Of a DNA stretch of 50,152 nucleotides, positions 1 to 50,152 are shown one piece after another. Under the pieces are notes generated by a model. It saw nothing but the letters and a program-made list of their open reading frames with translations, searched no databases and was not told the DNA's origin. Within the stretch, counting starts at the first letter, position 1; every line of letters starts with the position of its first letter. The stretch comes from Actinomycetes bacterium. GTDB lineage: Bacteria > Actinomycetota > Actinomycetes > S36-B12 > UBA5976. The DNA is taken from contig BJFU01000004.1 in NCBI GenBank assembly GCA_014190035.1, positions 1-50,152 of the forward strand, read 5' to 3'. Position numbers and translations under genes: made by a program.

Positions 1-1
1 C

Positions 2-1654
2 GCTTGGATGAGACGCGGTTTACCAAATAATGCTTTTGATGGTCGTCCTCATATTGCAATAGCAAACACAGCTTCTGATCTTGCTCCATGTAATTCTCAT
101 TTAAATGAAGTTATGGAATATGTAAAAAATGGTATTTGGGAAGCAGGTGGTGTTCCTTTAAATATGCCAGCTGTTTCTTTAGGTGAGACTCAAGTTCGCC
201 CAACTGCAATGTTGTGGCGCAACATGTCTGCCATGGCAACAGAAGAATTACTTCGCGCAAATCCAATTGATGGTGTTGTGTTACTCGGTGGTTGTGACAA
301 AACAATTCCAGCACTATTAATGGCAGCAGCTTCAGTAGATTTACCAGCAATTGTGGTTCCAGGTGGACCAATGCTTACTGGAACTTACAAAGGAAAACCT
401 TTAGGTTGCGGTACAGATGTTTGGAAATTCAGCGAAGAATTACGTGCTGGAAAAATGAGTGAAGAAGATTTCCTCAAATCAGAACAATCAATGATTAGAA
501 GTCGTGGACATTGCAACACCATGGGAACAGCTTCCACAATGGGTTGTGTTGCTGAAGCTCTAGGAATGACAATTCCAGGAGTTGCTGGAACTCCAGCACC
601 AGATTCAAGATTGTTACAAATTGCACAAGAAACTGGCAGATTAATAGTGCAAATGATTAAAGATGATCGAAAACCAAGTGATGTTATGACCAAGGGTTCA
701 TTTATTAACGCCATCGTTGCTCTTGCTGGAATTGGTGGTTCCACCAATGCGGTAGTTCATTTACTAGCAATTGCGGGTCGTTTAGGGATTAAATTAACTT
801 TGGATGATTTCGACAAAATCGGATCAAATGTTCCTCTACTTGCAAATTTGCAACCTGCTGGAACTCATTTAATGGAAGATTTCTTTAGAGCAGGTGGCCT
901 TCTTGCCTTACTCAAAGAATTAAAAGATTTGATGGATCCAAAGGCAATCACTGTTACAGGCAAACCCTTAGTTGATTATTTAGATGATGCAGAAATCTTT
1001 GATGAAACAGTAATTAGTAACAGAAGTAATCCTTTGAAGGATTCTGCAGGAATTGCTGTATTAAAAGGAAACCTTGCTCCCCTAGGCGCGGTTATCAAAC
1101 CAGCAGCAGCAAGTAAAGAATTACTAAAACACAAAGGCAAAGCCTTAGTGTTTGATTCCATTGAAGATTTCCATGCACGAATTGATGATCCAAACTTAGA
1201 TGTTGATAAAGATTCAGTTTTAGTTTTAAGAGGATGTGGTCCTAAGGGATATCCGGGAATGCCTGAAGTTGCCAACATGCCAATGCCACAAAAACTTCTT
1301 TCTCAAGGCGTTAGAGACATGGTCAGAATTTGTGATGGACGTATGAGTGGCACTGCTTATGGCACAGTGATTTTGCATGTTGCCCCAGAAGCAGCAGCAT
1401 TTGGTCCTTTAGCTTTAATTCAAACAGGAGACGTTATTTCTCTTGATGTTGAGAAAAGAACCTTAAACGTAGAGCTAACTGATGAAGAATTAAAAAATAG
1501 AAAACCAAGTCAAAAGATGCTCGATTCGTTAGCAAAACCAGATCGTGGTTGGCAAAAGTTGTATGTAGAACATGTAAACCAAGCAGATACTGGTGCTGAT
1601 TTAGATTTCCTAGTGGGATCAAGTGGATCCCAGGTGTTGCGTGAATCGCACTAA
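2..1654 (+). CDS. IlvD/Edd family dehydratase (dihydroxy-acid or sugar-acid dehydratase), 5' end probably outside window
   Basis: Frame open from window start (A-W-MRRGLPNNAFDGRPHIAIANT); motifs GGCDKT and GHCNTMGTASTMG (Fe-S/active-site motifs of the family), C-terminal CDGRMSGTAYG. Confidence 0.9.
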   Translation, partial: AWMRRGLPNNAFDGRPHIAIANTASDLAPCNSHLNEVMEYVKNGIWEAGGVPLNMPAVSLGETQVRPTAMLWRNMSAMATEELLRANPIDGVVLLGGCDKTIPALLMAAASVDLPAIVVPGGPMLTGTYKGKPLGCGTDVWKFSEELRAGKMSEEDFLKSEQSMIRSRGHCNTMGTASTMGCVAEALGMTIPGVAGTPAPDSRLLQIAQETGRLIVQMIKDDRKPSDVMTKGSFINAIVALAGIGGSTNAVVHLLAIAGRLGIKLTLDDFDKIGSNVPLLANLQPAGTHLMEDFFRAGGLLALLKELKDLMDPKAITVTGKPLVDYLDDAEIFDETVISNRSNPLKDSAGIAVLKGNLAPLGAVIKPAAASKELLKHKGKALVFDSIEDFHARIDDPNLDVDKDSVLVLRGCGPKGYPGMPEVANMPMPQKLLSQGVRDMVRICDGRMSGTAYGTVILHVAPEAAAFGPLALIQTGDVISLDVEKRTLNVELTDEELKNRKPSQKMLDSLAKPDRGWQKLYVEHVNQADTGADLDFLVGSSGSQVLRESH

Positions 1655-4421
1655 GAACGTCAACCAGTCTTTACTTGACGATTTAAAAAAAGTTCTGCCT
1701 GACCAAATTACTGATTCCCTCTTTGATCGAGTAAGTATTGCCAATGATGCTTCTCACTACTTATTAACACCCACCATGGTGGCAAAGCCAAAAACAGCTC
1801 AGCAGATGTCAGAGATATTTAAAATCACCCAAAAACATGATCTAGGCATAACTTTTCGATCAGGTGGTACTTCTTTAAGTGGACAATCTGTAACTGATTC
1901 TCTGCTTGTCGATACTAGAAAGAACTTTAAAGAAATTGAAGTTTTAGAAAATGGGCTCAAGGTAAGAGTTCAACCAGGTTTAACTGTTAATCGAGTAAAT
2001 GCCAGTTTAAGAAAATATGGTCGAAAATTAGGACCAGATCCAGCCAGTGAAATTGCCTGCACCATTGGTGGAGTAATTGCTAATAACTCAAGTGGGATGG
2101 CTTGTGGCACAGAATTCAATACCTACAAAACCATTTCTTCCCTGGTCTTTGTTTTGCCTTCCGGAACCCTGATTGATTCAAGTCAATCCGATGCTGATGA
2201 TCAGTTAAGAATTAAAGAACCAGAAATCTATGCAGGACTAATTGCTTTAAGAAAGAGAATCGTTGAAAAACCACAATTAGTGGAAAAAATAAAGAATGCC
2301 TACGCCATTAAAAACACTATGGGCTATGGCCTTAATTCATTTGTTGATTTTGAAAGACCCATAGATATTTTGACCCATTTAATTGTGGGCAGTGAAGGAA
2401 CACTTGCCTTTATTGCCGAAGCCACCTTTAATACCTTGCCCTTGTTATCAAAATCGGCCACCAGTTTGCTCATCTTTGATGAACTAGAACTTGCTACAAA
2501 GTCCCTTCCCACACTTAAAAACAGTGATGCTGCAGTAATTGAGCTTCTGGATATTTCTTCTCTCAAAGTTGCCCAAAGAGAACACATGGCTGACACTGTT
2601 TTAAAAGACTATGAGTTTAAAAATCATGCTGGACTGTTAATTGAATACCAAGCAGAAACTGAAACTCAACTTGATGCCTTAATAAATAATGCCCATCAAG
2701 TTTTTAAAGATCTTCCAATTAAAAGTGGTGAGTTAACAAAATCAGCAGAAATTAGAAATGAACTTTGGCATGCCCGCAAAGGTCTTTATGCCGCAGTTGC
2801 TGGCAACAGACCAAGTGGCACCACTGCCCTTTTGGAAGATATTTCTGTGCCCATGAAACATTTGCATGAAACCACCACTGTTTTAAGTGAGTTATTAAAG
2901 AAGCATCGTTATTTAGATTCAGTGATCTTTGGTCATGCCAAGGATGGCAATCTTCACTTCCTTCTTAATGAAAAATTCCATGATCCATCTTCTTTGCAGC
3001 GTTACGAAGACTTCACCCAAGACATGGTGGAACTGGTTTTGTCCCATGAAGGTTCCCTAAAAGCAGAACATGGCACAGGTCGAATCATGGCTCCATATGT
3101 GAAAAGACAATTTGGCGAAGAGCTATATCAAGTAATGGTTGATTTAAAGAAACTTATTGATAAAAGAAACATCCTCAACCCTGGAATCATCATCAATGAA
3201 AATGCCAACATTCATATTGAGAACCTGAAAGTATCTCCAGTAATTGATCAAGAAGTTGATAAGTGCGTGGAATGTGGCTATTGCGAAACGGTTTGTCCAA
3301 GTAAAGATTTAACTCTGACTCCTCGACAAAGAATAACTATCCGAAGAGTTAAAAAAGATGCAGAAAAAAATAACGACCAAGAATTACTCGATGCCATTAA
3401 TGCTAATTACGACTACCAAGCAATTGATACTTGTGCAGTAGATGGCATGTGCGCCACAGCTTGTCCCGTACATATCAATACCGGTGATCTTGTGAAAAGA
3501 CTTAGAAGTGAACAACAAAGCTTTGTTTCTCAAAGTATTGGCTCATTGGCTGCGAGCAAGTGGTCAGCAGCAACTAATTTACTTTCTGGTGTTTTAACCA
3601 CTGCTAAAAATATGCCTGCCCCACTGGTGGAATCAGTAAACAAAGTACTTCGCTCCATTAGTGGTGAAAATTCCATGCCGATGTGGAATAAGACTTTGCC
3701 TATTGGTGGCAAAGAGCGCTCATCTTTGAAATCAAATAATCCTGATTTGGTTTACTTTCCATCTTGTGTTAATTCCCTATATGGAGAAAGTGATATTCAA
3801 AAGGCCTTCTTGAATTTATGTGAAAAAGCAGGATTAAACGTATTGATTCCTGAAGGAATTCAAGATCTTTGCTGTGGCACTCCCTGGGCATCAAAAGGAT
3901 TAACCCAAGGCTATGAAGTTATGGCGCTAAAAACTAAAAAGGAAATCATGCGCCAAGTTACTAAAGAGAATTTGGTCGTAGTTTCTGATGCCACTTCCTG
4001 CACACATGGCTTAACCCAGATATTTGGGGAAACCCAAATCCCTGTTGTGGATGTTTTGCAATTTGTGAACGAGAGAATTCTTCCTAACTTGAAAATAAAA
4101 ACCAAGCTTTCCTCTTTGGCTCTTCATCCCACCTGTTCGGGGGTAGAACTAGGGATTAATAAACACATGACTTCATTAGCTGAAGCAATAAGTGAACAAG
4201 TAATAGTGCCCCTTGATTGGTCTTGCTGTGGTTTTGCCGGAGATCGAGGATTGCTTCATCCAGAACTCACCAAATCCGCTACTAAAACCCAAGCCCAAGA
4301 ATTAAGTGGTCATAAATATGTGGCCTATGCCTCTAGTAATAGGCCTTGCCAAATTGGGTTAAGTATTGCCACCGGTCAAAACTATGTTCACTTAATTGAA
4401 CTAGTCGACCAAGTTTCTTAA
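1623..4421 (+). CDS. FAD-linked oxidase / D-2-hydroxyacid (D-lactate-type) dehydrogenase fused to 4Fe-4S and cysteine-rich CCG domains; actual start may be GTG at 1641
   Basis: FAD_binding_4-like FRSGGTSLSGQS, GSEGTLAF, C-terminal CVECGYCETVCP and CAVDGMCATACP ferredoxin motifs, CCGTPWASKG and SCCGFAGDRG. Confidence 0.9.
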   Translation: MDPRCCVNRTKNVNQSLLDDLKKVLPDQITDSLFDRVSIANDASHYLLTPTMVAKPKTAQQMSEIFKITQKHDLGITFRSGGTSLSGQSVTDSLLVDTRKNFKEIEVLENGLKVRVQPGLTVNRVNASLRKYGRKLGPDPASEIACTIGGVIANNSSGMACGTEFNTYKTISSLVFVLPSGTLIDSSQSDADDQLRIKEPEIYAGLIALRKRIVEKPQLVEKIKNAYAIKNTMGYGLNSFVDFERPIDILTHLIVGSEGTLAFIAEATFNTLPLLSKSATSLLIFDELELATKSLPTLKNSDAAVIELLDISSLKVAQREHMADTVLKDYEFKNHAGLLIEYQAETETQLDALINNAHQVFKDLPIKSGELTKSAEIRNELWHARKGLYAAVAGNRPSGTTALLEDISVPMKHLHETTTVLSELLKKHRYLDSVIFGHAKDGNLHFLLNEKFHDPSSLQRYEDFTQDMVELVLSHEGSLKAEHGTGRIMAPYVKRQFGEELYQVMVDLKKLIDKRNILNPGIIINENANIHIENLKVSPVIDQEVDKCVECGYCETVCPSKDLTLTPRQRITIRRVKKDAEKNNDQELLDAINANYDYQAIDTCAVDGMCATACPVHINTGDLVKRLRSEQQSFVSQSIGSLAASKWSAATNLLSGVLTTAKNMPAPLVESVNKVLRSISGENSMPMWNKTLPIGGKERSSLKSNNPDLVYFPSCVNSLYGESDIQKAFLNLCEKAGLNVLIPEGIQDLCCGTPWASKGLTQGYEVMALKTKKEIMRQVTKENLVVVSDATSCTHGLTQIFGETQIPVVDVLQFVNERILPNLKIKTKLSSLALHPTCSGVELGINKHMTSLAEAISEQVIVPLDWSCCGFAGDRGLLHPELTKSATKTQAQELSGHKYVAYASSNRPCQIGLSIATGQNYVHLIELVDQVS

Positions 4422-4449
4422 ATTCAAAGTTCACTAAACTAAAGCCTCC

Positions 4450-5742
4450 ATGTCTCAGCCTAAAAAACGCATCCGTATTGATATTTCTGCCTTAAGGGCA
4501 TCACGAGATTTTCGATTAGTTTTTTCAGCAGGAGTCATTTCCAATATCGGTTCCATGATGACCTATGTGGCAATGCCATTTCAGATCAAAGAATTAACCA
4601 ACTCCTACCTCTGGGTTGGGGCAGTGGGATTTGTGGAAACTGTGCCCCTAATAATTTTTGGTCTTTATGGCGGAGTACTTGCTGATGCTTTTGATCGCAA
4701 AAAAATGATTCTAATTTCAGAATTCGGGGCGATGCTGGTTTCTATCGGTTTGTTATTAAATGTGATCTCAGGTTTTAACTCCCCTGTTTTGATTCTGATT
4801 CTGGCCATGATTTTTGCTGCCACCGATGGCATCTTTCGACCAGCAGTAGATGCCATGATTCCCCAAGTTGTGCCTTATCAAAAACTTCCTTCTGCTGGAG
4901 CCCTAAATTCTTTGCGCCATCAAACCTCTTCCATTGCCGGTCCCATGATCGGAGGCATCATTTTGGCATCCGGTGGAATTGCTTTTGCTTATTCTTTGGA
5001 TGTTTTATCTTTTGTAGTTTCTTTATTTTTATTAATCAGAATAAATTCTGCCAAACCAATTCACGGTGCTGAAAAACCATCACTTCATCGAATCAAAGAA
5101 GGCATCAAATATGCCTTATCCCGTAAGGATTTATTGGGCACCTACCTAGTTGATCTTTCTGCCATGTTCTTTGCTTTTCCATATGCCTTGTTTCCATTCG
5201 TAGCAGATGAATTAGGTGGTGCCTGGACTCTTGGTTTTCTCTACGCTGCCATCCCAGCTGGTGCATTAATTGCCACATTGACAAGTGGTTGGTCCAATCA
5301 TGTATCTCGACATGGACGAATCATTGCCTTTGCTGCTGCAGGTTGGGGTTTTGGAATTGTGTTGTTTGGTTTAGTGCACTCTTTGTTTTTTGCAATCATT
5401 GGTTTGATGATCGCTGGCTTCTTTGATCAAATCTCAGCCATATTTAGAGGTCTTATTTGGAACCAATCAATACCTGATCACCTGCGAGGACGCCTTGCCT
5501 CGATTGAAATGTTGAGCTATTCGGTTGGACCGCAGATGGGACAGGTGCGAGGTGCACTTTTTGCACGCGCTTTTGGACTGGAATTCTCATTAATTTCCGG
5601 TGGAATATTAACAATTATTGCATCTGCATTAGTTAGCGGAATGTTAAAAGATTTCTATAAATATGATGTAAATACCAATGTTTTTGCAAAAAAATTAAAA
5701 GATTTTCGTGAAAAAAATGCAAAAATTGACCACAATATATAG
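4450..5742 (+). CDS. MFS transporter (EntS/MFS_3-like exporter)
   Basis: Multiple hydrophobic helices; GGVLADAFDRKKMI loop typical of MFS. Confidence 0.88.
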   Translation: MSQPKKRIRIDISALRASRDFRLVFSAGVISNIGSMMTYVAMPFQIKELTNSYLWVGAVGFVETVPLIIFGLYGGVLADAFDRKKMILISEFGAMLVSIGLLLNVISGFNSPVLILILAMIFAATDGIFRPAVDAMIPQVVPYQKLPSAGALNSLRHQTSSIAGPMIGGIILASGGIAFAYSLDVLSFVVSLFLLIRINSAKPIHGAEKPSLHRIKEGIKYALSRKDLLGTYLVDLSAMFFAFPYALFPFVADELGGAWTLGFLYAAIPAGALIATLTSGWSNHVSRHGRIIAFAAAGWGFGIVLFGLVHSLFFAIIGLMIAGFFDQISAIFRGLIWNQSIPDHLRGRLASIEMLSYSVGPQMGQVRGALFARAFGLEFSLISGGILTIIASALVSGMLKDFYKYDVNTNVFAKKLKDFREKNAKIDHNI

Positions 5743-6014
5743 CACTTTTTTCACACTTATATATTTAATGTGAATAATGTGACTTGGCAAAAACCCCCTC
5801 TGACCTGCGAAAATGCACCCTTTTTTCAATTATTTTTAATTAAATTATTAACAAAAAATTTGTGTTTAAAACATTAAAAATTAGTGAAAAAATAGTTGCG
5901 ACACGGCGTGTCAAAATACGCGCTACATAGTGACAATATGCATTTCTTCTGGAACGATTGTTCTTAACGTTCTTCTGTGATTTCCGGAACAGAAGACACT
6001 CGCCAGGAGGAATT

Positions 6015-6242
6015 GTGGCTAAAAGAAGAAAAAAAGCAGCAAAGAAAGCAGCACCAAAGCGCCGTCGTAAGAAGGCAGCAGCTGCACCAAAGCGCCGTCG
6101 TCGTAAAAAAGCAGCAAAAGCTGCTCCAAAGCGTCGTCGTCGTAAAAAAGCTGCAAAGAAAGCTGCACCAAAGCGCCGTCGTCGTAAAAAAGCAGCAAAA
6201 GCTGCTCCAAAGCGTCGTCGTCGTCGTAAAAAAGCTGCGTAA
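6015..6242 (+). CDS. Very basic Lys/Arg/Ala-rich repeat protein (histone-H1-tail-like, 75 aa)
   Basis: GTG start at 6015 preceded by AGGAGG at 6005-6010; VAKRRKKAAKKAAPKRRRKKAAAAPKRRRRKKAAK...; strong terminator immediately downstream. Confidence 0.85.
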   Translation: MAKRRKKAAKKAAPKRRRKKAAAAPKRRRRKKAAKAAPKRRRRKKAAKKAAPKRRRRKKAAKAAPKRRRRRKKAA

Positions 6243-6260
6243 CCTTTACAGGTTTGCTAG

Positions 6261-6290
6261 AAAAACCCCGGTGCTTGCACCGGGGTTTTT
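6261..6290. terminator. Bidirectional intrinsic terminator
   Basis: AAAAACCCCGGTGC-TT-GCACCGGGGTTTTT, near-perfect stem with A- and T-tracts; lies between convergent genes. Confidence 0.93.
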
Positions 6291-6309
6291 TATATGTCTA
6301 TATAAATAG

Positions 6310-6558
6310 TTAAGAAATCCGGCGGCGATATATCGCCCAGATCCCACAAGCAATGGCAAAGACGCCCATCAGTCTGGCACCTATTCCAATTGAAAGACCG
6401 GCTAACCAGATTCCGGTGATTATCGCCAAAGAGCCAAAGAAGAAAGTCAAAATCCTGGCCCACATTTTCTTGCTAGCAAATGAGAAGGCAATGGCAATTG
6501 GACCGAATAAAAGTACTGACAAAAGTATCAGGCTCACAAGAAGCGCTAAAGATTCCAT
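6310..6558 (-). CDS. Small hydrophobic membrane protein (82 aa)
   Basis: In-frame ATG at 6558 within the 6310-6771 ORF; MESLALLVSLILLSVLLFGPIAIAFSFASKKMWARILTFFFG..., predicted helices; ends next to the shared terminator. Confidence 0.6.
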   Translation of the reverse strand: MESLALLVSLILLSVLLFGPIAIAFSFASKKMWARILTFFFGSLAIITGIWLAGLSIGIGARLMGVFAIACGIWAIYRRRIS

Positions 6559-6577
6559 TAAAGTAGTCTTACAGCAG

Positions 6578-7633
6578 ATGAAAAAAATATCTAGTGCATT
6601 TATCGCAATTTTCACCTTATTTATAGGTCTTATTTCAACTCCCGCAAATGCTGTTGTTGGTGGAGCAGATGCCACAGGATCAGGCTTTGTGGTTGCAGTT
6701 CGCGTTGATTTGCCTGGAGATTTGCAAACTGCATGTACTGGTGGTTTATGGAAACCAAAGATAGTTGTCACTGCTGCTCACTGTGTTGTCGCTGAAGGAA
6801 CTTCCACGGTTGCCAATGCCTCCGAGGTTCATGTTTATGCCCAAGGAGCAAACGTTTCAGGAGCACGACCTGCAGCAAATACAACAGCAATTATTTTGAC
6901 TGGCGGATATTCCAATTCCAGCACCGGATTTGTGGAAGCAAATGATTTAGCGTTTCTGATTCTGGATAAAGAAATTGGCACTCCCCTGATCTCTCGTTTA
7001 GCTAGCGAATCCGAAGCTGCTGCTGCCACAGTCTTGGGTAAAAAAATGAACTTTTTTGGCTATGGCCAAACGGCAAAAGTAAGTGATGTTTCCTTGATCC
7101 CGCTAACTCTTTCCCAAACCCCATTTCAGTTCTTAGGTGGCAAGACTTATCTATATGGCAAATCAGCAACAGGAACAGGTGCTTGCTTTGGAGACAGTGG
7201 TGGTCCAGTTATTTTGCAAACCGAAACTGAAAACCTTTTAATTGGACCAGTTGCAGGAGGCAGTGGATCTCCTTGTTATCCAGAAATAAAAGAGCGTGCA
7301 GTGTTGGGACTAGTTGCCAGTAATTTCACAGCGCTAGTTAAAACTGCCCTTACAACCGCAGGTTATTCAGCAGATGAAGCCTTTACAACTCCTAGACCAA
7401 GTCTTAATAAGGGCACTTTCACTGCCAAAACTGTTCTTAAAAAGATCGGGGTTACTACCTCTGGTTCTACCAATGTCAGATTTGTGGGAGTAAAAGCAAA
7501 ACCTAAGAATGCTTGTGTTGCTACCGCAACTTCAGTAATAGTTAATGCCAAGGGAACTTGTACCTTGACCTTTACTGTTAAAAAATCAGGCAAAACTGCA
7601 AGGACTGCAAAAACAACTTTCGATATTGGCTAG
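6578..7633 (+). CDS. Secreted trypsin-like serine protease (S1)
   Basis: ATG 6578 gives signal peptide MKKISSAFIAIFTLFIGLISTPANA; VVGGADA, TAAHC, NDLAFL, GDSGGPV catalytic motifs. Confidence 0.92.
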   Translation: MKKISSAFIAIFTLFIGLISTPANAVVGGADATGSGFVVAVRVDLPGDLQTACTGGLWKPKIVVTAAHCVVAEGTSTVANASEVHVYAQGANVSGARPAANTTAIILTGGYSNSSTGFVEANDLAFLILDKEIGTPLISRLASESEAAAATVLGKKMNFFGYGQTAKVSDVSLIPLTLSQTPFQFLGGKTYLYGKSATGTGACFGDSGGPVILQTETENLLIGPVAGGSGSPCYPEIKERAVLGLVASNFTALVKTALTTAGYSADEAFTTPRPSLNKGTFTAKTVLKKIGVTTSGSTNVRFVGVKAKPKNACVATATSVIVNAKGTCTLTFTVKKSGKTARTAKTTFDIG

Positions 7634-7645
7634 GTTTATTTTCCT

Positions 7646-8479
7646 ATGAGCACCACTTTTAAAACAGTTCCAGTAAATATCCCTCGTCCTGAATATGTGG
7701 GCAAGAAAGCCCCTACTGCCTATAAAGGAAGCGATGTTCAGACTTCTGAAGTAATAGAGAAAATGCGCATTGCAGGAACTATTGCAGCTGATGCCATGCA
7801 TTTAGCTGGATCTCAAATAAAAGATGGCATGACCACAGAAGATTTAGATGCGATCGTGCACGAATACATCTGCGATCAAGGCGCTTATCCTTCCACTCTT
7901 GGTTATCGAGGGTTTCCTAAATCTTTATGCACCTCAATTAATGAAGTAATTTGTCATGGAATTCCATCAGAGCAAATAATCAGAGAAGGAGACATCGTCA
8001 ATCTTGATGTCACTGCTTATAAAGATGGGGTTCATGGAGATACCAATTACACCTTCTTAGTAGGAGAGGTAAAAGAAGAAGTAAAACTTCTGGTGGAAAG
8101 AACTAAAGAAGCTCTAGATCGAGCAATCCAAGCCGTAACTCCGGGAAGACCAATCAATGTAATTGGTCGAGTAATTGAAAGTTATGCCAAAAGATTTAAC
8201 TACGGTGTGGTCAGAGATTTCACAGGCCATGGTGTGCACACCTCATTTCACTCAGGATTAGTTATTCCTCATTTTGATGATCCAACTGCCACTCAGTTAA
8301 TGCAAGAAGGAATGACTTTCACAATCGAGCCCATGCTTAATTTAGGAACCCATGATTACGACATCTTGGATGACACTTGGACTGTGTTAACAAAGGATAG
8401 AAAGATGTCTGCCCAGTTTGAGCACACGCTTGTGGTGACTAAAACTGGGGCAGACATTCTTACATTGCCTTCTAGTTAA
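7646..8479 (+). CDS. map: Type I methionine aminopeptidase
   Basis: [60 protein letters not shown]. Confidence 0.96.
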
Positions 8480-9305
8480 CGACTACTTCTCCCACTATTT
8501 TATTACCGATCTTGAAAATGATATTTCCGCCTTTCTTTAATTTCATTTTTGTTTTAACTGAAATATCACCTTTCTTATTTGCCTTCTCAGTCACTATCTT
8601 GGTCAATTTACCTGTTGCGGATTGATAGAAAACATCAATTTTTTTACCCTTCATCGCCGGTTCAAGATTAAGCTTGATTGATCTTGCCCCAGTAATAGTT
8701 TTAATGATTGTGGCTGTTGGTTCCTTTACGACTGGAATTGTGACAGGTGCTGCAACATTGGTACCACCTCTTGATGGCTCATTTGTAATTAGGAGATTTG
8801 CCAATTTCACGCATTCCACCCGATCACTTGCCCCACCTGCAAACTGTAAAACAACTGCCACTCTTGCTTTGCCTCTTTCAAATGCAGAAGAGGGACAAAG
8901 AGTTGCAAAATCTGAAGATCCGGTTGGTACATAAAGACTTGTAGCGTTATTCCAATCTTGATTTGGTCTCCAGCCGATTACTGCTGCATCTTTTACCAAC
9001 ATTGATGCATCTCCACAGGCAGATTCAGTCCATGAAGTTGTTGTCAAAGCTGATGTAAAATAGTTTGAACATCCAGAATTGGAATTCCAAACTGAATTTC
9101 CAAGCCAAAAACCCCAATAGGATCTAGGACCAGAATCTTTATATCCATCAATAGTGTCCACAAAACCACCAGGTGCAGAAACACTTGCAGCAATTGAAAG
9201 CGCTTCGGCTGCTGTTGGATAAAGTACTGTTTCCCCTGCTCGAGCGGGAGAGATGATTGCAGCACTAACGATAAGTGCAATTGCAGTTGTAAATATTTTT
9301 CTCAT
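8472..9305 (-). CDS. Secreted protein of unknown function, downstream of a cobalamin riboswitch
   Basis: Signal peptide [24 protein letters not shown]; Trp/Cys-containing N-terminal domain ([22 protein letters not shown]), lysine-rich beta-type C-terminal region. Confidence 0.85.
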
Positions 9306-9362
9306 TTATTTTCCTCCGGTTAATGCCGAGTTTGGAGGAACGGAATTACACAAAAAGGCAAC

Positions 9363-9389
9363 AAAAAAACCCTGACAAATACGTCAGGG
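9363..9389 (-). terminator. Intrinsic terminator at end of riboswitch leader
   Basis: Minus strand CCCTGAC-GTATTT-GTCAGGG followed by TTTTTTT. Confidence 0.88.
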
Positions 9390-9439
9390 GACGAAAGTTA
9401 CCTTAAAAATCGTAACCCCGCCCCGCTTTCCACGACGGT

Positions 9440-9600
9440 GCGAAATATTTGACTAAACCACTTCAGGTAACCCGACTTATCGCTTTTACTTATATGGCCA
9501 CAAATTTTCACTTGTGAGCGATCCACGGTTGCGGGACAGCGTCAGCTTCCGACTGACTTCCCCTGATCAAGCATTGGGTTTTTGTCCTTGCTTGAAACAC
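9440..9600 (-). promoter_or_regulatory. Cobalamin (B12) riboswitch aptamer
   Basis: Minus strand GGGGAAGTCAGTCGGAAGCTGACGCTGTCCCGCAACCGTGG (B12-box architecture GGGAA...GUCCCGCaACUGU) and AGTCGGGTTACCTG (consensus aGUCaGgAuACCUGc). Confidence 0.88.
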
Positions 9601-9690
9601 ACTATTTAAATTTTTAGTTTTTACAAGTGAATCGACTTAAAACACGCAACTGTTTCATATGATGAAGCAAGCCCCTTAAAGAAAAGAAAC

Positions 9691-10218
9691 ATGACCACAC
9701 CAAAGCATCTTGAGTATGCACATTCAAGAATTTCTAATGTTCCAGATTTTCCAAAACCTGGAATTCTTTTCAAAGACATAACTCCAGTTTTGCAAGATCC
9801 AAGGGCATTTAATGATGCTGTTGAAGATCTGGCATCTCATTTAAATGGGGCCAATATTGTGGCTGGTATTGAATCAAGAGGATTTATCTTTGCAGCAGCA
9901 ATTGCTGCAAAAAATAATTTAGGTTTAGTTTTATTAAGAAAACCAGGCAAACTTCCCCGCGAAACTCACGTTGTCCAATATCAACTTGAATACGGTTTTG
10001 ATTCTCTTGAAATGCATCAAGATGCCCTCGATAAAAATGATTCAGTTTTATTAATTGATGATGTTTTAGCAACAGGTGGAACACTTTTAGCAGGATCTGA
10101 ATTAATTGCTAAAACTGGTGCCAAATTAACAAATTGTGCTGTGTTTATTGAGATTTCAGCATTAAATGGCCGCAATCGCCTATCTTCAATACCCGTTCAT
10201 TCCAGCATCATCGTCTAA
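9691..10218 (+). CDS. apt: Adenine phosphoribosyltransferase
   Basis: FPKPGILFKDITPVLQD, GIESRGFIFAAAIA, VLLIDDVLATGGTL. Confidence 0.95.
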   Translation: MTTPKHLEYAHSRISNVPDFPKPGILFKDITPVLQDPRAFNDAVEDLASHLNGANIVAGIESRGFIFAAAIAAKNNLGLVLLRKPGKLPRETHVVQYQLEYGFDSLEMHQDALDKNDSVLLIDDVLATGGTLLAGSELIAKTGAKLTNCAVFIEISALNGRNRLSSIPVHSSIIV

Positions 10219-10251
10219 ATTCATTACTAATTCAATAAAAGGAGTTAGTAA

Positions 10252-10905
10252 ATGATAAACGCACCTGCCCGTTTAATGGCGGAATTTGTAGGAACCTTTG
10301 CACTGGTATTACTTGGTGCAGGATCAATTTTGAGTGGTGCTGATATCACCGGTATTGCACTTGCTCACGGTATTGCCATCTTTGTTTCTGTATCAGCTTT
10401 TGCTCACATTTCAGGTGGAGCATTTAATCCAGCTGTGACAATTGCGCTTTGGGCAACTAAAAGAATGAAATCTCTAGATGCACTTGCCTACATTGTTACC
10501 CAATTACTTGGTGGATTATTAGCAGCTTTTCTTTTGAAACTTGCTTATGGTTCATTTGCTCAAAACGTTGGTGTTCCATCACTTGCTCAACCAATCAAAC
10601 CACTTTATGGTTTGTTAATTGAAGCAGTTGCCACATTTCTTTTGATGATGGTAATCATGGGAGTAGCAATTGATTCTCGTGGCACATTCTCAGCTGTTGC
10701 AGGACTTCCAATCGGTTTAATCATCACTGCCGACATCTTGTTCTCAGGTCCATTAACTGGTGGAGCAATGAACCCAGCTCGTTGGTTTGGTCCAGCAATT
10801 GCCTCAGGACAATTAGCAAACTTCTGGATTTGGATTCTTGGTCCAATTCTTGGAGCCCTTGCTGCAGTATTTCTTTACGATGCTCTAGTTAAACCAAAGA
10901 AGTAA
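10252..10905 (+). CDS. Aquaporin / MIP family channel
   Basis: SGGAFNPAVT and GGAMNPARWFGPA NPA motifs; six hydrophobic segments. Confidence 0.95.
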   Translation: MINAPARLMAEFVGTFALVLLGAGSILSGADITGIALAHGIAIFVSVSAFAHISGGAFNPAVTIALWATKRMKSLDALAYIVTQLLGGLLAAFLLKLAYGSFAQNVGVPSLAQPIKPLYGLLIEAVATFLLMMVIMGVAIDSRGTFSAVAGLPIGLIITADILFSGPLTGGAMNPARWFGPAIASGQLANFWIWILGPILGALAAVFLYDALVKPKK

Positions 10906-10923
10906 CTAGTACATAATTAGTTC

Positions 10924-11682
10924 ATGATCAATTGGCCAGCCGATACTTTGACGCTGGCCATTGACATTGGTGGTTCAGGAATTAAAGCCAGCGTCATAAA
11001 TAAAGATGGCGAAATGGTTTGTGAACGAATTCGTATGGAAACTCCTTATCCATCTCATCCAGCAGGTTTCTCTCAAGTAGTGGCAGATTTTGTGAAAGAT
11101 TTACCCAAAGCACAACGTGCCAGTGTGGGTTTTCCTGGTTTAGTTCGAAATGGAATTGTGGTTATGGTTCCTTCCCTTTCTCGATTAGTTAAAGATGGGC
11201 CAAAAGATCCAGAATTAGTTAAAGCGTGGAAAAACTTTGATTTACAAACTCCTATGACAAATGCTCTAGGAATTCCCACCAAGGTTGCAAATGATGCAGA
11301 CATTCAAGGAGCAGCTGTAATTAAAGGTGAAGGCCTGGAATTTGTAATGACACTAGGAACTGGTGTTGGTACAGCTTTATTTCAAAATGGAATATTGCTT
11401 CCCCACTTAGAACTAGGGCATGCTCCTTTTAGACAAAGTGAAGAATTTGAAGAACAAATTGGCAATGCTGCGCGGGAACGAATTGGTGTTGAAAGATGGA
11501 CTAAGAGAGTAATAAAAGCTATTGCTAAATATGATCAATTTCTTTATTACGATCATTGTTATGTTGGTGGCGGAAATGCTAAACACATTAAAGGTTTAGA
11601 TCTAGGACCAAAAGTAACCAGGGTTAGCAATAAAGCAGGTCTTTTTGGTGGAGCAAGAATTTGGGACTTAGAAGCTAGTTAA
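10924..11682 (+). CDS. ppgK: ROK-family kinase, polyphosphate glucokinase-like
   Basis: LAIDIGGSGIKASV, VANDADIQGAA, TLGTGVGTALF, ELGHAPF. Confidence 0.85.
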   Translation: MINWPADTLTLAIDIGGSGIKASVINKDGEMVCERIRMETPYPSHPAGFSQVVADFVKDLPKAQRASVGFPGLVRNGIVVMVPSLSRLVKDGPKDPELVKAWKNFDLQTPMTNALGIPTKVANDADIQGAAVIKGEGLEFVMTLGTGVGTALFQNGILLPHLELGHAPFRQSEEFEEQIGNAARERIGVERWTKRVIKAIAKYDQFLYYDHCYVGGGNAKHIKGLDLGPKVTRVSNKAGLFGGARIWDLEAS

Positions 11683-11684
11683 AA

Positions 11685-12518
11685 CTAGTCTTCGTCGCCT
11701 TCGTTTTCTTCTTCTTCATTTTGAGAATTGTTGTTTGCAATGGCTTGTGGAGTGGGAAGAGTATCAATAGTTGTCCCCAATGCTCCAATGATGAAACCTT
11801 CTAAAGTTCTATTTGGTTTAGCTGATTGGCCATGTTGATTTGAAAATGCTGAGGTTGCATCAGTTCCACATAATTTAGTTATATTTACAGATCCACCAGG
11901 ATGTGCTGCAATGTAGGCAGTCAAGTTATAAACATTATTAGAAACTACAGCCCAACAGTTTTCTGGAGTATTTTTCTGAGCAACTGTTTGCATGGAAAGT
12001 TCAATGGGGCCGGTTGATTCTGATGGGGCTGAGCTCGTTGTTTCACCAGCAATAGTTTCTACCGAAACAGGATTAAGTCTTTTTTCCCATGTGGCCTTTG
12101 CTCCAGAGTGGCCTGCTAAGTAGGAAATCACTAATGCGGCAACTGCCAAGATGATGGCGATATAGCCAACAATCACATTAAATTTATTTTTTTTCTTCAA
12201 CATAAAATACCAAATTAAGGAAGCTATAAAAAGCAATCCTGCAATAATTACAACTTTTTCGCCCCACTCTATGTGCTGAGCTGGGCTGCCAACTCTAACG
12301 CTGAGGGCTTCGCCTGATTGTTTAGCAATAAAAGCACTTACGAGCGAAACTGCTAAACCAATCAAAGTCAAGACGAAATAATGCTTTCTAAACTTTGGGA
12401 AGAAAAAAAGTAAACTCAACGCTATTGCTGAAATCGGAAGAACAACTACGACAACATGAGTAATTAAAGTATGAAGAGGTAAGCCAAGGAATAGATCAAA
12501 AATTCCATTTGAATTCAT
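11685..12518 (-). CDS. Membrane protein with DUF2231-like N-terminus and cytochrome b5-like heme domain
   Basis: N-terminal four-helix region (LPLHTLITHVVVVVLPISAIAL...); C-terminal NTPENCWAVVSNNVYNLTAYIAAHPGGSVNITKLCG...SNQHGQS with HPGG heme motif. Confidence 0.8.
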   Translation of the reverse strand: MNSNGIFDLFLGLPLHTLITHVVVVVLPISAIALSLLFFFPKFRKHYFVLTLIGLAVSLVSAFIAKQSGEALSVRVGSPAQHIEWGEKVVIIAGLLFIASLIWYFMLKKKNKFNVIVGYIAIILAVAALVISYLAGHSGAKATWEKRLNPVSVETIAGETTSSAPSESTGPIELSMQTVAQKNTPENCWAVVSNNVYNLTAYIAAHPGGSVNITKLCGTDATSAFSNQHGQSAKPNRTLEGFIIGALGTTIDTLPTPQAIANNNSQNEEEENEGDED

Positions 12519-13213
12519 ATAATCATATAATCATGTTGAAAAGTTTTCCAACTAACCCGGTGATATTTTGTGGCCCCAAAACTCTTTATTGCCTCTAAAT
12601 GTTCAGGTGCTGCATAACCTTTATTGTCTGCCCAAAAATAATTTGGAAATTCTTTACTTAATTCAGTCATCATTTGATCTCTAGTAGTTTTTGCCACAAT
12701 TGATGCTGCAGCAACTGAGGCACAAGTCATGTCTGCCTTTATTTGAGTAATTATCTCTAAATCAGCAGATAAAGGTCCATCGTCAAACTCTTCTTCAAAC
12801 ATGTTTTGGGTTTCTTTTTCAGGCATTAACCAGTTGTGTTTACCATCCAGTATTAAATGATCTGGTTTAGTTGTTAAACCCGCTAAAGCACGCCTTCCAG
12901 CACGTCTTAAGGCCCTTGTTAGCCCTATTTCATCTATCTCTTGATTTGTAGCGTGACCTACAAATGAATCAATCACCCAAGATTTAACAAGGGGCAATAG
13001 TTCTTCTCTTTGTTCATGAGTTAAAAGTTTTGAATCAGCTAAATTTTCTGGTGGATTAACACAATCAATATTTATTACAGCCACACCCACACTTACTGGT
13101 CCTGCTAAACAACCTCGTCCAACTTCATCCATGCCAGCAACTAATTTGGCACCACGAGAAAAGAGATTATTTTCGAAATCGAGTGTAGGTCGATTCTTTT
13201 TAGCTCTTGGCAT
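12515..13213 (-). CDS. rnhB: Ribonuclease HII
   Basis: AGMDEVGRGCLAGPVSVGVAVI, DSKLLTHEQRE, IKADMTCASVAAASIVAKTTRD. Confidence 0.95.
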   Translation of the reverse strand: MPRAKKNRPTLDFENNLFSRGAKLVAGMDEVGRGCLAGPVSVGVAVINIDCVNPPENLADSKLLTHEQREELLPLVKSWVIDSFVGHATNQEIDEIGLTRALRRAGRRALAGLTTKPDHLILDGKHNWLMPEKETQNMFEEEFDDGPLSADLEIITQIKADMTCASVAAASIVAKTTRDQMMTELSKEFPNYFWADNKGYAAPEHLEAIKSFGATKYHRVSWKTFQHDYMII

Positions 13214-13859
13214 CAGGAATTGCTTTAAACGCATCGGGAATACCTAAAGTTGCAAATCTGTTAAAAGGCCAAATTCTTAATTGCACAGGTCCAACCACAT
13301 TTTTAACTGGAACTGTTCCATAAGCCGTTTCTAAATGAAATCTGGAATCTCTGCTATCTGGTCTATTATCACCCATCACAAAGATCCTGTTTTTTGGAAC
13401 TGTTATTTCAAATTTAACTTGATTAGTTTCAACCCCGGGCTTAATAAATTCATCATCAATTAGTTCTTGTCCATTAATAATAATTTTGCCATTTTCAGAA
13501 CAACACTTAACAGTGTCTCCTTGAATTCCAATGACTCTTTTGACTAAATCATCTCCTGCATCAGATGGAAGTAATCCCACCACACTTAGAAGGTGCAGAA
13601 ATGTGTTTCGATCTGTTTCAAATTCTGGTAACCAATCACCTGGATCTTTAAAGACCACAATTTGACCACGTTGAATATCAGTAAATGGTTTAGTAATTTT
13701 AGTAGCAATTATTCGATCTTCTAATAAAAGAGTGTCTTCCATGGAAGCACTGGGAACATAAAAAGCTTGAAAAATAAATGCGCGCACAATGGATGAAAGA
13801 ATTAATGCAATTCCAACAACGATCAGCAGTTCACGAACTGCTGCCCAAAGGGCGCGCAA
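13200..13859 (-). CDS. lepB: Signal peptidase I
   Basis: PSASMEDTLL, DLVKRVIGIQGDTV, VMGDNRPDSRDSR. Confidence 0.95.
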   Translation of the reverse strand: MRALWAAVRELLIVVGIALILSSIVRAFIFQAFYVPSASMEDTLLLEDRIIATKITKPFTDIQRGQIVVFKDPGDWLPEFETDRNTFLHLLSVVGLLPSDAGDDLVKRVIGIQGDTVKCCSENGKIIINGQELIDDEFIKPGVETNQVKFEITVPKNRIFVMGDNRPDSRDSRFHLETAYGTVPVKNVVGPVQLRIWPFNRFATLGIPDAFKAIPDAKS

Positions 13860-13864
13860 TTTAA

Positions 13865-14416
13865 TTATTTGTCAGTATCAGCAGGTGCATCAGTAGCTGG
13901 TGTTCCAGCAACTTCGGCAACTGGTTCTGCGGCAGGAGTTTCAGCAGCAACTTCCTCTTTTGCTACAGGTGCTTCTGCTTTAACTTCTTCAATAACTTCA
14001 TCGTTTTTAACTTCAACTGTTTCATCAATTGCTAATTCAACATCTTCATCAGCAACAACTGCTGCAGCTAAATCGCCACGAAGTTCTTTAATCTTGGAAG
14101 CTTTACCACGAAGATCGCGTAGGAAGTACAACTTGCCACGACGAACATCACCACGTGAAACAACTTCAATTTTTTCAATAGTTGGAGTGTGAATTGGGAA
14201 AGTTCTTTCTACACCTGTTCCAAAAGATACTTTTCGAACAGTGAACGCTTCTGAAATTCCTGCACCTTGTTTTCTAATAACAACGCCTTGGAATAACTGA
14301 ATACGGGAACGAGTACCTTCAATAACTTTCACATGTACTTTGACTGTGTCACCAGTTCTAAAAGAAGGGACACCTTTTTTAAGACTTGCTTTGTTTAATG
14401 CATCTAAACGATTCAT
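13865..14416 (-). CDS. rplS: 50S ribosomal protein L19 with long acidic C-terminal extension
   Basis: [35 protein letters not shown]...; extension [30 protein letters not shown]...[10 protein letters not shown]. Confidence 0.95.
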
Positions 14417-14570
14417 ATTTACTCTTCTGATCTGCAACGCTCACAGGTCGTTCAGTCTTTGTTCGGTTAAAGCCGGATTCTTAACTACTTATATAGCTCT
14501 TATATTCCCCTGTGGCGAAATATTGAACTCATCTAAATCCGTGAAGCACCTATTCTGCCAAGACCTTTCT

Positions 14571-15278
14571 TCAAGCCTGAAGGTCGGGTCGAAACTTCCT
14601 CGTACGCTTTATGGCCTCGTCTTTTCGCCATTGGGCAATCTTGGCGTGATCCCCACTAATGAGCACTTCAGGTACGTTTAGGCCCTGCCATGAGGCAGGA
14701 CGGGTGTAAATAGGGCCTTCTAAGAGGTTTTGCATCGCACCTGGGGCAAATGAGTCATCTGTTACTGAGTCTTCATTTCCTAAAACTCCATTGATCAATC
14801 TTGATGTTGCTTCCAAAATTACTAAGGAAGCTACTTCACCACCTGCGAGCACGTAATCACCAATACTTATTTCTAATACTTCACTAAATTCTCCACTTTG
14901 TTGATAATGCTCAACCACTCGTGAATCAATTCCTTCATAGCGACCGTTGATAAATACCAGATGTTCAAATGAAGCTAATTTGATTGCCATTTCTTGATTA
15001 AAAACTTTTCCTGAAGGAGTTGGCACAACCAATACTGGTTTAGTTTTTGCTTGTCTTAAGACTGAATCAATGGCATCTCCCCACACCACAGGTGACATAA
15101 CCATTCCTGGTCCTCCGCCATAGGGGGCATCATCAACGGTTTTATGTTTATCAAGAGTGAAAGCTCTTAAATCATGAATTTCTACTTCAACTAAGCCTGC
15201 TTCTTGAGCTTTGCCAAATAAAGATAATTTTAAAGGGGCAAAATAGTCAGGAAAAATTGTTATCAGATCAACGCGCAT
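14571..15278 (-). CDS. trmD: tRNA (guanine-N1-)-methyltransferase
   Basis: MRVDLITIFPDYF, DDAPYGGGPGMVM, GRYEGIDSRV, SIGDYVLAGGE. Confidence 0.95.
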   Translation of the reverse strand: MRVDLITIFPDYFAPLKLSLFGKAQEAGLVEVEIHDLRAFTLDKHKTVDDAPYGGGPGMVMSPVVWGDAIDSVLRQAKTKPVLVVPTPSGKVFNQEMAIKLASFEHLVFINGRYEGIDSRVVEHYQQSGEFSEVLEISIGDYVLAGGEVASLVILEATSRLINGVLGNEDSVTDDSFAPGAMQNLLEGPIYTRPASWQGLNVPEVLISGDHAKIAQWRKDEAIKRTRKFRPDLQA

Positions 15279-15795
15279 CTTCAGCATTTTCTTCATCAAA
15301 TAAGCCACTTGGTGGATTCATCACAACTCGTTTGTTCTTGATATCAACTTCTGGAACTAGTTGATTGACAAAGGGAACCATTACTTCTTTATTATCAACA
15401 GTTTTAACCACAATTAAAGATTGAGCAGATCCGGGTAATACTTCTTTGACTACCCCAAGTTTTTCATTATTTGTATTAAAGACTTCTAAATCAATTAGTT
15501 GGAATTCATAAAATTCGTTATTTCCTAATGTTGCTTCTGCTGGATCTACTTCAACCACTAATAGTTTTCCTCGAACTTGATCAACTTGTGTGCGGTCTTG
15601 AATTTCTTCAAATTTTATTAATAATCTTGATAAATGCCACCTTGTAGAGGCAACTGTAAGTTTTTGATTATTTTCTTTGACTGTGATTTTCGCACCGATG
15701 GCAAATCTATTTTCCGGATCATCGGTGCGAACTTCAACACTTATTTCGCCATGAACACCGTGCGGGCGGCCAAGTCGGCCAACAACAACGTCCAT
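15268..15795 (-). CDS. rimM: Ribosome maturation factor RimM
   Basis: VGRLGRPHGVHGEISVEVRTDDPE; position next to trmD. Confidence 0.95.
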   Translation of the reverse strand: MDVVVGRLGRPHGVHGEISVEVRTDDPENRFAIGAKITVKENNQKLTVASTRWHLSRLLIKFEEIQDRTQVDQVRGKLLVVEVDPAEATLGNNEFYEFQLIDLEVFNTNNEKLGVVKEVLPGSAQSLIVVKTVDNKEVMVPFVNQLVPEVDIKNKRVVMNPPSGLFDEENAEDAR

Positions 15796-15809
15796 ATTGG
15801 TTGCGCTTT

Positions 15810-16049
15810 TTATTGCGCGTCTACGTCCACGAAATCAATTCGAGTACTGCGGCCACCTTGTAATGCATTAACCACAGTTCTAATGGAAGTTGCAGTGCGA
15901 CCATTTCGACCAATTACTCGGCCCAAATCTTCGCCATTAACTGTAACTTCTAAAGTACGACCACGCTTTGTTGTCTTTTGTTCAACTTCAACATCAGATG
16001 GGTGATCAACAATTCCTTTTACCAAATGTTCTAGAGCGTCTTCAATCAT
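15810..16049 (-). CDS. khpA: KH-domain RNA-binding protein (KhpA-like)
   Basis: [21 protein letters not shown] motif; between rpsP and rimM. Confidence 0.93.
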
Positions 16050-16609
16050 TCTGATTTAGCCTCTTCTGCAACTGGTGCTTCTGCTGGAGTTTCTTCTGCT
16101 GGAGTTTCAACAACTTCGGCAACTGGTTCTTCAGCTTTAACTTCTTCAGCTACTGGTGCTGCTTCTTCTTTTACTTCAGCAACAGCTTCTTCTGCTTTTG
16201 GTTCTTCAACTTTGGCAGCAACAACTGGTTTTGGTCTTGGATTCTTTTCTTCTTCTTCTCTTTCAGCCAAGTTTTCTTTCAAAGCTTTTTCGTATTTTGC
16301 AGCATGATCTGCTTTTGGTGGAGCAACTCTAACTTTGCTGGTGGTGTCTTTTTCACCTTTAAATTTTTGCCAGTCACCTGTTAGTTTTAGTAGTGCTACA
16401 ACTGGTTCAGTAGCTTGTGCACCTACTCCTAACCAATAAGCAACACGATCTGCATCAATTCTGATAATTGATGGATCTTCTTTTGGTTGGTAAATTCCAA
16501 TTTCTTCAATGGCACGACCATTGCGTGCGGTACGAGAATCAGCCACAACAACGCGATACATCGGTTGGTGGATCTTGCCTAAACGCTTTAACTTGATTTT
16601 TACGGCCAC
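16046..16609 (-). CDS. rpsP: 30S ribosomal protein S16 with acidic Ala/Glu/Val/Pro-rich C-terminal extension
   Basis: [45 protein letters not shown] start at 16609; tail [37 protein letters not shown]. Confidence 0.94.
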
Positions 16610-16700
16610 GAATTTATTCTTTTCTGCTTGGGAGGTGTTTAACCTTGGAAGACCAATAATGGCAGAAACTAATCTCAGACACCCCAAATACCCCTACCTT

Positions 16701-16720
16701 ATAGAATATATATGTTCTAT
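16701..16720. promoter_or_regulatory. 20-bp palindrome upstream of XRE gene (putative operator)
   Basis: ATAGAATATATATGTTCTAT, arms ATAGAA/TTCTAT, 11 bp upstream of the ATG at 16732. Confidence 0.5.
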
Positions 16721-16731
16721 ATACTGGGAAA

Positions 16732-16947
16732 ATGGACTTAGATTTAGAGAATTTAAGACTTAGATTGCGTTTAACTCAGTCAGAATTAGCTGAAATCATG
16801 GAAATTTCGCAAAGAAGGGTCTCAGCCATAGAAAATGGCCCTGACATCCAATTGAGCACTTTAAGAAATTATGTGGAATCTCTTGGTGCAAATCTGGAAG
16901 TAAACGCGATCATGCGAGGCGAACGTATTGCAATTTTGTTGGATTAA
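16732..16947 (+). CDS. Small XRE-family helix-turn-helix regulator (71 aa)
   Basis: LRLRLRLTQSELAEIMEISQRRVSAIENGPDIQLSTLRNYVESLGANLEV, HTH_3-like. Confidence 0.85.
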   Translation: MDLDLENLRLRLRLTQSELAEIMEISQRRVSAIENGPDIQLSTLRNYVESLGANLEVNAIMRGERIAILLD

Positions 16948-18410
16948 CTTAAATTAAATCCAGAACCCATTTCATTTTCTTCCGGTAATTTTATTCCTTG
17001 TTCCTGCAATGCTCTTTTAGCTGGATTACCGCTTCGTTTAGCACCCTTACCGGGTTTTTGTTTTTGTTTTTGTTTTACAAATGTTTGTCCACCCATTCCA
17101 GGAATGCCACCTCCTGCTTGAGCTCTTTTCATCATCTTTTGGGCTTCCGAGAATCTATTGATTAAAGAATTAATATCCTTAACTTCGCAACCTGCTCCTT
17201 GAGCAATCTTTATCTTTCTTGCCGCATCAATACCTTTAGGGTTTTGTCTTTCTTCTGGTTTCATTGACTGAATGATTGCTTCAATTCTTGTTACTTCGCG
17301 ATCATCAAAGTTTTCTATTTGTTTCTTAGCTTGTTGCATGCCAGGAAGCATGCCTAGCATTTTTGACATTGAACCCATCTTCTTAATGGATTGCAATTGC
17401 TCTAGAAAATCATCCAGGGTAAAAGATTCACCACTGGCAAGTTTTGCTTCAAATCTATCTTTTTGTCCTTGATCAAATACTCGTTCAGCTTGTTCAATCA
17501 GAGTTAAAACATCACCCATATCCAGCAGGCGATTAGCTAAGCGGTCTGGATAGAAAATATCGAAATCATCTAGTTTTTCACCATTGGAAGCAAACATCAC
17601 AGGTTTGCCAGTTATTTCTCTTAAAGAAAGAGCAGCTCCTCCTCGAGCATCACCATCTAATTTGGTTAAAACAATTCCATCAAAACCAACTTTGTCTAAA
17701 AAGTTTTGTGCGGTGACAACAGAGTCTTGACCAATCATGGAATCAATTACAAGCAATGTTTCTTGTGGATTAACTGCTTTTCTAATGCTTTGGGCTTGTT
17801 TAGTTAATTCATCATCAATAGCCAGGCGACCTGCAGTGTCTATGATGACCATGTCGTGCAGATTCTTTTCTGCTACTTTCATTGCTTCTTTTGCAACTTT
17901 TACAGGATCTCCCACACCGTTACCTGGTTCTGGGGCAAATACTTGAACACCTGCTTGGGAGGCAACAATTTTTAATTGATCAACGGCATTTGGTCTTTGT
18001 AAATCTGCTGCGACTAATAAAGGAGTGTGGCCATCTCTTGCTAAGTACTTTGCTAGTTTTCCAGCCAAAGTAGTTTTTCCAGCACCTTGCAGACCCAACA
18101 ACATAATTACTGTTGGGGGATTTTTTGCAAAAGTTAATCTTCTTGCATCTCCACCCAAGATATTTACTAATTCTTGATGGACAATTTTGATGACTTGCTG
18201 AGCAGGATTTAAGGATTGAGAAACTTCAATTCCCAAAGCTTTTTCACGTATTTTTTCACTGAAACTATTTGCCACAGAAAGGGCAACGTCAGCATCAAGT
18301 AAGGCTGTTCTGATCTCTTTGACGGTGTCATTTATGTCTGATTCAGACAAACGACCCTTAGTTTTAAGAGCTTTAAAGGTGTTATTTAAGCGATCAGAGA
18401 GCTGTTGGAA
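16944..18410 (-). CDS. ffh: Signal recognition particle protein Ffh
   Basis: GLQGAGKTTLAGKLA, VIDTAGRLAID, TKLDGDARGGAALS, Met-rich M domain; start MFQQLSDRLN. Confidence 0.96.
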   Translation of the reverse strand, partial: FQQLSDRLNNTFKALKTKGRLSESDINDTVKEIRTALLDADVALSVANSFSEKIREKALGIEVSQSLNPAQQVIKIVHQELVNILGGDARRLTFAKNPPTVIMLLGLQGAGKTTLAGKLAKYLARDGHTPLLVAADLQRPNAVDQLKIVASQAGVQVFAPEPGNGVGDPVKVAKEAMKVAEKNLHDMVIIDTAGRLAIDDELTKQAQSIRKAVNPQETLLVIDSMIGQDSVVTAQNFLDKVGFDGIVLTKLDGDARGGAALSLREITGKPVMFASNGEKLDDFDIFYPDRLANRLLDMGDVLTLIEQAERVFDQGQKDRFEAKLASGESFTLDDFLEQLQSIKKMGSMSKMLGMLPGMQQAKKQIENFDDREVTRIEAIIQSMKPEERQNPKGIDAARKIKIAQGAGCEVKDINSLINRFSEAQKMMKRAQAGGGIPGMGGQTFVKQKQKQKPGKGAKRSGNPAKRALQEQGIKLPEENEMGSGFNLS

Positions 18411-20696
18411 CATGATTGCAAGCGTAGTCAAGAGCTTTAACTAATTGGGCAGAGCGCTCTTTACTCAAGATTTCACCACTTGGCTCTTTAACATAAAACA
18501 CATCAACCACTTCTGAACCCAGTGTTTCCACTATGGCTGCGTGAATATCAACACCATTTTCAGTTATGACATGAGCAATTTTTGATAAGAATCCTGGTTC
18601 ATCGTGAGCTCGTACCTCAATTACAGTTGCTGTTTCACTTACTCCATTAATCTCTAAAACTTTGGATGAAGTTCTATTGTGCGGTTTAGGTAAGTACTGG
18701 GCTCTTAAAACGAGTTTTTCAAAAACATCAAGTGAACCATTTAGGGCTAATCGCAATGATTCTTGCAATTGCATTAGATCTGGCGCATCACCAAATTCAG
18801 GACTAACTCTCCACGTTGTAACTGCTCGTTTGTTGATTGTTTCAGTTTTTGCACTTCGAACCAATAATCTATGCAGGGAAAGCACACCAGCAATTAGTCC
18901 TAATAAACCAGTTGAATCATCTGCCACCACGGTAATTGCCAAACCTTGATCAATTGGTGTTGCTTCAACAACAACGTCTTCCTTTCTATTTGCAAGAGCT
19001 TGCTTGTCTTTACTTAGATGAGGATCAATTTCTTTACGTTCTCCCCTGATTTCATTTTTAACTCGGGCAACTAGTTCTCCAATCAAGCTTTGACGCCAAT
19101 CACTACTAGCAATTGGCCCAGTGGCAATTGCATCAGCAATTGTTAATGCGTGTAGTAGTTCAAGGAAATCTTCTGTTTCAACTTTTTCTACAACTGATTT
19201 AATGGTTAAAGGATCATCTAAATCTCTTTTTGTGGCGGTTTCTGGCAATAACAAGTGATGCTGAACTAATCGTTCTAGTGTTTTTGAATCCTCTGCATTA
19301 AATCCCATATGAGGCGCGAGTGATCTTATAATTTCTGCTCCTTCATCTGAGTGGTCTTTTAAACCACCTTTACCAATGTCATGAAAAAGAGAACCAACGA
19401 GTAATAAATCGGGTCTGGAAACGTCACGTGTGAAATTATTTGCACTTATTGCTGTTTCTAATAAATGCCTATCAACTGTGAATGAATGAACTTGGCTAGA
19501 TTGCGGACATCCTCTAACTCGATCCCAGATTGGTAACCATTTACTAATCATTCCAGCAAAATCTATGGACTCCCAAATCGGAATTAATTGTCTGCCAGAT
19601 CCAAGTAAAGAGACAAAAGAATCTTTAGCATCAGTTGGCCAAGGAATTGTTAGTTCCGGCAAATCATTTGCCAAACGCTCCAAAGTATGTGGTGAAATTA
19701 AATAACCTGATTGAGCACTTGCTGCTGCTAAACGAAGACCCAGGCTTGGATCTTTTTCAGGTTTGGCATCGCGGGCTAAAACTACGTAATCATTTTGTAC
19801 CACAACACCATCAGCTAATGGACTTCTATTTTCACCTTTTAGTTTGGTTAACAAGCCTGTCTTTTTAGTGCTGCTATTTACACGATGCCAGGTGACGTCG
19901 CTGTGATGAGCAATTATTCTTGCCAAAGAAGAAACTTCTCTAATTAGTTGATCAGCATCATTTAGTCCCAACTTTTCAGCAACTATCGGTTGCTCTTGGC
20001 GGATTAATTTTTCTGAAGGCTTTTCTAAAACAGTGTGCAATGCATCTCTAACATCCAATAATTTTTCATTCACTTCATCCAAAATTGCTTTTGGAATATC
20101 TGTTTTCCAAGAAGCAGCTAATGCTCTTAAAACAGCAACATCTCTTAAACCACCATAAGATTCTTTTAAATCTGGTTCAATCAATTGAGCAAGTTCCCCA
20201 AATTTTTCTTTTCGATCCATAACCATTTTGTAAAGTTCAGGTAGTCGTTTATCAGCAAAAGCTCTCCATTCTTGTAAGACTGCAGAACTAATCTCTTTTT
20301 CCAAATCCGCATTTCCTGCAATAGTCCGGGCATCCAGCCAACCCAAGACAACTGCAATATCCTCAGCAGCCATATTTCTTACTTGAGCTGGAGTTCTTAC
20401 TGAATGATCAAGTTTTAAACCTAAATCCCAAATTGGATACCAGATTTTTTCAGCTATTTCATCAATTTTGAAACCATCTTCATGAATTAAAACAAGATCT
20501 AAATCTGAACCAAGTGTCATAGCTTGTCGACCACTGCCGCCTACTCCTATTAAGGCAACTTTCTTTAAATCTTTTTCACTTACCGCTTTGTTGAATGTTT
20601 CACTTAAAAACTCATCTGTTAAGTCCGACAAATGACGACGACGCGCTGCTCCAATTGGGGCAGCGCGCAGTTCGATTCTTTCTTTTAAGTAATCCA

Positions 20697-20697
<1 letters not shown>
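18394..20697 (-). CDS. glnD: [Protein-PII] uridylyltransferase/UR
   Basis: GSGRQAMTLGSDLDLVLIHE nucleotidyltransferase motif, HD domain (FHDIGKGG.DHS), two C-terminal ACT domains; next to glnK-amtB. Confidence 0.94.
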
Positions 20698-22348
<1,651 letters not shown>

Positions 22349-22465
22349 AAATAAAATTCACATCCTTTAAATATTGGGATTTAATTTCTAAACCATCACG
22401 CGCCATTGCGACCAGGTATGAAAGAAATATTGCCCTAGATAAGTTTCTTAAGGGGGTAATTAGTG

Positions 22466-22888
22466 TTACGAGATTGTTAAATTTTGTAACACGCGCTTTG
22501 GGCTCTGCTGAGGGTTTAGCAGCCCTGAGGTGATAAATAGATCAGCTGTGGCCCTGTTGCAGGCTGTTGGAATATTTTTCAAAACAGCCATGCGCAATAA
22601 GGCTTTAACATCTGGATCGTGTGGTTGTGGCTCTAAAGGGTCCCAAAAGAAAATCAAGACATCTACTTTGCCTTCCACCATTTGTGAACCGATTTGTAAA
22701 TCTCCCCCATGGGGTCCGCTTTCAACTACTTCGATTGGTAGACCTGACTCTAATTTGATTAATTTGCCTGTTGTGCCAGTTGCCACAAGCTCAAATTCAC
22801 TTAAGACACTTTGATTTGCTAAAACCCAAGCTAGAATATCGCTTTTTTTCTTATCGTGAGCAATTAAGGCAATTCTTTTTGTTTTCAT
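22466..22888 (-). CDS. mgsA: Methylglyoxal synthase
   Basis: IALIAHDKKK, ATGTTGKLI, SGPHGGDLQIGSQMVEGKVDVLIFFWDPLEPQPHDPDVKALLR. Confidence 0.95.
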   Translation of the reverse strand: MKTKRIALIAHDKKKSDILAWVLANQSVLSEFELVATGTTGKLIKLESGLPIEVVESGPHGGDLQIGSQMVEGKVDVLIFFWDPLEPQPHDPDVKALLRMAVLKNIPTACNRATADLFITSGLLNPQQSPKRVLQNLTIS

Positions 22889-22939
22889 GACTAAAGACTA
22901 CGTAATCATTGTGACTAGTGTGTTAAAACGAGGTTATCT

Positions 22940-23920
22940 CTACATTAATATTTCTTGTTTTACCGGGCTTCTCCAAGCAAACGAAATATTAAAAACATCT
23001 TCTGTGTCTAAAGAAGTATTTCTAATTGCTTTATAACCGTCTTCAAAAAGATTAAGTAGCACAATTTCAAGATAAATTTTAAGTCTGATGGCATATCCAG
23101 ATGAGATTGAACCTAAGCGAAGAGCATCTTTAATTAATAAATAAATCAAAGCGGGCAGCAAATCTATGCTTCGACGAGCAAACCACTTGAAGCCATTAGT
23201 GAGAAGCCAAATTGTCTTTGCTTTTGTCTCCTGATTTGAGTGTGTTGGCAATTTTTCTTTTGATCTTCTAGGAAGAGAAAGCTCGCGTCTAACTAAATCA
23301 GCCAATATTTGATGTCCTCTTGGGCCAGGGTGCATGCGATCGATGTGCCAATTCTTTCTGTCATAAATTTCTTCTCTATCAATGGTTTCAATCAAGACTG
23401 CGTTTGTTTTTGAGGTAGCCCATCTCAGAGCAACATTTACTTGTAATGCTCTATCTAAAAGAACACACTTGATTGCTTTGGGAGCAGGTGCAATTCTGGA
23501 TGGGTCGTGAATCGCCAAGAGCACAACAACTGTTCCATTTGCTTCTAGTTCACTAATAACTTTATAAAGACTATGAGCAACTTTCACTGGATCAAAATTG
23601 TTTCTCAGTGCATCATTACCGCCCACGCAAATCAAAGCCAGATCTGCACGAACAGCTAATGCGCTAGGAAGTTGTTCATTTAATACATCTGATGCACGTG
23701 CCCCGTTCTTGCTCAGATTTAAATATTTTGTTGCTTGCAAATCATGAGCCAGACGACCTGTCCATCCATATCCAACTTGAGATTCCTTACCACCCAGATC
23801 ACCAATTCCATAAACTGAACTATCTCCCAGTGCCACGACTCTTAAATTTTGCTTAAGACGTAACTTCAACACCCTTTGACCAACTGAATTTAGATCAAGT
23901 ACGCCGTTTAATGCGTTCAT
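22940..23920 (-). CDS. SGNH/GDSL-family hydrolase
   Basis: VVALGDSSVYGIGD (block I), ICVGGNDA, HIDRMHPGPRGHQILAD (block V). Confidence 0.88.
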   Translation of the reverse strand: MNALNGVLDLNSVGQRVLKLRLKQNLRVVALGDSSVYGIGDLGGKESQVGYGWTGRLAHDLQATKYLNLSKNGARASDVLNEQLPSALAVRADLALICVGGNDALRNNFDPVKVAHSLYKVISELEANGTVVVLLAIHDPSRIAPAPKAIKCVLLDRALQVNVALRWATSKTNAVLIETIDREEIYDRKNWHIDRMHPGPRGHQILADLVRRELSLPRRSKEKLPTHSNQETKAKTIWLLTNGFKWFARRSIDLLPALIYLLIKDALRLGSISSGYAIRLKIYLEIVLLNLFEDGYKAIRNTSLDTEDVFNISFAWRSPVKQEILM

Positions 23921-25038
23921 GCGACTAACTCCTTTTCTAGTTGGGTTACTTGGTAGAGCGCAATCAATTCACTTGCTGTTTTGTGCCATGAGTAATTTCT
24001 TGAGTTTTCTAGTGCTCTTTTTCTATTTTCTGGATTTGTTGAAATTACGCATACAGATTCAACCCAATTATCAATTTGGTCATCGACGTACGCCCCACCA
24101 CCATTAACTAAAATTTCTTTCAAAGCACTTTTATCTGAAGCGATCACAGGGGTTCCACAAGCTAACGCTTCTAACGCTGCCAAACAGAAAGTTTCATTTG
24201 GTCCTGGGGCTAACACAACATCTGCTGAGGCTAAATATTTTGCGACCTCTGATCTGTTTTTGATGAACCCAATAAACTCAATTGGTAAGTTTTTATATTT
24301 TTTCATTAATTTCTTTTTTAAAGGTCCAGCGCCCATCACAAACAGACGAGGGTTTAAACCTTGCTCAACTAATTCAGCTAGAACCTTGAAAGCAACTTCT
24401 GGATTCTTTTCTTTAGATACTCTGCTACAGAGAACTAATTTGGGGAAACTGGTATGTGTTCTCAATTCTAAATCTACTCTGTTTTCATTAAAAATTTCTG
24501 AATCTACTCCCAGGGGGACTATAACTAGATTATTAGCTTGTACTTTCTTAAATTCCTGACCTGCAAATTTTGTTGTAGCAATTACGTAATCAAATTTTCT
24601 AAAGGTGTTTCTATTGTGTCTTGCAACGAGTGCAGACAAATTTGGAATAAATGGAAAAAATGCTTTTAAAACATTTGTGAGTATTTCGTGTGCAAAAAGG
24701 ACTGTTTTTATACCTCTTTGTTTAGCCCAAGGTGCTATCCCGATTAATGTCAATCGATCGTTAATTTCTATTACATCGGGTGAGAAGTCCGACAGAATCT
24801 TCTTAATTTTACTAGTCTTAATTATCATTCGGTATCCACCACTAAATGGAATTTTCCAACTTGGAATAGTTATTACATCTGCATAACTAGTTGAAGTGTG
24901 AGTGAAATATATTCCTGGAATAATTTGTAAACAGTTAATATCACGAGAACTATATTGTTTAGCCAGTTCGATCATGCTGGTCTTTAGTCCACCTGATTTA
25001 GGCCCAAAAAAATTGGCAATTTGAACTATTTTTGTCAT
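23917..25038 (-). CDS. Glycosyltransferase family 4
   Basis: FFGPKSGGLKTSMIELAKQY, LVIVPLGVD, LVLCSRVSKEKNPEVAF, APGPNETFCLAALEALACGTPVI. Confidence 0.9.
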   Translation of the reverse strand: MTKIVQIANFFGPKSGGLKTSMIELAKQYSSRDINCLQIIPGIYFTHTSTSYADVITIPSWKIPFSGGYRMIIKTSKIKKILSDFSPDVIEINDRLTLIGIAPWAKQRGIKTVLFAHEILTNVLKAFFPFIPNLSALVARHNRNTFRKFDYVIATTKFAGQEFKKVQANNLVIVPLGVDSEIFNENRVDLELRTHTSFPKLVLCSRVSKEKNPEVAFKVLAELVEQGLNPRLFVMGAGPLKKKLMKKYKNLPIEFIGFIKNRSEVAKYLASADVVLAPGPNETFCLAALEALACGTPVIASDKSALKEILVNGGGAYVDDQIDNWVESVCVISTNPENRKRALENSRNYSWHKTASELIALYQVTQLEKELVA

Positions 25039-26159
25039 CAGGCCACACTTGCCAATTTTTTACCCAATGCGTTTCCGTAATGGGTCAGGAGCTGTTGGCA
25101 GACATTGTCCCAGGTATTTTCTTCAACTGAAGATCTAGCACTCAGTGAAATTCTTTGCAGTAAATTCGGATCACTTAGCAAGTTTTTGAAAATATATTTA
25201 AAAGATTCATCACTGACGTTGTTGTAAATAAAACCTGTTTCATTAGGAATTATTAGTTCGTGAGTTGCTCCTTGCTCCGGGGCAACCACACATAATCCAG
25301 CAGCCAATCCTTCTTGAGCCACTTGGCAGAAAGTTTCGTTTCTTCCTGGAGCCATTAATACATCAAGTGAAGCGTAGGCCTGATTTAACTGATCTCCAGT
25401 TAATCTCCCAGTGAATATTGCATTAGGCATATCTTCTTCTAATTTGCATCTACTTGGTCCATCCCCAATTACTATTACTTGAATTCGAGGTGAATCAGGA
25501 ATGTATTTGAGATCTTCAATGTTTTTCTCAGGAGCTAATCTTCCAACATAACCAACGAAAATGTCAGCACGTTCATTCCATTTAAGTCTTAGACTCAAGT
25601 CTCTATTTTTTGGATTAAAGGCATTGGTGTCAACACCTCGGCCCCAGATGTTTAAGTTTTTAACGTTTAGTTCTTCAAGCTTTGTCATTGCCCAGTTTGA
25701 TGGAACCAAATTCAAAGTTGCCAAATTATGAATGTGGCTTAACCATAAGTCAGAGAATTTTGAGACTGTAGAATATCCATAGTATTTAGCAAATCCTGTA
25801 ACATCTGTTTGATAAACAGCAACAGTTGGTATTTCTAATACTTTGGCTGCACGAAGCGCAATTTCACCTAGAACAAAGGGTGATGCAATATGTAAAAGCT
25901 CAAACCCTTTTTTCTCAAATATTTTTTCTAATTGTCGTTTTGTAGTAATAGCCAGGTCGTAATCATGAATGGAGGGAACCGTGATGCTGTTAATTCTGAT
26001 GACCTCGACATCAAGGGGTTCTTCAGTTTGATTTTGACCAGCGGCAATTACTATTACTTCATGACCTTGTGACTTTAAGTATTTGGCGGTGCGCAAAACA
26101 GAGTTTGATACACCATTGATTCTGGGCCAAAATGACTCGGTCACTATTCCAATTATCAC
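25038..26159 (-). CDS. Glycosyltransferase family 4 (mannosyltransferase-like)
   Basis: VTESFWPRINGVSNSVLRTAKYLK, IWGRGVDTNAFNP, YVGRLAPEKNIEDL, APGRNETFCQVAQEGLAAGLCVV. Confidence 0.9.
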   Translation of the reverse strand: MIIGIVTESFWPRINGVSNSVLRTAKYLKSQGHEVIVIAAGQNQTEEPLDVEVIRINSITVPSIHDYDLAITTKRQLEKIFEKKGFELLHIASPFVLGEIALRAAKVLEIPTVAVYQTDVTGFAKYYGYSTVSKFSDLWLSHIHNLATLNLVPSNWAMTKLEELNVKNLNIWGRGVDTNAFNPKNRDLSLRLKWNERADIFVGYVGRLAPEKNIEDLKYIPDSPRIQVIVIGDGPSRCKLEEDMPNAIFTGRLTGDQLNQAYASLDVLMAPGRNETFCQVAQEGLAAGLCVVAPEQGATHELIIPNETGFIYNNVSDESFKYIFKNLLSDPNLLQRISLSARSSVEENTWDNVCQQLLTHYGNALGKKLASVA

Positions 26160-26290
26160 ACCATAATTGACTCAATTTTAGGTCAAATCTTGTCGATATT
26201 TAGGTTAAGTGTTTGTTAACGAATATTGAATATCAAGATTTGGACAGTTTCGCCGTTTCCTGCAATGGAAATATTTGAAAAGATTACGCC

Positions 26291-26974
26291 ATGAGCGTAG
26301 CTTTCTTCGATTTAGATAACACCCTGGTTAAGGGTTCCTCTATGTTTTATTTCGCTAAACATTTGGTCAAACAAGGATTCTTTACTAAGCGAGAATTAGT
26401 CAAATTTGCTACTGCCCAGGCAAGATTTATTAGAACTAGAACTGAAAATAAACGAATCCAAGAAATTATCACCGAAAAAGCCTTGAGGCTGGTGGCTGGT
26501 AGAGAACGAACCGAATTAATTCAGTTGTGTGAATCATCTTTAGCTGATTCTTTAGGTGAAGCTTTGTATCCAGAGGTTTTAGCCTCGTTGAAATGGCACC
26601 AAGACCGTGGTCAACAAACTTGGATTGTTACCGCAAGTCCCATTGAAATAGCCAGCGGAATTGCGACTCGATTGAATATGACAGGGGCGTTGGGAACTAT
26701 TGCCGAAATCGAAAACGGAAGATATACCGGAAAACTGCGCAGTGGAGTATTGCATGGAAAAAATAAGTCCAAAGCTGTTATAAAGCTTTCTGACTCAATG
26801 GGGATCGATCTTGATCATGCTTATGCATATAGTGATTCTTTAAATGATCTTCCACTTTTGAGTGCTGTTGGAACACCTATCGTGGTTAATCCGAATAAAG
26901 AGTTGTTAAGAATTGCCCGAAAAAATGACTGGCAAGAGATCATCACTGATCCGAAATTTTCGAAATCGGCTTAA
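26291..26974 (+). CDS. HAD-superfamily hydrolase, subfamily IB (SerB-like)
   Basis: AFFDLDNTLVKGSS, IVTASPIEIA, AYAYSDSLNDLPLLSAVG. Confidence 0.92.
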   Translation: MSVAFFDLDNTLVKGSSMFYFAKHLVKQGFFTKRELVKFATAQARFIRTRTENKRIQEIITEKALRLVAGRERTELIQLCESSLADSLGEALYPEVLASLKWHQDRGQQTWIVTASPIEIASGIATRLNMTGALGTIAEIENGRYTGKLRSGVLHGKNKSKAVIKLSDSMGIDLDHAYAYSDSLNDLPLLSAVGTPIVVNPNKELLRIARKNDWQEIITDPKFSKSA

Positions 26975-26976
26975 TC

Positions 26977-27732
26977 GTGGACAATACAGTCGCTGAATAT
27001 TTGATCCTGGCATTACTTTCATTTTTTGCTGGCGGTTTGACTCTTTTTACAGGTTTTGGATTAAGCACGATTTTACTCCCAGTTTTTATTATTTTTTTCC
27101 CAGTAGCTATCGCAGTGCCCTCCACTGCGATAGTGCACTTCTTAAACAACTTCTATAAATTATTTATTTACTTTAAAAAAATCAACCTTAAAATTCTTAT
27201 ACGATTTGGTGTTCCTGCCTTGTTTGCCTCCATATTTGGTGCTTATCTATTGCAAAAGTTATCCAGCAATGAAAGAAACTTAGAAATACTCCTAGGAATC
27301 TTGATAATTACTATTTCATTTCTAGAAATGTTTCCTGCTATAAGAAATCTAACAATTGGTATTAAATGGGCACCGCTTGGTGGAGTGATATCCGGATTCT
27401 TTGGAGGATTGAGTGGTCATCAAGGTTTATTTAGATCTGCATTTTTAGTAAAGAGTGGTCTAAGTAAAAATAGCTTCATTGCCACAGGTGTTGGTATTGC
27501 GGTTCTTGTAGATATTACACGTTTAAGTGTTTATGGTTCAACTATTTTTACAACCTCAATAATTTCATCAGATGGTTTTTGGTTACCGGTGATAATTTCT
27601 ACGACATCTGCACTATTTGGAGTTTTCCTAGCAACCGATCTGGTCAAGAAAATGACAATTGCTTTGATAAGAAATATGGTTTTTGTATTAATTTTTATAT
27701 CAGGCTTGCTCTTAATCTTGGGAAAGATTTAG
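26977..27732 (+). CDS. TauE/SafE-family permease
   Basis: GTG start; LLSFFAGGLTLFTGFGLSTILLPVFIIFFPVAIAV and GGVISGFFGGLSGHQGLFRSAFL repeats. Confidence 0.85.
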   Translation: MDNTVAEYLILALLSFFAGGLTLFTGFGLSTILLPVFIIFFPVAIAVPSTAIVHFLNNFYKLFIYFKKINLKILIRFGVPALFASIFGAYLLQKLSSNERNLEILLGILIITISFLEMFPAIRNLTIGIKWAPLGGVISGFFGGLSGHQGLFRSAFLVKSGLSKNSFIATGVGIAVLVDITRLSVYGSTIFTTSIISSDGFWLPVIISTTSALFGVFLATDLVKKMTIALIRNMVFVLIFISGLLLILGKI

Positions 27733-28256
27733 TTTTCGTATCCTTTAGGCATACTTTTCTCATGCTCTGCAGGCACACAAAGTCTTTTAATGTCCTCTGC
27801 TCGATCAGGAAAATCGTTAATCAAATCAGAGAAATAGCCACCTTCAAATATTTCTCCAGTAAAACCAGGAGACATGGTGCAACCAAAGAGTCCCCACTCT
27901 CCCCCTTTGACGATTTCTCCTGCTTGCCACACATTTTCAGGAACTGTGAATTGAATTAATTCACCCTTTGTGAAATCCGAACCAAGTATTACTTCTTTAG
28001 TGGTTTTATTTGGGTAAAGCAAAACTAATCTGATGGGATCTCCTGCATAAAAATGCCAAACTTCTTCATATTTCAATCTATGAAACAAAGAACAGCTTCT
28101 AGGTTCATCTGAATAAAGTGCGATGATGGCGCTGCCATCAGCGGATCCGTCTGCTCTGCTGGTTTTTGATCGGTAAGTTTTAACAAAAAAGGTACTTTCC
28201 ACAGGCAAAGTTGTCATTTGAAAGTGTTCAATAACTTGTTTTGTGGTGGGTCTCAA
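27729..28256 (-). CDS. Cupin superfamily (DUF985-type) protein
   Basis: SLFHRLKYEEVWHFYAGDPIRLVLL, WGLFGCTMSPGFTGEIFEGG. Confidence 0.87.
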   Translation of the reverse strand: MRPTTKQVIEHFQMTTLPVESTFFVKTYRSKTSRADGSADGSAIIALYSDEPRSCSLFHRLKYEEVWHFYAGDPIRLVLLYPNKTTKEVILGSDFTKGELIQFTVPENVWQAGEIVKGGEWGLFGCTMSPGFTGEIFEGGYFSDLINDFPDRAEDIKRLCVPAEHEKSMPKGYEN

Positions 28257-29158
28257 TTAAGTAATCCATCCACAAAGTCTTCAGCGTTAAATTCAATTAA
28301 ATCATCAATTCCTTCACCAATTCCAACAAACTTCACGGGAACTTTTAATTCTCTCTGCACAGCAATCACAATTCCACCTTTAGCAGAACCATCTAATTTT
28401 GTTAAGACAATTCCTGTTACTTCAACTGCTTCGGTGAAAACTCTTGCTTGAATTAATCCATTTTGGCCAGTGGTGGCATCAATTACTAATAAAGTTTCTG
28501 TGACTGTGGCATGTTTTTCAATCACTCTTTTTACTTTGCCCAATTCATCCATCAATCCCGCTTTTGTGTGCAATCTTCCTGCGGTATCAATAATTACAAC
28601 CTTGGCACCGATTGCTAATCCTTCTTGAACAGCATTGAATGCAACAGCTGATGGCTCAGAATTCTCAGGACCAACAACTACTGGAACAGAACTTCTTTCT
28701 CCCCAAGTTTGTAGTTGCAGACTAGCTGCGGCACGGAAAGTATCAGCAGCGCCTAAAACACATTTATTACCAGCTTTACTTAATTTATGAACAAGTTTTC
28801 CTACGGTGGTGGTTTTACCTGTGCCATTAATTCCCACCATCATGATCACTGAAGGAGTTGCTGAAATATTTAGACTTCTATTACTTGTTGCAAGGGATTC
28901 AATTAATTGATTCCTTAATACTTCTTTTCCTTCTTCAGCACTATGAGCACCTTTTAAAGTTGGATTGTTCTTTAATTCTTGAACTATTTCTTGAGTAGTT
29001 TTTATTCCCACATCCGCCATAATTAAAGTGTCTTCAATTTCTTGCCAAGCTTGATCATCGAGAGTAGATCGAGAAAAAATATTAAGTAAACTAGAGCCAA
29101 ATGTTGATTTGGTTTTTAAAGGTTTTTCTTCCTTGTTTTTCCTACTAAAGATTCCCAT
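28253..29158 (-). CDS. ftsY: Signal recognition particle receptor FtsY
   Basis: VGINGTGKTTTVGKLVHKL, IIDTAGRLHTKAGLMDEL, TKLDGSAKGGIV. Confidence 0.96.
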   Translation of the reverse strand: MGIFSRKNKEEKPLKTKSTFGSSLLNIFSRSTLDDQAWQEIEDTLIMADVGIKTTQEIVQELKNNPTLKGAHSAEEGKEVLRNQLIESLATSNRSLNISATPSVIMMVGINGTGKTTTVGKLVHKLSKAGNKCVLGAADTFRAAASLQLQTWGERSSVPVVVGPENSEPSAVAFNAVQEGLAIGAKVVIIDTAGRLHTKAGLMDELGKVKRVIEKHATVTETLLVIDATTGQNGLIQARVFTEAVEVTGIVLTKLDGSAKGGIVIAVQRELKVPVKFVGIGEGIDDLIEFNAEDFVDGLLN

Positions 29159-29167
29159 GACCAGAGT

Positions 29168-32100
29168 TTATGCTGGTTGATCTTCTCGTACTTCACGAAT
29201 TCTTTGACTTACAACTGTTGAAATACCATCGCCACGCATTGATACTCCATAGAGAGAATCACAAATTTCCATAGTTCTCTTTTGATGTGTAACAATAATC
29301 AACTGAGAGTTTTGTCTTAGTTCTTCATAAAGTTCAAGGAGACGACCAAGGTTGGTGTCATCAAGTGCTGCTTCAACCTCATCAAGAATGTAGAACGGGG
29401 ATGGTCTGGCTTTGAACAATGCAACTAAGAATGCAACGGCTGCCAAAGATCTTTCTCCACCAGAAAGAAGTGAAAGTCTTAAATAACGTTTACCTTGTGG
29501 TTTAACTTCGATATCAATTCCAGTGGTGAGCATGTTTTCTGGATCAGTCAGAACTAATCTTCCTTCTCCGCCTGGGAAAAGTCTTGGCAATACTGTTTCA
29601 AATTCACGTGCCACGTCTTTATAGGCCTCGTTGAATACTTGTTGCACTCTTTGTTCTACTTCAGCAATTACTTCTAACAAATCTTTTCTGGTCTTTTTCA
29701 CATCTTCTAATTGCTCTGTTAAGAATTGGTTTCTTTCTTCCAAAGCACTGAATTCTTCCAATGCTAGTGGGTTAATTCGACCAAGCAGGGCTAACTTCTT
29801 TTCTGCATCAAGAGCACGTTTTTCTTGCTTCTCTCGAACATATGCTTCTGGTTCTTTTGGTGCAGGAATTGGCATATCAGGATCTGCATCTTCATCAATA
29901 TGCACAATTTGAGGTACTAATTGATCTGGACCGTATTCCTTCAATAAGGAATCGGCTTCAATACCGTAATCTTCCAAACCTTTGAGCTCAATTTGTTCAA
30001 TTCTTAATCTTTGTTCCATGCGGGCAACTTCATCACGATGCACTGTATCTACCAGGCGTTCTAATTCTGAACCTAAATCTCTAATGGTATGGCGTACTTG
30101 TTGCACTTCTTGTTCCATGGATTGTTGAAGTTTGGTTGCTTCATCTCTTTCATGCTCTGCGGTGATTAAAGAATTTTCCAGATAAGACATGGCTGTTTCC
30201 ACACCTTGAAATACTGCATTGGCAATATGGGCTTCGCGTCTTCTTTGTTCACGACGCTCCATGGCCTTAGAGCGAGACACTCTTTCACTGCTTGCTGTTC
30301 TTTCAAGTTGTTCTGCTCTTTGAACAACAGCAGCCAATCTTTCTTCAGCTGTTCGCATTGCAAGGCGGGCATCAACTTCTGCAGCTCTGGTGGTTTCAAG
30401 CAGTGTTCTTAATCTTTCTAATTCTGAAGCATCTATTTCAATTACTTCTTCAGGTTCAGTTCCAGAATCAGCTAAACGGGTTTCAATTTCACGAAGCACT
30501 CTTTCATCATCAGCACGAGCGGTGTGAGATGCGCGAAGCAAACTATCTAATCTTTCTGCCTCTGCTTGGGAAGATCTGTTTTGCTCACCCAATGCTGCTA
30601 GTTTTTCAGCAATTGCTGCTAGTTCTGCATCTGATTCGTAAAGCAACGCAAGGGCTGCTTCAACTTTTTCAGCAGCGCGTTTTTGTTCATCTTTGGCATT
30701 TTGTAATTCAAATCTAAGTTGATCAGCAAGTGCACTTGTTTGATCTCTTTCGGTTTCAGCTTTTTCAACATTAACTTTTGCTTCAATACGAGAACGAGTA
30801 TTTACTGTTCCACCAATTACGTAATAAGAAGTTACTTTGTCGCCATCTCTGGTTACAGCAGTAAGTCTTGGTTGTAATCTCACTGCTTCTTGAGCATTTT
30901 CCAGAGTTTCAACAATTACTACATCACGCAGTAATTTCTTTAAAGCATTTTGTAATTCATAAGGAGCATTTACTAATTCAATTGCGCTTCTGGAAAACGG
31001 TGGAGCAGCTGGTGCATTGTTTTGTTCATAAAGGGCATCAGCTAATAAAACTGCGGCTCTACCAGTTTTATTGTTCTTAAGTTTGTTAATGGATCTAATT
31101 GCGTCATTTACTGATTTTGCAGCAATTGCATTTGCAGCATCTCCTAGTGCAACAGAAACTGCTGATTCCCAACCACTTTCAATTCTTAACAATGTAGAAA
31201 GAGAACCAATTAATGAATCATCACCAGAACTTAATAATGAATCTCCACCGTCAACTTCTTCTAACAAAGATTGTTGTAAAGCTTCTGCTCTTGCTGTCAA
31301 TGCTGCTTTTGATTTTGCGGTTTCTTGAGATTTAATTTCTAGTTCAGCAACTTTTGTATCCGCTGCTGCTAATTCTTTTGAAGCTTGTTCGTATTGAGTA
31401 TCTAATCCTTTTTCAACACCATCAAGTCCTGCAATTTGAGATTCAAGGGATAAGAATTCTGTTTTTGCTTTTTCAGCACGTTCGCGTGCTTCTCTAACTT
31501 CAACTTCTAATCTTGTCGCTTCACTGGCACGAGCTTCAATACGAGATTTTGCGGCATTAACTTGTCCATTTAATCTGGCAAATTCTTCGCGCTTGTCAGC
31601 TGCAGATTTAATTGCATTGGTATGACGAGCTTGTTCTGTTTGAAATAACTCTTCGGTGGCATTTCTTTCACCCGATGATTTACTTAAGAAGTTTTTAGCA
31701 ACTTCAACATCTTTTTGTAATTCATAAGAATTTTCTCTAGTTGACTTAGCTTCCTTTTCTAACGCTTCAGGATCTGCCCCTGTGGTTTGTTCTTGAATTT
31801 CTTCTTCCACGAGTTTTGCTCGCTCCATAGCAAGGGATCTGGTACCAAAAAAGCGTTCTCTTAAAGATGCAAGTTTGAACCAAGTTTGTTGAGCAGTTTG
31901 TACTCTGGGAGTTGCCTCTAATAATAATCTTTCCAATTCTGATTCGCGAAGTTTCTTGACATTCATTTTGCTTTCAACTTCTGCTTGCTTTTCTCTCAAA
32001 ATTGTTTCGTCAGCAACTTCTTTCATCATGTTGATACGCATTTGAGTCAAGTCATCAGCCAAGATACGCAATTTTGCATCTCTTAGCTCTGCTTGAATTG

Positions 32101-32749
32101 TTTGAGCTTTTCGTGCAACATCTGCTTGTCTAGCCAAAGGTTTAAGTTGTCTTCTTATTTCATTTGTTAAGTCTTGTAAGCGAAGCATGTTTGCTTGAGT
32201 GGCATCAAGTTTTCTTTCAGCTTTTTCTTTTCTTCTTCTATGTTTTAGAACTCCGGCTGCTTCTTCAATAAATCCTCGACGATCTTCAGGCGTTGCACTT
32301 AGAACAGATGCAACTTGACCTTGACCAACGATCACGTGCATTTCTCGACCAATTCCAGAATCAGAAAGAAGTTCCTGCACATCAAGAAGTCGTGAAGCAT
32401 TTCCGTTAATGGCGTATTCAGATCCACCATTTCTAAATAAAGTTCTGGAAATTGTTACTTCTGCATAATCAATTGGTAATGCGCCATCAGCGTTATCAAT
32501 AGTTAAAACAACTTCAGCTCTACCTAAGGGTGCACGACCTGCTGAACCTTTAAAAATAACATCGTCCATCGTGCCACCACGTAATGTTTTGGCACCTTGT
32601 TCACCCATTACCCATGCAATTGCATCTACAACGTTTGATTTACCAGAACCATTTGGTCCAACAACTGCAGTAATTCCTTGTTCAAAATTAAGTGTTGTAG
32701 CAGAAGCAAATGATTTAAATCCGCGAATAGTCAGACTCTTTAAATACAA
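29168..32749 (-). CDS. smc: Chromosome segregation protein SMC
   Basis: GPNGSGKSNVVDAIAWVMGEQGAKTLRGG, long coiled coils with hinge, LLSGGERSLAAVAFLVAL, ILDEVEAALDD. Confidence 0.97.
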   Translation of the reverse strand: MYLKSLTIRGFKSFASATTLNFEQGITAVVGPNGSGKSNVVDAIAWVMGEQGAKTLRGGTMDDVIFKGSAGRAPLGRAEVVLTIDNADGALPIDYAEVTISRTLFRNGGSEYAINGNASRLLDVQELLSDSGIGREMHVIVGQGQVASVLSATPEDRRGFIEEAAGVLKHRRRKEKAERKLDATQANMLRLQDLTNEIRRQLKPLARQADVARKAQTIQAELRDAKLRILADDLTQMRINMMKEVADETILREKQAEVESKMNVKKLRESELERLLLEATPRVQTAQQTWFKLASLRERFFGTRSLAMERAKLVEEEIQEQTTGADPEALEKEAKSTRENSYELQKDVEVAKNFLSKSSGERNATEELFQTEQARHTNAIKSAADKREEFARLNGQVNAAKSRIEARASEATRLEVEVREARERAEKAKTEFLSLESQIAGLDGVEKGLDTQYEQASKELAAADTKVAELEIKSQETAKSKAALTARAEALQQSLLEEVDGGDSLLSSGDDSLIGSLSTLLRIESGWESAVSVALGDAANAIAAKSVNDAIRSINKLKNNKTGRAAVLLADALYEQNNAPAAPPFSRSAIELVNAPYELQNALKKLLRDVVIVETLENAQEAVRLQPRLTAVTRDGDKVTSYYVIGGTVNTRSRIEAKVNVEKAETERDQTSALADQLRFELQNAKDEQKRAAEKVEAALALLYESDAELAAIAEKLAALGEQNRSSQAEAERLDSLLRASHTARADDERVLREIETRLADSGTEPEEVIEIDASELERLRTLLETTRAAEVDARLAMRTAEERLAAVVQRAEQLERTASSERVSRSKAMERREQRRREAHIANAVFQGVETAMSYLENSLITAEHERDEATKLQQSMEQEVQQVRHTIRDLGSELERLVDTVHRDEVARMEQRLRIEQIELKGLEDYGIEADSLLKEYGPDQLVPQIVHIDEDADPDMPIPAPKEPEAYVREKQEKRALDAEKKLALLGRINPLALEEFSALEERNQFLTEQLEDVKKTRKDLLEVIAEVEQRVQQVFNEAYKDVAREFETVLPRLFPGGEGRLVLTDPENMLTTGIDIEVKPQGKRYLRLSLLSGGERSLAAVAFLVALFKARPSPFYILDEVEAALDDTNLGRLLELYEELRQNSQLIIVTHQKRTMEICDSLYGVSMRGDGISTVVSQRIREVREDQPA

Positions 32750-32792
32750 GATCTGCCTCCGGATTTAGTGGGTTTGTCTTAACCCTCTAACT

Positions 32793-33665
32793 CTATCTAT
32801 GAGGGCGTATGTGAGGTTGGCAATTTGGACAGATTGTTGAACTTCTGTTGTTAGAAAAGGCTTCTCGGACCATTTCCAAATCACACCTGTAACACCTTTC
32901 ACCTTCGCGACCATATGCGTTCAATTCGTTTTCGAAGTAACCACTTTCGCCATTTACGTCAATATAGAGATCATCAAAGGAGGTTCCCCCTTTTTCTAAC
33001 GCTTTAGACATGACTTCTTTGGCACTTAACAAGATTTCTTTAATTTTTTTCTCATTTAAATCTTCACAAATATTTGCCCAATGCGTTTTTGCTAACCACA
33101 AAGCCTCATCAGCATAAATATTTCCTATTCCTGCCACAATTTCTTGATTTAGAAGTGCTTGTTTGATTCCAGTTTTTCTTCTCTTTATATTGGCAATTGT
33201 TTTATCCATATCAAATGTTTCTTCAAATAAATCAGGTGAAATGTGTAATACCGATTGCGGAACTAAGCGGTTATCTTTAGCCTCCACTAATTCTTCTAAG
33301 TTAATCCAACCAAAGGTTCTTTGATCAATAAAGTGCAAACTTCTTTTCTTGTCGGCAAAATCAAAAGTAACTCGAGCATGAGTTGATGGCTTTTCATCAT
33401 GTTTGACCATCAGCATTTGTCCACTCATGCCTAAATGTGCACTGATGGCTTGTGAGGAGTTCTTCAGCGTCATCCATAAGAATTTGCCTCTACGCTCAAC
33501 TGAGTTGATTGTAAAACCGGAAACTGTTTTCTCAAATGTTTTCGTGCTGAATTCAAAGTTTCTCAAAGCTCTATTGTTTCTTACTTTAGCTTTTTCAATC
33601 TTTCTATTTTTTATGTGCTTAGCTAAGCCTTTACGAACTACTTCAACTTCTGGTAATTCTGGCAT
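32793..33665 (-). CDS. mutM: Formamidopyrimidine-DNA glycosylase
   Basis: MPELPEVEVVRKGL, QEIVAGIGNIYADEALW, C-terminal zinc finger CYRCDLEM...CPNCQ. Confidence 0.96.
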   Translation of the reverse strand: MPELPEVEVVRKGLAKHIKNRKIEKAKVRNNRALRNFEFSTKTFEKTVSGFTINSVERRGKFLWMTLKNSSQAISAHLGMSGQMLMVKHDEKPSTHARVTFDFADKKRSLHFIDQRTFGWINLEELVEAKDNRLVPQSVLHISPDLFEETFDMDKTIANIKRRKTGIKQALLNQEIVAGIGNIYADEALWLAKTHWANICEDLNEKKIKEILLSAKEVMSKALEKGGTSFDDLYIDVNGESGYFENELNAYGREGERCYRCDLEMVREAFSNNRSSTICPNCQPHIRPHR

Positions 33666-34343
33666 TTAAGGTCTTAAATTATTTATCTCAGTGTAAGCAG
33701 AACTAGCTGCATGCTGTTCTGCTTCTTTTTTACTTTTACCTTCGCCATTGCCATAAATTTGTTCACCAATTTTAACTTTAGCGGTGAATCTTTTGTCATG
33801 ATCTGGACCAGATTGTTCAATCGCGTATTCAATTGCACCTAAAGACTTAGAATTTACAAGTTCGGCCAAACTGGTTTTCCAATCAAGACCTGCTCCTAAT
33901 TCTGCACTTGCAGCCAAAATTGGTGCAAAAAGTTGCAAAATAACTTCACTTGATTTTTCAATTCCATGCTCAACATAAATTGCGCCGAGTAATGCTTCAA
34001 CTGCATCAGCCAAAATACTTGATTTATCTCGACCACCAGTTGCTTCTTCACCTTTACCAAGTAGAAGAAATTCACCCAAACCTAAAGTTCTTGCCACATC
34101 AGCTAATGCTTTGGCGTTAACAACAGCAGCACGAAGCTTTGCTAATTGACCTTCTTGCGCATCAGGATTTTTTCTATAAAGTTCATCAGTGACAACAATT
34201 CCTAAAACGGAATCACCTAAAAATTCAAGTCTTTCATTTGTGGGGATACCACCATTTTCATAAGAAAATGATCTATGCGTAATGGCTTGTTTTAATATTT
34301 CTTCCGATAGTTCAACGCCTAGGCGCGCTACTAGTTCGCGCAT
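33666..34343 (-). CDS. rnc: Ribonuclease III
   Basis: [32 protein letters not shown]-terminal dsRBD. Confidence 0.96.
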
Positions 34344-34356
34344 ATTACAAATTTAT

Positions 34357-34530
34357 TTATGGATTTGTAACTTGACGTTTTGCGTATGTACCACATGTTG
34401 GGCATGCAGTGTGAGGAAGTTTTTCTGAACGACAACGATCACAAGTAACTAAAGTTGGAACAGTTGCTTTCCATTGTGCGCGACGATTGCGTGTATTAGA
34501 ACGCGACATTTTTCGTTTTGGTACTGGCAC
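34357..34530 (-). CDS. rpmF: 50S ribosomal protein L32 (not in the ORF track, 57 aa, GTG start)
   Basis: Translated by hand: [57 protein letters not shown]; Cys4 zinc motif; between rnc and DUF177. Confidence 0.95.
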
Positions 34531-34536
34531 TTTTCT

Positions 34537-35079
34537 CTACTTCTCTTCCTTTAATTGCGATAGCTTTGACCATCGCGGATCAATTATTTCGTGCTTATGT
34601 TCAGGATCCTCTTCGAGACGAATTCCGCACTGGGCACAAAGTCCAAGACAATCATCATTGCAAAGAGGTCTAGTTGGTAGTTCAAGCACCACCGCATCTA
34701 TGAGGGCGGGCTCAAGATCTATCAAATCTCCTTGCATCCTTCTAATCTCATCTGCTTCGTCATCATCGGTAATTTCTTTATCTTCATAGACATATAAATC
34801 TGTAACCTGCGCATCTATTTCATACTTAACCGGATCTAAACAGCGAGAACATTCTGTTTCTGCTTCGAAATAAACTTCCCCAGTAACTAGCACTCCATCA
34901 ACGACAGCTTCAAGTAAAAGATCTAAATCAATCTCGGTTTCTGCAGGAACTATTACTGGGCCATTAGTTAATGAATTAGGTAATTTAATGGTGATATCAA
35001 TTTTCTTTGATTCACCAGCTCTTCGAGGCAATTCGTGAACATCAAGCACTAAGGGATCTCGTGCGTCCAATTTCTTCAT
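34537..35079 (-). CDS. YceD/DUF177 family protein
   Basis: ECSRCLDPVKYEIDAQVTDLYVYE, LCNDDCLGLCAQCGIRLEEDPEH; upstream of rpmF. Confidence 0.92.
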   Translation of the reverse strand: MKKLDARDPLVLDVHELPRRAGESKKIDITIKLPNSLTNGPVIVPAETEIDLDLLLEAVVDGVLVTGEVYFEAETECSRCLDPVKYEIDAQVTDLYVYEDKEITDDDEADEIRRMQGDLIDLEPALIDAVVLELPTRPLCNDDCLGLCAQCGIRLEEDPEHKHEIIDPRWSKLSQLKEEK

Positions 35080-35083
35080 GGAA

Positions 35084-35551
35084 TTAACCTAAATCGTTAA
35101 AGGAAGAATTACCACTTATTTTTTCTCTGCCACGCCTTACTGCTAACAAGGTTCTATTCAGAGTGATTTCAAAGTTTGCTAGACGAGCATCGATGTATTC
35201 ATCTGTTTCATTGCGCATTGAATTTAGTTCTTGGTCTACTTGTTGCAAAATTTCTTGAGCTCTTTGAGTGGCTGATTGAACAATTTCAGTTTGCGAAATA
35301 AGTCGGTTAGCTTCTGCTCTTGCTTGTTCAATCACAGCTTGACCAGCCATTCGACCTTCTTCGATCACTGCTTCTTTGTTGTCTAGTAAGTGATTTGCCT
35401 GCAAGATATCTTCTGGAAGCTTCTTCTTTAATTCATTCAATAAATTAATCATTTCTTGACGGTTAACTAAAGCACCATCACGAGATAGCGGCACTGAGCG
35501 TGCTTCTGCAATCTCGTTTAAAATCTGTTCGATTATTTGTAAGGATTCCAT
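35084..35551 (-). CDS. Coiled-coil protein, DivIVA/ATPase-b-like
   Basis: Long heptad-rich region AGQAVIEQARAEANRLISQTEIVQSATQRAQEILQQVDQEL; conserved position between coaD and DUF177. Confidence 0.65.
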   Translation of the reverse strand: MESLQIIEQILNEIAEARSVPLSRDGALVNRQEMINLLNELKKKLPEDILQANHLLDNKEAVIEEGRMAGQAVIEQARAEANRLISQTEIVQSATQRAQEILQQVDQELNSMRNETDEYIDARLANFEITLNRTLLAVRRGREKISGNSSFNDLG

Positions 35552-35555
35552 AGTT

Positions 35556-36032
35556 TTATTTCTGATATTTCGCTTTCAACGCTTGGGCTACTGGTTTTGG
35601 TACTGAGGTTGAAATATCTCCCCCATGTCGTGCCACTTCTCTAACCAAACTTGAGGAAAGAAATGAGTACAGCGGATTTGTGGCCACAAACAAAGTCTCT
35701 ACAGGTCCTAATTGATAGTTCATCTGAGACATCTGTAATTCGTAGTCAAAATCACTTACCGCTCTTAAACCTTTAACGATTGCAGTTACCCCGCGATCTC
35801 TACAGAAATCAACCAATAAACCATCAAATGTTTCAACAATTACTTTAGGTAAATGTTTACAAGATTCTCTAATTAATTCAACGCGTTCTTCAATAGTAAA
35901 TAGTCCAGCTTTGGTGTGATTAACCAAAACAGCCACCACGACTTCATTGGAAATATCTGAGGCTCTTTTGAATACATCTATGTGGCCATTGGTTACAGGA
36001 TCAAAGGAACCGGGACAAACTACTTTTTGCAT
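35556..36032 (-). CDS. coaD: Phosphopantetheine adenylyltransferase
   Basis: VVCPGSFDPVTNGHIDVFKRAS, VKGLRAVSDFDYELQM, YSFLSSSLVREVA. Confidence 0.96.
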   Translation of the reverse strand: MQKVVCPGSFDPVTNGHIDVFKRASDISNEVVVAVLVNHTKAGLFTIEERVELIRESCKHLPKVIVETFDGLLVDFCRDRGVTAIVKGLRAVSDFDYELQMSQMNYQLGPVETLFVATNPLYSFLSSSLVREVARHGGDISTSVPKPVAQALKAKYQK

Positions 36033-36589
36033 ACTTGACCGTACCAAACACACGTATCGCCATAACTCTTATCTCTAATGCTTTCGAAGCCATCAGGCCA
36101 AACAAAGTCACCAGATCTCTTAGAAGTTTCCACAACCAGGATGGCGTCATCAGAAAACCAAGAATTAGCAAGACCCTGCGTTATGACTTTTGAGATTTGT
36201 ACCAGTGGCATTTCATAAGGTGGATCTAGAAAAATCAATTGCGCAGGCATTTTTAGTTTTTCTGCAGGTTTTGCCGAAAAGAGTGTTTCAACTTTGGCAT
36301 CAACAACGTGAGCATTAACTTTTAAGTCTTCAATATTTTTGTTAATCACAGCAACCGCATTTTTATTGTCTTCTACAAATACACAATGATTTGCCCCTCT
36401 AGAAATTGATTCAATTCCAAGAGCACCACTTCCTGCAAAAAGATCAAGCACACTTACTTCAGCAATTGCATCAAGAGAAGTAAGACTAGAAAAAACGGCT
36501 TCGCGAACTCTTTCCGCAGTTGGTCTTGTTCCTGCATCTGGTACTTTCAGAGCTCTTCCTCTAAGTTCTCCAGCAATAATTCTGGTCAT
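36020..36589 (-). CDS. rsmD: 16S rRNA (guanine966-N2)-methyltransferase RsmD
   Basis: RIIAGELRGRALKVP, RPTAERVREAVFSSL, VLDLFAGSGALGIE, FLDPPYEMP. Confidence 0.95.
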   Translation of the reverse strand: MTRIIAGELRGRALKVPDAGTRPTAERVREAVFSSLTSLDAIAEVSVLDLFAGSGALGIESISRGANHCVFVEDNKNAVAVINKNIEDLKVNAHVVDAKVETLFSAKPAEKLKMPAQLIFLDPPYEMPLVQISKVITQGLANSWFSDDAILVVETSKRSGDFVWPDGFESIRDKSYGDTCVWYGQVCKK

Positions 36590-38794
36590 TTAGTTTTTCT
36601 CCAAGAATTCTGTTTCTGCTTCTTTTTCTATTTCTAATACTGCTTTTTGTAAAGCTGGCACTTGCGCAAGTGTGAAATCTTGTTCAACTAGTTTCTTGCA
36701 GGCATCTCTGGCTAATTCTACTAATTCCACATCTTTGACAACTTGTAGTAATTTCAAAGAAGATTTTCTACCAGATTGTCTTGAACCTAGAACATTTCCT
36801 TCTCTTCGAATTTCTAAATCAAGTTGTGCTAATTCAAAACCATCAGTAGTTGATGCCACTGCTGCCAGTCTTTCCCTTGCAGGAGAATCTTCAGGAGATT
36901 CTGTAACAAATAAACAAATTCCAGGTTCTTTGCCTCGACCAATTCGACCACGTAACTGATGCAATTGGCTAACCCCAAATCGATCAGCATCAAGAATAAT
37001 CATCATCGTCGCATTTGGTACATCCACACCAACTTCAATAACAGTTGTGGAAACTAAAACATCAATGCCATCTTTAGCGCTTGGTCCTGCATTAAATCTG
37101 CGCATGATGTCATCTTTTTCTTCACTTGACATTCGTCCATGTAAAACTCCAACTCTGACATCTTTTAGTGGACCACCAGAAAGCATTGGTGCAACTTCTA
37201 ATACAGCAAGTGGTGGACGTTTCTCATCTTCTGTTTCTAAATCTGTGTCATCTTCTGCAGATGCTCCACCAATGCGAGGTGCAACTATATAAACCTGGTG
37301 ACCATTTTTAACTTCTTCAACAACTCTTTGCCATCCTCTTTCTAAGTGTCCTGGTTTTTCGACAGATAAAACAACATGAGTTGTAATCGGACTTCTTCCT
37401 TGCGGTAATTCTTTTAGTGAACAAATATCTAAATCCCCAAAGACTGTCATTGCCACAGTTCTTGGAATTGGAGTTGCTGTCATTACTAAAACGTGTGGTC
37501 TTTTATCGCCAGGAGATTTTGCAGCAAGCGCTGCACGTTGCTCAACACCAAATCGATGTTGTTCATCAACTACAACTAAAGCTAAATCTTTAAACTTCAC
37601 ACCTTCTTGAATAATGGCGTGAGTTCCCACCACAATTCCTGCATCACCATTTGCAATGTTTGCTAACACATTTGATCTGCTGGCACCAGTTACTGATCCA
37701 GTTAATAACTCAACCTGGGTGCCAAGTTCACTTCCCCCAAGCTCTCCCTTGGTAGCAAGTGAACCCATTAATTTCTTTATTGTTCTTAAATGTTGTCCAG
37801 CTAAAACTTCCGTTGGTGCAAGCAATGCTGCTTGTCCGCCTGCATCAACTGCTGCGAGCATTGCTCGAAGTGCCACGATTGTTTTTCCACTTCCCACATC
37901 TCCTTGAAGTAATCGATGCATGGGGTGAGTTTGACCAATTTCTGCAAATAATGCTTCGCCTATTTCTTTTTGTCCATTGGTTAATTCAAAAGGTAAATTC
38001 TTATCAAATTCCGTTACTAGACCATCTGTTACTTGCTTTCGAGCAGTTGCAGGTAATTGTGATTCTTTTGCTCGTCTTTGTAATAAAACAGTTTGCAAAA
38101 CAAATGCTTCATCAAATTTCAATCGATTTAAGGCCATTGCTACTTGTTCAAAGGTTTCTGGTTCATGAATCCAGGTGATGGCTTGCTTAAAAGAAATAAG
38201 TCCTAATTCTTCCTGCATAGATTTAGGAACCACATCATCGTCTTCTTGGATTTCTAATTGACTCATCACAAACTTGATTGCTTTGGCTGTTCTCCAACTA
38301 GGAACAGAACCTGTTGCTGGATATACCGGAATTAACGCTTTGGCAAACATTTCTATTACATCTGGATCTGTTTCTTCGCCTTGTTGAGCTGTCAAAATAT
38401 ATTCAGGATGAATTAATTGTTTTCTACCTCTGTATTCCTGAACTTTGCCAGCAAATAAACCTTGGATTCCTGGAATCAATCTTTTCTTGTGCATGCTTGC
38501 CATGGCAAAGAAAGCTAAATCAATTGTTTTCTTTCCATCTGTTACTACTACTTCTAGACGTGTTGTGCGTCTGCCTTTCATAGGTGCCTCTTTGGCAGAA
38601 GCAACTTCAGCTAGAACTGTTGCGTGCTCACCAATTCTTAAAGATTTAAGATCAGTTAATTCACCACGTTTGGCATAACGCCTTGGATAGTGGCGCACCA
38701 AATCTTCCACTGTTTCATAACCAAAAGCAGTGGATAAAAGTTTTGCTGACCGACCGCCTAAGACATCAATCAGCGAGGAATTTAGGTGAACCAT
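36590..38794 (-). CDS. recG: ATP-dependent DNA helicase RecG
   Basis: [57 protein letters not shown]; likely start MVHLNSS. Confidence 0.95.
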
Positions 38795-38906
38795 CGTTGG
38801 TTCCAGCCTAGGCTTAGTGGGTGCTTTCAAGGCGCATTCAATGCCTTGGGTAGGCTCTTACAAGTTGCTAAAAGTGCAATTAAATAAATCGGGAGTGAAA
38901 TTACAG

Positions 38907-39092
38907 ATGGCCGCCAAGTGCGATGTTTGTGGCAAAGGACCAGGATTTGGTCACCAAGTTTCACATTCCAACGTTAAAACTAAAAGACGTTTCAATCCAA
39001 ATATTCAAAGAGTTAAAGCAATCATTAAAGGAACACCAAAGCACGTTAATGTTTGCACTTCCTGCCTTCGCGCAGGCAAAGTAACTCGCTAA
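38907..39092 (+). CDS. rpmB: 50S ribosomal protein L28
   Basis: [36 protein letters not shown]. Confidence 0.95.
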
Positions 39093-40055
39093 CTAAATCT
39101 TAAAGTGATCGTGGCCTTTGGGGCCTAGAAAATGTCTACCATCAATTGTTACTTGGGCTTTTCCTTCAAATACTTCACCAATTACTTTGAATCCATCTGG
39201 CACTTGTCTAGATCTTGGAAGAGTTGCGACAAAAGCATGATCATCTCCCCCAGTCATTACCCAAATCATGGGATCAACATTTAAAGCTGCTGCTACATCT
39301 AATATTTCTTGTTCAGGAATTAAGGCAGTAGTTTTAATATCAATGTGAACTTCTGATGCTGTGGCAATGTGACCTAAATCTTGCAATAAGCCATCGGAAA
39401 CATCAATCATGGAAGAAACAAAGTCTTTAGCAATAGTTCCAGCAAAGTAAGGAACTTTTGGTCTTCTATGTGCATCGCAAACTATTTTTGGTGATTTAAA
39501 TCCTCGACGCAATGCACTTAAACCAGCTTCAGCCCAACCTAATCTTCCTGCCATTATTACTAAGTTTCCAGGTTCTGCCCCACTTCTTTTTAATGGCGCT
39601 TGGGATAAACCAGCATCACTTATATTTCCTAAAGCAGTAATAGAAATAGTTAAATTCTCAGATTTGGTGGTGTCTCCACCTACAACTGCAGCATTTACTA
39701 ATGCTGCTTCTTCACAGATTCCATCTACAAGTTCAATTAACCAATCAACTTTAGTTGTTCCAGGAATTGCTAAACCAATAAGTAATGCAGTTGGTGTTGC
39801 ACCTGTTGCCACAATGTCAGCTAAATTTGCAGCAGCTGCTCTATGCCCAATATCTCTGGCACTAGACCAATCTCTTTTAAAGTGTTGACCTTCAACCAAC
39901 ATGTCAGTTGATGCCACGACTCGAGCTGAATCTAATTGCACGATTGCAGCGTCATCACCTAAACCAAGGATTACTTGAGAAGCAGGAGCTAGACGAGATT
40001 TCAATAATTCAACAAAGCCAAATTCACCCAAGTCGGCGATTGTTTGCTCACTCAT
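39093..40055 (-). CDS. thiL: Thiamine-monophosphate kinase
   Basis: LGLGDDAAIVQLDSARVVASTDMLVEGQHFKRDW, AAANLADIVATGATP, DVSDGLLQDLGHIA, MTGGDDHAF; start MSEQTIADLGEFG. Confidence 0.94.
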   Translation of the reverse strand: MSEQTIADLGEFGFVELLKSRLAPASQVILGLGDDAAIVQLDSARVVASTDMLVEGQHFKRDWSSARDIGHRAAAANLADIVATGATPTALLIGLAIPGTTKVDWLIELVDGICEEAALVNAAVVGGDTTKSENLTISITALGNISDAGLSQAPLKRSGAEPGNLVIMAGRLGWAEAGLSALRRGFKSPKIVCDAHRRPKVPYFAGTIAKDFVSSMIDVSDGLLQDLGHIATASEVHIDIKTTALIPEQEILDVAAALNVDPMIWVMTGGDDHAFVATLPRSRQVPDGFKVIGEVFEGKAQVTIDGRHFLGPKGHDHFKI

Positions 40056-40132
40056 CTTGATCTCCCCCTTTTCAATTATCCAACTTAAATGTAAGTTTAT
40101 GCTCACTATTAGATAAAGAAAGTTGAAAAATA

Positions 40133-40369
40133 ATGAGTGTTCAGGCCTACATCTTGGTACAAACCGAAGTCGGTAAGTCCGATGAGGTAGCTCAGGCAAT
40201 AAATGCTATTTCTGGTGTTATGAATGCTGAACACGTAACTGGACCCTATGACGTCATTGTTAGAGCAGAAGCCAAATCCATTGACGATTTAGCCAAAGTG
40301 GTTTTAGCAAAAGTTCAAACTGTTAAGGGAATTACTAGAACTCTTACTTGCCCAATAGTTAACTTGTAA
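40133..40369 (+). CDS. Stand-alone Lrp/AsnC ligand-binding (RAM) domain protein
   Basis: VQAYILVQTEVGKSDEVAQAINAISGVMNAEHVTGPYDVIVRAEAKSIDDL; no HTH. Confidence 0.88.
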   Translation: MSVQAYILVQTEVGKSDEVAQAINAISGVMNAEHVTGPYDVIVRAEAKSIDDLAKVVLAKVQTVKGITRTLTCPIVNL

Positions 40370-41491
40370 TTAGTGCAGACCAATTGGTCTGTTCAAAGCC
40401 TCTTGAATCAAGTAATCAACTAATTCGTCATATTTCACACCACTTGCTTCCCACATACGAGGAAACATAGAAATTGAAGTAAAGCCAGGCATGGTGTTGA
40501 TTTCATTAACAATTATTTCGTCATCTTTTGTTAAGAAGAAATCAACTCGAGCTAAACCTTCACAATTAAAGTAATCAAATACTCGTGCTGCCAGAAGTTG
40601 TAAATCGGCTTGGATTTTTTTATCAAGTTTGGCTGGCACAATTAGATCTGCTGAATCATCCATGTACTTTGCTTCAAAGTCATAGAATTCATGGCTTTTT
40701 TTAACAATGATTTCAGCTGGCAGAGATGATCTGGCTGCTTTCTTATCTTCTCCAGTTATAACTGCACATTCAATTTCACGAGCATTTTCAATACTTGCTT
40801 CCACAATAATTCTCTTATCGTGCACACGGGCTTCTTCAATTGCTGCTTCTATTTTGGAAGCATCTTTAATCTTTTGAATACCTAAAGAACTTCCAGCTCT
40901 GGCTGGTTTCACAAATACTGGTAAACCTAATTCTGAGATCTTCTTTAGGATATTTTGCTTGTCGTTTTTCCATTGTGAATCAAGGATGGTCACAAAGTCT
41001 CCCACTGGAAAACCAGCAGTTTTTAGTAAAGTTTTTGAGGTAGTTTTGTCCATGCCAATTGCAGAACCCAAAACACCTGATCCAACAAAGGCAATGGAGT
41101 GCAAATCAATTAGTCCCTGAATTGTTCCATCTTCACCATATGGGCCATGAAGAACTGGAAAAATCACATCCAGAGTTATTAAATCATTTGGGGGAAATTT
41201 TGAAAAAGAAACTGGTTTATTGGATTGAATTCCCTCTTTTGTTACTTCAGGAAGTTCACCCTTAGCCAAAGTTAAAAACGGATTTTTGTCTTCAAAAACT
41301 ACCCATGAATTATCAGAGGTAATTCCCATTGGTACAACTTCATATTTATTTCGATCAAGCACATTGATTATGGAATTTGCTGAAATGCAAGAAATCGAAT
41401 GTTCAGAGGAACGACCTCCGAATAAAACACCGACTCTTATTTTCTCCACAGACTTGATTCTATTCGTTCTCTGCTGTGATTGGTTGATCAA
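40370..41491 (-). CDS. ddl: D-alanine--D-alanine ligase (true start may be nearer 41449)
   Basis: VGVLFGGRSSEHSISCISA, VFPVLHGPYGEDGTIQGLI, VNEINTMPGFTSISMFPRMW. Confidence 0.95.
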   Translation of the reverse strand: MINQSQQRTNRIKSVEKIRVGVLFGGRSSEHSISCISANSIINVLDRNKYEVVPMGITSDNSWVVFEDKNPFLTLAKGELPEVTKEGIQSNKPVSFSKFPPNDLITLDVIFPVLHGPYGEDGTIQGLIDLHSIAFVGSGVLGSAIGMDKTTSKTLLKTAGFPVGDFVTILDSQWKNDKQNILKKISELGLPVFVKPARAGSSLGIQKIKDASKIEAAIEEARVHDKRIIVEASIENAREIECAVITGEDKKAARSSLPAEIIVKKSHEFYDFEAKYMDDSADLIVPAKLDKKIQADLQLLAARVFDYFNCEGLARVDFFLTKDDEIIVNEINTMPGFTSISMFPRMWEASGVKYDELVDYLIQEALNRPIGLH

Positions 41492-42479
41492 GGAGTGCTG
41501 CCATTACATCGTGAGCATCATCCCCATCGCGAATAACTCTTAATACTTGAGCAGCAATGGGCATATCTAATTCATATTTGGCAGCGATTGCTAAAAGTGG
41601 TGCCAAACTTTTCGCACCTTCTACAGTTCCGTGTGCTTTTAATTGTGCTTCTTCAATAGTTTTACCTTGACCAAGTGCTTCCCCAAAAGTTCTGTTTCTT
41701 GACAATGGGGATTGAGAAGTAGCAATCAAATCACCGATTCCTGCTAAACCTAAAAAGGTTTCAGTCTTGGCACCAAGAGCAACTCCTAATCTGGTCATTT
41801 CTGCTAAACCTCTAGTAATTAATGCAGATTGTGTATTTTCCCCAAGACCTAAACCAACCGCAATTCCATTTGCAATAGCCACAATGTTTTTCACCGCACC
41901 TGCTAATTCAGTGCCAATAACATCTGTAGTCCAAAATGCTCTGAAGTAATTTGTTGCTAAAGCATTTGCCACATCTGCTGCCACATCTTCATCGGCACAG
42001 GCAATTGTCGTTGCTGTTGGTTGGCGATGAATAATTTCTCCAGCCAAGTTAGGACCACTAACTACTGCCACTCGATTTTCTGAGCATTTCAAAACATCAA
42101 TAATAACTTCAGAGATTCTCATTTTTGTTGAGTTTTCAACACCTTTAATCAAGGAAACATAAACTGCTGTTGGGGAAACAAAGTCTTGCCATTCCTCTAA
42201 GTTTTCTCTTAAAGATTGTGCAGGAACGGCAAAGAAAACTAATTCTTTTTTATCAAGGGCAACTTGAGCAGAAGTAGTTGCTGAAATTCGAGATGAAAGT
42301 TTTACTCCAGGATGAAACTTAGAATTCTTATTATTTTCATTTATGTCATTAACAACTGCTTCACTTCTGGCCCACAACACAACATTGTGTCCAGCGTCAG
42401 CTAAGACTTGACCACAAGCTGTGGCCCAAGCGCCACCACCCATTACCGCAACAGTTTTTATGGTCTTTCCTTTGTCCAA
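41460..42479 (-). CDS. gpsA: Glycerol-3-phosphate dehydrogenase [NAD(P)+]
   Basis: VAVMGGGAWATACGQVLADAGHNVVLWAR, VSGPNLAGEI, GLAGIGDLIATSQSPLSRNRTFG. Confidence 0.96.
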   Translation of the reverse strand: MDKGKTIKTVAVMGGGAWATACGQVLADAGHNVVLWARSEAVVNDINENNKNSKFHPGVKLSSRISATTSAQVALDKKELVFFAVPAQSLRENLEEWQDFVSPTAVYVSLIKGVENSTKMRISEVIIDVLKCSENRVAVVSGPNLAGEIIHRQPTATTIACADEDVAADVANALATNYFRAFWTTDVIGTELAGAVKNIVAIANGIAVGLGLGENTQSALITRGLAEMTRLGVALGAKTETFLGLAGIGDLIATSQSPLSRNRTFGEALGQGKTIEEAQLKAHGTVEGAKSLAPLLAIAAKYELDMPIAAQVLRVIRDGDDAHDVMAALLDQPITAENE

Positions 42480-43180
42480 GGCATTCTTTGTGCCGGTGGG
42501 GTTTCGTTTCTAATCTGAGCTAATTCATTTGTGATTGCATCCATAATTCTAGATGTAGCAATCTTTAGCACTTCCCCTGTGATCTCTTGACCGTAAAGAT
42601 CACTCAGATCAACCGGTTTTCCAGCTTGGACAATCATGGTTTTTCGGGGAAAAAGTTTTAGTTTCTTGGAATAAGGAGCAAGCACAAATTGTGCTCCCCA
42701 ATGAGCAACTGGAATAACTGGTGTTTTGGTGGCAAGAGCAATTCGTGCTGCTCCAGTTTTTCCATCCATAGGCCAAAGATTTGGATCTCTGGTTAATGTT
42801 CCTTCTGGACTTAACACAATTGCTTCACCTCTTTCCACTCCACTTATTGCCCCGCGCACTGCAATTTTTGCATGACGAGAATCTCTATAAACAGGAATTT
42901 GTCCAGCTAAATAAACTAATTGACCAATTACTGGAATTTTAAATATGCCAGATTTAGCTAAGAATTTTGGTGGACGATCGTTGTCCCACATAAATTGTGC
43001 GACCACAAAGGGATCAAACCAAGAGTTATGATTCATGGCTGCAATAATTCCGCCGTCAAAGTTTAAATTTTCTACACCGCGGTAATCGCGTTTAGTTATT
43101 AAAACTAATAATGGACGAAGAATAACTACGATTAAACGATAAACAAATCCCAAACGAGACTTACGAGAGACGCGGGCCAT
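42458..43180 (-). CDS. plsC: 1-acyl-sn-glycerol-3-phosphate acyltransferase
   Basis: AMNHNSWFDPF (HX4D-type), LSPEGTLTRD, PVIPVAHWG. Confidence 0.93.
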   Translation of the reverse strand: MARVSRKSRLGFVYRLIVVILRPLLVLITKRDYRGVENLNFDGGIIAAMNHNSWFDPFVVAQFMWDNDRPPKFLAKSGIFKIPVIGQLVYLAGQIPVYRDSRHAKIAVRGAISGVERGEAIVLSPEGTLTRDPNLWPMDGKTGAARIALATKTPVIPVAHWGAQFVLAPYSKKLKLFPRKTMIVQAGKPVDLSDLYGQEITGEVLKIATSRIMDAITNELAQIRNETPPAQRMPWTKERP

Positions 43181-43200
43181 AACCTGTATCCAATCAGCAT

Positions 43201-43233
43201 GATGCCCGGTAGCAGAATCTGCGACCGGGCATC
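43201..43233. other. Strong hairpin between HU and plsC
   Basis: GATGCCCGGT-A-GCAG-AAT-CTGC-G-ACCGGGCATC, 10+4 bp stem, no clear T-tract. Confidence 0.7.
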
Positions 43234-43251
43234 AACTTAAAAATCAGCGAT

Positions 43252-43647
43252 TTAGCGCTTCTTTTTTGCTTTTTTCTTTAGGCCTAGAATTGATTTACCC
43301 TTTGAAGCTTTTTTAGTAACTTTTTTGGTTTTCTTGGCAGTTACTTTTTTAGCTTTCTTTGCTGCTCTTTTTCCACCAAGCACGATTGCTTTGAAATCTG
43401 CTGCTGGACGGAATTTTGCAACTGTTTTGGCAGGAACTTTAACTGGAGCACCAGTCATAGGGTTACGTGCCATTCTTGCTGGGCGGTTTTTCTTTTCCCA
43501 GATACCAAATCCTGCGATTGAAACCTTGTCACCTGATGCAACTGCGTTGGTGATCGTGTCAAAAAAGATGTCTACGAAATCTAGAGCTTGACGACGGTTG
43601 GCTTCAAAATGTTGTTGCACTAAGTCTGCTAAGTCTGGCTTCTTCAA
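43252..43647 (-). CDS. hup: HU-family DNA-binding protein with Lys-rich C-terminal tail (HupB-like); TTG start
   Basis: FFDTITNAVASGDKVSIAGFGIWEKKNRPARMARNPMTGAPVKVPAKTVAKFRPAADFK; tail AAKKAKKVTAKKTKKVTKKASKGKS; codon at 43645-43647 is TTG on the minus strand. Confidence 0.93.
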   Translation of the reverse strand: MKKPDLADLVQQHFEANRRQALDFVDIFFDTITNAVASGDKVSIAGFGIWEKKNRPARMARNPMTGAPVKVPAKTVAKFRPAADFKAIVLGGKRAAKKAKKVTAKKTKKVTKKASKGKSILGLKKKAKKKR

Positions 43648-43842
43648 CTTTTTGAACCTTTCTAAAGTTCTTTAGCTTTTTATGGCTGGCAATAAAAGAT
43701 TTTTATTGCTGGGTCTAAAATTACGCAATAAAATAAGGGATATTTGCACGACACACCGAAAAAGTTCTTATTTTATAAGGAAAATTTTAATCAATATTCG
43801 AAAAATCGAAGATTTATCGAAGGAAAATGTTACTGGTGGGAC

Positions 43843-44430
43843 TTAGACAGTTTGAGGTTTGTAACTTGGACGAGACTTTTCAAACTCTGTAATCTTTGAT
43901 TCGTGACGAAGTGTCAGGCCAATGTCGTCCAAACCTTCCATTAAACGCCATCTGACGTAGTCATCAATTTGGAAATCTGCCACTAAATCCCCGGCTTTTA
44001 CTTGTCTTTTATCCAAATCAACTGTGATTTGGGTATTTGCGTCTTTTTCAATAAGTGCCCAAATCTTTTCAATCACATCTTGGGAAACTTCGGCTGTAAC
44101 TAAACCTGCTTTGCCAGAGTTACCACGGAAAATATCTGCATAACGAGATGACAAAACCACTTTGAAGCCATAATCCATCAATGCCCAGACTGCATGTTCG
44201 CGAGATGATCCGGTACCAAATTCAGGTCCAGCCACCAAAATAGTTGCACCCTTGTATTCAGGCTTATTTAAAACGAAGTTTGGGTCTTCTCTCCAGGCTT
44301 TAAATAGAGCATCTTCAAAACCATGACGAGTAATGCGCTTTAGATATTCAGCAGGAATGATTTGATCGGTGTCGACGTTGCTTCTTCGAAGAGGAAGAGC
44401 AGAGCCAGTATGGGTGAGAAATTTATCCAT
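43843..44430 (-). CDS. leuD: 3-isopropylmalate dehydratase small subunit
   Basis: [55 protein letters not shown]. Confidence 0.96.
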
Positions 44431-45830
44431 TATTTAATTTCATCTGGAGTTGAAAGATGACCTGTAATGGCAGTTGCGGCAGCTACTAATGGAGAAACTA
44501 AATGAGTTCTTCCACCTGGACCTTGACGTCCTTCAAAGTTTCTGTTTGAAGTTGAAGCAGCACGCTCTCCTGGTTTCAACTTGTCAGGATTCATTCCCAA
44601 ACACATTGAACAACCTGCACTTCGCCAATCTGCACCTGCTTCTTTAAATATTGCTGGCAAACCTTCGTGTTCTGCTTGAATAGCAACTTTGGCACTTCCT
44701 GGAACTACCATCATGCGCACACTAGAAGCAACTTTTTTACCTTTCAAAATTGCTGCTGCTGCTCTTAAATCCTCGATACGACCATTGGTGCATGAGCCAA
44801 GAAATACTGTGTCAACTTTGATGTCACGCATTTTGGTTCCAGCTTTTAGATCCATATAGACAAGTGCACGTTCTGCTGCTGTTTTCTCTGTTGGATCAGA
44901 AAATGAATTTGGATCTGGCACAACATCATCAATTGATACGCCTTGCCCAGGATTTGTTCCCCAGGTGACAAAAGCGGTTAATGTGTTGGCATCAATTATT
45001 ACTTCAGCATCAAATTTGGCATCATCATCAGTTTTTAAAGTCTTCCAATAAGCAACGGCGTCATCCCAGTCTTTGCCTTTTGGAGCATGCTCTCGACCCT
45101 TTAAGTATTCAAAAGTGGTTTCATCAGGAGCGATCATTCCTGCACGAGCACCTGCCTCAATACTCATGTTACAAATCGTCATTCGACCTTCCATTGAAAG
45201 TGAACGAATGGCTTCACCGCGATATTCCAAAACATAACCTTGACCGCCACCGGTACTAATTTTGGCAATCACAGCCAAAATAATGTCTTTAGCAGTTGAA
45301 CCTTGCGGAAGTTTTCCATTAACAGTTATGGCCATAGTTTTAAATGGTTTTAAAGGCAAAGTTTGAGTAGCAAGCACATGTTCTACTTCACTAGTACCAA
45401 TACCAAAAGCAAGAGCTCCAAAAGCTCCATGAGTTGAAGTGTGGGAATCTCCACACACCACAGTCATGCCAGGCTGAGTTAATCCAAGTTGAGGACCAAC
45501 AACGTGCACAATTCCTTGATCAACATTTCCCAGTGAAAAAATCTTTAAGCCAAATTCTTTAGCATTATTTCGTAATGCGTCTACTTGAGCACGAGATACC
45601 AAATCTGCAATTGGTTTATCAATATCTTGAGTTGGAACGTTGTGATCTTCAGTTAAAAGTGTTAAGTTGGGACGACGAACTTTTCTATTCGCTGCTCTTA
45701 AGCCATCAAATGCTTGTGGAGAAGTAACTTCATGAACTAAATGAAGATCAATAAAAAGTAAATCTGGTTCACCACTTGCTTGGTGCACAATATGTGCATC
45801 CCAAACTTTTTCTGCAAGTGTTTTACCCAC
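44430..45830 (-). CDS. leuC: 3-isopropylmalate dehydratase large subunit
   Basis: [62 protein letters not shown]. Confidence 0.97.
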
Positions 45831-45865
45831 TTTTTATTTCTCCTTTTCTTTTATTTCGCCTCGTG

Positions 45866-45938
45866 TAGCCCCGACGGGATTCGAACCCGCGCTACCGCCT
45901 TGAGAGGGCAGCGTGCTAGGCCGCTACACAACGGGGCT
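45866..45938 (-). tRNA. tRNA-Glu (anticodon CTC)
   Basis: Minus strand AGCCCCGTTGTGTAGCGGCCTAGCACGCTGCCCTCTCAAGGCGGTAGCGCGGGTTCGAATCCCGTCGGGGCTA, cloverleaf with GGTTCGAATCC T-arm. Confidence 0.95.
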
Positions 45939-45994
45939 GTAGGAAAATCCGTTTCCTTAATTCTAACAGCGTAAAGAAAAAGAGAAATTCGTAG

Positions 45995-47212
45995 TTAGCG
46001 AATTCTCACACGATCAGGTGTTAGTTCATCCAACTTTGTGATGCCCAGAAGTCTCATCGACATTTCGATTTCGGCTTTTAGTAATGCCACAACTCGATCA
46101 ACACCTTGTTCGCCACCTGCCATTAAACCGTATAAATAAGCTCTGCCGATTAATACCGCGTTTGCACCCAATCCAATTGCGGCCAAAATATCTGTTCCAG
46201 CCATTACACCACCGTCAATCAAAACTGTGAAATCTTTACCAACTGCTTTTCTAACTTCTGGAAGTAGTTCTAGTGGCACAGGAGCTTTATCCATTTGTCT
46301 GCCACCATGAGTGGAAAGAATTACTCCATCAACACCTGCATTTTTTAGCATTACGGCATCTTCAACAGATTGCACACCTTTAATTAATAATTTTCCATTC
46401 CAAACTGATTTAAGCCATTTAATATCTTCCAAAGTAATTGAGGGATCAAAAATCTTTGACAACAAATCAGCAACAGTTCCGCCACTGTCTTTCATGTCAA
46501 GGGAGGCAAAAACAAGTGGTTCAGTAGTTAAAAGATTCATCCACCATTTTGGGTATCTAGCCATACCGATCAGTGTTTTTAAAGTCAATTTAGGTGGAAT
46601 TGTTAAACCATTTTTAACGTCTCTGTATCTAACTCCACCAACTACAGTGTCAACTGTTAAAACAATGGTTTCATATCCTGAAGCTTTTACTCTTTCAATT
46701 AACTTCTCATTTGGTTCTCTTTCGCGTCTTACATATAACTGGTACCAACGACGCACATTTGGAACTTCTTTAGCTAAATCTTCTGGTGAAGTTGTACCAA
46801 GAGTTGATAAGCCATAAAGAATTCCATATTTTTCTGCCACTCGAGCAACTGCTGGTTCGCCTTCATAACCCATCATGCGAGTAAAACCAGTTGCAGCAAA
46901 TGCAAAAGGCAAAGCATTCTTTTTACCTAAAATATCTACAGAAGTGTCAACATTTGTGACATCTCTTAAAACACGAGGTGAGAATTCAACATTGTTAAAT
47001 GTTTCTCTTGCTCTATTAAGACTTGCTTCAGAACCAGATGCACCATCGGTGTAATCAAATACTGAACGAGGAGTTCTCTTGGAGGCTAATTCTCGAATAT
47101 CCCAAATGTTGGTTGCTTTATTAAGTTTTACTTGTTTTCTATTTAAGTTTGGCCATCTAAAACCAATTAGGGAAATTACTTCTAGGGGACGAGGAAGCCT
47201 GCGCTTAACCAT
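45995..47212 (-). CDS. FMN-dependent alpha-hydroxy-acid oxidase/dehydrogenase (LldD-like)
   Basis: FDYTDGASGSEASL, WYQLYVRR, KGVQSVEDAVMLKNAGVDGVILSTHGGRQMD, VLIDGGVMAGTDILAAIGLGANAVLIGR. Confidence 0.93.
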   Translation of the reverse strand: MVKRRLPRPLEVISLIGFRWPNLNRKQVKLNKATNIWDIRELASKRTPRSVFDYTDGASGSEASLNRARETFNNVEFSPRVLRDVTNVDTSVDILGKKNALPFAFAATGFTRMMGYEGEPAVARVAEKYGILYGLSTLGTTSPEDLAKEVPNVRRWYQLYVRREREPNEKLIERVKASGYETIVLTVDTVVGGVRYRDVKNGLTIPPKLTLKTLIGMARYPKWWMNLLTTEPLVFASLDMKDSGGTVADLLSKIFDPSITLEDIKWLKSVWNGKLLIKGVQSVEDAVMLKNAGVDGVILSTHGGRQMDKAPVPLELLPEVRKAVGKDFTVLIDGGVMAGTDILAAIGLGANAVLIGRAYLYGLMAGGEQGVDRVVALLKAEIEMSMRLLGITKLDELTPDRVRIR

Positions 47213-47270
47213 GAGGTCCTATTCCAGAGTAAAAGTTGTATACCAAAAATTACTACATCACTTGCTTTGC

Positions 47271-47341
47271 TGGGGTACTAGGACTCGAACCTAGACGAGC
47301 GGATCCAGAAACCGCTGGGCTGCCAATTACCCCATACCCCA
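47271..47341 (-). tRNA. tRNA-Gln (anticodon CTG)
   Basis: Minus strand TGGGGTATGGGGTAATTGGCAGCCCAGCGGTTTCTGGATCCGCTCGTCTAGGTTCGAGTCCTAGTACCCCA; anticodon loop TTCTGGA. Confidence 0.94.
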
Positions 47342-47346
47342 CTGGC

Positions 47347-48825
47347 TTATTTCTTTAAGTGTTTTTCAATTCTTGAAATTACTTTTTCCCGTCCCATGAT
47401 TTCCATTGATTCAAACAATGGTGGAGAAACCCTTCTCCCAGTTACTGCTACTCGTAGCGCTGTAAAAACTATGCGAGCTTTTAAGCCCATTTCTGTGACT
47501 AAAACTCTATTTAATTCATCATGCAACTTTTCAGTTTTAAACTCTGGTAATTCCTTTATTATTTTCACACTTGCTTCTAGTGCTGGCAAAATATCGTGGG
47601 TTAAAGATTTCTCAGCATCCTCATGATCTACGACAAAATCTTTTTCTTCAACAAACAAGAAAGACAGCATTCCTGGAACTTGAGAAAGAGTTTCTAATCT
47701 TTCATGAACTAAAGGTGTGGCTGCCAGAAGCAAGTCTTTTTGTTCTTTACTTGGAGAATTTGGCAATACTCCAACTTCGATTAATTGCTTTTCCATACGA
47801 TTTGCTAATTCTTCAACGGAGAGTTTTCTGATCCAGTCGGCATTGATTGCGGTGCACTTTTTGATATCAAATCGGGCAGGATTAGCACTTACTCTGCTGA
47901 TTTCAAAGTTATCGGCCATTTCTTTCATGGAGAAAAATTCAATGTCATCACCAAATGACCAACCAAGAAGGGCCAAGTAGTTAAGTAATCCCTCTGGTAA
48001 GAATCCTTCTCTGCGATACATCAACAAGCTTGATTCTGGATCTCTCTTAGAAAGTTTTTTGTTTCCTTCACCCATTACATAAGGAAGATGTCCAAATTCT
48101 GGAGTAATACCTTGTCCTACTCCAATTTGTTTGAAAGCTTCATAAAGAGCAATTTGTCTAGGAGTGGAAGACAATAAGTCTTCGCCACGCAATACATGTG
48201 TAATTTCCATAAGTGCATCATCTGTTGGATTTACCAATGTGTAAAGAGGATCACCATTTGCTCTAACTAAAACATAATCAGGAATATGTTCGTGTTCAAA
48301 ACTTAATTCGCCACGTACTAAATCATTCCAAGTAATGGTTTTACTTGGCATTCTAAATCTTAAAACTGGTTCGCGACCCAATGCTTTAAAGTCTGAGACT
48401 TGTTTGTCAGTTAATTCACGACAATGAGCGTCATAGCCTGGTGTTTGGCCTTTTTCTTTTTGAGCTTTTCTTCTTTCCTCAACTTCATCTTGAGTGCAAT
48501 AACAGTGGTAGGCAAAACCTTTTTCATGAAGTTTTTTTGCAACATCTTTGTAAATATCCATGCGTTCACTTTGTCGATATGGTCCAAATGGTCCACCAAC
48601 TTCTGGGCCTTCATCCCAATTAAGTCCTAACCAGCGCATTGAATCTAGAAGAGCTTTATATGACTCTTCACTATCTCTTGCTGCATCTGTGTCTTCAATT
48701 CTAAAAACAAATGTTCCGTTGTTATGTTTTGCAAATGCCCAGTTAAAAAGTGCAGTTCTAACCATTCCCACATGTGGATCTCCTGTGGGAGATGGACAAA
48801 AGCGAACGCGAACTTTATTTGACAT
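47347..48825 (-). CDS. gltX: Glutamyl-tRNA synthetase
   Basis: VRFCPSPTGDPHVGMVRTALFNWAFAK (HIGH region), FRIEDTDAARD, KLSKRDPESSLL (KMSKS-type). Confidence 0.95.
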   Translation of the reverse strand: MSNKVRVRFCPSPTGDPHVGMVRTALFNWAFAKHNNGTFVFRIEDTDAARDSEESYKALLDSMRWLGLNWDEGPEVGGPFGPYRQSERMDIYKDVAKKLHEKGFAYHCYCTQDEVEERRKAQKEKGQTPGYDAHCRELTDKQVSDFKALGREPVLRFRMPSKTITWNDLVRGELSFEHEHIPDYVLVRANGDPLYTLVNPTDDALMEITHVLRGEDLLSSTPRQIALYEAFKQIGVGQGITPEFGHLPYVMGEGNKKLSKRDPESSLLMYRREGFLPEGLLNYLALLGWSFGDDIEFFSMKEMADNFEISRVSANPARFDIKKCTAINADWIRKLSVEELANRMEKQLIEVGVLPNSPSKEQKDLLLAATPLVHERLETLSQVPGMLSFLFVEEKDFVVDHEDAEKSLTHDILPALEASVKIIKELPEFKTEKLHDELNRVLVTEMGLKARIVFTALRVAVTGRRVSPPLFESMEIMGREKVISRIEKHLKK

Positions 48826-50152
48826 TTGCTTTTAGCAATCCGTAGGTAACAGCATCTGAAATTGCATTCCAAGAAGCAGCAATAACGTTTTCATGAACTC
48901 CAACGGTGTCCCATTGGGAATTGCCATCAGTAGTTTCAATCAAAACTCTTGTTACTGCCCCTGTGCCTTTAACGCCTTCTAGAATTCGAACTTTGTAATC
49001 AATAAGTTCTAACTTGGCTAATTCTGGATAAATCTTTTCTAAAGCTGCTCTTAAAGCTTTATCAAGTGCGTTTACTGGACCATTTCCGCGAGACGTTTGC
49101 TCCAGAAGTTTTCCACCAGCATTAACTTTTACTACTGCCTCAGTTGTAACTTCGCCACTTTCTGATTGTTCAACTGTGGCTTTCCAGGATTCAACGGTGA
49201 AATATTTTGGATCATGTTCACCTAATTCATTTCTTAATAACAATTCAAATGAGGCATCTGCTGCTTCGAAGGTATAGCCGCGAGATTCCATCTCTTTAAC
49301 TTTTTCAACAACTGAAGTCAAAACCTCTTTGTTGCCTTCCAAGTTGTATCCCATTTCTTTACCTTTTAATTCAATGGAAGCTCTGCCTGCCATGTCAGAA
49401 ACTAAAGTTCTCATGTCATTTCCAACAAGTACTGGATCTATGTGTTGGTAAAGCATTGGATCAATCTTTACCGCACTGGCATGTAATCCTGCTTTATGCG
49501 CAAATGCTGAAAAGCCAACGTATGGTTGATGTTGATTTGGATTGATATTAGTAATTTCACTTACCGCGTGTGCAATACGAGTCATTTCTTTAATTGCATC
49601 ACTTGGCACAACAATTTTGCCTTTTTTGAATTGCAAGTTTGCAACAACGCTAAATAGATTGGCATTACCACTTCTTTCGCCATAACCATTTGCTGTTCCT
49701 TGAACATGGGTTGCGCCTGCATCAACTGCAGACAAAGTATTTGCTACGGCACAGTTGGTGTCATCATGGCAATGAATTCCGATTCGCGCTTTTGTAGCAC
49801 TTAAAACTTCATGAACAACTTCACCCAATTCGTTTGGAAGCATTCCCCCATTTGTGTCACACAGAGCAACTATTTCTGCTCCACTTTGAGTTGCAGCATT
49901 AACAACTTCTAGAGCAAAATTCTTATTACTTCTATAACCATCAAAGAAGTGTTCTGCATCAAGAAAAACTCTTCTTCCTTCAGCAGTTAAGAATGCCACA
50001 GTGTCTTTAATCATGGCAATGTTTTCTTCCAATGAAGTTTTCAAAGCTAATTCAACGTGACGATCAAAAGACTTATCAACTAAAGTAATTACTTGAGCTT
50101 TTGAATCAAGTAGATCTCTTACTTGTGGATCATCTGGTGCTTTTACATTTGG
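48815..50152 (-). CDS. cimA: (R)-citramalate synthase / 2-isopropylmalate-synthase family, 5' end beyond window
   Basis: Frame stays open past the listed Met to the window end (PNVKAPDDPQVRDLLDSKAQVITLVDKSFDRHVELALKTS); DAEHFFDGYRSN, GIHCHDDTNCAVANTLSAVDAGATHVQGTANGYGERSGN. Confidence 0.93.
   Translation of the reverse strand, partial: PNVKAPDDPQVRDLLDSKAQVITLVDKSFDRHVELALKTSLEENIAMIKDTVAFLTAEGRRVFLDAEHFFDGYRSNKNFALEVVNAATQSGAEIVALCDTNGGMLPNELGEVVHEVLSATKARIGIHCHDDTNCAVANTLSAVDAGATHVQGTANGYGERSGNANLFSVVANLQFKKGKIVVPSDAIKEMTRIAHAVSEITNINPNQHQPYVGFSAFAHKAGLHASAVKIDPMLYQHIDPVLVGNDMRTLVSDMAGRASIELKGKEMGYNLEGNKEVLTSVVEKVKEMESRGYTFEAADASFELLLRNELGEHDPKYFTVESWKATVEQSESGEVTTEAVVKVNAGGKLLEQTSRGNGPVNALDKALRAALEKIYPELAKLELIDYKVRILEGVKGTGAVTRVLIETTDGNSQWDTVGVHENVIAASWNAISDAVTYGLLKANVK

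Follow-up and report, generated by a model that had tools for sequence, protein, structure and literature searches.

A Lys/Arg/Ala/Pro repeat protein encoded upstream of map as a candidate free-standing H1-tail-like nucleoid protein of aquatic actinobacteria

The window, i.e., the whole stretch of 50,152 nucleotides analyzed here, belongs to an assembly of 1.26 Mb in 122 contigs and carries at 6015..6242 (+) a gene that runs from a GTG at 6015 to a TAA at 6242 and encodes an H1-tail-like protein of 75 aa. Past the start position the protein consists exclusively of Ala, Lys, Arg, and Pro (K24, R22, A23, and P5, plus the start codon), so that 46 residues are Lys or Arg, none is acidic, and the net charge is about +46. 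It is built of five APKR(3-5)KK units with Ala/Lys linkers between them, and the underlying DNA is a tandem array with a 39-bp period (TRF score, 240). No Pfam or NCBIfam model matches the protein. A Shine-Dalgarno sequence, AGGAGG (6005..6010, +), lies 4 nt ahead of the GTG, a strong Shine-Dalgarno sequence being present in all relatives, and an intrinsic terminator (6260..6291, +) follows, with a 14-bp stem of −26 kcal/mol and then a T-run. The first-pass annotation had described a protein of this composition with a strong ribosome binding site and terminator; its coordinates, frame, and composition were exact, and both signals were confirmed. A longer reading from a TTG (5958-6242) was rejected, as the Shine-Dalgarno sequence, the conserved GTG/ATG, and the leader hairpin described below point to 6015.

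The gene is flanked by two synteny anchors, an MFS transporter gene upstream (4450..5742, +; PF05977, E = 5e-42) and map, for type I methionyl aminopeptidase, downstream (7646..8479, +; TIGR00500, E = 1e-87). A trypsin-like secreted protease gene (6578..7633, +; PF00089, E = 1e-13) sits between the gene and map at five loci of the window's genus, g1 (L001 to L005), only and is absent from that position in other genera. Between the gene and the protease gene there is also a conserved ORF for a small membrane protein of ∼83 aa (6310-6558, − strand), which is kept in the congeners G001, G002, and G006. Beyond map, a secreted-looking ORF with no Pfam match (8472-9305) has a cobalamin riboswitch upstream (RF00174, 33.3 bits; 9447-9616, − strand). 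Two further genes mentioned in the first-pass annotation are indeed present: a polyphosphate-glucokinase-like gene (10924-11682), which matches NF045942 with an E value of 1.3e-33 but below the model's cut-off, and an HU gene (43252-43647; PF00216) whose product has a Lys-rich tail of ∼40 aa.

A profile search of genome contigs returned 596 pattern stretches, and tblastn confirmed 0 of them, which low-complexity masking presumably explains; map was therefore used as a synteny anchor and the DNA upstream of it was read. Among the closest named relatives of the window's map is a “Candidatus Nanopelagicales bacterium” contig (89% identity), and the order containing the family is, to judge from this similarity, a Nanopelagicales relative. 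An H1-like gene encoding a K/R/A/P/V/T protein was found upstream of map in 31 of 31 family genomes with a contig reaching far enough (G003, G039, G015, and G020 were not assessable and are outside this count). By synteny, the window gene is orthologous to the Lys/Ala/Pro-rich “histone H1-like” genes. Three more families of the order have it too: in f6 and f7 it precedes map, and in f2 it follows the MFS gene. In f3 and f4, no such gene was observed ahead of map. Among 80 actinobacterial map loci sampled from the genome collection, five carried the gene, all apparently from this family. The MFS orthologues lie upstream of the H1-like gene in genera g3 and g5 and in families f2 and f7, and from this synteny the ancestral gene order is read as nadE-panB-MFS-(gene)-map. 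In genus g2 (L172, L173, and L174), and in no other genus, ppk1 is located directly downstream of the H1-like gene, before map. Most genomes are draft assemblies. Seven copies of the gene run off a contig end (G002, G047, G017, G042, G057, G022, and G012), and that of G016 is interrupted by an N-run. The repeats evidently damage assemblies, and the gene is easily missed in genomes for this reason.

The length of the protein varies by repeat number and its composition by lineage. Comparison of repeat number, proposed in the first-pass annotation together with an ortholog search, gave lengths of 55 to 75 aa in the window's genus and from 41 aa to some 150 aa or more across the order. In the orthologue of G001 (L148, 3064-3351), a TAA occurs in frame after 55 codons and the remaining repeat is open behind it, reflecting truncation, polymorphism, or an assembly error. 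The common form among relatives has Lys-rich KKAPAKK repeats, and a Lys-rich orthologue from f7 (G029) scores 61 bits against Pfam HC2 (PF07382), over the gathering cut-off of 40 bits, with two other relatives below it (G021, 29.8 bits; G010, 17.4 bits). The Arg-rich form was found by profile search in g1 and g2 only; g2 is intermediate in its Lys/Arg balance, and Lys and Arg are almost equally frequent in the window's genus. In the orthologues read, the repeats start at residue 2 or 3, and no N-terminal domain of the AlgP type precedes them. The window's genus has the lowest GC content (39.5% versus 44 to 71% in the other loci read), at which mutation bias would favor Lys (AAA) over Arg (CGT), so that the Arg content suggests selection for Arg in this genus, although the Arg share does not track GC simply across all relatives.

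Several lines of evidence indicate that the 75-aa ORF is a real gene, conserved in a group of aquatic actinobacteria. First, the congeners G000 and G006 differ in the gene by 8 synonymous and 0 nonsynonymous changes, and G000 and the more distant congener G001 differ by 15 and 7 (pS of 0.37 versus pN of 0.06); over these congener comparisons, pS is 0.14 to 0.37 and pN is 0 to 0.06, i.e., the protein is under purifying selection. Second, CGT or CGC encodes 20 of its 22 Arg residues. These two codons supply 60 to 70% of Arg in the window's ribosomal protein genes, while ordinary genes of the window mostly favor AGA or CGA, with leuC intermediate. Mostly synonymous divergence and Arg codon use like that of ribosomal protein genes point to a translated, well-expressed protein, and codon use, Shine-Dalgarno sequence, and terminator together support the earlier suggestion of a highly expressed monocistronic gene. 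Third, all 31 readable family loci carry it, so that the refuting condition named in the first-pass annotation, a lack of conservation among related genomes, does not hold.

Further conservation, beyond what the first-pass annotation described, is found in the leader. For this comparison, 32 leaders were extracted from four families, of which 27 were distinct and about half came from one genus; starts were picked by Shine-Dalgarno sequence and composition only. A GACAC box (5896..5908, +; TTGCGACACGGCG in the window), a putative upstream activator site, is present as CGACAC between −104 and −117 relative to the start codon in 27 of 27 distinct leaders, compared with 2 of 162 background genes (1.2%) taken from these loci; GCGACACGNCG has a single occurrence in the window's genome. 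The sequence around the box is little conserved, except 50 to 60 nt downstream, where 19 of 27 leaders have a CTGNCA...T sequence. In the window, this position is taken by an extended −10-like element (5949..5958, +; CTGGAACGAT), probably the promoter core, in the diverged form of the window's genus. The window's genus also has a strictly conserved 20-base core, CTCTGACCTGCGNAAATGCA (within 5790-5820), ahead of the gene; this core is absent elsewhere and was found in 16 of 249 loci, all of which are this locus.

Nearer the start, the window has a 5′-leader hairpin with an 8-bp stem (5971..5996, +; TCTTCTGT-GATTTCCGGA-ACAGAAGA). Hairpins of 6 to 9 bp ending 18 to 22 nt ahead of the start occur in 25 of 27 leaders, compared with 0.9 expected from dinucleotide shuffles, and an equivalent hairpin occurs in 6.8% of the 162 other genes. 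By genus, 9 of 10 have it (one weakly); the G036 leader has none. The sequences of the stems are unrelated (TCTTCTGT/ACAGAAGA, GCGTGATG/TGTCACGC, GCGTCA/TGACGC, ACCTTCGGG/TCCGAGGGT, CTTCCGAC/GTCGGAAG, CGCCCT/GGGGCG, and CGGCCT/GGGCCG), which indicates that what is conserved is the pairing and not the sequence. A long-range fold, in which UUCUUCUGG pairs with the Shine-Dalgarno sequence (z = −2.5), was not retained, as this pairing was not found in g2. GACAC matches the consensus published for WhiA, a developmental regulator of Streptomyces (PMC3781837); in vivo, WhiA binds in a WhiB-dependent manner (PMC4850268). Genes of the WhiA and WhiB types were present in 17 of 17 genomes searched, including genomes without the gene at map, and the link of WhiA to the box is a tentative lead, a motif of just 5 bases being slight evidence.

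Lsr2 was found in 2 of 43 family genomes, both in g3, and is absent from 41, and HU is essentially single copy. HU carries a basic tail in g3, g6, g8, and most of g1, including the window, and lacks it in those g5 and g2 proteins that were read and in a congener of the window, G005. Comparison of the tailed HU of the window with the tail-less HU of G005, g2, and g5 indicates that the HU tail was gained or lost repeatedly in this one family. The free tail gene is present throughout and is thus more constant than HU's own tail.

We consider it probable that the gene product is an abundant, disordered, and free-standing nucleoid-associated protein resembling an H1 tail or a protamine, with disorder, DNA binding, and compaction being predicted. 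Runs of Arg and Lys would neutralize the DNA backbone, and Ala/Pro spacers would hold the chain extended, so that DNA might be condensed without any folded domain. The gene would form a transcription unit by itself, driven by a promoter that is shared by four families and has the GACAC box ∼110 nt ahead of the start, and would yield a short mRNA whose 5′ hairpin, just before the strong Shine-Dalgarno sequence, probably stabilizes the message; for box and hairpin alike, conservation is observed and the roles are those we infer. The preferred reading is favored by synteny, purifying selection, Arg codon use, the HC2 match in f7, the rarity of Lsr2, the lack of a tail on the HU proteins read from g5 and g2, where this gene supplies the H1-like tail that was found, the conservation of box and hairpin, and the function of the analogues AlgP and Hc2. 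The failure of the protein itself to match any Pfam or NCBIfam model counts against it, and because a polycation will bind polyanions of any kind, DNA has no special claim over RNA or polyphosphate. A further point against it is that HU persists, and is tailed in g3, g6, g8, and most of g1, so that tail function was not simply transferred to the free gene. The suggestion in the first-pass annotation of a free histone tail is supported by synteny with Lys-rich H1-like genes, one of them over the Pfam HC2 cut-off, and binding to DNA or RNA is plausible. A more elaborate scheme can be offered only tentatively. In members of this order, the protein could be a dedicated, separately regulated, linker-histone-like tail acting in trans with tail-less HU and without Lsr2. 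Its control could lie with a regulator that binds GACAC, possibly WhiA/WhiB, and with the conserved hairpin of the leader, and selection in the genomes of lowest GC could have replaced Lys by Arg against mutational bias, giving a protamine-like variant.

Four other explanations were weighed. The free polypeptide might be an HU tail in trans, replacing on the same DNA a Lys-rich tail lost from or shortened on HU. In those g5 and g2 genomes that were read, HU has a single copy and no tail, and the free tail is present. However, g3, g6, and g8 have a tailed HU and the free gene together, and the window's own HU bears its tail. We regard this explanation as unlikely.

Somewhat more doubtful is an AlgP-like protein of polyphosphate granules that bridges granules and chromosome. 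AlgP, an H1-like KPAA protein, localizes to polyphosphate granules and spaces them (PMC9239181), ppk1 directly follows the gene in g2, and 42 of 43 family genomes have ppk1. Against this, ppk1 is beside the gene in g2 only (3 genomes) and at 0 of 80 other map loci, and the N-terminal domain of AlgP is absent. The polyphosphate hint that had been taken from the nearby glucokinase gene was rejected: ppgK lies within 5 kb of map at 30 of the 80 sampled loci, most of them without the gene, so the neighborhood is older than the gene and ppgK carries no weight for polyphosphate. An RNA- or ribosome-directed polycation, i.e., an RNA chaperone or a ribosome-associated basic protein, likewise seems doubtful. 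It would accord with codon use and a Shine-Dalgarno sequence like those of ribosomal protein genes, with the Arg richness of g1 and g2, which would suit RNA, and with Hc2, which binds RNA and represses translation (PMC2848022); but the protein has no similarity to ribosomal protein families, its length range is unlike what a defined ribosomal site would demand, and the best family match of its Lys-rich relatives is HC2. Finally, a spurious repeat ORF, as might be suspected from the low complexity, the other open frames at the locus, and the in-frame TAA of G001, is very improbable in the face of synonymous-dominated divergence, order-wide synteny, and the joint conservation of start, Shine-Dalgarno sequence, terminator, box, and hairpin.

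If the free nucleoid polycation is the correct reading, it adds a candidate chromosome-packing component to small-genome aquatic actinobacteria and suggests a possible way for cells that lack Lsr2 and have only one, often tail-less, HU to compact their DNA. Standard annotation misses the gene because the protein is of low complexity and matches no model and because contigs often end inside the repeats; no paper describing it was found in the open-access literature. The fixed promoter box and leader hairpin provide a handle on its regulation, and the series from Lys-rich to Arg-rich and from 41 to ∼150 aa is a natural test of charge and length in DNA condensation.

Among known systems, Hc2/HctB (PF07382; NF038052 and NF038053), which condenses DNA and binds RNA (PMC2848022), also has basic Lys/Arg-Ala-Pro repeats and a length that varies by repeat number. 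The window protein is much shorter than Hc2 and rich in Arg, its hosts are aquatic actinobacteria for which no developmental cycle is known, and its gene has a conserved promoter box and leader hairpin of its own; as the PF07382 profile is reached by the f7 relative and does not match the window protein, the latter is better called Hc2-like. The tails of tailed actinobacterial HU (HupB/HupS) resemble the Lys-rich relatives in composition (KKAPAKK), but the window protein has no HU fold (no match to PF00216), is encoded by a separate gene at a different locus, and coexists with HU. With protamines it shares a charge density of ∼0.6 per residue, Arg runs, and the lack of acidic residues, and it differs in having about equal Lys and Arg, Ala/Pro spacers, and no Cys and in being bacterial and apparently expressed in growing cells. 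The C-terminal KPAA domains of AlgP/PhaF in Pseudomonas are H1-tail-like K/P/A repeats, and the AlgP domain and KPAA peptides are reported to bind DNA (PMC9239181); those proteins carry an N-terminal helical or granule-binding domain, whereas the window protein is the tail alone. By analogy, the protein most likely works like Hc2 or the C-terminal domain of AlgP.
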